A DNA stretch of 64,000 nt. Source: Pyrinomonadaceae bacterium (GTDB lineage Bacteria; Acidobacteriota; Blastocatellia; Pyrinomonadales; Pyrinomonadaceae). Below, in pieces: positions 1 to 64,000 of the stretch (the stretch's first letter is position 1; every line of letters begins with the position of its first letter). The position numbers and the translations under genes are program-made. The notes below the pieces were generated by a model. The model did not search any database and was not told the origin of the DNA. It saw nothing but the letters and a program-made list of their open reading frames with translations. Location of the stretch: NCBI GenBank assembly GCA_014380365.1, contig JACMJZ010000007.1, positions 150,453 to 214,452 on the forward strand. The letters run 5' to 3'.

Positions 1-1
1 C

Positions 2-1126
2 CCGAATGCGGTGGTCGAGCATTTGTCCGTAGGCCAGCAACAGCGCGTAGAACTGCTGAAGGCGCTTTACCGTCATGCGCGCTTGTTAATTCTCGACGAG
101 CCAACCGCCGTCTTAACGCCCCAGGAAGTCGAAGAGTTTTTCGCTATCCTCCGCCGCATGCGCGAACAGGGCAAGACCGTAGTCATCATCACGCACAAAC
201 TGTCTGAGGTGCTGGCAATTTCCGATGAAGTAACGGTCATGCGCGATGGCAAGGTAGTAGGGCAGGTGCAGACGAAGGAAACGAACGCCGCTGAATTGGC
301 GCGCCTCATGGTCGGGCGCGAAGTGCTGCTACGGGTTGAGAAACCTGATGCCGATATTGGTGTCACCCAACTTAGCGTCAAGCATCTTTCAGTAACGCAC
401 GCGGACGGAACGAAGCGCCTCGATAACGTTTCGTTTGAAGTTCACAAGGGCGAGATACTTGGTATCGCTGGAGTGGAGGGCAACGGCCAGACCGAGTTGA
501 TTGAAGCACTCGCCGGCCTGGTTCCCGCTTCACAACTTTCTGGTGAGGTGCGCCTGGAAGGTCGCGACGTTACCCGGCTCGATGCGCGCGCGCGCCGCGA
601 AATCGGAATTGCCCACATTCCTGAAGACCGGCATCGGCGCGGACTGCTGCTTGATTTTAGTCTCACCGAGAATTCCATTTTGGGTGTGCACTACCGCGAC
701 GCGCTCGTGAGTTACGCTGGTGTCTTCCTAAACGATAAAGCCATTCGCAAGCGTGCTGACCAAATTATCGCCGGTTTCGACGTGCGACCGGCGAATCAGG
801 ACTTGCCGGCGCGCGCGCTTTCCGGAGGGAACCAACAGAAGTTAATCATTGGTCGTGAGTTTGACCTCCAACCAAAGCTGCTGCTCGTATCTCAGCCCAC
901 CCGGGGAGTTGATATTGGCGCCATTGAATTTATCCATAGAAAGCTGGTAGCGCTTCGTGATGACGGCTGCGCAGTCCTGCTAATTTCAGCCGAACTTGAG
1001 GAAGTGACCGCGCTGTCAGATCGCCTGCTGATCATTCATGAGGGCCGCATAGTAGGCGACGTAGATCCCAAAGTAGCAACTATCGAAGAAATTGGACTGC
1101 TGATGACAGGGAGCTCCAAACATTGA
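2..1126 (+). CDS. ABC transporter ATP-binding protein, simple sugar/nucleoside type (5' end outside window)
   Basis: Two ABC modules: [15 protein letters not shown] / LDEPTAV and [14 protein letters not shown]; frame is open to the window edge; followed by two permeases. Confidence 0.93.
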
Positions 1127-2187
1127 TTTTCCTTCGCCAACTTTTGTTTCCTCTGATTGCTGTGATTGCTGCTTTCATTGTCGGCGGAATCCTGATTCTA
1201 ATCATAGGTGACAATCCAATAGAGGCTTACCGGCTTCTGCTCGGCAGCGCGCTCTCATGGCCTGACGGAATCGGTTACACGCTTTTTTATGCAACGCCCC
1301 TGATCTTCACCGGGCTGGCAGTGCTCGTTGCGTTCCGTTGCGGGCTGCTGAATATTGGCGCCGAAGGTCAACTGTATGTCGCTGCGTTTGCCACAGCCTG
1401 GGTGGGGATCAGTTTTGCGAACATGACGGCATGGATTCTGCTGCCGCTCTGTTTTCTGGCTGCGATTCTCGCCGGCGGCGTTTGGGGAGCAATTCCCGGG
1501 ATATTGAAAGCGCGTTTTGGATCGCACGAGGTTATCAACACCATCATGTTGAATTTCGTGGCGGTGGCGTTGTGTAGTTACTTCACGCAGTATCATTACA
1601 AAAATCCAGGCCCGATCATGGAGACAACTGCGATTGGCGGAGGCGCTCACATCGCCCGGCTGGGCAGGTTTGTACCCGGTTTGCCTGAGCGTATTCCGGT
1701 GAACGTCGCCTTCCTATTGGCCCTTCTTTGTTGTCTGTTGGTCTATCTGTTTCTGTGGCGTACGAAGTGGGGTTACGAGTTGCGCGCGACTGGGACTAAT
1801 CCGACCGCTGCCGCGTACGGCGGCATCTCGATTCGCAAACAGATCATAATCGCGATGACGATCTCCGGCTCACTTGCGGGCATGGTCGGGATCAACGAAG
1901 TACTCGGTTATCGTTATCGATACTACGATGGCTTCTCTGATAACTATGGATTCACCGGTATCGCGGTGGCGCTGCTGGGCCGAAACCATCCGGTGGGAGT
2001 GGTAGTGGCAGCGCTGCTGTTTGCGGTACTGCAACGCGGTGGCATCCATGTTGATGGTTTCTCGGAATACGTTACCAAAGACATTGTGCAGGTGTTGCAG
2101 GGCACGATAATACTTTTTGTTGCGGCTGAGGCTTTCTTTAGTGGCTCCTTCAATAGATTTGGTTTGTTGAAGCGCGCCAAGGTGTAA
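1123..2187 (+). CDS. ABC transporter permease (BPD_transp_2-like, nucleoside/sugar)
   Basis: Multi-TM protein, [13 protein letters not shown] motif, 4-nt overlap with ATPase gene. Confidence 0.92.
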
Positions 2188-2216
2188 TCCCGCGCCGGTC
2201 TCAAGGGTAAGACAAA

Positions 2217-3107
2217 ATGAGCGAACTCTTTTCCGTAGCGCTTTTCTGGTCGACAATCAGATTGTCCACGCCGCTGATTCTGGCGGCATTGGGTGGAATG
2301 TTTTCAGAGCGCGCAGGAGTCATCAATATCGCCCTCGAGGGCATGATGCTGGCCGGCGCATTCACAGCAGCGGCGGTGACGCATGCAGTCGGCAATCCGT
2401 TTGTCGGACTGGCTGCCGGCATGGCGGCCGGGGCGTTGATTGCTGCGATCCACGCGGTTGCGTGTATCAGTTACAAGGCGGACCAGGTGGTCACCGGAAC
2501 GGCTATCAACATTCTCATGATCGGTATGCCCGCTTTCCTGAGCGGAGCGTTTTTCCTTTCGTCCGGCTCGACGCCGCAGCTTCCGAAGGAGGATTTGATA
2601 CCGTGGACACCGATCGTGATTGCGTTCGCGCTCGTGCCAATTGCGTGGTATGTGCTTTACAAAACTCCATTTGGACTCAGACTGCGTTCGGTCGGTGAGA
2701 ATCCGGAGGCCGCGGATGCAGCGGGCGTAAGCGTGGCCCGAATGAAGTATGCCGGCGTGTTGCTCTCGGGCGCCTTGGCCGGTATCGGCGGCGCTTACCT
2801 TTCGATAGGACAGTCGTCCCTCTTCACCAGAAACATGACCTCGGGCCGCGGCTTTATTGCGCTGGCGGCTTTGATTTTTGGGAAATGGAGGCCGGTGCAA
2901 ACGTTGCTGGCCTGCCTGCTGTTTGGTTTCACTGAGGCGGTCTCAATCCAAATGCAGGGCGTCGTGAAACTTCCATCCGGCGAAGATATTCCCGTCCAAT
3001 TTATCCAGATGGTGCCCTACCTGTTGACGATCATTGTGCTCGCGGGCTTCATTGGATCATCGCGGCCGCCGCAAGCCCTTGGGATCCCATATCAGAAGGA
3101 ACGGTAA
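2217..3107 (+). CDS. ABC transporter permease (second subunit, nucleoside/sugar)
   Basis: Multi-TM, ERAGVINIALEGMMLAGAF motif, same operon. Confidence 0.92.
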   Translation: MSELFSVALFWSTIRLSTPLILAALGGMFSERAGVINIALEGMMLAGAFTAAAVTHAVGNPFVGLAAGMAAGALIAAIHAVACISYKADQVVTGTAINILMIGMPAFLSGAFFLSSGSTPQLPKEDLIPWTPIVIAFALVPIAWYVLYKTPFGLRLRSVGENPEAADAAGVSVARMKYAGVLLSGALAGIGGAYLSIGQSSLFTRNMTSGRGFIALAALIFGKWRPVQTLLACLLFGFTEAVSIQMQGVVKLPSGEDIPVQFIQMVPYLLTIIVLAGFIGSSRPPQALGIPYQKER

Positions 3108-3144
3108 GTACAGATTGCCAGGCGGCGCATCGGACGCAGGATCC

Positions 3145-3516
3145 ATGGAAACTTTGATTTCATTTCTCAAGAGCAGCACCGTTGTGGACTTGCTCGTCCT
3201 CCTCCTTATTTTCTTCATCACTGTGATAATGATTCCCGTCGGGATCTGGATCGCGCTTGCGTCGCAGCGCAGGATGCCGAGCTATATTTTCCTGTTGAGC
3301 GCATTGTTGCCGTTGCTGCTCGCCCTAATTGGGACCTGTCTGAGATTACTAATCATCGAACAGGCGATCAGCATGAACCAGGATGTTGGCAACGAAGTTG
3401 TTGCGGCAAGCCGTCAGGAAGCGTGGATCACGACTTATATTGGCGCAGCTGCAGCTGCAGTTCTTGGGCTGATCGCAGTGATGAGTCTGGTAACAAAGAA
3501 AGTGAGAAAAGCTTAG
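3145..3516 (+). CDS. Small membrane protein, unknown function
   Basis: ORF from METLISFLKSS with several hydrophobic segments; longer ORF start at 3034 overlaps the permease. Confidence 0.6.
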   Translation: METLISFLKSSTVVDLLVLLLIFFITVIMIPVGIWIALASQRRMPSYIFLLSALLPLLLALIGTCLRLLIIEQAISMNQDVGNEVVAASRQEAWITTYIGAAAAAVLGLIAVMSLVTKKVRKA

Positions 3517-3554
3517 GTCGCGCTTGAGCGTTGGCCATCGGCTTAAAAATCGTA

Positions 3555-4394
3555 ATGGCGGAACAGGGTCCTACAGCTCTCTATGATCGTGCGGAACATG
3601 CGGCGAGGACCTTACGCGGGCGTACGACGCTCGAACCGCGCATCGCGATTGTGCTCGGCAGTGGACTCGGTGGGTTTGCCGAAGAGTTTGGGGACGCCGT
3701 TGCGATTCCTTATCGGGAGATTCCCGGTTTCGTCTCCTCAACCGCGCAGGGTCATGTGGGAAGTTTGATCATTGGCAAAGTGGACAACATCCCGGTTGCG
3801 GCAATGCAGGGACGCGTGCACTTTTACGAAGGCTATTCGCTGGAGGAAGTTACTTTTCCGATTCGGACGCTGAAGTTGCTCGGAATCGACACCTTGATTT
3901 TGACGAACGCCGCGGGCGGCATCGATGTTCAGTTAACGCAGGGCGCGCTGATGGTAATAAGCGATCACCTGAACCTAATGGGCGTGAACCCGCTGCGTGG
4001 CGCAAACGACGAGCGCTTTGGTCCGCGCTTTCCCGACATGACCGAAGTTTATTCTCGTGAGTTGCAGGAGCTGGTGACGCAGGAGGCGCGGGTACTGGGA
4101 ACAACCGTCCGCCGCGGCATCTATGCGGCGCTGGCTGGCCCAAGCTACGAGACGCCCGCGGAGATTCACATGCTGCGTGCTTTTGGCGCCGATGCGGTGG
4201 GAATGAGCACGGTGCCCGAAGCGATTGTCGCGAGACAGATGGAGATGAACGTCATTGGAATTTCCTGCATCACCAATATGGCTGCCGGAATCAGCGAACA
4301 AACCATCAACCATCAGGAAGTGATGGAGACGGGCGAAAAGGTCAGGATAACCTTTACCCAGTTGCTGCGTCGGATCATCACGAAGCTGCCGTGA
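3555..4394 (+). CDS. Purine-nucleoside phosphorylase
   Basis: IVLGSGLGGFAEEF, GRVHFYEGYS, LTNAAGGID, GPSYETPAEIHMLRAFGADAVGMSTVPE motifs. Confidence 0.95.
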   Translation: MAEQGPTALYDRAEHAARTLRGRTTLEPRIAIVLGSGLGGFAEEFGDAVAIPYREIPGFVSSTAQGHVGSLIIGKVDNIPVAAMQGRVHFYEGYSLEEVTFPIRTLKLLGIDTLILTNAAGGIDVQLTQGALMVISDHLNLMGVNPLRGANDERFGPRFPDMTEVYSRELQELVTQEARVLGTTVRRGIYAALAGPSYETPAEIHMLRAFGADAVGMSTVPEAIVARQMEMNVIGISCITNMAAGISEQTINHQEVMETGEKVRITFTQLLRRIITKLP

Positions 4395-4545
4395 TAACAG
4401 GCACTCCCTTGCTGCCGGACGTTCAGAGTAAAGCCTTTAGGCTCCGTTGCGGCACGCAAGCTAAAGCTTGTACTCTAAACTGCGGTCGCCAGGATAGTGC
4501 CCTTTCATAACGATATTTTCCAGTAGAAGGCGGGAAGCATTTTTC

Positions 4546-5187
4546 GTGAGTTTGATAATTGGTATATCCGGTGGGACAGGGTCGGGCAAGACCACGGTAG
4601 CAAATCGCATCCTTGAAACCGTCAAGGCAAGCGAAGTAGTTTTCATTCAGCAGGACTCCTACTACCGAAACCTCAAGGACCTCCCGCTCGACTTTCGCCA
4701 GGTCGCCAACTTTGATCATCCCGATGCACTCGATAACGACCTGCTCGTCAACCATGTGCGCAAGCTGAAAGCCGGCGAGCCCATCGAGTTGCCCATCTAC
4801 GATTTCAAAACGCATACGCGGTTAACTGAAACGCGAGCAGTCGTTCCAAAGCCGATTGTCATCGTGGAGGGGATACTCATCTTTGCCGACCCGCGCCTTC
4901 TGGAGCAGTTGGACATTAAGGTGTTTGTGGATACACCCGACGATATTCGTTTCATCCGCCGTTTACGACGCGACATTGCCGAAAGAGGACGTACGATCGA
5001 ATCCGTCATCGAGCAATACATTGTGACGGTGCGACCGATGCATATGCAGTTTGTCGAGCCGTCGAAACGTTACGCGGACGTAATTATTCCGGAAGGTGGT
5101 CACAACCTGGTGAGCATAGATCTTATTAGTGGGAAGATTAGGGAGAGGTTGGCAAGCGCCTTAACCTCGGTTGGGGGTCAATCTTGA
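4546..5187 (+). CDS. udk: Uridine kinase
   Basis: GISGGTGSGKTTVA P-loop, QDSYY, NFDHPDALD, IVEGILIF. Confidence 0.95.
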   Translation: MSLIIGISGGTGSGKTTVANRILETVKASEVVFIQQDSYYRNLKDLPLDFRQVANFDHPDALDNDLLVNHVRKLKAGEPIELPIYDFKTHTRLTETRAVVPKPIVIVEGILIFADPRLLEQLDIKVFVDTPDDIRFIRRLRRDIAERGRTIESVIEQYIVTVRPMHMQFVEPSKRYADVIIPEGGHNLVSIDLISGKIRERLASALTSVGGQS

Positions 5188-5606
5188 GTGAAGAGAGTTT
5201 GCAGGAGCTGGTGGAAACAGCGAAGACCGCACGGCTGCGATCAGTCGCGCCATTTTCAAACTTCCTGGTCGGCGCCGCGGTGAAAACCGAGGGCGGGATA
5301 GTTTACACGGGTTGCAATATTGAGAGCGCAAGCTATGGTCTGACGGTTTGCGGAGAGCGCGTAGCAATCTGGAAGGCTTTGTCCGAAGGTGAGAGGCACT
5401 TTGCGGAGCTGGCAATTGTTGCTGATACTGACACGCTAACGCCGCCCTGCGGGACGTGCCGGCAAATTATCTGGGAGTTTTGCCGCGACGCTACAATCAT
5501 CCTCGCCAATCTTCGTGGTGAGAGTCAGACGGTATCGATCAGGGAATTACTGCCGCGTGCGTTTGACGCTCGCTTCCTGAGCGGGGCCAAAAAAGGATCT
5601 TCGTAG
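5184..5606 (+). CDS. cdd: Cytidine deaminase
   Basis: GCNIESASYGLTVCGERVA and PPCGTCRQIIWEF zinc motifs; overlaps udk by 4 nt. Confidence 0.95.
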   Translation: MSEESLQELVETAKTARLRSVAPFSNFLVGAAVKTEGGIVYTGCNIESASYGLTVCGERVAIWKALSEGERHFAELAIVADTDTLTPPCGTCRQIIWEFCRDATIILANLRGESQTVSIRELLPRAFDARFLSGAKKGSS

Positions 5607-5636
5607 TTATCCACAGATTACACAGATCGCAGATTC
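5607..5636. repeat. Dispersed repeat containing CAGATTACACAGAT
   Basis: 14-nt core 5614-5627 recurs inverted at 58378-58391. Confidence 0.5.
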
Positions 5637-5667
5637 AAACTGATAGTCACCGCGCGGTTCCTTAGTC

Positions 5668-7104
5668 ATGTCAAAGAAAACATTTCTCGTCATCACGGTG
5701 CTCGCCACGATTTTCGCCAACCTCTTGCCGGTAACCGCGCAACGGACCAGGGGGCGACGTATGACGCGCGTGGATCTCCTCGTCGTAAACGGCACCCTGG
5801 TGACCATGGACAAGGGACGACGCGTCATCGAGGACGCGGGTATCGCCGTTTCCGGCGGGCGCATCGTGGCTGTGGGATCGAGCAGAGACATCGTGAGGAT
5901 GTACGAGGCCCCGGAGCGAGTGGACGCGACTGGGAAAATCATTATCCCCGGATTGATTAATGGGCACACTCACATCCCGATGACCTTGTTCAGGGGTTTG
6001 GCTGATGACCTCGACCTTCAGGACTGGCTCACGAAATACATCTTCCCGGCGGAAGCGAAGAACGTATCGGAAGAATTTGTGCGCGCGGGAACGCGCCTGG
6101 GTTTGGCGGAAATGATTCGCGGAGGCACGACGACCTACTGCGACATGTACTACTTCGAAGATGCCATCGCCGATGAAACTGCGAAAGCCGGCGTGCGTGG
6201 CGTGTTGGGAGAAACAGTAATCGACTTTCCCGTCGCTGATAACAAGACACACGCGGAGGCCATGGCCTACACGGAAAAGTTTGTTAAAAAATGGAAAGGC
6301 CACGAGCTGATCACGCCGGCGATTGCACCGCACGCTCCCTACACCGTCTCTGAAGAACATCTCAAAGCTGTGCGGGCTTTTTCGGATCGAACGGGATCGC
6401 CGATCGTGACGCACATATCCGAGACGAAGAGGGAAGTGGATGACAGCGTCAAAGCCAAAGGCGTCAGCCCCATCGACTATCTCTCGCGCATCGGGTTTCT
6501 AAATGAACGCGTCATTGCCGCTCATGTGGTTTGGCCAAGTGCCGGGGAGATCGGGATTTTGAAACGCGCCGGCGTGGGCGTAGTGCATAACCCGCAATCA
6601 AACATGAAGCTGGCGTCAGGCGTGTCGCCCGTGCCGAAAATGCTCGCGGATGGCTTAAGAATTGGTTTGGGCACGGATGGCGCGGCGTCGAACAATGATC
6701 TGAGTATGTGGGAAGAGATGGACACGGCTGCAAAGTTGCACAAGCTCTTCAGCGGCGACCCGAAGGTGATCTCAGCGCTGGAAGCCTTCGAGCTGGCTAC
6801 GATTCGCAGCGCCGAGGCGCTGCACATGGAAAAAGAGATAGGTTCGATAGAGAAGGGAAAGCGGGCGGATCTGGTAATAGTCGAGCGCGATTCGCTCAAC
6901 AAAATACCGGCCTACAATATCTATTCGGACTTGGTTTACGCGACCAAAGCTTCCGACGTCCAAACAGTGATTATTAATGGCCGAGTCGTGATGCGCGACC
7001 GGCGTTTGTTGACGCTGGACGAGGCATCGATAAAAGTGAGTGCCCGGGCGTTTCGCGATCAGGTGATAAAGAGCCTTGGCGGGTTGGAAGCGCAGCCCAA
7101 ATAA
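5668..7104 (+). CDS. Amidohydrolase, SAH/MTA deaminase-like (TRZ/ATZ family), with N-terminal signal peptide
   Basis: GHTHIPMTLFRG, IVTHISETKREVDDS, GLGTDGAASNNDLSMWEEM; N-terminus MSKKTFLVITVLATIFANLLPVTAQ. Confidence 0.9.
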   Translation: MSKKTFLVITVLATIFANLLPVTAQRTRGRRMTRVDLLVVNGTLVTMDKGRRVIEDAGIAVSGGRIVAVGSSRDIVRMYEAPERVDATGKIIIPGLINGHTHIPMTLFRGLADDLDLQDWLTKYIFPAEAKNVSEEFVRAGTRLGLAEMIRGGTTTYCDMYYFEDAIADETAKAGVRGVLGETVIDFPVADNKTHAEAMAYTEKFVKKWKGHELITPAIAPHAPYTVSEEHLKAVRAFSDRTGSPIVTHISETKREVDDSVKAKGVSPIDYLSRIGFLNERVIAAHVVWPSAGEIGILKRAGVGVVHNPQSNMKLASGVSPVPKMLADGLRIGLGTDGAASNNDLSMWEEMDTAAKLHKLFSGDPKVISALEAFELATIRSAEALHMEKEIGSIEKGKRADLVIVERDSLNKIPAYNIYSDLVYATKASDVQTVIINGRVVMRDRRLLTLDEASIKVSARAFRDQVIKSLGGLEAQPK

Positions 7105-7133
7105 TCCGACCTGGGTGTCCTGGTTAGAACTCT

Positions 7134-7232
7134 TACTCTGTGCGTTCTCCGTGTTCTCTGTGTCTCTGTGGTAAGCAGGCGTTAACAAAGATTCACCACA
7201 GAGACACAGGAACACGGAGGACGCACAGAGTA
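7134..7232. repeat. Long imperfect inverted repeat (TACTCTGTGCGTTCTCCGTGTTCTCTGTGTCTCTGTGGT ... complement)
   Basis: Arms 7134-7172 and 7195-7232 are near-complementary; single arm recurs at 60556-60592. Confidence 0.9.
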
Positions 7233-7323
7233 GACAGGAATGATGACGTCAGCTCCAGCCGGGAGCGCTTGCCATCTCGTCCTAATCGGATCATAATAGC
7301 GCGTCAAAATCATGTTAACTCGT

Positions 7324-7345
7324 AAGCGAGCCTTAGGCTCGCTTT
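7324..7345. terminator. Terminator-like hairpin with T-tract
   Basis: AAGCGAGCC TTA GGCTCGCTTTT. Confidence 0.55.
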
Positions 7346-7368
7346 TGCATTTGTTGGAGTAAAGTTTA

Positions 7369-8535
7369 GTGAAGCGAATTAGACTATCAAGACGTTTCCG
7401 TCCGGCCACCAAATTCCTCTTGACGTTATCGCTTGTCCTGGTTTCGTCTACCGCACTACACGCACAGTCCACCCCTGAATCAGCGTTAACCCCGGAAGCC
7501 GTGGAGACCCGCATTCAAAGAGCGCGAGCCTTAATCGCTGCCCATCAGTTGCAGATAGCAGCCAGCGAGCTTGAAAGCGTAAGAGCTTCGACGCAGGATT
7601 CCTCGGTCCGCAACATCACCTCGGTAATGTTGATGAGCGTTTATCTGGAAGAGGGAAACTACGGAAGGGCGGAGGCGCTACTCGAGGAGAACTTCAGCGT
7701 GCGGTCAGCGCGGAACGGTGATTCGCTCAGAACTTATTTCGCGCTTGCGGGCCAGGCAGTAAACGGTAGCCGGACGCACCTTGGCCGCTACCGAAGCTTT
7801 GGCATTAACATTACCGATTCAAGTTTGCCTCCTGAAGTCGTAAACGACCTGACCCGTCTACGATCTTTTCTGGAACGCATGATTGCGCAGGCGAAGGAGA
7901 TTGCCGGGGAGAACAAGGCCTACGATTCGTTGTCGCTGCTTGAAGATGTATTGGGGGTGCGGCTATCACTAGCAAGCGACAGCGAGGATCAAATCAAGTG
8001 GCAAGGTGAATACACCGCCGCCCGCCAGTCGCTGGCTGCGTCAGCGACGCAGATTGCTTCACTGGTCGGCATTTCAGCGTTGCCACCGACAAAGGCGCCT
8101 AAAATTGCTTCGCCATCGCCTTACGCCGTGCGACGAACCCCAGAGCCGGACGCTGCCCAGAAAGCCGTAGCAATGTCCGAGCAACAACACGTTGCGACCC
8201 AAACGCAAATTGCCGCCGCTTCGGTTAGTTCGCCTGCGACGTTACTCCCAAATGACACCTCGACAGCCCCGGCGTCGTTGAATGCGAGGGCCACCAAGCG
8301 CGTGGTGCCGCGCTATCCGCCCCTGGCAAAACAAAGCGGCACTGTCGGTGCGGTCAGGGTATATGTGGTGATCGATGAGAACGGCGAGGTTATTGAGGTT
8401 TCCCGTTCGGAAGGCCCACTCCTGCTACGGCGCGCTGCCGAGGACGCCGCGCGTCTATGGCGCTTCCAACCAACCCCGGACGCTTCGTCGCCAATCCGGC
8501 GCACTGGCTACCTGGATTTCAACTTCTCCCTCTAA
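7369..8535 (+). CDS. TonB C-terminal domain (energy transducer family) protein
   Basis: Signal-like N-terminus; C-terminal VVPRYPPLAKQSGTVGAVRVYVVIDENGEVIEVSRSEGPLLLRRAAEDAARLWRFQP. Confidence 0.85.
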   Translation: MKRIRLSRRFRPATKFLLTLSLVLVSSTALHAQSTPESALTPEAVETRIQRARALIAAHQLQIAASELESVRASTQDSSVRNITSVMLMSVYLEEGNYGRAEALLEENFSVRSARNGDSLRTYFALAGQAVNGSRTHLGRYRSFGINITDSSLPPEVVNDLTRLRSFLERMIAQAKEIAGENKAYDSLSLLEDVLGVRLSLASDSEDQIKWQGEYTAARQSLAASATQIASLVGISALPPTKAPKIASPSPYAVRRTPEPDAAQKAVAMSEQQHVATQTQIAAASVSSPATLLPNDTSTAPASLNARATKRVVPRYPPLAKQSGTVGAVRVYVVIDENGEVIEVSRSEGPLLLRRAAEDAARLWRFQPTPDASSPIRRTGYLDFNFSL

Positions 8536-8637
8536 CAAGTCCGAAAAATTATATCTTATCCCATATTTTCCAACAGTTTACGCCATCTTGACTTAAAAGT
8601 AAGGTTTCGGTAGACTGACCTCAGCCAGGAAACTCGA

Positions 8638-9126
8638 ATGAAGATATCGGCACAAGAAGAGTATGGATTGCGCGCTCTGCTGCAACTAGCTCGCGCTGAA
8701 ACGCAGGGTGAGTCGCTGACGCTCGGACGGATTGCGAGGCTTGAAGGCATCTCCACGGCTAACGCGGGCAAGCTGATGTGGATTTTGAATAAGGCCGGCC
8801 TCGTACAGTCGCAACGCGGCACCAAAGGTGGCTATCGACTCGCCCGTCCGGCATCGGACATTCATTTGAACGAAGTCATCAGCGTGTTGGACAACGAGCG
8901 CGTCGAGGCCCACTGCAAGAGTTATACGGGTGTTCTTGATTCTTGTGTGCATACAGGGGACTGCGGAATCAGGCCGGTGATTGTTGAGCTTCATCAGATC
9001 GTCGATAACGCGCTATCTGAAATAACGTTGTCACAACTGCTCGGCACTGAAGCAACCGTCGATGCCGTGCTTCATAAGATTCAGAGTACGAAGCCACGCG
9101 CGGAGTCAATTCACGCGCAGGTGTGA
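8638..9126 (+). CDS. Rrf2-family transcriptional regulator (IscR/SufR-like)
   Basis: MKISAQEEYGLRALLQLA, GLVQSQRGTKGGYRLARP, Cys residues in CKSYTGVLDSCVHTGDC; upstream of suf genes. Confidence 0.92.
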   Translation: MKISAQEEYGLRALLQLARAETQGESLTLGRIARLEGISTANAGKLMWILNKAGLVQSQRGTKGGYRLARPASDIHLNEVISVLDNERVEAHCKSYTGVLDSCVHTGDCGIRPVIVELHQIVDNALSEITLSQLLGTEATVDAVLHKIQSTKPRAESIHAQV

Positions 9127-9157
9127 TCGGAGAACATTTTGGTTGAACAGGTAACAG

Positions 9158-10594
9158 ATGAGCACAGTAGAAATCTTAAGCAAGCAGGAATATAAATACG
9201 GTTTCGTCACCGACATCGAGTCTGACGTAATTCCGCGAGGACTGACGGAAGACACGATTCGCCTGATCGCGGCCAAGAAGAATGAGCCCGACTGGATGTT
9301 GGAGTTTCGGCTCAAGGCCTATCGGCATTGGCTGACCATGACCGAGCCGACGCATTGGCCAAATATTTCATATCCGAAGATCGACTATCAGGACGTTATC
9401 TACTACAGCGCTCCTAAGCAAAAGGCGGTGAAGGCCAGCCTGGACGAAGTTGATCCGGAGTTGCTGAAGACTTTCGAGAAACTCGGCATCCCTTTGACTG
9501 AACAGAAGCAGCTAGCCGGGGTGGCAGTCGATGCGATCTTCGATTCCGTTTCGGTGGCTACGACCTATAAGGAAAAACTCAAAAAGCACGGCGTGATCTT
9601 CTGTTCGTTTACAGAAGCGATTAAGGATTATCCGGACCTCATCAAAAAGTATCTGGGTTCTGTTGTTCCTACAAACGACAATTTCTTTGCCGCGCTTAAT
9701 AGCGCAGTGTTTTCGGACGGGTCATTCTGTTTCATCCCGAAGGGCGTTCGTTGTCCAATGGAGCTTTCCACGTATTTCAGAATCAACAATTCTGAGTCGG
9801 GGCAGTTTGAGCGAACGCTGATCGTGGCCGAAGAAGGCGCCTACGTTTCCTACCTGGAGGGCTGCACGGCCCCGAAGTTTGATAAAAACCAACTGCACGC
9901 CGCGGTCGTTGAACTGGTCGCCCTTGATGATGCGCAGATCAAATATTCGACCGTGCAAAACTGGTACGCGGGCGACGAAAACGGCGTGGGCGGCATTTAC
10001 AACTTTGTGACGAAGCGTGGCAAGTGTGCGGGGAAGAACTCAAAGATTTCGTGGACGCAGGTGGAGACAGGCTCAGCAATTACCTGGAAGTATCCGTCAT
10101 GCATTCTGCAGGGTGACAATTCGATCGGTGAGTTTTACTCCGTCGCGCTGACGAATCATGCGCAGCAGGCCGATACCGGCACCAAGATGATCCATCTGGG
10201 CAAGAACACGCGCTCGACGATCATCTCCAAAGGAATCGCGGCCGGAAAATCAAACAATAGCTACCGCGGGCTCGTGAAGGTGATGCCGAAGGCGGAGAAC
10301 GCGCGCAACTATACGCAATGTGACTCGATGCTGATTGGTTCAAACTGCGGCGCGAATACGTTTCCCTACATCGAGGTCATGAACAACAGCTCGAACGTGG
10401 AGCATGAGGCCTCAACCTCGAAGATCAGCGAGGAGCAATTGTTTTATTTGCAGCAGCGCGGAATATCGCAGGAAGACGCCGTGTCGTTGATCATTAACGG
10501 GTTCTGCAAGGACGTGTTTTTGCAGTTGCCGATGGAGTTTGCCGTCGAGGCGACACGCCTGCTCGGCATGAAGCTCGAAGGCAGCGTGGGCTAA
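9158..10594 (+). CDS. sufB: Fe-S cluster assembly protein SufB
   Basis: [43 protein letters not shown]. Confidence 0.97.
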
Positions 10595-10600
10595 AGGCAG

Positions 10601-10672
10601 GTACCGGGTGTCGGGTGTCAGGTGCTGGAATGGTTTTTCTTCCCGACACCTGGCACCCGACACCTGTTACCA
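10601..10672. repeat. Inverted repeat between sufB and sufC
   Basis: GGTACCGGGTGTCGGGTGTCAGGTGCTGG / CCCGACACCTGGCACCCGACACCTGTTACC. Confidence 0.8.
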
Positions 10673-10697
10673 GGAACTTACGGAGTAAATTATTTCA

Positions 10698-11474
10698 ATG
10701 TTAGAGATTAAAAACCTACATGCAGGTATCGATGGTAACGAAATTCTTAAAGGCATAAATCTGACCATTAAGAAGGGCGAGATTCACGCGATCATGGGCC
10801 CGAACGGCTCGGGTAAATCCACCCTGGCGAAGGTCCTGGCCGGCCATCCGTCATACGAGGTAACGAAGGGCGAGGTACTCTTCGAAGGAAAGAACTTGCT
10901 TGAGCTGGCGCCCGACGAGCGCGCGCGCGAAGGCATCTTCATGGCGTTTCAATATCCGATTGAAGTCCCCGGGGTATCCAACGCTCAGTTCTTACGACTT
11001 GCCTACAACGAAAAGCGCAAGCACCTGGGCGAAGAAGAGTTGGATCCACTCGAGTTCAAGGATCTCCTGAAGGAGCGCGCCAAGGTGGTTGAAATGGATG
11101 CGAGCTTCATGTCGCGTTCAGTTAACGAAGGCTTTTCCGGCGGCGAGAAGAAACGCAACGAGATTCTGCAGATGGCGGTTTTGGAACCGAAACTCGCGGT
11201 GCTCGACGAAACCGATTCTGGATTGGATATCGATGCCTTGAGAATTGTTGCTGGTGGCGTTAATCAGTTGCACAACCCAGAGAACGCCGTGATTCTGGTG
11301 ACGCATTATCAACGCCTGCTCGACTACATCGTGCCGCAGTTTGTACACGTCCTGGCAAACGGGCGAATTGCTAAAGAGGGCGGCAAGGAATTGGCGCTCG
11401 AACTGGAGGAGAAGGGTTACGACTGGCTCAAGACTGCGGCTGATACGGGCACGCTTGGCGTGCAGGCGAGTTAA
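10698..11474 (+). CDS. sufC: Fe-S cluster assembly ATPase SufC
   Basis: [55 protein letters not shown]. Confidence 0.97.
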
Positions 11475-11479
11475 GGAAA

Positions 11480-12829
11480 ATGGTTACCGAAATAACAACG
11501 CGAAACAATTCGTATCGAGAAGCTTATCAAGTTCTTCAGGAACGCACGGCACCCTCCGGTGCTTCGTGGCTTCAGCGCCTGCGTGCAAACGCCTTCGAGC
11601 GTTTTGAGGAGTTGGGCTTTCCCTCGGTGCGGGATGAGGAATGGAAGTACACCAACGTCGCCGCGATTGCCAAGGCTGACTTCCAAAAGGGCGTTTACGC
11701 CGAGAGTTCGAGTCGTGGCTCTGGCGCGAAGGAATTGGCAAGTTTTGGCTCTCCCGAAACTGAGGCCAGCCAGTTGATTTTTGTAAACGGCAAATTGCGA
11801 AGCGACCTGTCCTCGGTCAGCGGCCTTCCGGCGGAAGTGGTTGCATTGGATCTGTCGCAGGCAATTCAGGACGAACGCTATAGCGAGATCGTCAGAACTA
11901 ATCTCGCGCGCCACGCTGACTATATCGCCAACGGGTTCACCGCTCTCAACACCGCATTTATTTCCGACGGCGCCTTTGTATACATCCCCAAAGGCGTCGT
12001 GGTTGAAACTCCCATTCAACTGCTATTCATCTCAGACGGTGCAGGTGTAAATGCGGCAAGCTTTCCGCGCGTCCTGTTGGTTGCCGCAGAGAACAGTAGC
12101 GCGACTCTGATTGAGAGCTACGTGAGTACCCATGATTCGGCGTATTTCACGAATGCTGTAGTTGAGGTTGCGCTCAAGTCCGGCGCTCGTCTGGAGCATT
12201 ACAAAGTTCAGCGTGAAAGCCAGGCTGCGTTTCACGTTGCTACCACCCAGGCGGACCTGGGGCCGAATTCGACCTACGACTCAACTACGATTACTTTTGG
12301 CGCCCGGCTTTCGAGACACGATTTCAGCGTGACGATGGATCATGAAGGCGTGGAGTGTTGGGTCGACGGTTTATATCTCGTCACCGACGACCAGCATACA
12401 GACACTCACTCGGTGATCGATCATCGGCAACCCCACTGCACCAGTCATCAACTTTACAAGGGCATTCTCGACGGCAAGTCGCGGGCAGTCTTCAACGGCA
12501 AAGTCTTCGTGCGCCATGACGCGCAAAAGACCGACGCCATGCAGACTAACAAGAACCTGTTGCTATCGAATGAAGCTCGCGTGGACACCAAGCCACAACT
12601 GGAAATTTTGGCCGACGATGTTAAGTGCGCACACGGCGCCGCAGTTGGGCAGATTGATGAGGATGAGTTGTTCTACCTGGCGACGCGAGGAATTCATCCG
12701 GACCTGGCGCGCAACCTTCTGACTTACGGCTTTGCCGAAGAAGTGATTGGGAAGATCAAGGTGGACTCTATCAGGGCGCAATTAGATGCGGCAGTCCTCA
12801 ATCGGTTGAACGCGCGGCTTGAGGCTTAA
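11480..12829 (+). CDS. sufD: Fe-S cluster assembly protein SufD
   Basis: DEEWKYTNVAAIAK, VDGLYLVTDDQHTDTHSVIDHRQPHCTSHQLYKGILDGKSRAVFNGKVFV. Confidence 0.95.
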   Translation: MVTEITTRNNSYREAYQVLQERTAPSGASWLQRLRANAFERFEELGFPSVRDEEWKYTNVAAIAKADFQKGVYAESSSRGSGAKELASFGSPETEASQLIFVNGKLRSDLSSVSGLPAEVVALDLSQAIQDERYSEIVRTNLARHADYIANGFTALNTAFISDGAFVYIPKGVVVETPIQLLFISDGAGVNAASFPRVLLVAAENSSATLIESYVSTHDSAYFTNAVVEVALKSGARLEHYKVQRESQAAFHVATTQADLGPNSTYDSTTITFGARLSRHDFSVTMDHEGVECWVDGLYLVTDDQHTDTHSVIDHRQPHCTSHQLYKGILDGKSRAVFNGKVFVRHDAQKTDAMQTNKNLLLSNEARVDTKPQLEILADDVKCAHGAAVGQIDEDELFYLATRGIHPDLARNLLTYGFAEEVIGKIKVDSIRAQLDAAVLNRLNARLEA

Positions 12830-12875
12830 CACAGTATTGTTAGGCACAAGGTCAATAGAGAGCTGGGAGGAATCA

Positions 12876-13229
12876 ATGGGTATCACCTACGTCGAAGGAA
12901 CAGTAACCGGTCCAACCGGGAAAGAAACAACGACTGAGTTCCTTGTGGACAGCGGGGCCAAATACACGTTGTTGCCTCTGAAGAACTGGAAAGCGATTGG
13001 GCTGAAGCCGCAGCGCCGACTCACTTTTGTGCTTGCTGACGGTACCAAGGTCAAGCGCGACATCGCTGAAGGTTACATCAAGCTTCCTCAGGGCAACACA
13101 CACACGCCCGTGGTTCTTGGAAAGGCTGGAGATGAAGCCTTGTTAGGAGTCGTCACGCTCGAAGAGCTGGGGCTGGTTCTGAATCCTTTTCAGCGTTCGC
13201 TGCATCCCGCTCGAATGATGCTGGCCTGA
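12876..13229 (+). CDS. Retropepsin-like (clan AA) aspartyl protease-family protein
   Basis: Single-lobe fold signature [15 protein letters not shown] and [17 protein letters not shown]. Confidence 0.8.
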
Positions 13230-13239
13230 TGATCACCGT

Positions 13240-14505
<1,266 letters not shown>

Positions 14506-14509
14506 TTAA

Positions 14510-14572
14510 GTCCGACAAACTTCAGTTTGTCGCTTCAAGGGTGGACATCGACAAACTGAAGTTTGTCGGACA
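14510..14572. repeat. Inverted pair of the GTCCGACAAACT(T/G)(C/A)AGTTTGTCG family
   Basis: 14510-14532 GTCCGACAAACTTCAGTTTGTCG and 14549-14572 CGACAAACTGAAGTTTGTCGGACA; latter identical to 54388-54411. Confidence 0.9.
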
Positions 14573-14582
14573 TTAGATAAAC

Positions 14583-15041
14583 ATGTCAGAACTCAGCGAA
14601 CTGTATCAGCAGGTCATTCTCGACCATAACAAGAAGCCGCGAAACTTCCGCAAGCTGGAGACGGCCAACCATTCTGCCGAGGGTTTCAATCCGCTCTGCG
14701 GCGATCACCTGACAGTTTATCTGAATCTGGAGGAGGGCGCGGTGAAGGAAATAAGCTTCGAAGGTTCCGGATGCGCCATTTCCAAGGCTGCAGCAAGTAT
14801 GATGACGCAGGCGTTGAAGGGAAAAAGCAAGCAGCAAGCGGAATCGCTCTTCAAAGAGTTTCATGGAATGGTCGCAGGTGATTCAGTAGTCAGCGATGAA
14901 GAAGACGCCAGCGACGGCCTCGGTAATCTTAAGGTCTTCTCGGGCGTCCGCGAATTTCCGGTCAGAGTAAAATGCGCCACGCTCCCATGGCATACCATGC
15001 ACGCCGCGCTTAACAACCAGGCTCTCATCTCCACCGAATAA
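14583..15041 (+). CDS. sufU: SufU/IscU-like Fe-S scaffold (NifU N-terminal)
   Basis: LYQQVILDHNKKPRNFR, NPLCGDHLTVYL, GSGCAISKAAASMMT, RVKCATLPWHTM. Confidence 0.94.
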   Translation: MSELSELYQQVILDHNKKPRNFRKLETANHSAEGFNPLCGDHLTVYLNLEEGAVKEISFEGSGCAISKAAASMMTQALKGKSKQQAESLFKEFHGMVAGDSVVSDEEDASDGLGNLKVFSGVREFPVRVKCATLPWHTMHAALNNQALISTE

Positions 15042-15084
15042 TGAATCAGCAATATAGTTTTTCTTGCAGGTTGCCTGGTGGGCA

Positions 15085-15180
15085 TCCTTTGCGTTCCTTT
15101 GCGCGTTCGATTGCGTGCTTTGCGGCGAAAGAAACAGCGGAAACCCCAGAGAACGCAAAGTTGGCGCAAAGAGCCGCAAT
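15085..15180. repeat. Inverted repeat (CTTTGCGTTCCTTTGCG ... CGCAAAGTTGGCGCAAAG)
   Basis: Complementary arms; translated as spurious N-terminal extension of the menC ORF. Confidence 0.75.
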
Positions 15181-15275
15181 GGGCAAAGGCCGCCGTCTTT
15201 TGTTGTGCGGCTGACAAACTACGGACTGGTGGGCATAATGTCTCAACTCAAAGTTCAAGACAGGGCACCTATCCA

Positions 15276-16409
15276 GTGATCATAACTTCCGTCGAGTTGC
15301 GTCAGATCAACCTTCCCTTAGTCCATCCTTTCGAGACTAGTTTCGGCCGAACTACCGAGCGGCACATTCTGCTGGTTCGGGTCGTGGACCACGACGGGGT
15401 GGTTGGTTGGGGTGAATGCACGGCTGGCGAAGGTCCGTTCTATAGTTACGAATGGGTGGACACAGCCTGGCCAACTCTGAAGACCTACCTCGCGCCTATG
15501 GTCGTCGGAAGGGAAATCAACTCCGCTGCGGATGTATGGACGCTGATGCGCTCGGTGCGCGGGCATCGCATGGCGAAAGCAGCTATTGAAAACGCAGTCT
15601 GGGACCTGGAGGCCCGGGCGTTAGGTCGGGCACTTTGGAAACATCTCGGCGGCGTGCGCGAGGAGATTTCTTGTGGCGTCTCGATCGGGATACAACACTC
15701 GCCGGAAGAGCTGATTGAAAAGATCGAGAAAGAGTTAGCAGCGGGTTATCAAAGGATCAAGATCAAAATCAAACCGGGTTGGGATCTGAAGATTATCGAG
15801 GAAGTGCGTAAACGCTTTCCTGAGATTCAGTTGATGGGTGATGCGAACTCCGCCTACACGCTCGCCGATGTTCCCCTTTTCAGGGAGGTGGATCAGTTTA
15901 ATCTAATGATGATCGAGCAGCCCCTAGCTCACGACGACATCTTCGATCACGCGGAGCTACAAAAACAGATCAAGACGCCCATCTGCCTGGACGAGTCGAT
16001 ACGAACGAACGCGGACGCGCAGCATGCGATTCAGCTTGGCGCCTGTCAGATAGTCAATCTAAAGCTTGGCCGTGTCGGCGGGCACGCGCAGGCGAGGCAA
16101 GTCGAAACAGTTTGTCGCGATCAGGGTATTCCTGTTTGGTGCGGTGGCATGCTTGAGTCTGGGGTGGGACGCGCTCACAACATCGCGATGGCCACACTTG
16201 CCGGGTTCACGTTGCCGGGCGACGTCTCGGCCAGTTCAAGGTATTGGGAAGAAGACATCATCGACCCAGCCGTGACTGTGAGTCCCAGCGGAACAATCAA
16301 GGCGCCGGATGCACCGGGCATTGGATTTGAAGTTAATCTCTCACGAATCGATAGGTTGACTGTCAGAAAAGAAACGATTACCAAGTTAGATACCGCGAAG
16401 CGGTTGTGA
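15276..16409 (+). CDS. menC: o-Succinylbenzoate synthase (enolase superfamily)
   Basis: GTG start; GWGECTAGEGPFYSYEWVDTAW, KIKIKPGWD, LMGDANSAYT, MIEQPL, CLDESI, VWCGGMLESGVGRAHN. Confidence 0.88.
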   Translation: MIITSVELRQINLPLVHPFETSFGRTTERHILLVRVVDHDGVVGWGECTAGEGPFYSYEWVDTAWPTLKTYLAPMVVGREINSAADVWTLMRSVRGHRMAKAAIENAVWDLEARALGRALWKHLGGVREEISCGVSIGIQHSPEELIEKIEKELAAGYQRIKIKIKPGWDLKIIEEVRKRFPEIQLMGDANSAYTLADVPLFREVDQFNLMMIEQPLAHDDIFDHAELQKQIKTPICLDESIRTNADAQHAIQLGACQIVNLKLGRVGGHAQARQVETVCRDQGIPVWCGGMLESGVGRAHNIAMATLAGFTLPGDVSASSRYWEEDIIDPAVTVSPSGTIKAPDAPGIGFEVNLSRIDRLTVRKETITKLDTAKRL

Positions 16410-16563
16410 CCTCCAGCCCAACGTTGCCGCTCGGCGGCTACGTTGGGTATCCGCGGGTGGAAAAGGACGCAACCCCATCGGGGTTGAGGCGGATTTGGGA
16501 ATCCCTACCCCAGGGTAGCCGCGGCGACAACCCTGGGCTGGAGGTCTCAACCGTTTCGCGGTA
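16391..16563. repeat. Composite 173-bp inverted-repeat element with internal hairpins
   Basis: Arms 16391-16420 and 16534-16563 complementary at 28/30 positions; internal CCCAACGTTGCC..CGTTGGG and CCCAGGGTAGCC..CCCTGGG hairpins. Confidence 0.9.
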
Positions 16564-16617
16564 CTTAATCAAAGCTTCCTTTAGTTTGTCGTAGTCCCGG
16601 TGTTGAGCGATCCCAAG

Positions 16618-17778
16618 ATGAGATTTTCTGACTCTGACATTACTGCCTTTAGTGATTACTTTCTCGGCCGCCAGGATGCGATCGTCGCCTTTGCGCGCGC
16701 GCTGGTGGAAGCGGAATCGCCGTCCGGCGACGAGGCCGGAAGTAAGGCGGTGGTTTCTCTTTTAAGTGCGGCGGCGGCGGGGAGCAGCCCAGTCACAACG
16801 AATGAACGGATTGCGAGCGAAAACTACGGCGAACACCTGCGGGTGATTGCGTTCGGGGATTCACGGGAAAAGCCGATTGTCATCTTAGGCCACACCGACA
16901 CGGTGCATCCGCGCGGCTCGGTTCAGCAGCGTCCCTGGCGAGTTGAGGGTAATCGAGCGTACGGACCGGGCGTCTTCGATATGAAGGCCAATTGCGCGCT
17001 GGCTATGGAGGTGGTGCGAGCCTGCGCCGCCACAGGATTAGCGCCACGACGCCCCGTTGTTTTGCTGTTAACCTGCGATGAAGAAACAGGCAGTCGGACC
17101 GGCAGGCAACTGGTCGAAGCTGAAGCGCGCAGGTCTCATGCTGTGTTGGTGCTGGAGCCGCCCGGAAGCGGCGGCCGGGCCAAGACGGGCCGGAAGGGAA
17201 CCGGGATGTTCACGATTGAAGCGCGCGGGAACGCGGCCCATGCAGGATTGGAACCGGAAAAGGGCGCCAGTGCAATTCTGGAATTGGCGCGTCAAACCGA
17301 TCGGCTTCACGCTTTGAATGGGACGGCAGGCGGTATCAGTGTCAACGTCGGAGTCTTCCAAGGCGGCACGCTATCAAACGTGGTGGCCGCTCAAGCGCGT
17401 GCGGAGATCGACGTGCGGTTCAGCAATGCCGACGAAGCAGCGCGAATTGAGAAGGAGATTTACGATCTGCGTCCCTTTGACGAACGGGTGCGGCTCATCG
17501 TGAAGGGGGGCATCAATCGTCCGCCACTCGAGCGTAGTGACAAAGTGCTCGGTCTCTACACCGAAGCCAAAGCATTGGCGCACCGGCTGGGCTTCGAGTT
17601 AGGGGAGATCCAGGTTGGCGGCGCTTCAGATGGGAACTTTGCCGCTGCGGCCGGCGCCGCTGTGCTTGATGGACTCGGAATTGATGGCGACGGCGCCCAC
17701 GCGACGCACGAGCACATCATCCTCGATGACATCCCGCGGCGCGGCGCGCTGCTGGCGGGACTGGTTGCATCGTTGTAG
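16618..17778 (+). CDS. M20-family metallopeptidase (carboxypeptidase G2-like)
   Basis: ILGHTDTVHPRGS, GPGVFDMKANCALAME, CDEETGS, ARGNAAHAGLEPEKGASAI. Confidence 0.9.
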   Translation: MRFSDSDITAFSDYFLGRQDAIVAFARALVEAESPSGDEAGSKAVVSLLSAAAAGSSPVTTNERIASENYGEHLRVIAFGDSREKPIVILGHTDTVHPRGSVQQRPWRVEGNRAYGPGVFDMKANCALAMEVVRACAATGLAPRRPVVLLLTCDEETGSRTGRQLVEAEARRSHAVLVLEPPGSGGRAKTGRKGTGMFTIEARGNAAHAGLEPEKGASAILELARQTDRLHALNGTAGGISVNVGVFQGGTLSNVVAAQARAEIDVRFSNADEAARIEKEIYDLRPFDERVRLIVKGGINRPPLERSDKVLGLYTEAKALAHRLGFELGEIQVGGASDGNFAAAAGAAVLDGLGIDGDGAHATHEHIILDDIPRRGALLAGLVASL

Positions 17779-17871
17779 TAAGTCTAGAGTCGAGAGTCTG
17801 GCTTCTGAAGCTAAGAACAAAGGTTCTTTTGGTGTCGACTCTATACTCTGGACTGCAGACTCCAGACTCTT

Positions 17872-18639
17872 ATGAAAATTGCTACCTGGAACGTCAACTC
17901 AATCATAGCCCGCTTGCCGCACGTAATCCGTTGGCTTGAGGCAGTCCGACCTGATGTGCTTTGCATGCAGGAGACGAAGTGTACCGACGACAAGTTTCCC
18001 TTCGAAGAATTTTCGAGGATTGGTTATTGCGCAAGCGTTTTTGGACAGCCAACCTATAACGGAGTCGCGTTGATTACGCGCCAGGAGTGCGCGGAATTGC
18101 AGCGCGGCAATTATGAGGATCAGGAAGGCGCACACGCACGGCTCCTGGCCGCGACAATTGACGGAGTGCGCATCGTCAATGTGTACATTCCAAACGGCCA
18201 GGCGGTTGGTTCAGAGAAGTTTGAGTTTAAGTTGGACTGGATGAAGCGGCTGCGCAGTTTCTTCGACGCCAACTACCAGCCGGACGTGCCCGTAATCCTG
18301 TGCGGCGATTTCAATGTTGCGCCCGAGGATCGCGACATCCACAACCCGACCCTGTGGCAGGAACGAATCATGTGCAGCACTGCGGAACGCGCGGCGTTGG
18401 ATGAAATAAAGCGTTGGGGATTTACTGACAGCTTCCGCCTGCATCACGAGGACGGGGGACACTTTTCCTGGTGGGACTATCGCGCCGGAGCTTTTCGCCG
18501 GAACATGGGTCTCAGGATCGACCACATGTGGGTGACGACTCCACTAGTTGCACGGAGCATCAATACGTGGATCGATGTCGAGCCGCGAACCTGGGAGCGG
18601 CCATCCGATCACGCGCCGGTGTTGGCGGAGTTTGACTGA
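17872..18639 (+). CDS. xth: Exodeoxyribonuclease III
   Basis: MKIATWNVNSIIARLPHV, LCMQETKCTDDKFP, VYIPNGQ, CGDFNVAPEDRDIHNP, DHAPV. Confidence 0.95.
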   Translation: MKIATWNVNSIIARLPHVIRWLEAVRPDVLCMQETKCTDDKFPFEEFSRIGYCASVFGQPTYNGVALITRQECAELQRGNYEDQEGAHARLLAATIDGVRIVNVYIPNGQAVGSEKFEFKLDWMKRLRSFFDANYQPDVPVILCGDFNVAPEDRDIHNPTLWQERIMCSTAERAALDEIKRWGFTDSFRLHHEDGGHFSWWDYRAGAFRRNMGLRIDHMWVTTPLVARSINTWIDVEPRTWERPSDHAPVLAEFD

Positions 18640-18658
18640 ATGTGTGAGACCTAAACTG

Positions 18659-18691
18659 ACGGCGGCGTGTGCATTGAGCATACGCCGCCGT
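18659..18691. terminator. Strong hairpin between convergent genes
   Basis: ACGGCGGCGTGTGCATTGAGCATACGCCGCCGT. Confidence 0.6.
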
Positions 18692-18704
18692 AGCTTAGTT
18701 GTTC

Positions 18705-18983
18705 TTACGGCGCGAGATTAGTGGGCCCCGGTCCGAGACTGTAGCTAAATCCGCCACTCATCATGGCCAGAATAACGTACAGGATGATCAGCACGGTCCA
18801 AATCATCATGATGTTCTTGATGCCCAATCTACCTGCGTTCATCCAGCCCCAGATGAGACCAAACAAACCGCAGATCAGAGCGAGTATTCCTTTTAGCGCA
18901 CCGTCATTCTGGAAAATCTTAATCGCAACAAAAATCTGGCAGATGATACATCCTACCAAGGCGACGATTGCAAGCATTGCCAT
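18705..18983 (-). CDS. Small multi-TM hypothetical protein
   Basis: Hydrophobic; IIMMIWTVLIILYVILAMM; no family assigned. Confidence 0.65.
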   Translation of the reverse strand: MAMLAIVALVGCIICQIFVAIKIFQNDGALKGILALICGLFGLIWGWMNAGRLGIKNIMMIWTVLIILYVILAMMSGGFSYSLGPGPTNLAP

Positions 18984-19026
18984 TCCGTTTCTCCTCCATT
19001 CAATCGATTAGTTAAATCACGACGTC

Positions 19027-19479
19027 TCAACCTCGAATTAGCTGCGCGAACATAGTCGGGAACAAAAGCAATCGCGCCAGCCAGTAGAGAATTAGACCAC
19101 CTAGAATTATGATTGTTACCCCAGTCTGTCTTTCCAGTCGTTCGGCCTTATGAATCAGCGGCTCGCTCACCGCTCTTGGTAGAATCGTGCTTGTCATCAA
19201 GATAGCGATGAGCACAACAAAGATTGGTGCAAAGGCATGAAATTCAATTGAAGCCTGCACCTCGCCTTTCAGAAGCAGGGTACAGGCGCGAGTCAAGCCG
19301 CAACCGGGACAGGGCAAACCGGTTAACCTAAAAAACGGACACTCCCAGCCCGGGAGACCCAGCGAGAAAAGTGCGAAGTTGAGGCCCAGGGCTCCTGTCA
19401 GAACGAATCCGAACCTGCGATCACGCAATATCGTTGCTATTGGCGAAAACGCAGTTTGAGACAACATTGCGGGCCGCAT
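19027..19479 (-). CDS. DUF2752-family membrane protein
   Basis: LTGLPCPGCGLTRACTLLLKGEVQASIEFHAFAP signature. Confidence 0.8.
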   Translation of the reverse strand: MRPAMLSQTAFSPIATILRDRRFGFVLTGALGLNFALFSLGLPGWECPFFRLTGLPCPGCGLTRACTLLLKGEVQASIEFHAFAPIFVVLIAILMTSTILPRAVSEPLIHKAERLERQTGVTIIILGGLILYWLARLLLFPTMFAQLIRG

Positions 19480-19552
19480 TCTATAGCAGGTTACGCGGAT
19501 TAACTAACTTTTCTTTTCGTACTCTGTTTTAAGCTTTGGCGCGAGCGGAGAC

Positions 19553-20653
19553 TCAATTCGACGTCAACTCCGCGGTCTTCTCGGTAATGTCCTTCTGTGC
19601 CCACTCATTGTCGCGGCTGGCCTCGCCCGCCTTGGTACGCTTGGCGGCTTTCATCTTCTGTACCAGCTCCATGTGAGTTGAGAAATAGCCCAAACTCTTG
19701 CCCACAAGTTCCTGAACGGAGTTGAACTCCTTGTCAATCATAAATTTCTCGAGGCCTTCTTTGAGTTCGTCGATCATCTTGACCCCATGCAGCATCACTC
19801 CGGTACAAAGCTGAACGGTTGAAGAACCCAGCAACATAAACTCAAGAGCGTCGTGTGAATTCTCAATACCGCCGATGCCGCTGATGGAAACGTCCTGGGG
19901 AAGTCCCAGAGCGAGCTGGCTCACCATACGCAGGGCAATGGGGCGCACGGCTTGCGATGAATACCCGCCGGGCACAGTGTGTCCTTCAACGGTAGGCATG
20001 GGCCGCAGAGTGTTTAGGTCCACTCCAATCACCGAGAGGATCGTATTAATGGCGGAGATGCCCACTGCGCCGCCGCGTACGGCCGCGAGAGACGGCTCTT
20101 TGATGTTTGTGATGTTGGGAGTCATCTTGGCCCAGACGGGAATATTGGAAACCTCCGTCACCCAACTCGTCACCTGCTCGCAAAGATCAGGATGCTCACC
20201 CATTTCCGAACCCATCTTCCGCTCGGTCATTCCATGGGGACAGGAAAAGTTCAACTCGAAAGCATCCACGCCCGTGTCCTGAACCATCCGTGTGAGTTCC
20301 TGCCAGCGCTCTTTTTCATACTCTTCCATGATCGAAGCGATCAAAATGTGCTTAGGGTAGTCCTTTTTGATCTGACGAAACTCATCGAGCCAAACGTCGA
20401 TCGGGCGATCAGAGATCAACTCGATGTTTTCAAATCCGATGACTTCGCCGGAAGTCTTGGATCGGAGTTTACCGTAGCGCGGAACAACGTTGACGACTTT
20501 GGCAGATTCGAGGCTGATGGTCTTCGCGACCGCTCCTCCCCAGCCGGCATCGTACGACTTGGCGATAACGCGGGCGTTGGTTCCCGGCGGCCCGGAGCCC
20601 AGGAGAAACGGATTGGGAAAGGTTATGCCATTAACGACAATCGATAAATCCAT
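19553..20653 (-). CDS. Dihydropyrimidine dehydrogenase PreA-like, without recognisable C-terminal ferredoxin domain
   Basis: FELNFSCPHGMTERKMGSEMGEHPDLCEQV, PVWAKMTPNITNI, GGYSSQAVRPIALRMV; no CxxCxxC cluster at C-terminus. Confidence 0.9.
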   Translation of the reverse strand: MDLSIVVNGITFPNPFLLGSGPPGTNARVIAKSYDAGWGGAVAKTISLESAKVVNVVPRYGKLRSKTSGEVIGFENIELISDRPIDVWLDEFRQIKKDYPKHILIASIMEEYEKERWQELTRMVQDTGVDAFELNFSCPHGMTERKMGSEMGEHPDLCEQVTSWVTEVSNIPVWAKMTPNITNIKEPSLAAVRGGAVGISAINTILSVIGVDLNTLRPMPTVEGHTVPGGYSSQAVRPIALRMVSQLALGLPQDVSISGIGGIENSHDALEFMLLGSSTVQLCTGVMLHGVKMIDELKEGLEKFMIDKEFNSVQELVGKSLGYFSTHMELVQKMKAAKRTKAGEASRDNEWAQKDITEKTAELTSN

Positions 20654-20672
20654 GAGCTCGACTCCTCTTAAT

Positions 20673-20761
20673 GTTTAGAGGCGGGTATCGCCCGCCGGCT
20701 CAACATTGGCTGTGAACTTTTGAAACCATCTTGAACCGGCGGGCGACGCCCGCCTCTAAAC
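20673..20761. repeat. Inverted repeat between preA-like and nitrilase genes
   Basis: GTTTAGAGGCGGGTATCGCCCGCCGGCTCAA (20673-20703) vs complement of 20731-20761, 28/31. Confidence 0.9.
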
Positions 20762-20779
20762 GGTAGATTGAGACACAAA

Positions 20780-21649
20780 TTAATCCGCCACGAGCGCTCC
20801 ATAAGTGTCGGGTCTTCGGTCGCGGAAGAACTGCCAGGTGTTTCGCACTTCGCGAATCATGTCGAGATCCAGATCGGCTACGACTAGCGCGTCCTGATCC
20901 CGGGGCGCCTCAGCGATGAACCGCCCGCGCGGATCACAAAAATAACTCTGCCCATAAAACTCGCCAATGTCCCAGGGCTGTTCGTGACCGACGCGATTGA
21001 TAGCGCCGATGAAGTAACCGTTGGCCACCGCGTGCGCCGGTTGTTCGATCCGCCAGAGGTACTCCGAAAGTCCGGCTACCGTAGCCGAAGGATTGAAAAC
21101 AATCTCGGCGCCGTTGAGTCCGAGTGCCCGCGCTCCTTCGGGAAAGTGACGGTCGTAACAGATGTAAACGCCGACACGCGCGAAGGCAGTCTCAAAGGTA
21201 GGATAGCCAAGATTGCCCGGCCGGAAATAGAACTTCTCCCAGAATCCCGGGTTGACGTGTGGGATATGATTTTTCCTGTACTTGCCAAGATACTTGCCAT
21301 CCGCATCGATTACCGCTGCCGTGTTGTAGTAAACACCGGTGATCTCCTCTTCATAAATCGGAACAATGATCACCATGCCGTGGGCCTTCGCCACTTCCTG
21401 CATGAGTCGCACAGTGGGCCCGTCGGGAATCTTTTCAACCGCTTCATACCAACGCGTCTGTTGTTCCGCGCAGAAGTAGGGCGTGGTGAATATTTCCTGC
21501 ATGCAAAGTATTTGCACGCCCTGTGCGGCGGCCTGGTCGATAAAGCCCAGATGCTTTTCGAGGTTAAGCCGCTTGATGTCTTCAATGGGCAGATCAGTGG
21601 GCGCGGCATTGGAACACTGTATGAGTCCGCATTTAACTGTTCGTGGCAT
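20780..21649 (-). CDS. Nitrilase superfamily amidohydrolase, beta-ureidopropionase-like
   Basis: LCMQEIFTTPYF, YRKNHIPH, GVYICYDRHFPEGARALGLNGAEIVFNPSAT (Glu-Lys-Cys triad context). Confidence 0.9.
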   Translation of the reverse strand: MPRTVKCGLIQCSNAAPTDLPIEDIKRLNLEKHLGFIDQAAAQGVQILCMQEIFTTPYFCAEQQTRWYEAVEKIPDGPTVRLMQEVAKAHGMVIIVPIYEEEITGVYYNTAAVIDADGKYLGKYRKNHIPHVNPGFWEKFYFRPGNLGYPTFETAFARVGVYICYDRHFPEGARALGLNGAEIVFNPSATVAGLSEYLWRIEQPAHAVANGYFIGAINRVGHEQPWDIGEFYGQSYFCDPRGRFIAEAPRDQDALVVADLDLDMIREVRNTWQFFRDRRPDTYGALVAD

Positions 21650-21796
21650 AGTTGAGATTCCTCGTCAGTTGACCTGTTTGTCGATGGATCCAGGGTTGTA
21701 GCGAACGCGCCGTCTGCTGAATCACGCTATTCCCCAAGGCAACGGCATGTTTTATAGCATTGAAGTGGCTGTTTTTTCTATGCGCAACACTCGAGG

Positions 21797-23335
21797 CTAG
21801 GCGTCCTCCGCTTCAGATGTGGCGACTGACGACGGCGGAAGAACTTTCATCAAGGCGAAGTGGGTAAGTGCGGCTCCACCAAAACCGACGAACCATGCGT
21901 ACGGATATAGGTCCAATAACCAGCCAACTGTGATTCCGCGCCACTCTAAAATCTTTCCGCCCCAGGCCAGCGTGCAGCCAAGCAACGTAGCGACCACCGC
22001 GCGCCAGTTCCAACCGCCGGCGTAGGTGTAGACGCCTTTCGTCCGATAGAGATCTGGAAGCGCGAGGCGCTTGTTGCGAACCAGCCAGTAGTCAGCGATC
22101 AGCACACCTGCGATAGATCCCAGCCCGCCAGAGTAGCCAACCAGCCAGGCGAAGATGTATCCCGAGGGGTCGGCGAGCAAGCGCCAGGGCTGCATAGCTA
22201 TGCCGAGTATTCCAGTTATCAATCCACCTGTGCGAAACGAAATCCACTTGGGAAAAGCGTTGGCAAAATCGTTGGCAGGCGAGACTACGTTGGCGGCAAT
22301 GTTCACCGCCAGCGTGGCCACTACAACCGTAAACATTGAGACAGCGATGACGACGACGTTTTGAAACTGTCCGACCAGCTTCATCGGATCCCACAGCTCG
22401 TCCATCTTCATGTGCGGATAGATGACCACCGCTGCCGAAGTGATCATCACTCCCATCGCGGCGAACACTGTCATCGTGGTTGGCAAAGCTACAACTTGCC
22501 CGACCACCTGTTCGCGTTGACTACGCCCGAAGCGTGTGAAGTCGGGCATGTTAAGAGACAGCGTCGCCCAGAATCCGATCATGCCCGTTAACGACAGAAT
22601 GAAAATTGGCCAGAATTCTCTGAAGGTGGTGAATTTGCTCTGTTGCGTTAACAGGTAACCAAGCCCGTTTGCCTTCCAGATAGCCCAGCCCAGCAGGAGC
22701 GCGGTCATGATGAGCACAAATGGAGCAGCCCAGTTCTCAACCTTCCTGAGAAGATCCATCCCGCGATAGATGATGTAAATGTTGAGTCCCCAGAAAAGGA
22801 GAAACGAAAGCCACGCGGTGCCCATGTGACCGCCATATGGTCCGCCCAGCAAACCCTCCCAACCGGGAATGATGGCGCCGAAAAAGACGTTCATCGCTTC
22901 GCCGCCGATCCACGCCTGAATGCCAAACCAACCGCAGGCCACGATGGCGCGCATCAGCGCCGGCAAATTCGAACCGTAGGTCCCATAAGCAGCCCGGGCA
23001 AACACTGGGAAGGGAATTCCATACTTCGTGCCTGGATGTGAATTAAGCAGAATGGGCGCGAGCACGATGGTGTTGCCGAGCAGGATCGTAATCAACGCTT
23101 GCCACCAGTTCATACCCGCGCTGATCAGGCCCGAGGAAAGCATGTAAGTCGGGATGCAGTGCGCCATGCTGATCCAGAGCGCCGCGTAGTTGTAGGTGGT
23201 CCAGTTGCGCGCGGAGATTGGAACGGGCGCAAGGTCTTCGTTGTAGAGCGGGCTCCGTCGGACTTCCTGAGCCGCTTCGGGGCCTAGCTCAACGCGGCCG
23301 TCAGCGTGTGCGATAGTCTCGTGGCTATTTGACAT
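21797..23335 (-). CDS. NCS1 family nucleobase/hydantoin:cation symporter
   Basis: 12-TM-like protein; LNSHPGTKYGIPFPVFARAAYGTYGSNLPALMRAIVACGWFGIQ, NMPDFTRF, ADYWLVR. Confidence 0.93.
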   Translation of the reverse strand: MSNSHETIAHADGRVELGPEAAQEVRRSPLYNEDLAPVPISARNWTTYNYAALWISMAHCIPTYMLSSGLISAGMNWWQALITILLGNTIVLAPILLNSHPGTKYGIPFPVFARAAYGTYGSNLPALMRAIVACGWFGIQAWIGGEAMNVFFGAIIPGWEGLLGGPYGGHMGTAWLSFLLFWGLNIYIIYRGMDLLRKVENWAAPFVLIMTALLLGWAIWKANGLGYLLTQQSKFTTFREFWPIFILSLTGMIGFWATLSLNMPDFTRFGRSQREQVVGQVVALPTTMTVFAAMGVMITSAAVVIYPHMKMDELWDPMKLVGQFQNVVVIAVSMFTVVVATLAVNIAANVVSPANDFANAFPKWISFRTGGLITGILGIAMQPWRLLADPSGYIFAWLVGYSGGLGSIAGVLIADYWLVRNKRLALPDLYRTKGVYTYAGGWNWRAVVATLLGCTLAWGGKILEWRGITVGWLLDLYPYAWFVGFGGAALTHFALMKVLPPSSVATSEAEDA

Positions 23336-23379
23336 GGTGTGCTTCGAGCGCTACATCAGCGCGTATTGTGGACACCGAT

Positions 23380-23856
23380 TCACTTTGGCCGGTTCTCATA
23401 AACTTCCCTAAAAGCCTCAAGCAGGGGCAACTCGACGGCGTCGCGGGGTCGTCCGGCGGCACGCTTGCTCGCGATAATGTCGCGTATATTCAAGACCGGA
23501 AAACCACTGGATAGGTCCATGCGACTCTTCGCGCCTTCATAGCTCTCAATTCCATCCGGCGCGAACACCAGATCAATGTCAAACGGCCCAGACTTCAATT
23601 GGACGAAATCCTTACCTCGAACGATCTCTTCGCGAATGCTGGAGTCCAACGCGAATCCCAGGTCTTCGAGCGCGGCAACTATTCGCTTCCCGTTCTCTGG
23701 GTCTTTGCGTGGATAGACATCAACGTCTTGCGTAGTGCCGGGATAGCCGAGCAGGATTGCGCCGCTCTTGCCAATAAACATGTAATCGACTTCATGTTTG
23801 GCGAAGGCTTCGGCAACCTCCACGGCCTGGGCTGGATTAAATTGATCACGCGGCAT
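23380..23856 (-). CDS. Nucleotidyltransferase-fold protein (DUF6036/AbiEii-like)
   Basis: YMFIGKSGAILLGYPGTTQDVDVYPRKDPEN, IDLVFAPDG; overlaps upstream small ORF by 11 nt. Confidence 0.75.
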   Translation of the reverse strand: MPRDQFNPAQAVEVAEAFAKHEVDYMFIGKSGAILLGYPGTTQDVDVYPRKDPENGKRIVAALEDLGFALDSSIREEIVRGKDFVQLKSGPFDIDLVFAPDGIESYEGAKSRMDLSSGFPVLNIRDIIASKRAAGRPRDAVELPLLEAFREVYENRPK

Positions 23857-24085
23857 TCAGGATCTTTTTCTGTAACGAATCCGGCTCGCCGTAGCCGAGG
23901 TACTCCGGTAGATTCTCGCGGCACCATTTTCGATAAGCGGCAGTAGACTCAAACGAACGCCACGGCGCATCGTCCATTACCGGCTTGTAAACGTAGCAGA
24001 ATCCATAGCGCATACGATCTGCGACGCTGCGTTGCAGACTACGCTCACATTGTTGTCGGAAATCGTTTAAGTCGTTGTCCTTCAC
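23846..24085 (-). CDS. Small hypothetical protein, putative partner of the NTase gene
   Basis: 79 aa ORF with overlapping stop/start arrangement with the NTase gene. Confidence 0.6.
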   Translation of the reverse strand: MKDNDLNDFRQQCERSLQRSVADRMRYGFCYVYKPVMDDAPWRSFESTAAYRKWCRENLPEYLGYGEPDSLQKKILNAA

Positions 24086-24117
24086 TGATCGCTTCTCTAC
24101 GGGGTTCCTCGCAGTGG

Positions 24118-25236
24118 TTAACCAAGATTGACGCGCAGATCCTTATTAAATTGGACCTGCGCAACTTCGCACGCTAGTTCGATAATCTCTCCAATATTAC
24201 GCTTGCTGTAGTTAGTGCCAAGCCACCACCCGGGCACGAATTCTACGGCATGCACCTCGGAGAGATCTGATCGTCCGGGATAAAGATCCATGCGGTTTTG
24301 GCTGACGTATCGACGTTTAGTTCCATGTTTACGGGACACGAAGCGTTCTAGAAAGGTGCTATCTCTCTGTGAGAAAAGAGTCAACACTTCCTGCATAACA
24401 TCTCTTGCAGAGCGAGCACCGTGGAACTTTCCGTTGAAATCGAATCCTATTTGAGCCACAGACGAAACGGGGTCGGCGGTGTGTAGAGTCTGAGGTGTAC
24501 CTTTGCGGTCATTCGGTACCTTCGCTCTTGGCGGGGCGGATAAGGGTGCTTCTGCAAGGCGGACGGCTTTCTCACTCAAAAAGCGCGAGCAAAGCTCTAG
24601 ATCGGGCTTATAACCACATAAGACCTCAACCTTTTCAGCAATCAAGTCAAGAAGCAAACTATCCTGCGAAGCAATTAAGTCGACCCATGCGGTAGACAAG
24701 GTTGCTTCCATTACTCGAATACGACGTGCATCTCGATGGTCATGCTGTGCTGCTTCCAGTCCTTGCTCCGATCGTACTCGGTCATAGGAGAGGTACCGAT
24801 TCAACATTTCAGCGCACTCCTTGGAATCACGCTCAATGAGATCAAGCTTGTAAACACGCCGTTCTTGGTAGGTACCTTGTTCTGATGGAAGATAGAAGCT
24901 CCACTCCGGTCCATCCGTCAGAATAAGGAAGGGGATGCCTTGGTGAAAAGCATACTCAAAGAGTTGTCGATCACCACCTTCTGATTGCCCAACTCTCTTC
25001 ACCTCAAGAAAAATCTTCGGCCGCCTAGGCGGTGCGCATAACGCGAAGTCAACTCGTCGTCCTTCGACCGGATATTCCCTCCAAACTGTGTCGGTGTCGT
25101 ATACAGGCCAACCGAGATTCTCTAGCAGCCGGGACACGACCCCAAAAGAAACCGCTGCTTCGTTAGGGAATCGGCCCGCTCTGAGGCTATTTTGAATTGC
25201 TTCTATAGTTGTTAGTAGATCCATTTTGGAACCCAC
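24118..25236 (-). CDS. Type I restriction HsdR N-terminal-like (PD-(D/E)XK nuclease-type) protein
   Basis: RRVDFALCAPPRRPKIFLEVKRVGQSEGGDRQLFEYAFHQGIPFLILTDGPEWSFYLP. Confidence 0.75.
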   Translation of the reverse strand: MGSKMDLLTTIEAIQNSLRAGRFPNEAAVSFGVVSRLLENLGWPVYDTDTVWREYPVEGRRVDFALCAPPRRPKIFLEVKRVGQSEGGDRQLFEYAFHQGIPFLILTDGPEWSFYLPSEQGTYQERRVYKLDLIERDSKECAEMLNRYLSYDRVRSEQGLEAAQHDHRDARRIRVMEATLSTAWVDLIASQDSLLLDLIAEKVEVLCGYKPDLELCSRFLSEKAVRLAEAPLSAPPRAKVPNDRKGTPQTLHTADPVSSVAQIGFDFNGKFHGARSARDVMQEVLTLFSQRDSTFLERFVSRKHGTKRRYVSQNRMDLYPGRSDLSEVHAVEFVPGWWLGTNYSKRNIGEIIELACEVAQVQFNKDLRVNLG

Positions 25237-25249
25237 TCTTACATGTTTC

Positions 25250-26632
25250 TTACATCGACACGCAGGTGCCGCGCTTCAAAAACTGTCCGTCGCCCGCTTT
25301 GCCTTTGTATTCGCCATTCTCGATTACCACCTTGCCGCGCGAGAGCACGGTTTCCACCACGCCTTTGATCTTCTTCCCTTCGTAGGTGCAGTAGTCGACA
25401 TTCATGTGGTTGGTCTTGAGACTCAATGTTTGTTCCTTGTCTGGATCGAAGATTACGATGTCGGCGTCTGAGCCAATGGCAATCGTGCCTTTCTTTGGAA
25501 ACAAGCCAAACATCTTGGCGGCAGCTGTCGATGTTAGCTCGACGAAACGATTGAGGCTGATGCGATTCTCAACCACGCCGCCGTCATAGATCAGCGGCAC
25601 GCGATTCTCGACACCGGGTGCGCCGTTTGGGATCTTTGTAAAGTCGTCCCGGCCCAGTTCCTTCTGTTCTTTCATGCAGAAGGGGCAATGGTCCGTCGAG
25701 ATCACCTGCAGGTCGTCCGTCTTTAGACCTTTCCATAATTCCGCCTGGTTCGACTTGTCTCTGAGCGGCGGAGTCATCACATATTTTGCCCCGTCAAAAC
25801 CCGGCTCGTCGTAGTTGTCGAGTGAAAGGAAGAGATACTGTGGACACGTTTCGGCAAATGCCGGGATGCCCCTGTCACGAGCTTGTCGAACCTGGTTAAG
25901 GGCGTCGGCACATGATAGGTGAACGATGTAGACGGGCGACTCAGCCATCTCCGCAATCGCAATCGCGCGATGCACTCCCTCGGCTTCGGCAATCGTCGGA
26001 CGCGTCAACGCGTGATACTTCGGCGCAGTGTGACCCTTCGCGAGTGCGTGCTTGATGATTTCATTTATGACGATGCCGTTTTCGGCGTGCATGCAGATCA
26101 GGCCACCGCGTTCGCCGGCGGCCAGCATGCCGCGAAAGATCGTGGCATCGTCAACCAGGAAAACGCCGGGGTAGGCCATGAACATTTTGAAGCTCGTGAC
26201 GCCTTCATCCATCGCCGTGTGCAGTTCTTCGATTTGATTGTCCTCGAGCTCGGTGGTGATCAGGTGGAAGCCATAGTCGATCGCCGTCCTGCCTTCGGCC
26301 TTCTGGTGCCAATTATCAATGCCCTGAATCAGCGACTCACCTTTGTACTGTACAGCGAAGTCGATGATGGTGGTGGTGCCGCCGTGGGCCGCGGCGCGGG
26401 TGCCGGTGAGAAAGTCGTCGGAAGCTTGTGTGCCGCCAAAAGGCAGCTCCATGTGCGTGTGCGGATCGATGCCGCCAGGAATAACTAGTTTGCCGGCCGC
26501 ATCGATAGTCTTGTCCGCTTCCATCTCCAGCTTCGCGCCGATGACGGAAACTTTCTCGCCTTCAATGAGAATGTCGGCGCGGTAGTCGTCAGTGGCCGTG
26601 ATCACGCGTCCGTTACGGATTAGGGTTTTCAT
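25250..26632 (-). CDS. Dihydropyrimidinase
   Basis: PGGIDPHTHMELPFGGT, TSFKMFMAYPGVFLVDD, HAENG, ISTDHCPFCMKEQK, GAPGVENRVPLIYDGGV; start MKTLIRNGRV. Confidence 0.94.
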   Translation of the reverse strand: MKTLIRNGRVITATDDYRADILIEGEKVSVIGAKLEMEADKTIDAAGKLVIPGGIDPHTHMELPFGGTQASDDFLTGTRAAAHGGTTTIIDFAVQYKGESLIQGIDNWHQKAEGRTAIDYGFHLITTELEDNQIEELHTAMDEGVTSFKMFMAYPGVFLVDDATIFRGMLAAGERGGLICMHAENGIVINEIIKHALAKGHTAPKYHALTRPTIAEAEGVHRAIAIAEMAESPVYIVHLSCADALNQVRQARDRGIPAFAETCPQYLFLSLDNYDEPGFDGAKYVMTPPLRDKSNQAELWKGLKTDDLQVISTDHCPFCMKEQKELGRDDFTKIPNGAPGVENRVPLIYDGGVVENRISLNRFVELTSTAAAKMFGLFPKKGTIAIGSDADIVIFDPDKEQTLSLKTNHMNVDYCTYEGKKIKGVVETVLSRGKVVIENGEYKGKAGDGQFLKRGTCVSM

Positions 26633-26743
26633 TATTCGTCCTTGCGCAGTCCGGAAACGAAGGTGCCCGACTGTCCTTCTCAAAAGCACCATCGTCGAAC
26701 TGGATTTGGTTTACCCACAGCTTTCGATTTCGGCGTTAGCGTC

Positions 26744-27403
26744 TTAAGAACCGAGCTTGAACGACTTAAGAATGACTGACAGCCCTCCCTTTTCGCCGAC
26801 GTCGTCAACAGAACGGACATCCGGACTTTCAGAGGTAGCCAGCATGATCAGAACGGCTCCCTTTCTTCCCGCTGCGCTCGGGAACAGCACAACGCGTCCA
26901 TAAAAATCCAAGTCTTTAGTCTTGTTGCTATGACTGGTAAAGCGAAATTCGTATCCATCCAGGCCGGCCACACGAACTTCCCCTTCTGAGACCTTCTCAT
27001 ATTCCGGGAAGCCGCCGGAAAATTGTTCGCTGAGTTGGCCTGCGAGACTCGGCATTAATGAGAGCGGCCCATTGCAGTAACCGACTGCGAAGTTCTCGAT
27101 CGTGATCTGGTCTGACGTTAGAGTCTCGACTTTGACAAAATTCGGCGAACTGCCCTGGCCCGCTTCGGAATCACGCTTCCACGAACTAGGATAGTCAAAA
27201 GAGAAATCAACGTAATTCTCCTCCAGCTTCCCGGTAAAACCCGACTTCGAGTTCACATAGCTGGTGGCCCGAGCGTCAATGCCCACCGAGCGGTTACTGT
27301 TGGAACCGTTCTTGTTCGTTGAGTACTCGCTGCCGTAAGCCAACAGCAGAAAAATTCCCAACCCGGTTAATGAAAGCAAGGTCCTCGGTATTTGATTTCT
27401 CAT
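26744..27403 (-). CDS. Hypothetical exported protein
   Basis: N-terminal hydrophobic segment MRNQIPRTLLSLTGLGIFLLLAYG; no family recognised. Confidence 0.6.
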   Translation of the reverse strand: MRNQIPRTLLSLTGLGIFLLLAYGSEYSTNKNGSNSNRSVGIDARATSYVNSKSGFTGKLEENYVDFSFDYPSSWKRDSEAGQGSSPNFVKVETLTSDQITIENFAVGYCNGPLSLMPSLAGQLSEQFSGGFPEYEKVSEGEVRVAGLDGYEFRFTSHSNKTKDLDFYGRVVLFPSAAGRKGAVLIMLATSESPDVRSVDDVGEKGGLSVILKSFKLGS

Positions 27404-27869
27404 TAAAGCTCCTCTTTGAATTTGATCGGGCCACGGCAAAGAACGCCAGGGCCACTGCTGCTAAGTAGAAGACAAGATCTGTCCAATCGAACGATCCCGG
27501 TACCAGACGCGCAAGCTGGCCCAACTCGCTGCCGGCGCCAAGCACGGGCCCGACCCCCAGACAGGCAATCTTGGAAACTGACGCACGCGATCCTGACCAA
27601 ACGTGGCCCATGAAAGCGGTTAGTGCATAGACCCATAATCCGTCGGGCAGGGAATAAACGAACCAGAAAGGTAGCGCCGTTGTCCCGGCGGCGGCAGCCA
27701 GGCGCAACTGCAGAATAATTGGTTCCCAGCCCAGCGCGCGAAACCACTTGAACATCGTCAAGCCGGGATCACGCCAGCAGACGTAGATAAGCCCGCCCAC
27801 GAGCATCGGCAGCACAACATGAAGCAGCAGGAAAGATTTTTTTAGTCTAAGCAAATCAGTGCAACACAC
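27294..27869 (-). CDS. VanZ-like membrane protein (tentative)
   Basis: Multi-TM, GAGSELGQLARLVPGSFDWTDLVFYLAAVALAFFAV; overlaps next ORF by about 110 nt. Confidence 0.5.
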   Translation of the reverse strand: MCCTDLLRLKKSFLLLHVVLPMLVGGLIYVCWRDPGLTMFKWFRALGWEPIILQLRLAAAAGTTALPFWFVYSLPDGLWVYALTAFMGHVWSGSRASVSKIACLGVGPVLGAGSELGQLARLVPGSFDWTDLVFYLAAVALAFFAVARSNSKRSFNEKSNTEDLAFINRVGNFSAVGLRQRVLNEQERFQQ

Positions 27870-27899
27870 GATCGTCCGGCGAGAAGCCCGTCGCTTGGG

Positions 27900-29378
27900 C
27901 TAATAGAGATTCCCTTCGCGCTTGCGGCCGGTGTAGTCGACGTAGACGACTTTCAGTTCCGTGTAAAAATCGAGTGCGGTCGAACCCTGCTCGCGGTCGC
28001 CAATCCCGGTGCCTTTGATTCCGCCGAACGGAATGTGTGCTTCGCCGCCGGTAGTCGGGGAGTTGATGTGCGTCATGCCCGTTTCGATCTCGTCAACAAA
28101 ACGGAAGATGCGCGCCGCGTCATTCGTAAAGATCGATGACGAAAGACCGTACTCGGTGTCGTTGGCGACAATCATGGCCTCTTCGAAATTCTTTACACGC
28201 AGGACGGACAACACCGGGCCGAAGATCTCTTCGCGCGCGATGCGCATGTCAGGCGTGACGTGATCGAAGATTGTCGGGTGCACAAAGAAGCCCCTGTCGA
28301 GGCCGTTGCCGGTGGCGCGACTGCCGCCGCAAAGAAGCGTCGCGCCGTCTTCGCGTCCGACGTCGATGTACTTCAGCACAGTCTTAAATTGACTTTCATC
28401 AACGCTGGGGCCCATCTCGGTTTTTGGATCCATGCCGTCGCCGATTCGCATCGACTCGGCACGCTGCTGTAGCCGCTCAACGAATTCGTCCGCAATTTCG
28501 TTCACAACTACGGCGCGGCTTGTGGCCGTGCAGCGTTGCCCGGAGGATCCAAAGGCGCCCTGGGCGACGGACTCAACGGTCAGATCCAGATCCGCATCTT
28601 CCAGAATGACGACCGGATTCTTGCCCCCCATCTCGCATTGGACCTTCGCGCCGCGCCTCGAGACCTCTTCGTAAAGCCGTATGCCCACCTCATTGGAGCC
28701 GGTGAAAGAAACTGCCTTCACCGCCAGGTGGTTTATGATCTCGTCGCCCGCCTCAGAACCTGAGCCCAGGACCAAATTCAAAACGCCGGGTGGTATTCCA
28801 GCTTCCGCGAATATCTCAACTATGCGCACCGCCGTCGCCGGCGTGAGCGTTGCTGGTTTGAAGACGACTGTATTTCCGGCGACAAGCGCGGGCGCGATCT
28901 TCCAAACCGGAATGGCTACGGGAAAATTCCAGGGAGTGACGCACGCAACGACACCCAGCGGCTGCTTGATGGTGTAGGCGAAGTTTGAAGGCAGCTCCGA
29001 CTGAATTGTTTCCCCATTCATTCGCCGCGACTCACCGGCGCAAAACTCAGCTACATTGATCGAGCGTTGCAGTTCGCCGCGCGATTCAGAGATCGTTTTG
29101 CCTTCTTCGCGGGTGAGAATCTGGGCGAGTTCTTCTTTGTGTTCTTCCAGCAGCCGAGCCGCGCGGGCGACGATTCTTCCGCGCGCGGGCGCCGGAGTGG
29201 CCCGCCATGAAGGAAAATTTTCGGCGGCTGATTCTACCGCGCGCTTTGCTTCCGCGCGGGAAGCCTGTTTCACCGTTCCGATAATGTCGTCGGTGTTCGC
29301 GGGGTTGATGTTATTGACGCTCTTTGACGAAGCAGACTCGACCCACTCGCCGTTGATAAAATTTCGATAAGTATCCAT
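27900..29378 (-). CDS. NAD(P)-dependent aldehyde dehydrogenase (2-oxoglutarate-semialdehyde DH-like)
   Basis: [63 protein letters not shown]; start [13 protein letters not shown]. Confidence 0.93.
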
Positions 29379-29527
29379 AAACTCTTCGCTCGTTTTGAAG
29401 AACTGCTCCAAACTGCTTCAGACTTCGCCCACTGAATTGTTGCTTGCGGGATGTTGATTGTACAACAACTGGTTCTGGATTTCGCCGCAACTCGCCGCGT
29501 GAGCGCAAAACCTGGGGCCGCCAAACC

Positions 29528-29560
29528 TGGGAGCGCAGGCATCCTGCCTGCAATGAGCGC
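29528..29560. repeat. Dispersed repeat TGGGAGCG(C/T)AGGCATCCTGCCTGCAATGAGCGC, copy 1
   Basis: 32/33 identical to 60131-60163. Confidence 0.85.
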
Positions 29561-29695
29561 CGCCACGGCGCGAACAATTCGGCGCAGCCGCTTACCTCGC
29601 GGTACATGAAGGACCTCACGTTCTGGCGGATCGCTCCAATAACATTTCCGTGCTATATAACTGGCAAGCGGCACTCGATAGTTTCCAAAGACTGC

Positions 29696-31258
29696 ATGAA
29701 CCCCAACGCCACGGAACAATCACACCACAATTTGGCCGACCTACTCGAGCAACGCGCCACGCAAACGCCGGGAAGGCATTTTCTCTTTTCGGAAGCAGAT
29801 GAGCGTAGCTTTACCTATGCCGAGTTTGACCAGGCGGTCACTCGTGTCGCGCGCTTACTTCAGTCCATGGGCATCACGAAAGGTGACGCCGTTAGCCTGT
29901 TGATGCCAAACAGCGCGGAGTACATCATTGCTTACTTCGCTTGTTGGAGACTGGGTGCAGTTGCCGGGCCGGTGAATTCATTACTGAAAGCTGATGAAGT
30001 TGCTTTTGTGATCTCGGATTCGGACGCGAAGGCTGTCATGGTGCATTCCGAGTTCCTGCCAATGATTGAGGGCCTCAAGGACAAGTTGCCAAGTTTGCAA
30101 GCCGTCATCGAATTTGATGATGAAGCAGCAGCGACAAAAGAATTCTCCGAAGACTTAAGTCAGCAAGGGTCGACAAACTTAAGTTTGTCGGACATCAATC
30201 GTGACGACGATGCGATTATCATTTACACCTCAGGCACGACCGGCAAACCAAAAGGCTGTCTGCTCACGCACGGGAATCTAATCGCCAACGCCAGGCAGAT
30301 CAGCGATTGGCTCGGGTTCACCAAAGACGAAAGGCTGTTGAGCATCATGCCGCTGTTTCACATGAACGCGGTATCGGTCACTACGATGTCGGCGTTGTAC
30401 GCCGGCGGGTCAACAGTCGTCAGTCCAAAGTTTTCTGCCTCGCGCTTCTGGCAGATTATCTCCGACTACCAAATCACATCATTCGGTTCGGTGGCGACGA
30501 TGCTGTCCATGCTGTTGACCAAATACCCCGACGGCGTTCCCGCAGGCTTGAAGACTGACCAGTTGCGCTTTGCGATGTGCGGTTCCGCCCCGGTGCCCGC
30601 GGAAGTGATGCAGCGTTTCGAACGAACTTTCAATTGCCTGGTCATCGAGGGGTATGGGCTCTCGGAATCAACCTGCCGCTCAACTTTCAATCCACCCGAC
30701 ACGCGTCGCCGGCCGGGCTCGTGCGGCATGGCCATTGGAAATGAAATGAGAGTGGTTGACGAAGAGGGCAGAGAAGTGGGTGATGGCGGACTCGGCGAGA
30801 TTGTGCTGCGAGGCGAAAACGTCTTAAAGGGTTACTACAAAAACCCGGAGGCAAACAAGACCGCTTTCCGAGACGGTTGGTTTCACACGGGTGACATCGG
30901 CTACCGCGATGCAGACGGGTTTTTCTACATCGTCGATCGCAAGAGTGACATGATCATTCGCGGCGGTGAAAATATCTACCCGCGCGAGATCGACGAGGTT
31001 CTCTATCAACACCCAGCCGTAGCTGCCGCCGCGACCATCGGAGTCCCCGACGATCTCTACGGAGAAGAAGTTTCTGCGTTCATCGTGCTAAGAGGGGGGA
31101 TGGAAGCGACTGAGGAGGAAATGATCTCCTATTGCAGGGAACACCTGGCGGATTTCAAGTGCCCCAAGACTATCCACTTCGTTGCCGACATTCCCAAGGG
31201 TCCCACCGGAAAACTTCTCAAACGTGAGTTAACTCGCCAGTTCACCGACCCCAAATAG
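29696..31258 (+). CDS. AMP-dependent acyl-CoA synthetase/ligase
   Basis: IIYTSGTTGKPKGCLLTHGN, GYGLSESTC, YKNPEANKTAFRDGWFHTGDIGYRDADGFFYIVDRKSDMIIRGGENIYPREID, PTGKLLKREL; ORF extension upstream of 29696 is repeat-derived. Confidence 0.94.
   Translation: MNPNATEQSHHNLADLLEQRATQTPGRHFLFSEADERSFTYAEFDQAVTRVARLLQSMGITKGDAVSLLMPNSAEYIIAYFACWRLGAVAGPVNSLLKADEVAFVISDSDAKAVMVHSEFLPMIEGLKDKLPSLQAVIEFDDEAAATKEFSEDLSQQGSTNLSLSDINRDDDAIIIYTSGTTGKPKGCLLTHGNLIANARQISDWLGFTKDERLLSIMPLFHMNAVSVTTMSALYAGGSTVVSPKFSASRFWQIISDYQITSFGSVATMLSMLLTKYPDGVPAGLKTDQLRFAMCGSAPVPAEVMQRFERTFNCLVIEGYGLSESTCRSTFNPPDTRRRPGSCGMAIGNEMRVVDEEGREVGDGGLGEIVLRGENVLKGYYKNPEANKTAFRDGWFHTGDIGYRDADGFFYIVDRKSDMIIRGGENIYPREIDEVLYQHPAVAAAATIGVPDDLYGEEVSAFIVLRGGMEATEEEMISYCREHLADFKCPKTIHFVADIPKGPTGKLLKRELTRQFTDPK
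30171..30194. repeat. CGACAAACTTAAGTTTGTCGGACA repeat copy inside a CDS
   Basis: Differs from intergenic copies 14549-14572 and 54388-54411 at one base; contains a perfect 20-bp palindrome. Confidence 0.85.
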
Positions 31259-31308
31259 AATATCAGTGGGGTCCCTGGCTGGCCTAAAATTCTACCCACT
31301 TCACGGTT

Positions 31309-31337
31309 TTGACAAGGACCTATCATTCGCATAAAGT
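31309..31337 (+). promoter_or_regulatory. Sigma70-like promoter, copy 1
   Basis: TTGACA (31309-31314) - 17 nt - TAAAGT (31332-31337). Confidence 0.75.
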
Positions 31338-31363
31338 ACGCCCGCTTGACACAGTGTAGCTTG

Positions 31364-31515
31364 CACACCGCCGGATAGGGTGCGGACCCCGGACGGTAGC
31401 GTGTGATGTTGGAACGACAAGCCTCGGGATTTGCCCCCGCTTTGCTTCACCGTTTCCTACCACATCACGATAGCTCTGCTTAACTCCCTGGCGTTGAAAT
31501 TTAGTCTCGCCAGCT
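31364..31515 (+). ncRNA. Structured 5' leader, candidate cis-regulatory RNA, copy 1
   Basis: Stem CACAC..GTGTG with nested CCGCCGG/CCGGACGG and GGGT/ACCC; second stem-loop GGAACGACAAGCCTCGGG..CCCGCTTTGCTTCACCGTTTCC; third hairpin CTGGCG..CGCCAG; duplicated at 32734-32885. Confidence 0.7.
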
Positions 31516-31562
31516 GTAGGTCGGAAACGAAGACCTCCCACATCATCCAAAGGAGCAGCCCC

Positions 31563-32570
31563 ATGAATTTTAGAAAACTAAGAATGAAGGTAAGAAGACC
31601 CTTGACCCTCGCTTCCGTAACTACCCTCGCGGCGTTGATTGCCCTCGGCGGCATTGTAAGCGGCGCGGGATCGACCGTAGTTGTGACGCCGACCAATCCG
31701 AATGGCTGGGTCGAGGTGCATTCGACCTGCGGTCTCCCCACAACTGGTTCGCAATCGTTTGTTAATGGACCGGGAACGCCGCCGCGGGGAAACGGGAGCC
31801 ATCAATTCAATATTGGCCTTAACGGTGATTCATTTGAAACCCATCGTACTCCAAATCACAATGGGACATTGATTGCCGACATCACTGACTTGAGCTACAG
31901 CACATACGTTCAGGTAACTGGCAGCGGCGGACAAGCGCCATATCTTAACCTGCTTGTTGACACTACTGGCGACGGCATGTCAGACGATCAATTGTTCTTT
32001 GAGCCCGTTTATCAGGACGGTAACTACGGCTTCCCAAATCAAGGAACTCTCGCGACTGGAGTTTGGCAGGAATGGGACTCCGTCCAGGGTGGTTGGTGGG
32101 CGTTAAGCGCAGGTACCTTTGGCCCACCGCTGGTTTCCTTAGCTACTTACGCGGCTGCGAATCCCGGAGCAAAGCTTGCCACCAGCCCCGCGGGAGCATT
32201 GCGTGTCGCGACCGGTTGTGGAGCCGGTGCCTGGGATAATTTTATTGGGAATGCTGATGCGCTGACATTCGGCGCGAATGGGAACTTGGTCACCTATGAC
32301 TTTGAACTTCTGAGCGACAGCGACGGCGATGGCGTTTCTGACGACGATGACAACTGCCCGACAACACCCAACTCCGGTCAGGAGGATGCGGACGGTGATG
32401 GGTTCGGCGACGCGTGCGATCCGTGTCCCAATACCCCCGGCGTTTCCTGTCCGGTAGCCACTAACAAAGACCAGTGCAAGAAGGACGGCTGGCGGACCCT
32501 ATTCCGTGCGAACGGAACCTCCTTTAAGAACCAGGGCGACTGCGTTAGTTATACGCAAAATGGCAAGTAG
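31563..32570 (+). CDS. Predicted secreted protein with thrombospondin type-3-like Ca-binding repeats and C-terminal DQCKxxGW domain
   Basis: DSDGDGVSDDDDNCPTTPNSGQEDADGDGFGDACDPCPNTPGVSCPVATNKDQCKKDGWRT; N-terminal signal-like segment. Confidence 0.85.
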   Translation: MNFRKLRMKVRRPLTLASVTTLAALIALGGIVSGAGSTVVVTPTNPNGWVEVHSTCGLPTTGSQSFVNGPGTPPRGNGSHQFNIGLNGDSFETHRTPNHNGTLIADITDLSYSTYVQVTGSGGQAPYLNLLVDTTGDGMSDDQLFFEPVYQDGNYGFPNQGTLATGVWQEWDSVQGGWWALSAGTFGPPLVSLATYAAANPGAKLATSPAGALRVATGCGAGAWDNFIGNADALTFGANGNLVTYDFELLSDSDGDGVSDDDDNCPTTPNSGQEDADGDGFGDACDPCPNTPGVSCPVATNKDQCKKDGWRTLFRANGTSFKNQGDCVSYTQNGK

Positions 32571-32586
32571 TTAAGTCCACCTAACC

Positions 32587-32621
32587 AAAAAGGGCGAGTC
32601 CGTTAGCGGACCCGCCCTTTT
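32587..32621 (+). terminator. Rho-independent terminator-like hairpin
   Basis: AAAAGGGCGAGTCCGTTAGCGGACCCGCCCTTTTC. Confidence 0.8.
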
Positions 32622-32677
32622 CTGACTAACAAATCATTTCGGATTTATGTTTGCTGCTTCTAACTGCCAATACTGCT

Positions 32678-32706
32678 TTGACAAAGACTGCTCATTCGCA
32701 TAGAGT
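32678..32706 (+). promoter_or_regulatory. Sigma70-like promoter, copy 2
   Basis: TTGACA (32678-32683) - 17 nt - TAGAGT (32701-32706). Confidence 0.75.
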
Positions 32707-32733
32707 ACGCGCGCTTTATAGATTGTAGTTTGG

Positions 32734-32885
32734 CACACCGCCGGATAGGGTGCGGACCCCGGACGGTAGCGTGTGGTATCGGAACGACAAGCTTCGGGAT
32801 TTGCCCCCGCTTCGCTTCAGCGCTTCCTATCCACGTCACAAAACTTTTTATGCAAGCTCCCTGGCGTTGAAGTCTGTCTCGCCAG
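32734..32885 (+). ncRNA. Structured 5' leader, candidate cis-regulatory RNA, copy 2
   Basis: 42-nt first stem-loop (32734-32775) identical to 31364-31405; second stem-loop 32781-32827 differs at 4 of 47 nt; third hairpin CTGGCG..CGCCAG kept. Confidence 0.7.
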
Positions 32886-32939
32886 CAGTCGGTCGGCCCC
32901 CGAATCGACCTCCCACTGATCCTAACTAAGGAGAAATGT

Positions 32940-34448
32940 ATGAAACTAAGTAGATCAGCCGTGCTGTTTGCACTGGCCATAACGCTTGTGTCAGGATTCA
33001 TGATTTGCGGCACTAACACTGCTGACGCCGCCGCCACACTCACAGTTGGCAATGCGAGTTCGCTGCCGTGTACAGGTACCTACTCGTCGATTTCGGCAGC
33101 GGTGGCCGCGGCTTCGTCAGGCGACACTATCCAGGTCTGTCCCGGTACATACCCGGAATCCATCGGCGTAGATAAAGGGCTCATTATTAACGGCGCAAAC
33201 GCCGGTACTAACCCGAACACCGGCATCCGGGGCGCAGAATCCATAATCAGCGGGCCTGGCGGCCCTGGCATTCGGATCGGCACAACCGAACCTGTGACGA
33301 TCGATGGGTTTACCTTTTCTGGTGGGACTGGCCCGATGATCGACTCGTACACGTCAGGCCACAACCCGACCATCATTAAGAATATCTTCACCGGCCAGGT
33401 TAATGGCTTTTTCTTTAACGAACCGGCTTTGTTCACGTTCGAAGATAACTACCTGCACGACCTGACCGATTGCGGAGGATGTGAAGGAGTTTTCATCGCA
33501 GGAAACTGGAACGGCAGCACCGGAACCGTAGCCTCGATCAAAGATAATGTGTGGTCGAACCTTCTTGACACCCCTGCGACGAACCTGAGCAACATTTCAG
33601 GCACTATCTCGGGGAACAGCTTCTCCTACGTAGCGTACTACTGCGTGTTTCTTGCGAATGCCACGAATGTCGATGTAACGGACAATACGTTCGATCAAAC
33701 CATCAATCCTGACATCACGGTTCGGACCTGGGGCGCCGGGATTCGCTTCTTCACGCCCTCGGCGGGTTTCGGAGCAAGGATCACGGGTAACACTTTCTCG
33801 AATAACTACGTGGGGATCGGTGTGCGCATGGGGAGTCCGACTGCCGACATCAGCGGAATGGATGTCTATGCACACGAGAACAATTTCGTGGCCAACACGG
33901 CGGCCGGACTCCGCCACGACGGACTGGGCACTTTCAACGCCACGTGCAACTGGTGGAACAGCGCCAGCGGCCCGACCAATCCCGGCAACCCGGGAGGCAC
34001 CGGCGATGTCGTCGATGGCACTGGCCCCGTGACCTTTACTCCCTGGCAGACCTCGTCTGGTGGAGCTTGCGTTGGGCCGGATGCGGATAACGACGGGATT
34101 ACAGACAGTGCCGATAACTGCCCGACTGTAGCGAATCCCGGTCAGGAGGATGCGGACAACGACGATATCGGCGACGCTTGCGACACGTGCAATGACGTTG
34201 ATGGAGACGGAGTATGCGGCAATGTTGACAACTGCCCAACCGTACCCAACCCAACTCAGACGGATACGGACGGTGACAATATCGGCAACGCTTGCGATCC
34301 CTGCCCGAACACACCAGGCATTTCTTGCCCGATAGCCACTAACAAGGACCAGTGCAAAAATGGCGGCTGGCAGACACGGTTCCGTGCGAACGGAACTCCC
34401 TTCAAGAACCAGGGCGACTGCGTTAGTTATACCCAAAACGGCAAGTAG
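32940..34448 (+). CDS. Predicted secreted right-handed beta-helix protein with TSP3-like repeats and C-terminal DQCKxxGW domain
   Basis: Parallel beta-helix-like repeats; DNDGITDSADNCPTVANPGQEDADNDDIGDACD; C-terminus CPNTPGISCPIATNKDQCKNGGWQTRFRANGTPFKNQGDCVSYTQNGK. Confidence 0.88.
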   Translation: MKLSRSAVLFALAITLVSGFMICGTNTADAAATLTVGNASSLPCTGTYSSISAAVAAASSGDTIQVCPGTYPESIGVDKGLIINGANAGTNPNTGIRGAESIISGPGGPGIRIGTTEPVTIDGFTFSGGTGPMIDSYTSGHNPTIIKNIFTGQVNGFFFNEPALFTFEDNYLHDLTDCGGCEGVFIAGNWNGSTGTVASIKDNVWSNLLDTPATNLSNISGTISGNSFSYVAYYCVFLANATNVDVTDNTFDQTINPDITVRTWGAGIRFFTPSAGFGARITGNTFSNNYVGIGVRMGSPTADISGMDVYAHENNFVANTAAGLRHDGLGTFNATCNWWNSASGPTNPGNPGGTGDVVDGTGPVTFTPWQTSSGGACVGPDADNDGITDSADNCPTVANPGQEDADNDDIGDACDTCNDVDGDGVCGNVDNCPTVPNPTQTDTDGDNIGNACDPCPNTPGISCPIATNKDQCKNGGWQTRFRANGTPFKNQGDCVSYTQNGK

Positions 34449-34465
34449 TTGAGGCCCCTAACCCA

Positions 34466-34497
34466 AAAGGGCGAGTCCGGACATGGACTCGCCCTTT
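34466..34497 (+). terminator. Rho-independent terminator-like hairpin
   Basis: AAAGGGCGAGTCCGGACATGGACTCGCCCTTT. Confidence 0.8.
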
Positions 34498-34590
34498 CCG
34501 CTTAGTTCCACGTTCCTATGGCGTGCTCATTCGACGGGATCTTGGTCGAGAAACCTGAAACCCACTTAGATAGAACAAAGGAGATTAACG

Positions 34591-35307
34591 ATGAGTTTGA
34601 AGAGACGTTTTTCACTGCTGCTCGCCACGCTGGGATGCCTGGTGATGGCCCTGTTTGTATTTGTTCCAAATACTTCCCATGCCGAAGACTTTGAAAATCC
34701 AAAGCCGGGAGCGCCGAAATGGAAAGTGGTTGACTATAACCGCATCCAGACACACCCAGCTCGCGTTCCCAATCGAATTCCCGGAGGCATAGCCTTCGAC
34801 TTTCTCTACAAGCCCGACACCGCGCTGCTGGGCACAAGCCATCCCTCTTATAATGGAGATCTTTTGGGGGATATGACGGGGAAGACGCTTTCTGCCACAG
34901 TCGGTATCACGGTTACGAGCGGAACGCCGGTATTTACGTACTATGGCGAGCCTGATGGTTGCGGTCGGCCGGCCAACGTTCGACTTTACTTCCGAACTGA
35001 TACCGGCGGAAAGTTTGAAGAAACGGATTACTGGTGGTCGAATCCAATGTCGGTTGATCTGCAGGCACTATTAGCAGGCGACGCAACTCTGGTGGCGAAC
35101 TTTTCCAATCCGGCCGAATGGTCAGACTTCTATGGGCACTTTGGAAACGATCCGCTGTACGCGGCGGCCTTTACCGAAGCTATCGCAGATGTACAGTTTG
35201 TCGGACTTTCGTTCGGCGGTGGATGCTTCTTTGAGAATGGCGTAGGTATTAGACCTGGTACAGGAAGCGCTTACTTCCGTTTGATGGACTTTACGGCGAC
35301 ACCTTAG
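34591..35307 (+). CDS. Hypothetical secreted protein
   Basis: Signal peptide MSLKRRFSLLLATLGCLVMALFVFVPNTSHA. Confidence 0.75.
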   Translation: MSLKRRFSLLLATLGCLVMALFVFVPNTSHAEDFENPKPGAPKWKVVDYNRIQTHPARVPNRIPGGIAFDFLYKPDTALLGTSHPSYNGDLLGDMTGKTLSATVGITVTSGTPVFTYYGEPDGCGRPANVRLYFRTDTGGKFEETDYWWSNPMSVDLQALLAGDATLVANFSNPAEWSDFYGHFGNDPLYAAAFTEAIADVQFVGLSFGGGCFFENGVGIRPGTGSAYFRLMDFTATP

Positions 35308-35406
35308 GTCGATTTCGCGATTCTCGCTGAAGGTGTCGATGCGCGAGTTCGGCATTGTTTCGTGCTGCCGTCGGTAGTTCGAGAGTCGCACTCCGTTTTG
35401 TAGTAA

Positions 35407-35446
35407 AGAAAAAGGGCGAGACCGTATGATGGCCTCGCCATTTTTC
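35407..35446. terminator. Terminator-like hairpin
   Basis: AAAAAGGGCGAGACCGTATGATGGCCTCGCCATTTTT. Confidence 0.6.
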
Positions 35447-35467
35447 ATGGTTTGGAATATCAGAAGG

Positions 35468-36310
35468 TTACGCTTGGCCAAGACTGACTCTGCCTGGGTA
35501 ATTTGGTTTCAATCGATCTTTCAACCAAGCGCCAACCAGCCAGAGCGCGCAGACGGAAATCATCGCCAGCGAAAACCATTTGCCGTAGAGTCCGTCCGGC
35601 GAAAACTTCTCAGTAGCCGTGTGCAGCGCTTCGCTGTTTGGAAGCAACCCGGCTTCGGAAAATTCATGGAATGAATAGATGCCTACCTGAAGCATAAATA
35701 GGAGCAGGAAAATGCCGGTGACTTGGAAGAACCTCTTCACGTTGATAAGGTGACTATAACGGGTCCAACCCCACGCGAATAGCACTGTGGCGCCAAGTCC
35801 CAAAAGTGCGCCGGTTACTAACTGAGAATTTCGCACCTGCATCAGCATCAACGCGGTTTCCATTCCCTCGCGCGTGATCATCAGGAACGTAAACAGAAAG
35901 ACTCCAGCCAGCGCAGCAAAGCGCGAAGTTCGAGACGACATTTCGCCCAGGCGATGATGCACCCGTTCGCGCAGCTTTGGTCCCGTGCGCCACATATGAA
36001 TCACCAGCGTTCCAACCATAACCATCGCCACAACCCCGAGAACACCTTCGCGAAGCGCTTCGTTGGCCAGGAACTGACCTGCAAAGGCGCCTGCCCTGTC
36101 ACCCAATACCTGCTGTAGGCGCGACTCTTCGACCCCGGATGCCAATACATAGCCAAGCGCGGCGCTGACGGAAAGTCCTAACGCGAGAGCAAGGTAAACA
36201 GCGGAGTTCAGCCAGCTTTGGCCGGACTTGCGCAGGTAGGAGAGAATCACCGCGACCAGCAGAAACGACTCAAAACCCTCGCGGAGCACGATAATGAAAG
36301 AATTAAGCAT
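35468..36310 (-). CDS. FTR1-family iron permease
   Basis: REGFE and REGME (RExxE) motifs in a 7-TM-like protein. Confidence 0.9.
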   Translation of the reverse strand: MLNSFIIVLREGFESFLLVAVILSYLRKSGQSWLNSAVYLALALGLSVSAALGYVLASGVEESRLQQVLGDRAGAFAGQFLANEALREGVLGVVAMVMVGTLVIHMWRTGPKLRERVHHRLGEMSSRTSRFAALAGVFLFTFLMITREGMETALMLMQVRNSQLVTGALLGLGATVLFAWGWTRYSHLINVKRFFQVTGIFLLLFMLQVGIYSFHEFSEAGLLPNSEALHTATEKFSPDGLYGKWFSLAMISVCALWLVGAWLKDRLKPNYPGRVSLGQA

Positions 36311-36503
36311 GACAACGGCCTTCTTGAGAATGCCCCAGAAGAAATCAGCATGTCTCGTGGTTTTCTGCCGCCTCGCGCTAGGCGTGACGGGAGTTTGGAG
36401 TATAGCCTAATTGAAAACAGTTTTCAATTTCAGTCTAGTGTCGTTGGCTGGTCGAGGCTCGCCGGGGGCTGGCACAACCGTGAGGTCAAGGTGCAAATGT
36501 TAA

Positions 36504-38102
36504 CTATTGCCTGGTGACGGGAAGTATTGCCAGTTCGGCGCGCACAGGGCCCAATTCAGTAACAGCGGCAAGACGAAGAGGGAGGCGACGTGCGTCGTCG
36601 CTGATCCAGGCTCGCAGTTGAAACTTGTCGCTTTGAGCGTCGTCGGTGGTGAGTGAGATCTGAATCGCAGGAATGGTTTGTGAACCGAGTTGAATCGTCT
36701 CGCGTTTCAAGGCACTGATGAAAAGCGTCTTGGGTTTATTATCCACCAGAATTGACACCGCGTTCCGTCGGGGAGGATTTAGATTGAAGGTGCGCAGCGC
36801 GTAAAAGAATGAAAGGTAATCATGCGTCCCTACGGGAATCTCAATCCTCACGTTTTTATCTGTTGTGGCCGTCCCGTAGTCCTGATTGATGGTGAGTTTG
36901 GTGTTCGAACGTCGTCGTCCCTCAATCAAATTATGCTCCGCCTGGAACGGCAGCAAAGTTTTTGGATCGACGTAGGTAACGATGGTGTCGGTTGCAAAAA
37001 ACAGATGTTGAAGCGCATTCGTGGTTTGGGCGGTGAGGTTGAATAACAAACCGTCCTTATCGAAATATTTCGAACGAGCGCGTACTTGAAAACTGGCAGT
37101 GGCGACCGGCTGCTTGATACTGGGAAGGTAGACCTGATAATTCAACTGCTCGCCTACTTTGAACGGTAAACCCGACAGAGCTCCATCGTTGGGCGCCGAG
37201 GGTTGGGCTGGAATCGCGACAGGTAAACGCGGAGTTGACGGATTTGCTGCTACGGGTGTTGGACTCGAAGCGGGCGGCAGCGGGGGCGTCGCGATAAACT
37301 CCGAGGCCGCCAGCTCGGCCCTGATTTCGCCAGTCGCGTGACGCGCGCTTACTAAAACCGGCACATGCCTGTCATCACCGCTGAAGTAAGCCTTCATGCC
37401 ATAACTGTCCGAGCCGTTCTTAACCCAGATCCGGGACACGATGGTATTAAACGACCCCACATTTGTCTTAACCACTTCTTGTCCCGTTACTTTCACTTCC
37501 ACTTGATAGTCGGTGTTCTCGACGCGCATAGTGAGGTAGTAGGTAGAATTTTCCTTCAGCGGGAGGGCCCTTATCCGGTAAACCGCCGACAGCAGGTCGT
37601 ACACTCCCGGAAACTCACGCACTCTTCCTGGGGCGAGGGCGGCAGCGCCGGCGGGTTGGTTAAAGTCGGCCGAGGTATCCGATGTGCGGGAAGCAGCCCG
37701 AATAAACTGCTGGCCGTGAAAAGGCAGTCCGGTGTTTGGATCGACATAGGTAATGTAGTCGTTGTTCAGCGCCAGCACGGCTGCGTTGACGGTGCCCTTA
37801 GTTTCGACATGTCCCTTTAACTGCATGCCTTCACGTCCGAAGAAGGTGCCACGCGCCGCGACCAGGAGTTCGACATAGCCCGCACTTATGAAACTTGAGT
37901 AGGATACGTTGTAGGTCAGACGCTCGCCGACGCGGTAATGGGCCGAAGAGAAAGAAAGCGAAGCGCCCTCCGTCCTGTCCTGAGCGGCAACAGAAGTAAA
38001 AGCGAGAGCCCCTAAAACTAATGCGGGAACCAATGCGCGGACGAATAGATTGCAAGCAGCTCTGAATCTCAACCTTTGGGTCACCTTTGAATAATAGTTC
38101 AA
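36504..38102 (-). CDS. Tandem DUF3108-domain secreted protein
   Basis: Two internally homologous halves: YRVGERLTYNVSY..TYVDPNTGLPF and FKVGEQLNYQVYL..TYVDPKTLLPF. Confidence 0.8.
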   Translation of the reverse strand: MNYYSKVTQRLRFRAACNLFVRALVPALVLGALAFTSVAAQDRTEGASLSFSSAHYRVGERLTYNVSYSSFISAGYVELLVAARGTFFGREGMQLKGHVETKGTVNAAVLALNNDYITYVDPNTGLPFHGQQFIRAASRTSDTSADFNQPAGAAALAPGRVREFPGVYDLLSAVYRIRALPLKENSTYYLTMRVENTDYQVEVKVTGQEVVKTNVGSFNTIVSRIWVKNGSDSYGMKAYFSGDDRHVPVLVSARHATGEIRAELAASEFIATPPLPPASSPTPVAANPSTPRLPVAIPAQPSAPNDGALSGLPFKVGEQLNYQVYLPSIKQPVATASFQVRARSKYFDKDGLLFNLTAQTTNALQHLFFATDTIVTYVDPKTLLPFQAEHNLIEGRRRSNTKLTINQDYGTATTDKNVRIEIPVGTHDYLSFFYALRTFNLNPPRRNAVSILVDNKPKTLFISALKRETIQLGSQTIPAIQISLTTDDAQSDKFQLRAWISDDARRLPLRLAAVTELGPVRAELAILPVTRQ

Positions 38103-38177
38103 AATTGCGATAGAACAAATCGACGCGCTCGGCGTGCTAATTCGTAAACGCCTCCTGGCCGCCGCAGTTCCTGCAAT

Positions 38178-38900
38178 TCACGCATTGTTTGCCGATAGCT
38201 TCTCCATCTCATCAACAATTTGTTGAGCGGCCCGGGCAGGGTCGGGAGCTGCCAGAATTGGACGCCCCACCACGAGAAAGTCGGCGCCTGCGGCAATCGC
38301 TTCCCGTGGAGTCGTTACCCTACTTTGATCGCCATGCGCCGCTCCTGCTGGTCTAACTCCGGGTGTCACGACTATGAAGCCCGGCTTGTTTACGACCGCG
38401 CGGATGAGGCCCACTTCATGTGGTGAAGCCACAACGCCATCCATTCCCGCAGCCTCAGCAAGCAAGGCAAAGCGACGAACCAAATCCGCAGGACTGAAAC
38501 TGAATCCAAGCTCGGTGAGCGTAGTTTGGTTTGAACTCGTCAGCACCGTCACTGCGATTACGTGTGGCTTGGTGATGCCTCCTTCGGCAGCGCATTTACT
38601 CACCGCTTCCGCCGTTCGGCGCATCATTTCGCTACCGCCTGCAGCATGGACATTAAATATCGAAACGCCCAGCCGCGTGGCCTCAACTCCTGCCGCGGCT
38701 ACAGTGTTGGGGATGTCGTGAAACTTAAGATCCAGAAAGACCCGTTCGCCGGAGCTCACGATTTCACGGACCAGGTCAGGGCCGGCCGCCGTAAACAACT
38801 GAGAACCGATTTTGAACATACCGACGATGCCGCGCAGGGCGTTCACCATCTCTCGCGCCTGGGCCGCTGTTTCAACATCGAGCGCGACAATCAGTTTCAT
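38178..38900 (-). CDS. pyrF: Orotidine 5'-phosphate decarboxylase
   Basis: KLIVALDVETAAQA, VFLDLKFHDIPNTV, VTPGVRPAGAAHGDQSRVTTPREAIAAGADFLVVGRPI. Confidence 0.95.
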   Translation of the reverse strand: MKLIVALDVETAAQAREMVNALRGIVGMFKIGSQLFTAAGPDLVREIVSSGERVFLDLKFHDIPNTVAAAGVEATRLGVSIFNVHAAGGSEMMRRTAEAVSKCAAEGGITKPHVIAVTVLTSSNQTTLTELGFSFSPADLVRRFALLAEAAGMDGVVASPHEVGLIRAVVNKPGFIVVTPGVRPAGAAHGDQSRVTTPREAIAAGADFLVVGRPILAAPDPARAAQQIVDEMEKLSANNA

Positions 38901-38981
38901 CGAGTTCATCATAATGACTAGCGGCCAGAAGCCCGCGCGTAAGCGAGTGATCGGCTTTCGATCTGGTGCCCCTCCCTCACC

Positions 38982-39025
38982 GTCCCACCTCAACCGGGCT
39001 GCCCGGTCGGGGACCCCGAGGTCGG
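38982..39025. repeat. 44-nt dispersed repeat, copy 1 (reverse)
   Basis: Reverse complement matches 53463-53506 at 39/44. Confidence 0.85.
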
Positions 39026-39047
39026 GCTTCTGCCGTAGGAATCAAGC

Positions 39048-40145
39048 TTACTTCGCGCGACAGCCCACGGCTTCGTCAAGCGACACAAAGCCTTCCCTCG
39101 ATATAATACGCCGCAGTCCCTCATTCACGTTCCTGGCTATCGACGGGCCTTCATAAATAAAGCCGGTATAGATTTGGATCAAACTCGCACCGGCACTGAT
39201 TTTTTCCCACGCATCCTCCGCGGTGAAGATCCCCCCGGCGCCAATCAACGGCATCATGCCCTGCGTCATACTGTAGAGCGTCGCAATTACTCTCGTGGAG
39301 CGCTGCCTGAGTGGTGAACCGCTCAAGCCTCCGGCGCCGAATGCTTCCATCGTGTCAGCCTGCGTTTGCAGGCCATCGCGCGCCGTAGTGGTGTTGGTCG
39401 CAATCAATCCGGAAACATTATTGCGTTGAGCCACAGCCACGATCTCCTGGAGTTCTAAGTCATCAAGGTCCGGCGACAGTTTGACCAGCACAGGCATATC
39501 GGCGTTGCGCGAATGCTCAATGGCTAATTCTTTGTTTCGTTTTTGCAGCGCGTGCAACAAGAAATCCAGTTGTTCGCCCGCTTGCAGCTCGCGCAGGCCG
39601 GGAGTGTTCGGCGAACTCACGTTAACAGCGATGTAGTCTGCCACCGGATAGACTAGTTCAAAACTTTGCAGGTAATCGTCAGTAGCGGCTTCGAGTGGCG
39701 TTACTTTGCTCTTCCCGATGCTAACGCCCAATACACAGGCGGGCTTGTGACCCATCACGCGCCGGGCGAATGCGGCGGCGCCTTCGTTGTTAAAGCCCGC
39801 GCGATTGATCAGTGCTTTATCAATCGGGAGTCTGAAGAGGCGAGGATGTTCGTTCCCTGGCTGCGGATGAAATGTCACAGTCCCGGCCTCAATGTGTCCG
39901 AATCCGAGCGCCGCGAGAGACTCGAGCGCAATCCCATCTTTATCGAATCCTGCCGCGAGTCCGACTGGATTCGAGAACGTCAGTCCAAAACGCCGCAGCT
40001 TCCCAAACGGATTGCGTTTGAAACGTTCGCCCAGCAGATTTGCTGTTAAATTCGGCGCGATTGCCAGCGACTTGAGCGCCAGTTGGTGGGCCGCCTCTGG
40101 AGGCAAGCGAAAGAGAAGCGGTCTCAACAATGAACGATAGAGCAT
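39048..40145 (-). CDS. pyrD: Dihydroorotate dehydrogenase (quinone), class 2
   Basis: NPVGLAAGFDKDGIALESLAALGFGHIEAGTVTFHPQPGN, INRAGFNNEG, VNVSSPNTPGLRELQ, LIGAGGIFTAEDAWEKISAGASLIQIYTGFIYEGP. Confidence 0.96.
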   Translation of the reverse strand: MLYRSLLRPLLFRLPPEAAHQLALKSLAIAPNLTANLLGERFKRNPFGKLRRFGLTFSNPVGLAAGFDKDGIALESLAALGFGHIEAGTVTFHPQPGNEHPRLFRLPIDKALINRAGFNNEGAAAFARRVMGHKPACVLGVSIGKSKVTPLEAATDDYLQSFELVYPVADYIAVNVSSPNTPGLRELQAGEQLDFLLHALQKRNKELAIEHSRNADMPVLVKLSPDLDDLELQEIVAVAQRNNVSGLIATNTTTARDGLQTQADTMEAFGAGGLSGSPLRQRSTRVIATLYSMTQGMMPLIGAGGIFTAEDAWEKISAGASLIQIYTGFIYEGPSIARNVNEGLRRIISREGFVSLDEAVGCRAK

Positions 40146-40321
40146 TTAACGGCTGTGATTTATTTGGCTTGGGTAAGTGCGAGAGCGAGACTACCAGAGG
40201 CTGTTAGATCAAGACAAGAAAGGTAATGGCCCAATTTTTCGGATACACTCCATGCAGAACTCGAAGTGCGATCATTTGGGAAGTTACGGGTCGCCACGCT
40301 CGCCGAGTTAATCGCATCCGC

Positions 40322-43300
40322 TCAAGGCGCAGTTACCGGCAACGTTGGCAAATTCGCACAAGTCTTTAGAGGCGGCACGCCGATCTTCGCGTTATGCCAC
40401 TCCTCATACTGCCGCCAGTCTTCGGCGGTTAAGTTAGGAACGAGCCGCGCGCACGCTTCCTCCAACAACGCCGCAGGACTCCAAAGCCACAACTGCGCTG
40501 ATGTTGCCACGTCCGGCTCGGAATTCCCGCGGGCTGAACCGGCGATCGCAAGGTATTTATCATCGGGACCAAACGCAATGTTTATCACACTATCAGTGGT
40601 CTGGCGGGCGACCTCCCGCCCTGTCGCAATTTCCCAGACCCGCGTTGTGTTATCGTCGCTGGCGGTCGCCAAATATCGCTGGTCACGGCTGAAGGCGACA
40701 CTGGAGACTGAACCCTCGTGTGTAAAACTCCGATACAGTGGCTTTGGCTCCTCCCATCGCCCATCCTTAACAGTCCATAAGGCAGCGGAGTTATCGCTGC
40801 TTGCAGTGGCCAGATGGTTCCCATCCGGGCTGAAGAGAATTCTATTTATTCCCTCAGTGTGCGTTCCCAAAAGGGCAACTTGTTGCCACGTTGACATCTT
40901 GCGCACGTGGACGCTCCCCCCTACGGCGAACGCCAAATAATCTCCGTTTGGGGTGAAGGCCGAAGCCGTAACATAGGAAGCGGTAAACGGCAACTCACGC
41001 CCGGCTTCAAGGTCGAACACATGAAGAGTCGCGCTTTCGTCATAGGCTAAGAGGTATTTCTCGTTTCCGCTGAATCGCACAAACTCGTAGGTTGAGTCAT
41101 CTACAAAATCGAAGCTCTTACCTTCGAGCCTCATTTCTCGCGCAGTGGCTTTCTCAATTACACGAAGCGCGACAATGCCGAGGTCGTCTTTTGACAGAAC
41201 GGCCCTGACCCAATATTTTCCGCTCGGGCTGATAGCGACGACCGGTTCAGCACTGATCGGCTCGCGGTCTGTCAATGCCCTTCCGCTGGCAGCGTCCCAC
41301 CATTGAACAAATGAGTTGCCATTGCTTTCCTCGGTTACTGCCCCCAGGTATTTCCCATTTGAGCTGAAGAACATGATGTCAAAACCGGGGTAGTCGAATA
41401 CACTTTCCCGGCCACTCTTTATGTGCCGCGCCCGGATCTGGCCTTCCTGGTTTACCCCGACTAGATAACTACCGTCGGGGCTAATCATAAATATCTGCTC
41501 CCGCCCGGTAACTTTGCTACCGAAATTCAAAAAATCCGTGCCGGCGGAAACGTCCCAAATCTGAGCGAGGTTGTCTTCACCTGCGGTGGCGACGGCGTCC
41601 CCTTCAGGGCTGAAGGCGACAGAGTTAACTCGTTTCTGATGGATCATCCGAGAAATCTCTCGTGCTGACACCCAATCCCAGACTCGAGCCGTTGCGTCTG
41701 CGCTGGCGGTCGCGAGATACCTTCCATCCGGACTGAAAGCTAAGTCGGTGACCTCTCCTTCATGAATAATGTGTGCGACCTCCCGCGCTGTCTCGATTTC
41801 CCATACTCGTGCCGTAAAGTCATCGCTCGCGGTCGCAAGATATCTAGCGTCAGGGCTAAAGACGATGCGGTTTATACGCTTGGAGTGAAACAGGCGTGCT
41901 ACCGACTTTTGCGACGAAACATCCCAAATCTGCACGTATGGCTCGGCAGCACGCGTCCCATCACGTAAGGTCGCGAGGTATTTGCCGGCAGCATCCGGGC
42001 TGAATAGAACTCCCACACCAAGATCGGTGGACAAGTTCGCTATCTGATTTTTCGTGGCGGTCTCGTAAACGCGAACAAAAGCCCTCGCCGGGACCCGCTT
42101 GTCTATCTGAGCCGGGATTGTTTCGGACACGGTTATTGCAATGCGGTCTCCGGTGGCACTGAAAACCAGTGGGTTCTCCCAAAAGGGTGACAGTGGGGAC
42201 ACATAAGTTTCAGGTGCGGCAGAGCCTGATAATGAAGGATTTGGGAAACTAGACACTAGTTTGAGCGAGGACGTCTCCCAAACGCTCACTGTGTGATCGG
42301 GATTGAAGGTTGCTACGTAGCGACTATCCGGGCTGAAGACAGGAATCGATGAGAGCTTCGCAGACAAGGGTGGGAGCTTGCGGCCAGTCTCCATCTCGAC
42401 TATCTCCCATTTCTCTTGAGCCACCTGTGCCAAATACTTCCCCTGCGGACTGAGGGACGATCTCCTCATTGCGTCATCTTTTTGCAAGATCCCCTGTCCG
42501 GCAAAGCGCAAAGAGAATTCCGTGTTGCCCGATACTTCTGGCTTGGTGTTTGTCCAGAGCTGTGCCTCGATGCCTTGGCGCACCAAACCGGACGAAGATG
42601 TAAAGTCTCCCCGGAGCGTTATCAAAGTGTTACGGTCCTTGCCAAAGGCGACGCTTTGGACAGGATGAGAAAGCGGCAGGCTGGCAATCGGTCTTGGCAG
42701 CAGAGCCAGCCCTCGACTTAGGGCTTGGTAGCCTACTTCGGAGGGCGTAATAATCATGGATTCCTGAGCCAGAAGCACGCTGTGTTTGAGTAGCCGGGCC
42801 TGTTGGTTTCTTGTGAGCTCAGCGAACGCCCCGAGTTGGCCCCCCTGAGAGATTCTTTGCGCTTCTTTTGCAAGCTTCTCCTGTTTCACTGCCTCGGCGC
42901 GTAAATCTTCGGCCTCCTTTCTGGCGATTTGCTCCTGTTCGCCTGCCGCTACCGCAATCGACCGTTGGTGTTCGGCGTTCTCGGTCTGTTTCTGTGCCTC
43001 CTCACGACGTGCTTCAGCTTGTTTCTTGGCCGAGGTCTCTTTCCCAGCGAGCTCCTCGGCAAGGGCACGCTGTCGTTCGGCTTCTTTCGTCTGTTGCTCA
43101 GCTATTTGCCGTTGTTCTTCGGCTTCTTTCCGTTGTTCTTCTGCTTCTTTCCGTTGCTCTACGGCTTCAGCCCGTGCGGCCCGTTCCAGACCAACCGCTT
43201 CCTCTGCTCTATTGCGCTGCGTTTCCGCGTCGCGCCGTGCCAACCGTTCCGAATTAACTGCCTGCTCGGCATTAGACTTCTGGTACCAGGCGTACAGAGT

Positions 43301-44482
43301 CAGCGGAAGCAAAAGGATGCCAATGGCGGCGAACATGGTGGTAGCGCCTGAAACGATAGCTGTCCGCCGGAGTTGCTTTTTCAAAGTTGCCGGCAGGTGG
43401 TTTTTGACCCAATGTTCGTTGAAAACTGTTCGGTAAATCTTATTGCGGACATTCAATACGCCGGCACTTGTGCGATGGACGACGCCCGAGAGTTTGAGGT
43501 GGGATTTAACCAGCGACTGCTCCTCGTCGCGGACGCGACCTGGTTGTCGCAGAATATCCAGGTACGTGGTCAGCACCGCAGTCGGATTCTTCGCGCGCTT
43601 TGTCAGCATGTCGCGCACGAATTGAAGATTGTTGTCCTTCTCAGCTTGCTCGCCGAAAAACGTATGCGCAACTATATCGTCCAGCTCATTTCGCTCCCAA
43701 CTACCTCGCCCGTCCTGCGCAATAGCGCGGCACAAACGCAGCGTCAGGTAGGGGTGTCCGCCCGTCCATCCCAGAATCCAACCCAACACCTCCTCTGCAT
43801 GAGGGGACGGAAGCCCCAGCCCGGCCAGTAGAGGCAGTGCTTCTTCACCGTTGAAGTCAGTTAGATCAACTCGCTCACCGATGTTGAAGGGAGTGCGCTG
43901 TGGATCGCGCATCAGGTCGCTGGGAGTAGCCACCCCGATGAGCACGAATGAGAGTCGCTGGAATTCAGGAACGTGCGCTCGCGCGTTGTGGAGGTAACGT
44001 ATCGCGGCGTAGAAGTCGTCCGTGAAACCGAGACTTAGCGTGGTATCTATTTCATCAATGCAAATGACTACCTGACCCTTAACTTCCCGCATTAGCTCCT
44101 TACGGAAGTAGTCCGTCATGCGCTGCGTGGTGCTGAGATGATTGTTCTTTTCCCACCAGGAGACTACATCTCCCTCCAGGGCGAGTTGATCCTCGATGGC
44201 TGAAAGTAATCCGAGGTGCCAGGACTCGGAAGTCACGTCGGTGCCGAGTTGCGTCAGGTCAATAATTACCGTGCGTACGCCCTCTTCGTTAAGGCGCTCT
44301 ACCGTGCGTTTCATCAGGCTCGACTTGCCCATCTGCCGCGGAGTCAGTACGTAGCTGAACGTGCCGGTACGACAGAGTGCCAGTAACTCATTGTCAGCCC
44401 TGCGGGGAATGTAGATTCCCCCGCTGGCCTGCACGTCCCCGCCCACAGCGTACATGCTTGGGTTAGCCTTAATTTCGTACAT
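40322..44482 (-). CDS. AAA-like (AAA_35/STAND-type) ATPase with TM helix, long coiled coil and WD40 beta-propeller
   Basis: YVLTPRQMGKSSLMKR P-loop, VVICIDEIDTTL; TM IVSGATTMFAAIGILLLPLTLYAWY; (K/R)EAEEQR heptads; repeated VAFSPDGRYLATASxDxTARVWD units. Confidence 0.9.
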   Translation of the reverse strand: MYEIKANPSMYAVGGDVQASGGIYIPRRADNELLALCRTGTFSYVLTPRQMGKSSLMKRTVERLNEEGVRTVIIDLTQLGTDVTSESWHLGLLSAIEDQLALEGDVVSWWEKNNHLSTTQRMTDYFRKELMREVKGQVVICIDEIDTTLSLGFTDDFYAAIRYLHNARAHVPEFQRLSFVLIGVATPSDLMRDPQRTPFNIGERVDLTDFNGEEALPLLAGLGLPSPHAEEVLGWILGWTGGHPYLTLRLCRAIAQDGRGSWERNELDDIVAHTFFGEQAEKDNNLQFVRDMLTKRAKNPTAVLTTYLDILRQPGRVRDEEQSLVKSHLKLSGVVHRTSAGVLNVRNKIYRTVFNEHWVKNHLPATLKKQLRRTAIVSGATTMFAAIGILLLPLTLYAWYQKSNAEQAVNSERLARRDAETQRNRAEEAVGLERAARAEAVEQRKEAEEQRKEAEEQRQIAEQQTKEAERQRALAEELAGKETSAKKQAEARREEAQKQTENAEHQRSIAVAAGEQEQIARKEAEDLRAEAVKQEKLAKEAQRISQGGQLGAFAELTRNQQARLLKHSVLLAQESMIITPSEVGYQALSRGLALLPRPIASLPLSHPVQSVAFGKDRNTLITLRGDFTSSSGLVRQGIEAQLWTNTKPEVSGNTEFSLRFAGQGILQKDDAMRRSSLSPQGKYLAQVAQEKWEIVEMETGRKLPPLSAKLSSIPVFSPDSRYVATFNPDHTVSVWETSSLKLVSSFPNPSLSGSAAPETYVSPLSPFWENPLVFSATGDRIAITVSETIPAQIDKRVPARAFVRVYETATKNQIANLSTDLGVGVLFSPDAAGKYLATLRDGTRAAEPYVQIWDVSSQKSVARLFHSKRINRIVFSPDARYLATASDDFTARVWEIETAREVAHIIHEGEVTDLAFSPDGRYLATASADATARVWDWVSAREISRMIHQKRVNSVAFSPEGDAVATAGEDNLAQIWDVSAGTDFLNFGSKVTGREQIFMISPDGSYLVGVNQEGQIRARHIKSGRESVFDYPGFDIMFFSSNGKYLGAVTEESNGNSFVQWWDAASGRALTDREPISAEPVVAISPSGKYWVRAVLSKDDLGIVALRVIEKATAREMRLEGKSFDFVDDSTYEFVRFSGNEKYLLAYDESATLHVFDLEAGRELPFTASYVTASAFTPNGDYLAFAVGGSVHVRKMSTWQQVALLGTHTEGINRILFSPDGNHLATASSDNSAALWTVKDGRWEEPKPLYRSFTHEGSVSSVAFSRDQRYLATASDDNTTRVWEIATGREVARQTTDSVINIAFGPDDKYLAIAGSARGNSEPDVATSAQLWLWSPAALLEEACARLVPNLTAEDWRQYEEWHNAKIGVPPLKTCANLPTLPVTAP

Positions 44483-46052
44483 TGAGTTGCTCCCGGAAGT
44501 AACTTTCATAGAGTGAACAGCGGGGTATGACCTCGTGACCGTCCTGGCGCACTAATCCGGCGCCCCGTAAGCGGAAGAAGAGCAGTTTGTCTTCACACTC
44601 GTGCTTCAGGATTACGCGGCGCAACGCCTCAACGAGTTCCGCTTTCTTGTGTAGTCGGAACAGGTGGTAACGTAAATGGTCACCGAATGGTCCACGATCG
44701 TTAGTCGCCTGGCTAAAAAGCTCGTCCGGGCTACAGCGACCGCTGGCGACCAGATAGAGCGCGCGACGCACCAGGTAAGGATGGCCGTGCAACAAAGTCA
44801 TCAGGTCATCCGCCTCTTTGTTTGTCAGTGGCGAGCTGTGGAGCTGGTTCAGCCTGGAAACCTGGTCTTTATCGAAGTCGTCTAATTCGAGGACCTCACC
44901 GACGTTGAAAGGTGACTGATTCAGGTTTTCGATCAGCTGGTAAGGTTCGGTTGAGGTTACGAGTACCAAGTCAAGATATCTGGAGAGCGCAGATGGCTGC
45001 CGACTATTATGCCAACTGCGAAGCATTCCGAAGAAATCAGAGCGAAAGTCTGCCTCGAAGATGCTATCCACCTCGTCCATCGCGAAGACGAGAGGGCCGT
45101 TCACTTCTTTCAATAGATACTTGTTTAGATAACGCGTGCATCGCACTCCGTTCGGAAGTTGCCCGCGCCAGAACTCTTCCACACGATCTTCCAGATCTAA
45201 AGCGTCCGTCAGCCAGGAGCAAAACTGCTTAAAGAAGAGGTCGCCGTCGGTCAGCATAGCTTTGTCGATCAACTGAAAGTCGAGAAACGCGACGCGCTTG
45301 CCCGCCTTTGCTGCCTGGTTGATCGTGCGCATGAGGAGGGAGCTCTTCCCCATCTGGCGAGGCGCTTTAATTGTGATTGTCACTCCCTCCCGCTTAATCG
45401 CTTCAAAGGCGATTCCGTCGGATGGGCGGCGGACGTACAAGGCTGATTCCGCGTTCATTGTCCCTTCCGGCATCTCAAGAGGGACTGGTTGCGCTGAAGG
45501 GGATGGACGGGGTAACTGCTGCGGGTCGGCCGCTTGCAAAACCTGAGATAACTGATCTTCGCCAATCGGCAGAATACTGCCGGAAATAGCTAACCTTATT
45601 TCATTGATTAAGCGCACTGTGTCGGCAGGTTCGTCCCAGAGTGCCCAGTTTAGGGAATTAAGGTAAGCGCTCAACGGATACTCGAAGGGCTCTCGATAGC
45701 CCAGTCGCACCGGCAGGATCATCGGCCCTTCCGGACCTTCTTTTCTAAGCCGGTGTGCAGTCTCGACCTCGGCTAGGACCATCTCGCTATGTACGGACCG
45801 TTCGGAAAGAAAACTGATGAGAAAGTTAGAATGGCGAAGCTCGGCCTCAATGCGTTCGGCCCATGGTGTCCCAACCGGCATCAACTGATCGATAAAGACA
45901 TCGTGCTGTGATGCCAGCGCGCGGTACACCTGCATGGCTACCGATTCATCGGGGTCGCCGCCGCGCTTATAGCTAATAAAGATTCGCCGACGTGCCTCCG
46001 CAGGCTGGGATGGTGAAGAGTCTGCACCCATCATTTCATCTTCTGAACTCAT
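44469..46052 (-). CDS. TIR domain - AAA-like (AAA_35/STAND-type) ATPase
   Basis: RRRIFISYKRGGD...LISFLSERSVHSEMVLAEVETA (TIR); ITIKAPRQMGKSSLLMRT P-loop; LVFAMDEVDSIF; stop overlaps start of downstream WD40 gene. Confidence 0.9.
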   Translation of the reverse strand: MSSEDEMMGADSSPSQPAEARRRIFISYKRGGDPDESVAMQVYRALASQHDVFIDQLMPVGTPWAERIEAELRHSNFLISFLSERSVHSEMVLAEVETAHRLRKEGPEGPMILPVRLGYREPFEYPLSAYLNSLNWALWDEPADTVRLINEIRLAISGSILPIGEDQLSQVLQAADPQQLPRPSPSAQPVPLEMPEGTMNAESALYVRRPSDGIAFEAIKREGVTITIKAPRQMGKSSLLMRTINQAAKAGKRVAFLDFQLIDKAMLTDGDLFFKQFCSWLTDALDLEDRVEEFWRGQLPNGVRCTRYLNKYLLKEVNGPLVFAMDEVDSIFEADFRSDFFGMLRSWHNSRQPSALSRYLDLVLVTSTEPYQLIENLNQSPFNVGEVLELDDFDKDQVSRLNQLHSSPLTNKEADDLMTLLHGHPYLVRRALYLVASGRCSPDELFSQATNDRGPFGDHLRYHLFRLHKKAELVEALRRVILKHECEDKLLFFRLRGAGLVRQDGHEVIPRCSLYESYFREQLNVRN

Positions 46053-46469
46053 TGTGTACCTCTCAGGGAATTGAGGTTCGCGTTGGAACAACAGCAGACG
46101 GTGAACGATAAGAAATATTTTGAGACAAGGCCGGACGAGTTAACTGATCAACAGTGGGTACTCCGGTCTATTAAGGCAAACAATACAGATGCGATTTGGA
46201 GTATACACTCAGTTTAAGAACATGCAAAAATTTGTACTCCACAGTAGCCGTTGGGCAGAAGTAGAACCCGGTCGAAAGGATGAGTTAGGAAATATGTCAA
46301 ACGGCAAAATCGAAGGTGCGACGTTTGAGGAGCCAAGACCTACGTGGATGGGTAGTCGTTTCGTCTACTCGTTCCATTTCCGGTGAATAAGATCGGGTAC
46401 TCACGATCTGTTGCGTCAACCGGGCGGAGTACTTGTCACTGATTACTCTTCTTGTTAGTATCCGGCGAA

Positions 46470-47036
46470 ATGGATTTCATCGAGAAAGCACGCATCATGG
46501 ATGGGCCGCGGATCAATCGCGCGCTCGCGCGGCTGGCCTCCGAAATCGTGGAAGAGAATCATGGCGCAGGAGATCTGTACCTCGTAGGTATTCGACGAAG
46601 AGGCGTTCCGCTCGCCGAGCGAATGGCGGATAAGATTGCGGATCTCGAAGGCGATCGGCCGCCAGTCGGAGTCGTGGACATCACACTTTATCGCGATGAC
46701 CTTTCCACAGTTGGAGCGAAGCCTATCGTTAACCGTACGGAACTGCCGGGCGACATCGAGAGCCGCAACATCGTCTTGATCGATGACGTGCTCTATACCG
46801 GCCGCACAATCCGTGCGGCATTGGATCAGTTGATTGATTTTGGTCGTCCGCGCCGCGTCCAGCTGGCGGTGCTGATTGATCGAGGCAAGGAACACCGCGA
46901 ACTTCCGATTCAAGCGGATTACATAGGCAAGTTAGTTCCGACCAAGAAGAGCGAAATCATCAAGGTGATGCTCCAGGAGTTCGACGAAGAAGAAGGGGTG
47001 GTCATTGTGGAACGGCCACCAGAAGAAACGACTTGA
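46470..47036 (+). CDS. pyrR: PyrR bifunctional regulator / uracil phosphoribosyltransferase
   Basis: [55 protein letters not shown]. Confidence 0.95.
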
Positions 47037-47042
47037 GTAACA

Positions 47043-47066
47043 GCGGCCAGCGATGGCCGCTTTTTT
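47043..47066 (+). terminator. Rho-independent terminator after pyrR
   Basis: GCGGCCA GCGA TGGCCGC TTTTTT. Confidence 0.85.
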
Positions 47067-47082
47067 GTATCTTTGGTAAGGA

Positions 47083-47602
47083 GTCAGTAGTCAGTGGTCT
47101 GTTGTCAGTAGTCTCCAGTTTGGTGTAGATGACTCTTGGTAAGGGACGAATACCGGGAGTCGCACTACGCTCTCAACTCAAGGAGGCAAAATGGAAAGGA
47201 CCAACTTTGAAAAACTAAGGGTATATCGATTGTCTGAGAAACTAGCAGATGAACTATGGAAGACTGTCACAGGATGGAGCTACTTTGAACGGGACACAGT
47301 TGGCAAGCAACTGGTTCGGGCTGGTGATAGTATTGGCGCAAACATAGCTGAAGGATCTGGACGTGGTACGTTTTTGGACAATCGTCGCTTCGTAAGGATG
47401 GCTAGGGGTTCGTTGAACGAAACAAAGCACTGGCTTAGAAGAGCACACAAGCGAAGTCTACTGACAGCGGCGCAGACAACCAAACTTAAGCCAATGGTCG
47501 ATGAGTTGGCACCAATGCTGAACGCTTACCTAAACTCGATCGGAGCGGTGAAATCGCAGCAGCTCGTCCAACCTGGAGTACAACGAACCACTGACTACTG
47601 AC
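47083..47602. mobile_element. Putative four-helix-bundle gene cassette bounded by perfect 16-bp inverted repeats
   Basis: GTCAGTAGTCAGTGGT (47083-47098) and exact reverse complement ACCACTGACTACTGAC (47587-47602). Confidence 0.6.
47191..47601 (+). CDS. Four-helix bundle protein (23S rRNA intervening-sequence-protein family)
   Basis: FEKLRVYRLSEKLADELW, LVRAGDSIGANIAEGSGRGT, RMARGSLNETKHWLRRAH. Confidence 0.9.
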   Translation: MERTNFEKLRVYRLSEKLADELWKTVTGWSYFERDTVGKQLVRAGDSIGANIAEGSGRGTFLDNRRFVRMARGSLNETKHWLRRAHKRSLLTAAQTTKLKPMVDELAPMLNAYLNSIGAVKSQQLVQPGVQRTTDY

Positions 47603-47604
47603 CA

Positions 47605-48618
47605 ATGACAACTGACGCAGTATTCAACCGCAAACATCTGCTCGGCATCCGCGAACTCGAAGCAGGCGAGATCACGCATCTGCTTGATACCGCTGAGACG
47701 TTTCGCGAGATTTCCAAGCGCGATATCAAGAAGGTGCCGGCTCTTCGGGGGCGCACGGTAATTAACCTCTTTTTCGAACCCTCCACCCGCACCAGAACAT
47801 CATTCGAGATCGCCGCCAAACGCCTGTCCGCGGACGCGGTCAACGTCAGCGTTTCAACCTCCAGCGTAAGTAAAGGCGAAACTCTGATGGACACGGCGCG
47901 GAATCTCGAAGCCATGTCGCCGGATTGCATTGTGGTGCGGCACTCGATGGCCGGAGCGCCACAGCAACTTGCGCGAATGGGTAACTCGCCCATCGTGAAC
48001 GCCGGCGACGGTTCACATGAGCATCCGACGCAAGCGCTGCTTGATGCGCTAACAATTCGCGAGTACAAGGGCCGGATCGAGGGACTCAAGGTCGCCATAA
48101 TTGGCGATGTACTTCACTCGCGGGTGGCCCGATCGAACATACATCTGCTAACGAAGCTAGGCGCGACTGTTTGCATCGCAGGGCCGGGGACGATGGTGCC
48201 CGCTGAATTCAACGAGTTTGTGGAAACCGGGTTGCGCGTCGAGAAGCGAATCGAAGACGCTATCGAAGGCGCGGACGTCGTGATGGTCTTGAGAATTCAG
48301 CGCGAACGGCAGGACACAGCTTTCTTCCCATCGATGCGCGAATACGCAGTCCACTATGGTCTGCGGCGACATCACCTTGAAAGAGCCGCGCCTGACGCGA
48401 TAGTGATGCATCCGGGTCCAATGAATCGAGGCATCGAGATCGCCTCGGAAGTTGCCGACGGGAGCAGCTCGCTGATTCTGGACCAGGTTACCAACGGAGT
48501 TGCAGTGCGAATGGCTGTCCTTTACTTGATCGCCGGCGGCAGCCACGCCGAGGTTGACGTGGACAAACTCGCGCCGGTTGAGAATCAAGCGAAAAAGCAA
48601 AAGGGAAGTATCGGATGA
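47605..48618 (+). CDS. pyrB: Aspartate carbamoyltransferase catalytic subunit
   Basis: [66 protein letters not shown]. Confidence 0.96.
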
Positions 48619-49946
48619 AGATCCTGATCGCCAACGGCTACGTCATTGATCCGTCGCAGGGCATCAACGGCGGCAAAAATGTCCTCTTGGAAAATGGCCG
48701 CGTCAGCGGTTTTCTCGACCGGGGCGAGCAATTGCCGGATGGCGTCGAGGTGTTTGATGCAACCGGATTGGTCGTCGCGCCAGGGTTCATCGATCTTCAC
48801 ACTCATCTTCGCGAACCGGGCGCGGAATACAAAGAGACCATAGCGAGCGGCGCCGCAGCCGCTGTAGCGGGTGGCTGGACCACAGTCTGCGCCATGCCTA
48901 ACACCGATCCAGTAAACGACAGCCCGGCTGTCACACGTTTCATTATCGAGCAAGGTCAGCGCGCTCAGCTCGCCAATGTTGTTCCTTTGGGTGCGCTCAC
49001 CAAGGGAAGCGCGGGAAAGGAACTTGCCGAGATGGGCGAAATGAAGAGCGCCGGTATTGTGGCTGTTTCAGATGATGGTCGTCCGGTCGCAAATGCAGGA
49101 ATGATGCGGCGTGCGATGGAGTATGCGCGCGGGTTTGATTTGACCGTGGTCGACCACGCGCAGGATGAGTCTTTGAGCGTGGGCGGAGTCATGCACGAAG
49201 GGCATTGGTCGCTTCTGCTCGGCCTCAAGGGCATGCCAGCGGCCGCAGAAGATGTGCATGTAATTCGCGACTGCGTGTTGGCAAAACTCACCGGGGCTGC
49301 GGTGCACATCGCACACGTCTCGACCCGGGCTTCAGTCGATGCGGTGCGGCGCGCTAAAGAGATGGGAATCCGAATCACCTGCGAGGTGGCTCCGCACCAT
49401 TGGACGTTAACCGACGAAGCGGTTGCCGACTTTGATACAAACACCAAGATGAGCCCACCGTTGCGCAACCATGATCACGTCGACGCGTTGTTGGACGGTC
49501 TGAAGGACGGAACGATCGACACGATTGCCACGGACCACGCACCTCATCACGCGGATGAGAAAGCCCTGGAATTCGACCAGGCCCCTTTTGGAATCATCGG
49601 ACTGGAGACTGCGGTCGGCCTGGCATTTGAGTTAGTGAATAGAGGCTTGATTGATCTTGGGCGGATGGTGGAGTTGTGCTCAACAAATCCGGCGCGAATA
49701 TTTGCCTTGGCGGACCGTGGAACGTTATCTAAGAACGCTCACGCTGACATAACGATTCTCGACCCGGCGTATGAATGGACCTTTGATGTTAAGGCCTCAA
49801 AATCCAAGAGTCGAAACACGCCCTTTAACGGACGCGCCATGACCGGCGCCGCGGTAGCAACGATTGTTGGCGGCCGCCTCGTCTACCTTAATCCTGATTA
49901 CACTCGCATCACCGACACTAAGCAGCGCAATGCGACTGCAAAGTAG
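48615..49946 (+). CDS. pyrC: Dihydroorotase
   Basis: [78 protein letters not shown]. Confidence 0.96.
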
Positions 49947-50005
49947 TGAGATATGAAAAATTTTGAGGGAACCTCCCACGAGCCCGGAACTCGCCACAAA
50001 AAAGG

Positions 50006-50029
50006 ACAGGCAGGAATGCCTGTCCTACT
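50006..50029. terminator. Perfect hairpin downstream of pyrC
   Basis: GGACAGGCA GGAA TGCCTGTCC. Confidence 0.5.
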
Positions 50030-50497
50030 AAGGAATTAAACTGTTGGAAGCCCGCCCGCGCTCTCCCCTTCGCTTGCGAGCTCCCATCGCACCGACAACC
50101 CGAAGGTCGCCGATCCTTTTGATGTCCGACAACTTCCGTTATCTACATCAGAGACCATCGCGTAACTTCTCCACGCTCCGTTACGCTTCGAAGTACGTTG
50201 AGCAATGACCATGCCACGGCGAGTGTTCGCAGTGACAGCGTAATCGGTAACGGGGAATCCTCACTTTTTAGCGACTTAGCTATCAGCGCAGAAAGCAAAA
50301 ATATTCCTGTTCAAATAGATGTAGACGATGTGGGCACACTCGTGAAGGTGCCTGCACGATATGGAGTGGCGCGGTGATGAAGCGGGAAGAGGTGATGGCA
50401 GAATGTGTGGCCAGCAGAGGAGTAAAGCACTGGCTTGATGGAACAGAGAAGGAGGCCCTCGCCAGATACTAACGAGGGCCCACATGATCGGCTATCG

Positions 50498-52486
50498 CTA
50501 AAACTTCATCTCGAGCGTGAAGCTGCGGATGCGGCCTGTATCTTGTTTCTCCTTGTCTTCGACGATTAGCGTCCAGGTTCCTTGCGGACTCTTGCCCGTA
50601 AGCGCCACGAGACCAGGCGCGTTAACGCTGTCGTAGGTTTTCTTGATGTTATCGAGAGCACCGCCTTCACGGTTGTGCAGCTTGATCGCGCTGACGCCGG
50701 TACTTGCGGGTGGCTTGATGCTCACAATCAGATCGCCGATGTAGGTATGCTCGATGTCTACCGAGACCCTGATAGACTTGAGCGGCTTCGTATCCGCGAC
50801 CGCTAGATCGAGTTTTGACGTAGTAAGGTCCTTAATCGGCACATCCTGGATCGCCTTTTGGATGGAGATCGGATCAGGCTGTGGCGGCAATGCCAACTCG
50901 ACCGCCCTCTTCGCATTGATTCGTCCATAGCCGTAGATCGGGCTACGGCCGTTGGCGTCGTAGTTTCCTCCCGCGGGATCTATCTTGTCGCAGGATTGTT
51001 TGATGATGTCCCGAACCTGGTCCCAACGCAGGCTGGGATTTCGGGCGATAATCAGCGCCGCCACGCCGGCCGCACCCGGACATGAGCTCGAAGTGCCACC
51101 GAATGAGTTGGTAAAGTTTCCGGCAGCATCGCCTTTAAGCGCATTGCCCGAATTGTAGCCAAGCGAACCGGTGCGGTCCGTGGTCCAAATACCCGGCGTC
51201 AAAGACGGGTTGCCGTGATTGCTGGGAAACGCGCACCACACTGCTCCGCCGAAATCGCTGTACTCGCTCTTCTTTCCCTTATCGTTGCACGCCGCCACCG
51301 CGGTGACCTTGCTGTAACTAGCGTAGCCGTCATTGTCCACGCTCTCATTGCCATTGCCGGCGGCAAACAAAATGATACAACCCTTGCCGTTGCGGCCTTG
51401 AGTAGTAGCAAAGTCGATCGCGAGCCGGGTACTGTCAGGAAGGGGAACTGATTGGTTGTGAACTGGATCTGTCGGATCCCACCAGTCGCCATCGGGCGGA
51501 CCCCAGCTGCACGAGATGACGTCGGCTCCGTTTTGCGCTGCCCAAACGAACGCATCGGCTTCAGCCTGCGAACCAAGCACTGAGGCGAGTCGGATTGGTA
51601 TGAGACGAGCCTTGGGCGCCACGCCTGATGCGCCGAAAGTCCCATTAGCGCAGGCGACACCTGCGCAGGCAGTTCCATGATTGTCTCCATTCCCTGGGCG
51701 CGGGTTATTACTCTTGCGCGTGACGTCGCGCGGCGCGATGACCTTTCCGGCAGACTGAAACTCCTGGTGATCCATGTCCACGCCATCATCGATGACCGCA
51801 ATTGTTGCCCCCTGGCCCTCGCTCAAGGCCCAAGCCGCCTCAACACTGGCATGGGCATCAACTGAGTTGCCGTTAATGGTTGTCCTCTTGAGGTGCCACT
51901 GTTGCGGAAACGCGGAGCGCTGGCGCGACTCGCGGATGAGCTCGGGATGGCAAAACTCAACTGACGGTTCCTGCAAAAGCTTTTCAGCAATATCAAAAAC
52001 CACCAAACCCGTATCTTCGGGCGCCCCCACAAAATAGGCATTGCGGGCATACTCCAGCTCGCTCTTAATAGTCAGCTTGTAACTCTTCAGGATCTTGCGA
52101 CAGGCAGTTGCGCTCTGATCGCTGTCAAACTTGACGAAGAAGTTTTCCGTATAGAGCACCGGCTCCGCAGACTGCTGCGTGACAAGCACGCGTCCGGCGA
52201 ATTCGATCTCTGGTTCCTTTTTCAGAATTGCTCTTGCTTTGTCGCGTAGGGACTTGCTGCCGCGGACCACTTTGGTTCGTAGAATTTCCACGCCTGCCTC
52301 GCGGAACCTGGTTGTCAGCTCAAACTCACCCAAAACAGCCCGGGCTTTGGTCGATAGTGCCGAAACTCCAACGGGCGTGGGATCTGCCAAAGCGCTCCGG
52401 CTGTTTGTGCGCACCACGACATGTTCATCGCTGGTAGTGAGCGAATGTCGCTTGCCGTTTTTACCGCCATATCGAAACGAATACAT
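50498..52486 (-). CDS. S8 (subtilisin-like) serine protease with P/homo-B domain, no N-terminal signal peptide evident
   Basis: IAVIDDGVDMDHQEF (D), GDNHGTACAGVA (H), GGTSSSCPGAAGVAAL (S); C-terminal SVDIEHTYIGDLIVSIKPP..QGTWTLIVEDKEKQDTGRIRSFTLEMKF. Confidence 0.93.
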   Translation of the reverse strand: MYSFRYGGKNGKRHSLTTSDEHVVVRTNSRSALADPTPVGVSALSTKARAVLGEFELTTRFREAGVEILRTKVVRGSKSLRDKARAILKKEPEIEFAGRVLVTQQSAEPVLYTENFFVKFDSDQSATACRKILKSYKLTIKSELEYARNAYFVGAPEDTGLVVFDIAEKLLQEPSVEFCHPELIRESRQRSAFPQQWHLKRTTINGNSVDAHASVEAAWALSEGQGATIAVIDDGVDMDHQEFQSAGKVIAPRDVTRKSNNPRPGNGDNHGTACAGVACANGTFGASGVAPKARLIPIRLASVLGSQAEADAFVWAAQNGADVISCSWGPPDGDWWDPTDPVHNQSVPLPDSTRLAIDFATTQGRNGKGCIILFAAGNGNESVDNDGYASYSKVTAVAACNDKGKKSEYSDFGGAVWCAFPSNHGNPSLTPGIWTTDRTGSLGYNSGNALKGDAAGNFTNSFGGTSSSCPGAAGVAALIIARNPSLRWDQVRDIIKQSCDKIDPAGGNYDANGRSPIYGYGRINAKRAVELALPPQPDPISIQKAIQDVPIKDLTTSKLDLAVADTKPLKSIRVSVDIEHTYIGDLIVSIKPPASTGVSAIKLHNREGGALDNIKKTYDSVNAPGLVALTGKSPQGTWTLIVEDKEKQDTGRIRSFTLEMKF

Positions 52487-52952
52487 GTGATGACCTCCAA
52501 TGTGTGATTGTTAGGGACGCTCGTGAATGGATAGTGGAAGCATGACGTGAGACTGGGGAACAGAATGCTGATTATTCCAAAATACCAGGGGCCACATGGC
52601 CGGAATCATTTGCTGGTGGCGATCATCGATCATCGGACCTCGAGCGCTGCCGTGAGTGCGCGACGATTGTGAAAGCTCAATAGCCGATGTCCCGCACTCT
52701 ATGACAGTGTTTGCGCGCGTGTCAAACTTTTCCAGGTCTCCTAATAGGTATGAAAGAAAACGGAATTCATTTCAGTCAAGAGCAGCATCTCTTTGGATTT
52801 AGTGATATCGTCTTAGGCACATCGAGAGCCAGAGTAAGACGTCGGTGGTCACATTCCCCATACCGGGATTGTCCCGCTAACGGTATCGGCTTTCGGTTCG
52901 CTGGATTATCCGGTGGCTACACTTCCGGTTCTGATTTGTTTTAGGGCAAAGC

Positions 52953-53447
52953 ATGGACATTCTTGCCAAATTTCCGCCGCAGATAGCGGTAAGCTCCAGG
53001 CCAGGCGCACAGACTTACACGCTCATGCCTGGTTACTATGCGTTGCACGGGCAGCGGTCTGGGACGGACGTGCCCGCTCCCGCCTACGTCATCAACGAAG
53101 GCAAAGTCGGGGTATTTAAGGGTTCGCCGGATCCAGCAATAGTGACAAACGCGCCGGACAAAGTGAGTCCCGTCTACTTACTGAGCCCTGGTGGCTCGCC
53201 GGCCGTTCCCACCGGACTGGTATTCATCCGGTTTACGGATGGAGTGGAAGTCGGCGAACGGCTGGGAGAGATCAAGAAAGCTGGCTATAAGGTGGCTGAG
53301 ACTTTGGCCTACGCTCCCAACGCCGCATGGCTGCGGGCGCAGTCAGGCAACATCGCGGATGCACTGGCGGGATTAAAGGCACTCGAGAAAATACCTTCTG
53401 TGGAAAGCGTCGAGCCGCAAATGCTGATGGAAAGCGCTCGCCGTTAG
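52953..53447 (+). CDS. Small protein resembling the propeptide region of the adjacent S8 protease
   Basis: LVFIRFTDGVEVGERLGEIKKAGYKVAETLAYAPNAAWL..LEKIPSVESVEPQMLMESARR aligns to NFFVKFDSDQSATACRKILKSYKLTIKSELEYARNAYFV..EKLLQEPSVEFCHPELIRESRQR of 50498-52486. Confidence 0.75.
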   Translation: MDILAKFPPQIAVSSRPGAQTYTLMPGYYALHGQRSGTDVPAPAYVINEGKVGVFKGSPDPAIVTNAPDKVSPVYLLSPGGSPAVPTGLVFIRFTDGVEVGERLGEIKKAGYKVAETLAYAPNAAWLRAQSGNIADALAGLKALEKIPSVESVEPQMLMESARR

Positions 53448-53462
53448 TTCAAAGCCAGAAGA

Positions 53463-53506
53463 CCGACCCCGGGTTCCCCGACCGGGCGACCCGGTTGGGG
53501 TGGGAC
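53463..53506. repeat. 44-nt dispersed repeat, copy 2
   Basis: 39/44 match to reverse complement of 38982-39025. Confidence 0.85.
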
Positions 53507-53596
53507 GTTCAGAGAGGGCTCGTTTTAGAAGTATTAGCAGACGACTCGCTCGGCCGATCAATATCAGCAATCGTAAAGAACATGAAGGAGTAAGTT

Positions 53597-54064
53597 ATGA
53601 CAACCAAAGTGAATCCAATTCCCGAAGGTTACCACTCGGTGACGCCGTACCTGATCATCAAGGGAGCGTCCGACGCAATCGAGTTTTATAAGAAAGCGTT
53701 TGGCGCGACGGAGCTTTTCCGCATGGCTCAACCGGATGGCCGGGTCGGGCACGCGGAGATAAGGATTGGTGACTCGACCATTATGTTGGCCGACGAGTTC
53801 CCGGAGATGGGGCACAAGGGCCCTAAAACTCTCGGTGGTTCACCCGTAAGTCTGCTGGTTTACGTGGAAGACGTCGATGCGATTTTTGCGCAGGCCATCG
53901 CTGCCGGCGCGGCGGAAGAAAGGCCGGTGGAAGACAAGTTTTACGGCGACCGCGGTGGAAGTCTTGTCGATCCCTTCGGTCACAACTGGCACATTGCGAC
54001 CCACACGGAAGATTTGTCGCCCGAAGAGATGCAAAAACGAGCAACAGCCGCAGCGGCAGGGTAA
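53597..54064 (+). CDS. VOC-family (glyoxalase/PhnB-like) protein
   Basis: HSVTPYLIIKGASDAIEFYKKAFGATELFRM, GHAEIRIGDSTIMLADEFPEMG, YGDRGGSLVDPFGHNWHIATHTEDLSPEEM. Confidence 0.93.
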   Translation: MTTKVNPIPEGYHSVTPYLIIKGASDAIEFYKKAFGATELFRMAQPDGRVGHAEIRIGDSTIMLADEFPEMGHKGPKTLGGSPVSLLVYVEDVDAIFAQAIAAGAAEERPVEDKFYGDRGGSLVDPFGHNWHIATHTEDLSPEEMQKRATAAAAG

Positions 54065-54071
54065 ACAGGAA

Positions 54072-54365
54072 CTACGCTAGTCTGGGCGATTCCTGCCCGG
54101 GTGCCGCGGGTGGATCGATCATCGGCATGGGCGTCTCTGGTTCTCGCACCGGCGCCGGGGGTTGCGGCTCGGCGTCTGGAGGTATTGGCAAAGGATCCGG
54201 CGCATCCGGTGGCGGAGGTTGCGGGTCATTCGCAGGTGAATCTGGCGGGGTAATTTCCGGATCGTAAGGATGGGTCGGCGTCTCATCCGGTCGTTCGCCT
54301 GGCCTCCACGTTTCATTGCTTTGATTACTACTCAAGTGCTTCTCCCCCAGTTTGATGTCCGACAA
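54072..54365 (-). CDS. Proline-rich small hypothetical protein
   Basis: Low-complexity PxxPPxPxxPPPDAPDPLPIPPDA; ORF only. Confidence 0.45.
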   Translation of the reverse strand: MSDIKLGEKHLSSNQSNETWRPGERPDETPTHPYDPEITPPDSPANDPQPPPPDAPDPLPIPPDAEPQPPAPVREPETPMPMIDPPAAPGQESPRLA

Positions 54366-54411
54366 CCTCTAGCTTGTCTCTGCGCTACGACAAACTGAAG
54401 TTTGTCGGACA
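54358..54411. repeat. Inverted pair of the GTCCGACAAACT family
   Basis: 54358-54379 degenerate copy, 54388-54411 CGACAAACTGAAGTTTGTCGGACA. Confidence 0.9.
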
Positions 54412-54426
54412 CCTCCTTCATCGAGC

Positions 54427-54816
54427 CTATTCCACGCTAACGCCGCGATGCATGGCGATGCCGCGCGCTTTCATGATGACGTCGTCGTCGATTAGTTCCC
54501 GGCCTGTTTGCCACGCAGTAACTTCCTCCGTAGGCCTCCCGAGAGCCAGGGCCAATCGTTCATCACTAGCTTCGAAAGCACGATCACGCAGGTTTACAAG
54601 AATCTGAGAAGCTCTGTCCTGCCCCGTACCACGGTCATCAACGACATTTTGACCAAGCTCCTTTCGTCTCGCTCTTACCTCGCGTTCTGCTTGCCTACCA
54701 CGACCGAGCAAGTAGTAGAGCGCGGCACCTACTCCAACGCCGCCGATCAGAAGACCGCACCAGCGACTACCAAGAGTTCTTCCAAGTCCGTTAAAAATAT
54801 TTCCGTTAGTCTGCAT
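54427..54816 (-). CDS. Hypothetical protein with one TM segment
   Basis: CGLLIGGVGVGAALYYLLGRGR segment followed by charged region. Confidence 0.6.
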   Translation of the reverse strand: MQTNGNIFNGLGRTLGSRWCGLLIGGVGVGAALYYLLGRGRQAEREVRARRKELGQNVVDDRGTGQDRASQILVNLRDRAFEASDERLALALGRPTEEVTAWQTGRELIDDDVIMKARGIAMHRGVSVE

Positions 54817-55092
54817 TGTTAACCCTTCCTTTTTCTTTTCTTGTCAGAAAAACGTACAGCGCGAGGCATCAACGCAAAGAAAAGTACTCGACTAATACAA
54901 TTTCACTGACCTAACGTTCGGTGCAATCCAACACTGCAAGTTGACGGCCACACTCGAAGCCGCCGAAGGGCAATAGTCTCTAGTTGATCGAGCGGTCATG
55001 TCTTCCCTTCACATGCAAGCTCCTGGCAGCCCGCTGACAAGGAAGAATTCGTCCCGCAGGCACAGCGCGAGATGGCCGCTGCAACTCAAGGA

Positions 55093-55165
55093 AACGATCC
55101 ACTAAACGACACGAAGTAACACCAAAAAGAACTTCGTGTTGGTTCGTGTAGTTTCGCGGATCGTT
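55093..55165. repeat. Inverted repeat (AACGATCC..CGGATCGTT)
   Basis: Arms 55093-55122 and 55136-55165 complementary at 25/30. Confidence 0.75.
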
Positions 55166-55425
55166 CGTACTTTAGAGCTGTCTGCTTTATTTAATTTCTT
55201 CAGTGGAAGACTTGCAGGCAATCAGCGGCTTGGGTGGGGCTGAAGAGACGCTGCCGGCAAGGACTAGCTTTGCAAAAATCAGGCTGGTTAGTGGCCCGTC
55301 CCAATGGGTGGCTGTGGTTACTTGGGGTGAGCCCTGTGGTAGGCAACATTATCTCAACCCTCCAAGCGTTTAAGATCGGCCCGATCAAAAAGAGGCCCGG
55401 ACCTCAACCATTAGGAGCTGATTCA

Positions 55426-57456
55426 ATGACGACCACCATCAATTTCACGCTGCGAGCCATCTGCCTCCTGCTGATTGCCCTCGCAGTTGTTTCCACTCCC
55501 ACTTTCGCCCAGAACCCGGCCGACAAGACACTTGCACCCTACTTCGTGGTGAAGGGCGACCCGAGCGTCGATCATTTGCCGCTAAAAGATACCCGCGTTG
55601 ACATCGCTGTTTCAGGGGTCATTGCGGACGTGAAGGTAGTGCAAACCTATCGCAATGAGGGCTCGCGGCCGATCAATGCGGCTTATGTCTTTCCGGCATC
55701 TACGCGTGCCGCTGTTTACTCCATGCGGATGCGAATCGGCGATCGGGTGATCGTGGCGAAGATAAAAGAACGCGAAGCAGCGAAGCAGGAGTTTGATGCG
55801 GCGAAGAAGGAAGGCAAGAGCGCGTCTCTGCTCGAACAGGACAGGCCAAACGTATTCTCGATGAGCCTGGCCAACATCATGCCGCAGGATCAAATCGAGA
55901 TTGAGCTGCGTTACACAGAACTGCTGGTGCCGACAGAGGGAGTTTACGAGGTGATCTATCCGACCGTGGTTGGCCCGCGCTACTCTTCGCAGACGGAATC
56001 GTCCGCGCCAAAGCAAGATGGGTTCGTTAAGAGTCCGTATTTGCGCCAGGGGAAACAGCCGACCAGCACGCTCCACATTTCCGCCAGAATCTCCGCCGGT
56101 GTGCCCATTCAGGACTTTAACTGCGCGTCGCACAAGGTTTCTCCGATATGGCCGAGTGCAACGGTTGTTCAACTGACTTTGGACGAAGCGGATGCCTTGC
56201 AGGGAAATCGCGACTTTGTGTTGCGCTACCGTTTGGCCGGAAATCAAATCACATCCGGTCTGCTTCTCTTCCAGGGCGAAGATGAAAACTTCTTTCTCTA
56301 CATGGCCCAGCCACCGCTACGAGTAGCGAGCGAGGACATCCCCGCCCGCGAGTACATTTTTGTCGTAGACGTTTCGGGTTCCATGAATGGCTTTCCGCTG
56401 AACACTTCCAAGCAGTTGCTGCGCGACTTGATCGGTCAACTGCGTCCAACGGATCTTTTCAACGTCGTCTTGTTTGCAGGCGACTCCAGCGTGCTTTCTC
56501 CCAAATCGCTGCAGGCAAATCAGGAAAACATCGCGCTCGCCATTCGTCTGCTTGAAGAACAGCGTGGCAGCGGAGGCACCGAACTTCTTCCCGCGGTGCA
56601 ACAAGCCATGAGCTTGCCGCGCGAAACCAGCATCTCGCGGAGTATCGTGCTGGTGACCGATGGTTACATTTCTGGCGAGCAGGGTGTCTTCGATTACATT
56701 CGCGCAAATCTTAATCAGTGCAACGTGTTCTCGTTTGGCATCGGCTCCTCAGTCAATCGTTATCTGATTGAAGGTGTGGCGAAGGCCGGAATGGGTGAGC
56801 CTTTCATCGTGACCAATGAGTCTGAGGCTCCGGCGATTGCCGCGAAGTTTCGGGAATACATTCAGACCCCCGTCCTGACCAGCATTCAGGTCCGAGCCAA
56901 CGGCTTCGAGACCTACGATGTGCACCCGGGCCACCTGCCAGATTTGTTGGCGCAACGTCCTGTGATCCTGTTCGGCAAATGGCGCGGGCCAGTCACCGGA
57001 ACATTTGAACTGACGGGAAAAACAGGGAGCGGCGACTACCTGACCAGACTGGATGTCGGCGGCGTCCAGCCGGACGAGGGGAATCGCGCGCTGCGTTACC
57101 TCTGGGCCCGTTCGCGAATTGCTGAACTGTCAGACTACGGGTCAAGAAGTGTGTCCGGTGAGAGAGTCAAGGAAATTACTTCACTGGGTCTTAAGTACAG
57201 CTTGTTGACCCAGTACACATCCTTCATCGCGGTGCTGGAAGAGATTCGAAATCCACTGGGTTCGGCGAAGGATGTGAAGCAACCGTTGCCGCTGCCGCTT
57301 GGAGTAAGCGATCTGGCAGTGGGTCAGGGCACTGAAGCCGGTAGTGAACCCGAACTCGCGTGGTTGATAGCCGTGTCTCTGCTGCTCGGGCTGTTCATGA
57401 TATTTCGCTCGCGTCGGCGCTCTCATTCACACCCGGTTGAAACTGGGTGGGAATGA
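55426..57456 (+). CDS. VIT - von Willebrand factor A domain protein with exosortase-type C-terminus
   Basis: Signal peptide; VIT region (VVQTYRNEGSRPINAAYVFPASTRAAVYSMRMRIGDRVI); vWA MIDAS FVVDVSGSMNG; C-terminal SEPE - TM - RSRRRS. Confidence 0.92.
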   Translation: MTTTINFTLRAICLLLIALAVVSTPTFAQNPADKTLAPYFVVKGDPSVDHLPLKDTRVDIAVSGVIADVKVVQTYRNEGSRPINAAYVFPASTRAAVYSMRMRIGDRVIVAKIKEREAAKQEFDAAKKEGKSASLLEQDRPNVFSMSLANIMPQDQIEIELRYTELLVPTEGVYEVIYPTVVGPRYSSQTESSAPKQDGFVKSPYLRQGKQPTSTLHISARISAGVPIQDFNCASHKVSPIWPSATVVQLTLDEADALQGNRDFVLRYRLAGNQITSGLLLFQGEDENFFLYMAQPPLRVASEDIPAREYIFVVDVSGSMNGFPLNTSKQLLRDLIGQLRPTDLFNVVLFAGDSSVLSPKSLQANQENIALAIRLLEEQRGSGGTELLPAVQQAMSLPRETSISRSIVLVTDGYISGEQGVFDYIRANLNQCNVFSFGIGSSVNRYLIEGVAKAGMGEPFIVTNESEAPAIAAKFREYIQTPVLTSIQVRANGFETYDVHPGHLPDLLAQRPVILFGKWRGPVTGTFELTGKTGSGDYLTRLDVGGVQPDEGNRALRYLWARSRIAELSDYGSRSVSGERVKEITSLGLKYSLLTQYTSFIAVLEEIRNPLGSAKDVKQPLPLPLGVSDLAVGQGTEAGSEPELAWLIAVSLLLGLFMIFRSRRRSHSHPVETGWE

Positions 57457-57468
57457 GAGAGAACGCTT

Positions 57469-58386
57469 ATGAACTGGCGACTAATCTACAAACAAGGCGC
57501 ACAACTCCTTCTCGTGCTGCTGAGCGCGCTGGCACTCAAGCAGTACTACGCAACCGCCAGCGTCGACCAACTGCGTTGGATACTCGCCCCGACAACTTTC
57601 GTCGTCGAGTTACTCACCGGTTCCCAGTTCGAGTTCGAATCGCACGCTGGCTACATGTCGAGCGACCGCAGGTTTGTGATTGCCGCCTCGTGTGCCGGGG
57701 TCAATTTCCTGATTACCGCATTCCTCATGCTTTCGTTAAGAAAACTCTGGAGTGAACGAAAGACCTCCTGGAGATTCATCCCGGCAGCAGGTCTCGTTGC
57801 TTACCTCGCAACTATCGTCGCCAATACCTTTCGGATTTCCACGGCGTTATATCTACAGCGCACACCTTTGGAGATAGGCTGGTTGAACGAAAATCAACTC
57901 CACCGGCTCGAAGGGATCTTCATCTACTTTGGATTTCTACTGTTGCTGTTTCTGGTGAGCGAAAGAAAAGGTCGGAGCAAGAGAAGCGAGCCCGGGACCG
58001 CCCCCAGCTCCATACCTGATCAGGCGAGGACGTTTAGTTCGAACCAGGCAGATGCGCGCGTCAGGCCGGCGACGAGTGAATCCCAAGTGCACCGCGACGG
58101 GCTGCTGCGCCAATCCTTCTTCCCGCTGCTGGTCTATTACGCGACGACCTTAGGAATTCCCCTTGCCACGTCCGCCTATCGCACCGGACCCGTTGCATCC
58201 GACTTTCTGGAGCACTCCGCTTTCGTATTGCTGGCTCCCCTAATCCTGCTTCTCCTGTTCGCCACCTTCCGGCTTGCCGTCCGCGTGGCGTCGCGGGGGC
58301 TCCCAACAGCAGACACTCATGCCGGCGGTCGCAATGAGTCTGCAGATCACACAGATTCCGCAGATGTCTTAATCCCATCTGTGTAA
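57469..58386 (+). CDS. Exosortase (XrtK-like)
   Basis: Multi-TM with catalytic-type Cys (FVIAASCAGVNFLITAF), Arg (IVANTFRISTALYL) and His (NENQLHRLEGIFIYF). Confidence 0.85.
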   Translation: MNWRLIYKQGAQLLLVLLSALALKQYYATASVDQLRWILAPTTFVVELLTGSQFEFESHAGYMSSDRRFVIAASCAGVNFLITAFLMLSLRKLWSERKTSWRFIPAAGLVAYLATIVANTFRISTALYLQRTPLEIGWLNENQLHRLEGIFIYFGFLLLLFLVSERKGRSKRSEPGTAPSSIPDQARTFSSNQADARVRPATSESQVHRDGLLRQSFFPLLVYYATTLGIPLATSAYRTGPVASDFLEHSAFVLLAPLILLLLFATFRLAVRVASRGLPTADTHAGGRNESADHTDSADVLIPSV

Positions 58387-58402
58387 TCTGCGTAATCTGC
58401 GG
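58338..58402. repeat. Dispersed repeat (ATCTGTGTAATCTGCG family) overlapping the end of the exosortase gene
   Basis: Inverted related units TGCAGATCACACAGATTCCGCAGAT / ATCTGTGTAATCTGCGTAATCTGCGGA; core also at 5614-5627. Confidence 0.7.
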
Positions 58403-58423
58403 ATAGTTCGACGGTGTTTAGCA

Positions 58424-58795
58424 CTAAGCGCACGAGGCAAACGACGCTGCCTGTGCTCCCCGGCTATGCGAGGCCGCGGGGAAGAATTCAACCCCATTCG
58501 CAATTTGGAAAACAGAATCCAGGCGGGTGAGTCTCAGGAGCATGCTGATCCGTTTGGTGACGTTCATGAGTTCGAAGCGAATTCCTTTTGCCTGGGTCCA
58601 CTCACGCAACTCCAACATCGCTCCCAAACCGCCGGCATCGACCGTCGTGACTGACGCCAAATCGAGTCTGACGGCGTTGACCGCGGACAGAGAACGCACG
58701 GCATTGCGCAGAGTCGCCGTGTCACCGTTAACAATTTGCCCATCGAGGCGGAGGACAGCGACCGGTCCCAGATTCTTTGCTTGTACTTTCAACAT
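58424..58795 (-). CDS. STAS-domain anti-sigma factor antagonist-like protein
   Basis: GPVAVLRLDGQIVNGDTATLRNAVRSL, LDLASVTTVDAGGLGAMLELREW. Confidence 0.85.
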   Translation of the reverse strand: MLKVQAKNLGPVAVLRLDGQIVNGDTATLRNAVRSLSAVNAVRLDLASVTTVDAGGLGAMLELREWTQAKGIRFELMNVTKRISMLLRLTRLDSVFQIANGVEFFPAASHSRGAQAASFASCA

Positions 58796-59085
58796 GTCTT
58801 TCTCCCACTTTCTCCATTAGCTCAGTTAAACGCGAGAACAGGTGTTCGGTTTCATTTTCTGCGCCTCGTCTATCTCTCGTTCATATATAAAGACGCCAGC
58901 GAGCGGATTCTGTTAACGCTAACGTTAAGAATTCTCATTACCCCAAACCTGAAGTTTCGCGACTTGAAAAGGTACAGCAGATTGACACGCATTTTGAGCA
59001 ACGACGTGTGTAATTCTCGAATCTCATAAACGGTTATTCAATACAACTATCAACCCGTTTCTGAGTCCTGAGAGGAGCTTTTAAG

Positions 59086-59682
59086 ATGAAATTTGTTCGA
59101 CAGTCTTCCCGCAATATCACCGCAATACTCGCGATTGTTTTCGCACTTTCCGCGTTATCTTTTGCGAAGGGAAAAGAGAGCAGTTTCCCTGACATCAAAG
59201 TCAAAAACTTCGGCCAAATGGATGAGCGCTTTTATCGCGGTGCCAGGCCGAAAGATGCAGACTACAAAGCCCTCGCCGCGCTCGGGATCAAGACCGTGAT
59301 TGATCTAACAGACAATTCCAAAAAGCGTGAGCAACCTGCGGTCGAGGCGGCCGGATTGCGTTACGTCAACATCCCCATGGTGGATAAGAGCTATCCCAGC
59401 ATGGAGCAGGTCAATGAGTTTCTGAAGGTGGTTGACGATCCTTTGACCGGGAAGTTTTTCCTGCACTGCGCGGGAGGCCGGCATCGCACGGGAGTCATGG
59501 GCGCCGTGTATCGCTTCAATCACGATCGATGGAATCTCGAGCAAGCCTTTGCCGAGATGAACCAATACGACTTCGGTTCCGGCATGGGTCACGGCAAGCA
59601 GAAGAGTTTCGTTCGGGACTACTGGCAGCAATTCCAGGCGAACCAAGCCAACGCAAGTGTGCCTGCCGCTGCCGCTCACTAA
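59086..59682 (+). CDS. Exported dual-specificity/tyrosine phosphatase-like protein
   Basis: Signal peptide; HCX5R motif FFLHCAGGRHRTGVMGAVYR; YRGARPKDADYKALAALGIKTVIDL. Confidence 0.9.
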   Translation: MKFVRQSSRNITAILAIVFALSALSFAKGKESSFPDIKVKNFGQMDERFYRGARPKDADYKALAALGIKTVIDLTDNSKKREQPAVEAAGLRYVNIPMVDKSYPSMEQVNEFLKVVDDPLTGKFFLHCAGGRHRTGVMGAVYRFNHDRWNLEQAFAEMNQYDFGSGMGHGKQKSFVRDYWQQFQANQANASVPAAAAH

Positions 59683-59730
59683 ATCAACAGTGTTTGGAAC
59701 CAGCGCGTTTGAAACCAATCGTGCTTCCAG

Positions 59731-59759
59731 AAAGGGCCGCTCAACTTGAGCGGCCTTTT
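59731..59759 (+). terminator. Rho-independent terminator-like hairpin
   Basis: AAAGGGCCGCTCAACTTGAGCGGCCTTTT. Confidence 0.75.
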
Positions 59760-60130
59760 CATTTGCTTGACCGGCCCCGCGCCGTTCGCCGAGATAAACG
59801 GATGATGAGTTGGCATTTCGCCTAGAGGACGCTCGGCATCATGCTGTACATGTCTCTTGAACCTCTCACAGAAAGGATTGAAACCACCTCGCTGTCATGT
59901 AACGCGCAAACCGGACGAGAAAAGGATCACCCCGCAGCAAATTTGTCCTGGTACTGGTGTAGGGCCGAAGGATACGAAGCGAATAGTGATATGGAATTCT
60001 CAAGGGGAGAACATTCCGCACCAACACCGAAATGGAAATCAGTTTTAGTCCCAGGACTCAGGCGAAGAAGTGGGACATCATGGTGGAGTGGAACGACGGC
60101 TCCAAGAGCGGGTAGCAGGGCGGGCCCAGC

Positions 60131-60163
60131 TGGGAGCGTAGGCATCCTGCCTGCAATGAGCGC
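60131..60163. repeat. Dispersed repeat TGGGAGCG(C/T)AGGCATCCTGCC..., copy 2
   Basis: 32/33 identical to 29528-29560. Confidence 0.85.
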
Positions 60164-60179
60164 GCAGCGCGAAACCTCC

Positions 60180-60452
60180 CGAACACGTGCCAAGACCTCG
60201 CGTCCGCGTGCAAAGACGCCACGAACAGGTGTAAAGACGCCGCGTACACGTGCAAAGACGCCACGTACACCTGCAAAGACGCCACGTAGACGTGTAAAAA
60301 CGCCGCGTACACGTGTAAAGACGCCGCGTACACCTGCAAAGACGCCGCGTACACGTGCAAAGACGCCGCGTACACGTGCAAAACCCCCACGTACACGTGT
60401 AGAGATGCCGCGTGCACGTGCAAAAACCCCACGTACACGTGCAAAATACCGA
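60180..60452. repeat. 21-bp minisatellite, 13 units
   Basis: Consensus CGTACACGTGCAAAGACGCCG; units delimited by direct reading. Confidence 0.95.
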
Positions 60453-60555
60453 CCTTTTCCGCACAAACTCACAAAAACCCCAGTAAAAGGGCGATTAGAC
60501 ATCAGAACCTTCAGTGGCGCCGGGTGCTTGGCGGTCCTGACGTGAATTAATCTCC

Positions 60556-60592
60556 GCGCGTCCTCTGTGTTCTCTGTGTCTCTGTGGTGAAT
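60556..60592. repeat. Single arm of the CTCTGTGTTCTCTGTGTCTCTGTGGT repeat
   Basis: Matches arms of 7134-7232. Confidence 0.8.
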
Positions 60593-60778
60593 CTTTTTGG
60601 AGATTGCCCCCACTCGTCACTTTTCACTCGTCACTCCTAAGTCCCATGGTAGAATCCGCGCGTTTCTCAAACTACTCAGTGAAGCAGGGGACAGCGCTCG
60701 GGTCCCAAACTCGTCACCCGTCCCTTTCCACTCTTCACTCATCAACTTTTCACTCTTCACTTCCTTAGGAGGTCTCTC

Positions 60779-61483
60779 ATGAATGACAACGAAACCAGAA
60801 CACATCAAATGTTCCTGCGCCTTCAGAGCGTCGGCTCTCAGCGCTCCGGTGACTTTGCTGCTAATAGCATCGGTCAACAACTCTACGCCACCTTGTCGGC
60901 AATCATCACCGAGGTAGAAGGCCACGCCGCATCGGAAGTTTCCGGCACGGGCGCGTCTCGACAGGGAACGACCACGCGCAGGCAGGCGCGCGAGGCGCTG
61001 CGCGAAGACCTTGAAGCCATCAGCCGCACCGCACGGGCTATGGCGGCTGACGTACCCGGCCTCGATGACAAGTTTCGACTCCCGCGCGGCAACAACGATC
61101 AGCAACTCCTCAGCGCCGCGCGCGCCTTCGCCGCCGATGCCGTGCCCTTCAAGGCGCAATTCATCGCCCACGAACTGCCGGCGGATTTCCTGGAAGACCT
61201 GGCTGCCGACATTGCAGCGATGGAAGCAGCGATGAGCGAGCAGTCAGGCGGGTTGGGCCATCGCGTCTCTGCGGGCGCGGCTCTCGACGATGCCATGGAT
61301 CGCGGCATTGAAGTAAAGCGCAAGCTGGACGTCATTATGAAGAACAAGTACGCCAACAACCCGGCCGTGTTGGCGGAGTGGGCCAGCGCCAGCCACACCG
61401 AACGCGCGCCAAGGAGGAAGAAGGGAACCGACGAACCACCCGCCGGTTCTTCGGGAGGTGGCTCGACAACACCATCAACCTGA
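60779..61483 (+). CDS. Conserved-looking hypothetical protein
   Basis: 234 aa ORF preceded by TTAGGAGGTCTCTC ribosome-binding site; helical, low-complexity C-terminus. Confidence 0.8.
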   Translation: MNDNETRTHQMFLRLQSVGSQRSGDFAANSIGQQLYATLSAIITEVEGHAASEVSGTGASRQGTTTRRQAREALREDLEAISRTARAMAADVPGLDDKFRLPRGNNDQQLLSAARAFAADAVPFKAQFIAHELPADFLEDLAADIAAMEAAMSEQSGGLGHRVSAGAALDDAMDRGIEVKRKLDVIMKNKYANNPAVLAEWASASHTERAPRRKKGTDEPPAGSSGGGSTTPST

Positions 61484-61732
61484 TCCACGCCGGCGAAGTC
61501 GCCCGCGTGATTTAACGGCGTAGCCGTGACAGACAGTAGCCGGGGGTACGCGCGTTCCGCGCGCCACCCCCGGTTCACATCAACCAACAAAACAATTCGC
61601 CCGCTTAAGCGGGCGACAGATGCCCATCCCATCGAGTCACCGGGAGCTAAAAGAAGTCGAATCTACCTCAAGAATTCGATGTTTCTTTCTCATGCGCTAG
61701 AATGTTTCAGCAAGACTTGCGGGAGTTGTCGT

Positions 61733-62833
61733 ATGCTTAATGACCTTATCGCGGACGGGAAGGCGCTGCTTAAGAAAGTTAGAGCGCACTACACGGCTCC
61801 ACCTGAATCACTCCCACTCGATCAGCAAGTGACAGTCTCAGAACTGGAAGCGTGGTATAGAGGAGTCAGTCTCCTCCTCGAACGAAACTTCGGCAAAGAT
61901 TCAGTTGAGCTGCGCACTTGGCAGGATCGGCAATCCGAAGCACGAGAACGTAGTTGGGAAGGTGTAGGCCGCCGCAGTCCGGACGGTGGGAGCTTTGTCG
62001 TTGAATTGCTAGCCGCATCAATTGGCACTCTAACTGAGATCAAGACCTCTAGAATAGGTATCGACAGCGGGCCTAGTATGAATACTGAGATAGACGAACT
62101 GGTGCAACTATTTCGGCGCGGAGCTTTTGATCAAAATCTAGCCGAAGCCATAACCTCATGCGAGCAGATGGGAGAGCCGTTGAGCTTGATAATGGCCGAC
62201 GTAGACAAGTTCAAGTCTGTCAACGACACGCATGGTCATCCCTCCGGTGACGAAGTACTTCAGATCGTCGCAAAGATTGTAAAACAAATTGTGGGTGCAA
62301 AGGGCACATGCTATCGCTACGGCGGAGAAGAAATTTCGATCTTGCTACCAAACTATACTGCCGACGAGGCCGGTTCACTCGCAGAGCGGATAAGGATTGC
62401 AATCTCGTCATCACCGATAGGTAGTAAACAACTATCGGTGAGCGTAAGCTTCGGGATTGGAGATATCCCGACTCATGCGAGAACACCCAGCGAACTTCTA
62501 AAGGCGGCTGACGCTGCTTTGTACGAAGCTAAGAATTTTGGCCGGAACCTTGTTCGCATAAGCGGCGAGCCCAAGCCCGACAAATCCAAAGTTCGCCACG
62601 CGACGCGAAAACAACCCGATCCAAATACCCTTTCCGAAAAGGAAGCGGAAACAATCCGTGTCCACTACTTCACCTATCATCACGCTTTTTGTCCTAGAGA
62701 TGGAAGCCGATTGCGGATTGACGAATCGTACCCAGCGGATCAGCAGACACCGACGTTGGTTATTTTGTGTCCACTTTGCGGGCTCGATGAAAGGCTTCAC
62801 GGTCTGAAGCGTAACGCTGAAAGCGTTGGCTAA
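61733..62833 (+). CDS. GGDEF-domain diguanylate cyclase with C-terminal zinc-ribbon-like segment
   Basis: LIMADVDKFKSVNDTHGHPSGDEVLQIVA, YRYGGEEISILLPN, SFGIGDIPTHARTPSELLKAADAALYEAKNFGRN; FCPRDGSRL..ILCPLCG. Confidence 0.9.
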   Translation: MLNDLIADGKALLKKVRAHYTAPPESLPLDQQVTVSELEAWYRGVSLLLERNFGKDSVELRTWQDRQSEARERSWEGVGRRSPDGGSFVVELLAASIGTLTEIKTSRIGIDSGPSMNTEIDELVQLFRRGAFDQNLAEAITSCEQMGEPLSLIMADVDKFKSVNDTHGHPSGDEVLQIVAKIVKQIVGAKGTCYRYGGEEISILLPNYTADEAGSLAERIRIAISSSPIGSKQLSVSVSFGIGDIPTHARTPSELLKAADAALYEAKNFGRNLVRISGEPKPDKSKVRHATRKQPDPNTLSEKEAETIRVHYFTYHHAFCPRDGSRLRIDESYPADQQTPTLVILCPLCGLDERLHGLKRNAESVG

Positions 62834-63124
62834 TTTCAGCCCAGGGTTTGCTTTGAAACCCTGGGTTTTCGAAATGCAGCTAGAGATTCGTCGCAACTCT
62901 GAAGGAGTTGCGACGGGGTTTGTGACGCGGTCGACGGCGACGCAACTCCTTCAGAGTTGCGTCTTTCATAAAATCACCTCGCCGATCCCAGGGTAGCCAA
63001 AGCGCAACCCTGGGCTGAAGTTAGCGAACGCTTTCAGCGTTAGGGGGTTCGTGCAAAGAATTCCTGTTCCCAGGGTTGCCCGAGCGCAACCCTGGGCTGC
63101 AATTCGCGAACGCTTTCAGCGTTA
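62812..63124. repeat. Cluster of intergenic inverted repeats (TAACGCTGAAAGCGTT / CCCAGGGTT..AACCCTGGG / GCAACTCTGAAGGAGTTGC)
   Basis: Units at 62812-62865, 62890-62914, 62939-62963, 62987-63042, 63069-63124. Confidence 0.9.
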
Positions 63125-63228
63125 AGTCAAACTGCTCAAGTACCGGTGCCCGGATTTTAATTAACAATTTGTTTCCGCTGCTGTTAGCATGAGCCCCTGA
63201 TTCTCCAACTTGTCTAGCCAAGACCCAT

Positions 63229-64000
63229 ATGAAAACTGATGTGATCATCGTCGGTGCTGGTCCAACGGGACTGTCTCTCGCTTGTCAGTTCATTCGACAC
63301 GGCGTCGAATTCGTCATCATCGAAAAGAACGACGGCCCTACGCCCTACTCGAAAGCCATCGGTGTACAAGCGCGAACTCTTGAGATCTATGAACAGATGG
63401 GCCTTGCTGAAAGAGCGGTTCTGGAAGGAACCAAGGCAGGCAAAGGACGCATGCTGGCTGAGGGTGAGGTTCGCGGTGAAATTGATTTGTCGGCGATCGG
63501 CGAGGGCTTGAGCGCGTATCCTTACATGCTGCTACTCGAGCAGAGCAAGAACGAAAAACTCTTGTACGACTATCTCCTGGGCAAGGGGAAAGATGTTCTT
63601 TGGAACACCGACCTGCTGAGTCTTTCGCAAAACAATGACGGCGTGCACGCTGTTATTAGAACCGCGGAAGGCGTGGAATTGACGCTGGAGGCTCGGTATT
63701 TGGTCGGATGCGACGGAGCAAAGAGCCCCACGAGACACCAGCTCGGGCTGGAGTTTGAAGGCAGCACCTTTGAACGAATGTTTTATGTAGCTGATGCGCA
63801 GGTCGACTGGAAGTTTAGTCACGACGCATTGCACATCTGCTTGTCGCGAGACACGCTGCTTGTCTTTTTTCCACTGAAGGGCGCCAAGCGTTATCGCATT
63901 GTCGGGAGTTTCCCCGAGGGGCATGAAAAAGATGAAGGCGACATTTTGTACGAAGAAATCGAACGCCATATTAAAGAGAAAGCAAAACTCGATCTCGACA
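63229..64000 (+). CDS. FAD-dependent monooxygenase (PheA/TfdB-like), 3' truncated by window
   Basis: DVIIVGAGPTGLSLACQFIRHGVEFVIIEKN, KAIGVQARTLEIYEQMGL, YLVGCDGAKSPTRHQLGL; open to window end. Confidence 0.92.
   Translation, partial: MKTDVIIVGAGPTGLSLACQFIRHGVEFVIIEKNDGPTPYSKAIGVQARTLEIYEQMGLAERAVLEGTKAGKGRMLAEGEVRGEIDLSAIGEGLSAYPYMLLLEQSKNEKLLYDYLLGKGKDVLWNTDLLSLSQNNDGVHAVIRTAEGVELTLEARYLVGCDGAKSPTRHQLGLEFEGSTFERMFYVADAQVDWKFSHDALHICLSRDTLLVFFPLKGAKRYRIVGSFPEGHEKDEGDILYEEIERHIKEKAKLDLD

What the first reader, a model, noticed from the sequence alone, without database searches (positions are those of the whole stretch)
40322..46052. TIR-AAA gene overlapping an AAA-TM-coiled coil-WD40 gene: candidate STAND/TIR defence or death module
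Both proteins carry the same unusual ATPase module (APRQMGKSSLLMRT / TPRQMGKSSLMKRT, xxDE(V/I)D, SPFNVGE / TPFNIGE). One is fused to an N-terminal TIR domain, the other to a TM helix, a heptad-rich linker and WD40 repeats, with stop and start overlapping by about 14 nt. The architecture suggests a WD40 sensor and TIR effector split over two related STAND-type ATPases. The putative TIR catalytic Glu aligns in SERSVHSEMVLAEVE. The pair sits between pyrD and pyrR.
Basis: partly seen in the sequence, partly recalled or inferred. Interest (0 to 1): 0.76.

Follow-up and report, generated by a model that had tools for sequence, protein, structure and literature searches.

The report
Split membrane receptor with TIR output
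Two neighbouring genes make a matched pair of related ATPases, one carrying a TIR enzyme-like domain inside the cell and one anchored in the membrane with a sensor that is probably outside, and the same pair recurs in several bacterial phyla with swapped sensors and outputs, so it looks like a mobile two-part receptor that has not been tested in the laboratory.

Summary
Window 44469-46052 (-) is TIR–AAA_35 (gene A); 40322-44482 (-) is AAA_35–TM–coiled coil–WD40 (gene B); stop and start overlap by 14 nt. The pair is a conserved unit. In loci from Acidobacteriota, Cyanobacteriota, Chloroflexota, Myxococcota, Calditrichota/KSB1 and Pseudomonadota, 105 of 116 A genes have B directly downstream, and A and B ATPases form two perfectly separated clades. 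A has interchangeable cytoplasmic outputs: TIR most often, also Ser/Thr kinase, winged-helix DNA-binding, CHAT, trypsin, cyclase. B has interchangeable sensors, usually behind a TM helix: WD40, TPR, CHASE2, FGE-sulfatase. CHASE2, a B protein ending in a peptidoglycan amidase, charge bias and cysteine depletion place the sensor outside the cytoplasm. The TIR keeps the NADase glutamate (E95). The locus was inserted recently between pyrD and pyrR (absent in 12 congeners); relatives lie on plasmids, none in the phage records. Defence is plausible but unproven: no defence-island signal was found and several outputs look regulatory. Closest published idea is the nSTAND2 two-gene system, which differs.

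The parts
44469..46052 (-). Gene A: TIR-AAA_35 protein, 527 aa (start ATG 46052, GAGAGG upstream)
45642..45983 (-). TIR domain (PF13676, protein residues 24-137)
   Evidence: AlphaFold pLDDT about 90 over most of the domain
45768..45770 (-). Codon of Glu95, putative NADase catalytic residue
   Evidence: invariant in 25-sequence alignment A2 and 95% of 42 non-redundant TIRs; aligns with the Glu region of Cat1, TcpB/BtpA and TIR-STING
44490..45473 (-). AAA_35 domain of A (PF14516, residues 194-521)
45339..45365 (-). Walker A of A (APRQMGKSS)
   Evidence: K conserved in 98% of 120 A proteins
45072..45077 (-). Walker B Asp-Glu of A (D326 E327)
   Evidence: 98-99% conserved
44469..44482 (-). 14-nt overlap of A stop and B start
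44490..44494 (-). GGGAG, likely ribosome-binding site of B
40322..44482 (-). Gene B: AAA_35-TM-coiled coil-WD40 protein, 1386 aa (longest ORF starts at 44509)
43421..44440 (-). AAA_35 domain of B; Walker A TPRQMGKSS and Walker B IDEID intact
43301..43357 (-). Transmembrane helix of B
   Evidence: hydropathy 2.02; one continuous helix from residue 365 to 419 in the AlphaFold model
42785..43300 (-). Glu/Arg/Gln-rich heptad-like stalk after the TM helix
   Evidence: sequence; approximate limits by eye
40520..42652 (-). WD40/beta-propeller region of B (approximate limits)
40358..40453 (-). C-terminal tail with the only two cysteines after the TM helix (C1344, C1375; CARLVPNLT...LKTC)

Best explanation
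The two genes encode a split membrane receptor. B is a single-pass membrane protein: cytoplasmic STAND-like AAA_35 ATPase, TM helix, coiled-coil stalk, and a sensor (here WD40 propellers) outside the cytoplasm. A is its soluble partner: the paralogous ATPase with a TIR domain in front. Shown here by sequence: the pairing, the two intact ATP sites, the TM helix, the TIR glutamate, and the swapping of sensors and outputs. Inferred: an extracytoplasmic event changes the B stalk, B and A ATPase domains assemble with ATP into a hetero-oligomer at the membrane, the TIR domains are brought together as in TIR-NLR resistosomes, and they consume NAD+ or make a nucleotide signal that arrests growth or kills the cell. 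Other family members use the same switch with a kinase, protease or DNA-binding output, so the general function is transmembrane signalling and the TIR form is probably its self-harm or immune branch. What is sensed is unknown.
For: Pairing: 105 of 116 A genes with enough sequence have B directly downstream on the same strand, 55 overlapping; A and B ATPases split into two clades without one exception, support 1.0; distances of A and B correlate at r = 0.93 over 91 pairs, permutation maximum 0.16. ATP sites: Walker A Lys and Walker B Asp-Glu conserved in at least 98% of 120 A and 101 B proteins. Membrane: 89 of 100 B proteins have a TM helix just after the ATPase, against a few isolated hydropathy peaks in A; net charge is higher on the N-side flank in 67 against 14; post-TM Cys 0.41% against 1.0% in the ATPase part, with 65 even and 23 odd Cys counts. 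Anchors: AAA_35-TM-CHASE2, one copy with further TMs and a C-terminal kinase (L097, L119, L158); Nostoc plasmid B = AAA_35-TM-12 WD40-Amidase_3. Outputs of A: TIR, kinase, kinase-TIR, cyclase-TIR, CHAT-TIR, trypsin-TIR, Trans_reg_C, kinase-plus-LuxR. TIR: E95 conserved and aligned to NADase TIRs. Fold: A matches plant TIR-NLR RPP1 best, then archaeal STAND-like ATPases, Avs3, CED-4; B matches ORC/Cdc6, Avs and MalT-like ATPases.
Against: No experiment. Contact between A and B is inferred from linkage and co-inheritance, which tight linkage alone could give. Some B proteins have no TM and carry cytoplasmic-type domains (L228 PAS/GAF, L075 Sigma70_r4, L107 CHAT), so the sensor side is not universal. 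WD40 propellers are usually cytoplasmic. The charge and Cys counts come from related sequences and have no cytoplasmic WD40 control. The usual Trp of TIR NADases before the Glu is Met here (SEMV..E). TM-scores to solved structures are low over the full length because domain arrangement differs.
Confidence: 0.6

Rival explanations
1. Cytoplasmic anti-phage STAND module: WD40 of B binds a phage component inside the cell, the TIR of A depletes NAD+ and the infected cell dies.
For: TIR with catalytic Glu; fold like TIR-NLR and Avs; patchy presence and recent insertion, plasmid carriage; some members carry conflict-system parts: EAD1, trypsin, CHAT, Trypco1.
Against: TM helix and CHASE2/amidase anchors put most sensors outside; no clear defence-gene enrichment in flanks; no PADLOC model; DNA-binding and kinase outputs.
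Confidence: 0.2
2. General environmental or envelope-stress signalling, not immunity: the TIR acts as an oligomerisation adaptor or mild signal source, as the DNA-binding and kinase outputs do in sister systems.
For: A group of 8 Acidobacteriota A proteins has an OmpR-type DNA-binding N-terminus (Pfam-confirmed for L041) and many have kinases; CHASE2, PAS, GAF, TPR sensors.
Against: Catalytic Glu strictly kept in the TIR; mobile, patchy distribution typical of accessory conflict genes; co-carriage with trypsin/Trypco1/EAD.
Confidence: 0.3
3. Self/non-self or cell-contact recognition in multicellular or surface-living bacteria: an outside sensor coupled to a lethal TIR.
For: Abundant in filamentous cyanobacteria, Chloroflexota and myxobacteria; periplasmic sensor with amidase in one case; published link of such domain sets with multicellular bacteria (PMC7159879).
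Against: No direct evidence; no immunity gene found beside the pair.
Confidence: 0.12

Closest known systems
nSTAND2 two-gene operon (Kaur et al. 2021, eLife 10:e70394, PMC8195603)
   Same: Mobile two-gene bacterial operon in which both proteins have a STAND-type NTPase core and one carries a variable effector.
   Different: There one NTPase is described as eroded and the common effectors are GT4 or HEPN; here both ATP sites are intact in at least 98% of sequences, effectors are TIR/kinase/DNA-binding/protease, and B is a membrane protein. No nSTAND2-like Pfam match was seen.
EACC2 systems (same paper)
   Same: Constant component with a highly variable C-terminus that can be extracellular with TM helices, including CHASE2.
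   Different: Constant part is an alpha+beta domain plus caspase, not a pair of paralogous ATPases.
TIR-NLRs (plant RPP1/ROQ1) and bacterial TIR-STAND proteins
   Same: TIR joined to a STAND-type ATPase; the AlphaFold model of A hits RPP1 first.
   Different: Sensor is on another chain and, here, behind a membrane helix; no LRR or TPR on A.
Toll-like receptors
   Same: Outside sensor, one TM helix, TIR output inside (analogy only).
   Different: TIR and TM are on different chains joined by two ATPases; no common descent is claimed.
Avs / bacterial NLR-related defence proteins
   Same: STAND-type ATPase fold (Avs3 and Avs4 among the fold hits).
   Different: Single-chain cytoplasmic sensors of phage proteins; no PADLOC match here.
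Npun2340/2341 family (Leipe et al. 2004, cited in PMC8195603)
   Same: Its name suggests two adjacent Nostoc punctiforme genes of a STAND clade; could be the same family.
   Different: Could not be checked: the 2004 paper was not read and the old gene numbers cannot be mapped.

Membership tests
Pfam AAA_35 (PF14516) | Match above the curated cut-off over the domain | tested here: met
   A 368 bits, B 110 bits, cut-off 27
STAND NTPases | P-loop and Walker B with acidic pair | tested here: met
   Conserved in at least 98% of A and B
STAND NTPases | GxP-type motif and helical plus winged-helix region C-terminal to the core | tested here: met
   GHPYL in A and B, G and P 100% conserved; models end in a helical bundle and winged-helix-like elements
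STAND NTPases | Sensor-1 arginine (hhToR) after the Walker B strand, as remembered for NB-ARC | tested here: inconclusive
   Position reads TSTEP in A and GVATP in B, no Arg; I could not confirm that it defines the whole class, so I call these STAND-like
STAND NTPases | Fold similarity to STAND proteins | tested here: met
   RPP1, CED-4, Avs3 and archaeal STAND-like ATPases for A; ORC first, Avs4 and ROQ1 lower for B
nSTAND2 two-gene system | One of the two NTPases has lost its NTP-binding motifs | tested here: not met
   Both intact
nSTAND2 two-gene system | GT4 or HEPN effector on the inactive partner | tested here: not met
   None among the pairs whose domains were scanned
TIR-domain NADases | TIR fold with catalytic Glu at the conserved helix position | tested here: met
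TIR-domain NADases | Cleavage of NAD+ | not testable with these tools
   needs an enzyme assay
Known anti-phage systems in PADLOC-DB 2.0.0 (Thoeris, Avs, CBASS-TIR and others) | Good match of both genes to a system's models | tested here: not met
   Only weak partial hits (best 5.7e-05 for A; WD40-only hit for B); NCBIfam ThcB4 31 bits against cut-off 220
Transmembrane receptor | TM helix with sensor outside and signalling part inside | tested here: inconclusive
   Strong indirect support; topology needs fusions or labelling

The most novel reading that the evidence does not exclude
A widespread, undescribed class of bacterial transmembrane receptors in which two paralogous STAND-like ATPases, one membrane-bound behind an extracytoplasmic sensor and one carrying the output, form an ATP-gated relay: a split Toll/NLR-like receptor with interchangeable ectodomains (WD40, TPR, CHASE2, FGE, amidase) and outputs (TIR, kinase, protease, DNA-binding).
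Probability: 0.42. Interest if true: 0.85.

Novelty: new variant of a known kind. Interest (0 to 1): 0.68.

Why it matters
Known bacterial STAND immune proteins sense inside the cell on one chain. A two-chain version with the sensor outside the membrane and a TIR inside would give bacteria a receptor laid out like Toll but built from NLR-type ATPases, would explain many 'AAA-like domain-containing protein' annotations in cyanobacteria and soil bacteria, and gives clear tests of how an outside signal can trigger a TIR. It also offers a natural modular receptor with exchangeable sensors and outputs.

Tried and rejected
A conserved third gene: neighbour clustering gave only single-linkage groups of kinases, WD40, TPR and CHAT proteins and Nostoc synteny, no constant partner; myxobacterial loci do have a CHAT-like/WD40 protein next to A. 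Defence-island test: 100 flanking against 100 random ORFs from the same genomes with PADLOC at 1e-15 gave at most 2 against 1 members per family, largely kinase and helicase models, so inconclusive. Sequence search of A or of the AAA_35 profile against PDB found only P-loop matches to RecA and KaiC. A-B fusion proteins: none seen, only tandem AAA_35 within B (L148, L150). Composition as a sign of foreign DNA: A 54.0%, B 55.3%, window 54.8% GC, no signal. Phage carriage: none in 50,697 phage records, one IMG/VR contig. Literature: no paper in the library holds PF14516; 'AAA_35' returned only unrelated matches. A survey of other phyla by the genome search was not possible because it needs genome handles of this phylum.

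Full report
What is there. On the minus strand of the window, between the divergent genes pyrD (39048-40145) and pyrR (46452-47036), lie two ORFs. Gene A (44469-46052) has an N-terminal TIR domain (PF13676, 5.7e-17) and an AAA_35 ATPase (PF14516, 4e-110). Gene B (40322-44482) has an AAA_35 ATPase (1.3e-31), one TM helix, a heptad-like stalk and WD40 repeats. A and B are the only PF14516 proteins of this genome.

The pair is a unit. In 148 related genomes PF14516 is found in 41 (35 above the cut-off), and strong (A-type) and weaker (B-type) matches lie side by side. With named genomes from GTDB added, 105 of 116 A genes with at least 1.5 kb downstream have B immediately downstream on the same strand, 55 of them overlapping; of the other 11, four have B close by in another order or orientation. 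In a tree of 221 ATPase domains A and B separate without one exception with support 1.0, so one old duplication founded the pair. A and B distances correlate at 0.93 over 91 pairs against a permutation maximum of 0.16. Linkage explains this too, so it shows co-inheritance, not contact.

It moves. The window's A is about 64% identical to copies in Nostoc, Anaerolineae and KSB1 but only 31-44% to most copies in its own phylum that were compared; the exception is one Pyrinomonadaceae copy (59%). In trees it nests in a mixed-phylum clade (A 0.935, B 0.988). In 12 congeneric genomes the pyrD-pyrR gap is 86 bp to 1.6 kb and holds neither gene; several hold other single accessory genes there, so this is a variable site. 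Relatives of A occur on 44 plasmids and in no phage record.

A: exchangeable outputs. In front of the A ATPase stand TIR, Ser/Thr kinase, kinase-TIR, cyclase-TIR, TIR-TIR, CHAT, CHAT-TIR, trypsin, trypsin-TIR, EAD1 or an OmpR-type DNA-binding domain; one has a kinase in front and a LuxR-type domain behind (L229). TIR is the commonest: about 69 of the 80 loci (those loci were chosen by similarity to this A). The TIR glutamate is kept in 95% of 42 non-redundant TIRs and invariant in a 25-sequence alignment; the profile aligns it with the corresponding helix of solved TIRs, many of them NADases, such as Cat1, TcpB/BtpA, AbTir and SARM1. The Trp usual before it is Met. Activity is not shown.

B: exchangeable sensors, mostly outside. 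A TM helix follows the ATPase in 89 of 100 B proteins and is essentially absent from A. The flank on the ATPase side is more positive in 67 and less in 14. After the TM helix Cys falls from 1.0% to 0.41%, and even counts outnumber odd by 65 to 23; the window's B has two, both in its tail. The strongest anchors come from relatives: CHASE2, an extracytoplasmic sensor domain, follows the TM helix in L097, L119 and L158, and L097 then crosses back to a kinase. A Nostoc plasmid B is AAA_35-TM-12 WD40-Amidase_3; since that amidase cuts peptidoglycan, WD40 repeats of this family can lie outside. Other post-TM domains are FGE-sulfatase, PD40, TPR and CarboxypepD_reg. A minority lacks the helix and has PAS/GAF, CHAT or sigma-factor-like domains, so a cytoplasmic variant exists.

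ATPases. Walker A Lys and Walker B Asp-Glu are intact in both partners. AlphaFold models (pLDDT 86 and 89) match the plant TIR-NLR RPP1 first for A and ORC/Cdc6 first for B, with archaeal STAND-like ATPases, CED-4, Avs3/4 and ROQ1 in the lists. I call them STAND-like rather than STAND members because the sensor-1 arginine I remember for NB-ARC is missing.

How it most likely works. Inferred: an outside event acts on the sensor, the stalk passes it through the membrane, B and A ATPase domains assemble with ATP, TIR domains cluster, and NAD+ is consumed or turned into a signal. General signalling is the shared role; self-harm or immunity is the likely role of the TIR form. Defence is not demonstrated: no PADLOC match, no clear defence neighbourhood, but trypsin/Trypco1, CHAT and EAD1 tie some members to the conflict systems described by Kaur and colleagues (PMC7159879, PMC8195603).

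What is known. No paper in the library mentions PF14516. The nearest published system is the nSTAND2 operon, two STAND genes of which one is inactive and carries GT4 or HEPN; it fails two tests here. The name Npun2340/2341 suggests that adjacent genes of a STAND family were noticed in Nostoc in 2004; I could not check whether they are this family, and if they are, the pair itself is not new though the membrane topology may be. I rate it a new variant of a known kind.

Noticed in passing
window 40145-46452; L183-L194: The divergent pyrD-pyrR gap is a variable site in this genus: different congeners hold an MBL-fold-like gene, an FGE-sulfatase-like gene, a DUF433-like gene, a PqqD-like gene or nothing (named by eye from the sequence).
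   Followed up: partly
window 47191-47601: A small four-helix-bundle-like gene between pyrR and pyrB; among the congeners checked only one (G012) gave a match (87% identity, partial at the end of the stretch).
   Followed up: no
L148 10085-14071, L150 10012-14004: B proteins with two AAA_35 domains in tandem before the TM helix, a possible hint at the stoichiometry of the assembly.
   Followed up: no
L065 4067-10596: One A followed by two tandem B genes of equal length.
   Followed up: no
L132, L133, L135: Myxobacterial loci: L132 and L133 run B, A, then a long CHAT-like/WD40 protein 10-17 nt after A; L135 has a WD40 fragment before A and the same third gene 4 nt after it.
   Followed up: partly
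L230 6040-12932 (Nostoc sp. ATCC 53789 plasmid pNsp_e): Trypco1 gene directly before a trypsin-TIR-AAA_35 A gene; its B partner ends in Amidase_3 and is annotated only as N-acetylmuramoyl-L-alanine amidase.
   Followed up: yes
L055 7570-13068: A B protein without TM carrying AAA_35, TIR, CHAT, an NB-ARC/NACHT-like ATPase and TPRs in one 1832-aa chain.
   Followed up: no
window 59841-60613: Overlapping ORFs on both strands over a low-complexity repeat (KTPRTRAKTPRT...), probably not genes.
   Followed up: no
L227 (IMG/VR contig): Single viral-collection contig with a TIR-AAA_35 relative at 37% identity; whether it is truly viral was not checked.
   Followed up: no

Follow-up and report, generated by a model that had tools for sequence, protein, structure and literature searches.

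A divergently encoded, stand-alone prodomain-like protein as candidate trans-acting partner of a PrcA-type, kexin-like protease in a Pyrinomonadaceae bacterium

What use could a serine protease that carries a pro-region of its own make of a second, prodomain-like protein encoded back to back with it? This question is raised by a gene pair in the window, i.e. the 64,000-nucleotide stretch of contig JACMJZ010000007.1 (Pyrinomonadaceae bacterium, Acidobacteriota) that was analysed here, in which an S8 protease gene and a divergent 164-aa open reading frame lie at exactly the coordinates given in a first-pass annotation (Table 1). From our point of view, the best explanation, to which we assign a probability of roughly 60%, is that the small protein represents a dedicated, separately encoded prodomain that acts in trans on a PrcA-type protease, as an inhibitor in the first place and perhaps also as a chaperone. 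An RNA element or a strong promoter in the divergent region was considered and rejected, as no Rfam family matched and the one sigma-70-like site, located on the protease strand, gave a count that was not above that of shuffled sequences.

Table 1. Position of the gene pair and its parts in the window.
Feature	Position	Strand	Basis
S8 (kexin-like) serine protease, PrcA type, 662 aa	50498..52486	-	Pfam, PDB relatives, orthologues
Final domain of the protease pro-region (residues about 100-191)	51914..52189	-	BLASTP and hhalign; homologous to the C-terminal domain of the small protein
Divergent intergenic region, 466 bp between the two start codons	52487..52952	.	
Stand-alone prodomain-like small protein, 164 aa	52953..53447	+	14 relatives, AlphaFold2, substitution pattern
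Beta-rich N-terminal part (residues 1-76) of the small protein	52953..53180	+	hhalign, AlphaFold2
C-terminal part of the small protein	53199..53444	+	AlphaFold2 and DSSP; Foldseek 3wqb_B, 9fid, 1spb_P, 3whi; R164 invariant

The protease combines a Peptidase_S8 domain (E = 1e-41) with a P_proprotein domain (E = 5e-14; both Pfam) and is laid out as a pro-region (residues about 1-190), a catalytic domain (about 192-540) and a P domain (about 560-660). The catalytic triad, assigned by alignment with kexin and by invariant columns, consists of Asp233, His270 and Ser466, which do not vary among 14 protease sequences, and the oxyanion residue is Asn378. By sequence, the protease is related to the structurally solved enzymes mirolase, kexin, furin, thermitase and ASP, a serine protease of Aeromonas sobria. 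Full-length orthologues from 13 loci share 59-71% identity with it, and those of the 12 Nostocales loci, all of 662 aa (one 661) and with an S8 and a P domain, lie at 67.8-71.0% over 660-662 aa; by sequence, the window protease is thus of the PrcA ("calcium-dependent protease") type. In furin and kexin, two acidic residues of the S1 pocket select for Arg or Lys. Asp332 (in SWGPPD) and Asp386 (in DGY) of the window protease, which are invariant in the family and align with the acids of kexin, are what we take to be the equivalents of this pair, and a cleavage specificity for Arg/Lys is predicted from them. An AlphaFold2 model of the full protease, computed from 14 close sequences, was poor (pLDDT 48), and its Foldseek matches to kexin, furin and ASP merely repeat the sequence result. 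For residues 12-103 (about 52178-52453, minus strand), a strand-helix-strand-strand-helix-strand succession is predicted at moderate to low confidence. The protease may contain two tandem prodomain-like units, and sequence profiles show no link between the first and the last of them.

According to the first-pass annotation, the C-terminal half of the small protein aligns with the stretch just before the catalytic domain of its neighbour, and this similarity was borne out by both sequence methods used. With BLASTP, residues 74-164 match protease residues 100-190 at 25% identity over 93 aa (E = 9e-4), and with hhalign, using family profiles of 14 members each, the C-terminal domain matches protease residues 100-191 with a probability of 92% (E = 6e-7). 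All other protease segments, namely the first pro-region, the catalytic domain and the P domain, scored 0.3% or less, and 100 column-shuffled pro-domain controls reached a maximum of 1.8%, which rules out chance similarity. Applied to the open reading frames of independently fetched cyanobacterial loci, the C-domain profile likewise retrieved PrcA pro-regions (E = 7e-6 to 6e-3), with mostly other S8 proteases as the next-best matches, and individual small proteins aligned to the pro-regions of distant S8 proteases at 24-27% identity (best E = 0.002-0.01).

Curated family models see little of this relationship. No Pfam or NCBIfam model matches the small protein, the Pfam prodomain models (I9, fervidolysin, S8 pro-domain) included, and the best prodomain match among the 14 small proteins is that of the fervidolysin prodomain in two of them (E = 0.11); ORF_2_N (PF18492) is absent from all 14 in a scan up to E = 10. 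The pro-region of the protease gives weak Pfam matches, below cut-offs, to the fervidolysin prodomain and to ORF_2_N (for the latter E = 0.006 in locus L002 and 0.16 in the window), and sequence searches of the PDB returned no meaningful relative for either the small protein or the pro-region. For the N-terminal 76 or so residues of the small protein, no relatives were found outside its own family, and hhalign stayed below 1% against all protease segments; an origin of this half from the first pro-domain of the protease was rejected, since the score there was 0.3% and carried no signal.

The predicted fold agrees with the alignments. AlphaFold2, run with 14 sequences, gave a model of the small protein with a mean pLDDT of 86 and a pTM of 0.80, in which residues 81-150 reach a mean pLDDT of about 90 or more and the N-terminal region forms strands of mixed confidence. 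Foldseek compared this model with a probability of 1.00 to ORF2, the chaperone of ASP (3wqb_B), to the PAM protease (8c4x_B), to the PC1/3 prodomain on furin (9fid, chains D-F), to pro-subtilisin E (3whi_B) and to the subtilisin BPN' prosegment (1spb_P). As such, the propeptide-like fold that had been postulated for the small protein is recovered at the level of the predicted structure. The Foldseek E-values are modest (best for a prodomain 0.009, ORF2), because only one domain of a two-domain query is matched and because the fold is a common one; they and the BLASTP values are each weak alone and mutually consistent. At probabilities of 0.99-1.00, the PDB matches are mainly subtilase prodomains or ORF2, with EF-1 beta (0.99) as the sole unrelated exception, and further unrelated ferredoxin-like matches, to RNA-binding domains, score lower. 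Among the Nostocales, substitutions in the C-terminal domain are biased to third codon positions, which indicates that the small gene is selected as a protein, and it is the prodomain-like half, not the N-terminal one, that is better conserved.

The two proteins also resemble each other where a prodomain would meet the active site. The pro-region of the protease ends in ..HPELIRESRQR and the catalytic part starts with SAFPQQWHLK, so that a putative processing site, ..RESRQR/SAFPQQWHL, lies after residue 190. The small protein of the window ends in ..VEPQMLMESARR, followed by the stop codon, and its R164 is aligned with the processing-site position of the pro-region and is invariant across the family. 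In 12 of 18 small proteins this Arg is the last residue; the other six carry 1-3 further residues and would consequently need trimming or another geometry. A C-terminal Arg is what one would expect of a product-like inhibitor. For ORF2, which inhibits ASP with an IC50 of 84 nM (PMC5638518), the same paper places the C-terminal Lys at the catalytic centre of the enzyme, and by analogy we expect the window pair to adopt this geometry too, with Arg in place of Lys.

Co-occurrence of divergent pairs in other genomes had been proposed as a check in the first-pass annotation, and the pairing proved to be conserved. A scan of reference-genome contigs yielded 14 proteins related to the small protein at 36-52% identity, 12 from Nostocales, one from a Synechococcales MAG and one from a planctomycete MAG, each of which (14/14) is encoded head-to-head with a PrcA-type protease. 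Of a set of 194 cyanobacterial genomes, six encode a close PrcA (68-70% identity) and five the small protein; the five all belong to the six, with adjacent genes in 5/5, and none of the other 188 genomes holds the small gene. The sixth, the Nostoc-like G189, has kept PrcA and lost the small gene, in whose place a DUF4351 gene is found (L034:982-1470), and the partner is therefore dispensable there. Among the 12 Nostocales loci, at least six different and unrelated sets of neighbours lie downstream of the pair, which means that the pair and not the region is conserved. Within 1.5 kb of distant cyanobacterial S8 proteases (35-41% identity), family profiles detected no stand-alone partners, and the weak profile matches near these genes were mostly the proteases' own pro-regions. 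In the Synechococcales MAG (L015), both genes of the pair are split into several frames, reflecting either decay or errors of a low-coverage assembly.

Closer to the window genome the pair is missing. Neither gene turned up in 58 relatives, among them 15 congeners, and the small-protein profile had no match in 395 other genomes of the phylum. The adjoining pyrC is present in 8/8 relatives checked (68-81% identity), and the pair is found in none of the five relatives in which the sequence downstream of pyrC was read. This distribution suggests that the pair was acquired by transfer, and since its GC and GC3 values match those of the neighbouring genes, such a transfer, if any, was not recent.

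Some other genes of the window may be recorded here. Within the pyrimidine gene cluster, between apparent pyrR and pyrB genes, sits a gene for a protein of the 23S rRNA-intervening-sequence-protein family (four-helix; 47191-47601, plus strand; E = 1e-27). Another gene (44469-46091, minus strand), some 4.4 kb away from that of the protease, encodes an N-terminal TIR domain (TIR_2, E = 6e-17) joined to an AAA_35 NTPase domain (E = 4e-110), and its product may act in defence or signalling. At 55234-58386 (plus strand), a gene for a VIT/VWA protein is directly followed by one for an exosortase-family (EpsH) membrane protein, and a tandem array of a 21-bp unit (60183-60445; 12.5 copies, 80% matches) is free of stops on both strands and would read there as Arg-rich repeats.

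The Anabaena calcium-dependent protease was reportedly cloned by Maldener in 1991. In Anabaena PCC 7120, Alr1381 is annotated as prcA, calcium-dependent protease (PMC3610870), and an exoproteome study lists it together with All1380, a protein of "no similarity", as products of contiguous, divergent genes, with All1380 in the medium of both nitrate- and ammonium-grown cultures and PrcA in that of nitrate-grown ones (PMC4390845). By annotation and gene order, Alr1381 is the likely counterpart of the window protease, and by gene order and orientation All1380 is that of the small protein. As judged by eye, neither window protein has an N-terminal signal peptide, just as the first-pass annotation had it. 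Of the two possibilities derived from this, action in the cytosol or release by another route, the occurrence of the Anabaena counterparts in the medium favours release over purely cytosolic action, with the caveat that some of the listed proteins may be released cytoplasmic ones, so that presence in the medium is no proof of secretion (PMC4390845). A signal peptide in the N-terminal extension of the cyanobacterial copies was rejected, as this stretch shows little codon-position bias; the real start is therefore probably a downstream GTG, and the extension may be untranslated.

How could such a protein work? We infer that it would bind to the mature protease in trans, in the manner of a prodomain: its Arg-ending tail would fill the active-site cleft and place the Arg in the acidic S1 pocket, much as a cleavage product would that stays bound. 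By this means, the mature, presumably Arg/Lys-specific protease would be held inactive once its own pro-region has been cut off, in the cell and perhaps also outside, while the small protein might additionally help the protease to fold and its unrelated N-terminal domain would probably contribute affinity or localisation. Between inhibitor and chaperone, both of which the first-pass annotation had suggested, we would favour the inhibitor, since an enzyme that already carries a pro-region would most likely require a second, independently controlled one to keep its mature form in check once it has been processed. What counts against a trans-acting prodomain is that the protease's own pro-region could make a second one redundant. 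For a role in immunity, which had been suggested too, or as part of a toxin-antitoxin system, no evidence was found at this locus.

One could also imagine that the small protein is chiefly an external folding chaperone like ORF2, that PrcA is inactive without it and that inhibition is a transient by-product. The protease is after all kexin-like and related to ASP; ASP, however, is propeptide-deficient according to two papers (PMC5638518, PMC9549277), whereas the window protease keeps a homologous pro-region as a possible intramolecular chaperone. ORF2 (3wqb_B) ranks among the best prodomain-fold matches and the PrcA pro-region itself matches the ORF2 family PF18492 weakly, but PrcA is retained in G189 without the small gene and the two genes are arranged divergently and not as an operon. 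A 1996 paper (Baier; cited in PMC7551518) deals, by its title, with propeptide-assisted folding of the Anabaena enzyme, which would also fit a chaperone. On balance, we regard a primary chaperone function as unlikely.

It is improbable, in our opinion, that the small protein is instead a substrate of PrcA or a zymogen-like effector that is cut after its C-terminal Arg or elsewhere to yield the N-terminal domain as functional product: the short tail that follows the invariant Arg in some members does look like a cleavable site, yet most members end at the Arg and leave nothing to cut, and the N-terminal domain, conserved as it is within the family, is less so than the prodomain-like half. Very improbable is a mere neighbourhood without functional interaction, in which the resemblance would reflect nothing but an old domain relationship. 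Against it speak the linkage of the two genes in all 14 loci, which span different phyla, their staying together in at least six kinds of surroundings, a small gene in 5/6 of the cyanobacterial genomes with PrcA and in 0/188 of the others, and a C-terminus that matches the processing site of the enzyme itself, although the ferredoxin-like fold is common, as the unrelated Foldseek matches illustrate.

Taking the trans-acting prodomain as the basis, one could speculate further, and tentatively, at somewhat less than even odds, that the pair forms a two-gene bacterial switch, in which a kexin-like protease is kept first under its own pro-region and then under a separately encoded and regulated trans prodomain with an additional targeting domain and, at its end, the P1 residue that the enzyme prefers. 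This cassette would have moved between Acidobacteriota, cyanobacteria and planctomycetes, with both parts released into the medium in Anabaena.

The window pair shares with Anabaena PrcA (Alr1381) the divergent neighbour, which lies in the position of All1380 in PCC 7120. The literature found on Anabaena PrcA treats the protease alone and describes no dedicated regulator of it; All1380 was mentioned in the searched literature only as a protein of "no similarity" (PMC4390845). The window pair points to the divergent neighbour as a candidate for such a regulator. Stand-alone prodomains are known mainly from eukaryotes, and the bacterial case that we found, ORF2, serves an enzyme without propeptide. 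If our reading is true, the pair would show bacteria adding control in trans over zymogen control, and the small protein would be a naturally occurring inhibitor of a proprotein-convertase-like enzyme from bacteria.

Several known systems offer themselves for comparison. In its predicted fold, the small protein equals the prodomains of subtilisin, furin and PC1/3 (1spb_P, 9fid, 3whi), whose C-terminal tails occupy the active site in the known complex structures; those prodomains are, however, part of the enzyme precursor, whereas the small protein has a gene of its own. Small separate products with a subtilase propeptide fold are also found in the stand-alone inhibitors of MEROPS family I9 (Pleurotus POIA1, yeast proteinase B inhibitor, Arabidopsis SPI-1) and in the apicomplexan SUB1-ProM and TgMIC5 (PMC6993865), of which SUB1-ProM has its gene beside subtilase genes and acts as inhibitor of a subtilase already equipped with a propeptide of its own (PMC6993865). 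All of these are eukaryotic, in contrast to the bacterial small protein, which moreover differs from the I9 inhibitors in having no detectable Pfam I9 match, in its strict one-to-one divergent pairing and in a tail that ends in Arg, as would suit an enzyme of predicted Arg/Lys specificity. In the ASP-ORF2 system of Aeromonas sobria (S8B, PDB 3wqb, PMC5638518), a kexin-like protease, which is secreted, is likewise encoded beside a separate gene for a prodomain fold; ORF2 is the top-scoring prodomain-type structure for the small protein, and both proteins end in a basic residue, Lys in ORF2 and Arg in the small protein. Unlike ASP, which is made without a propeptide, the window protease has a homologous pro-region of about 190 residues. 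Furthermore, orf2 lies downstream in an operon whereas the small gene is divergent, and the small protein, in contrast to ORF2, has no ORF_2_N match and carries its prodomain-like part C-terminally, behind an unrelated domain. Overall, not of the ORF2 family by sequence and with an enzyme that keeps its own prodomain, the pair is closest in its proposed working to ASP-ORF2 and to the stand-alone I9-like inhibitors.
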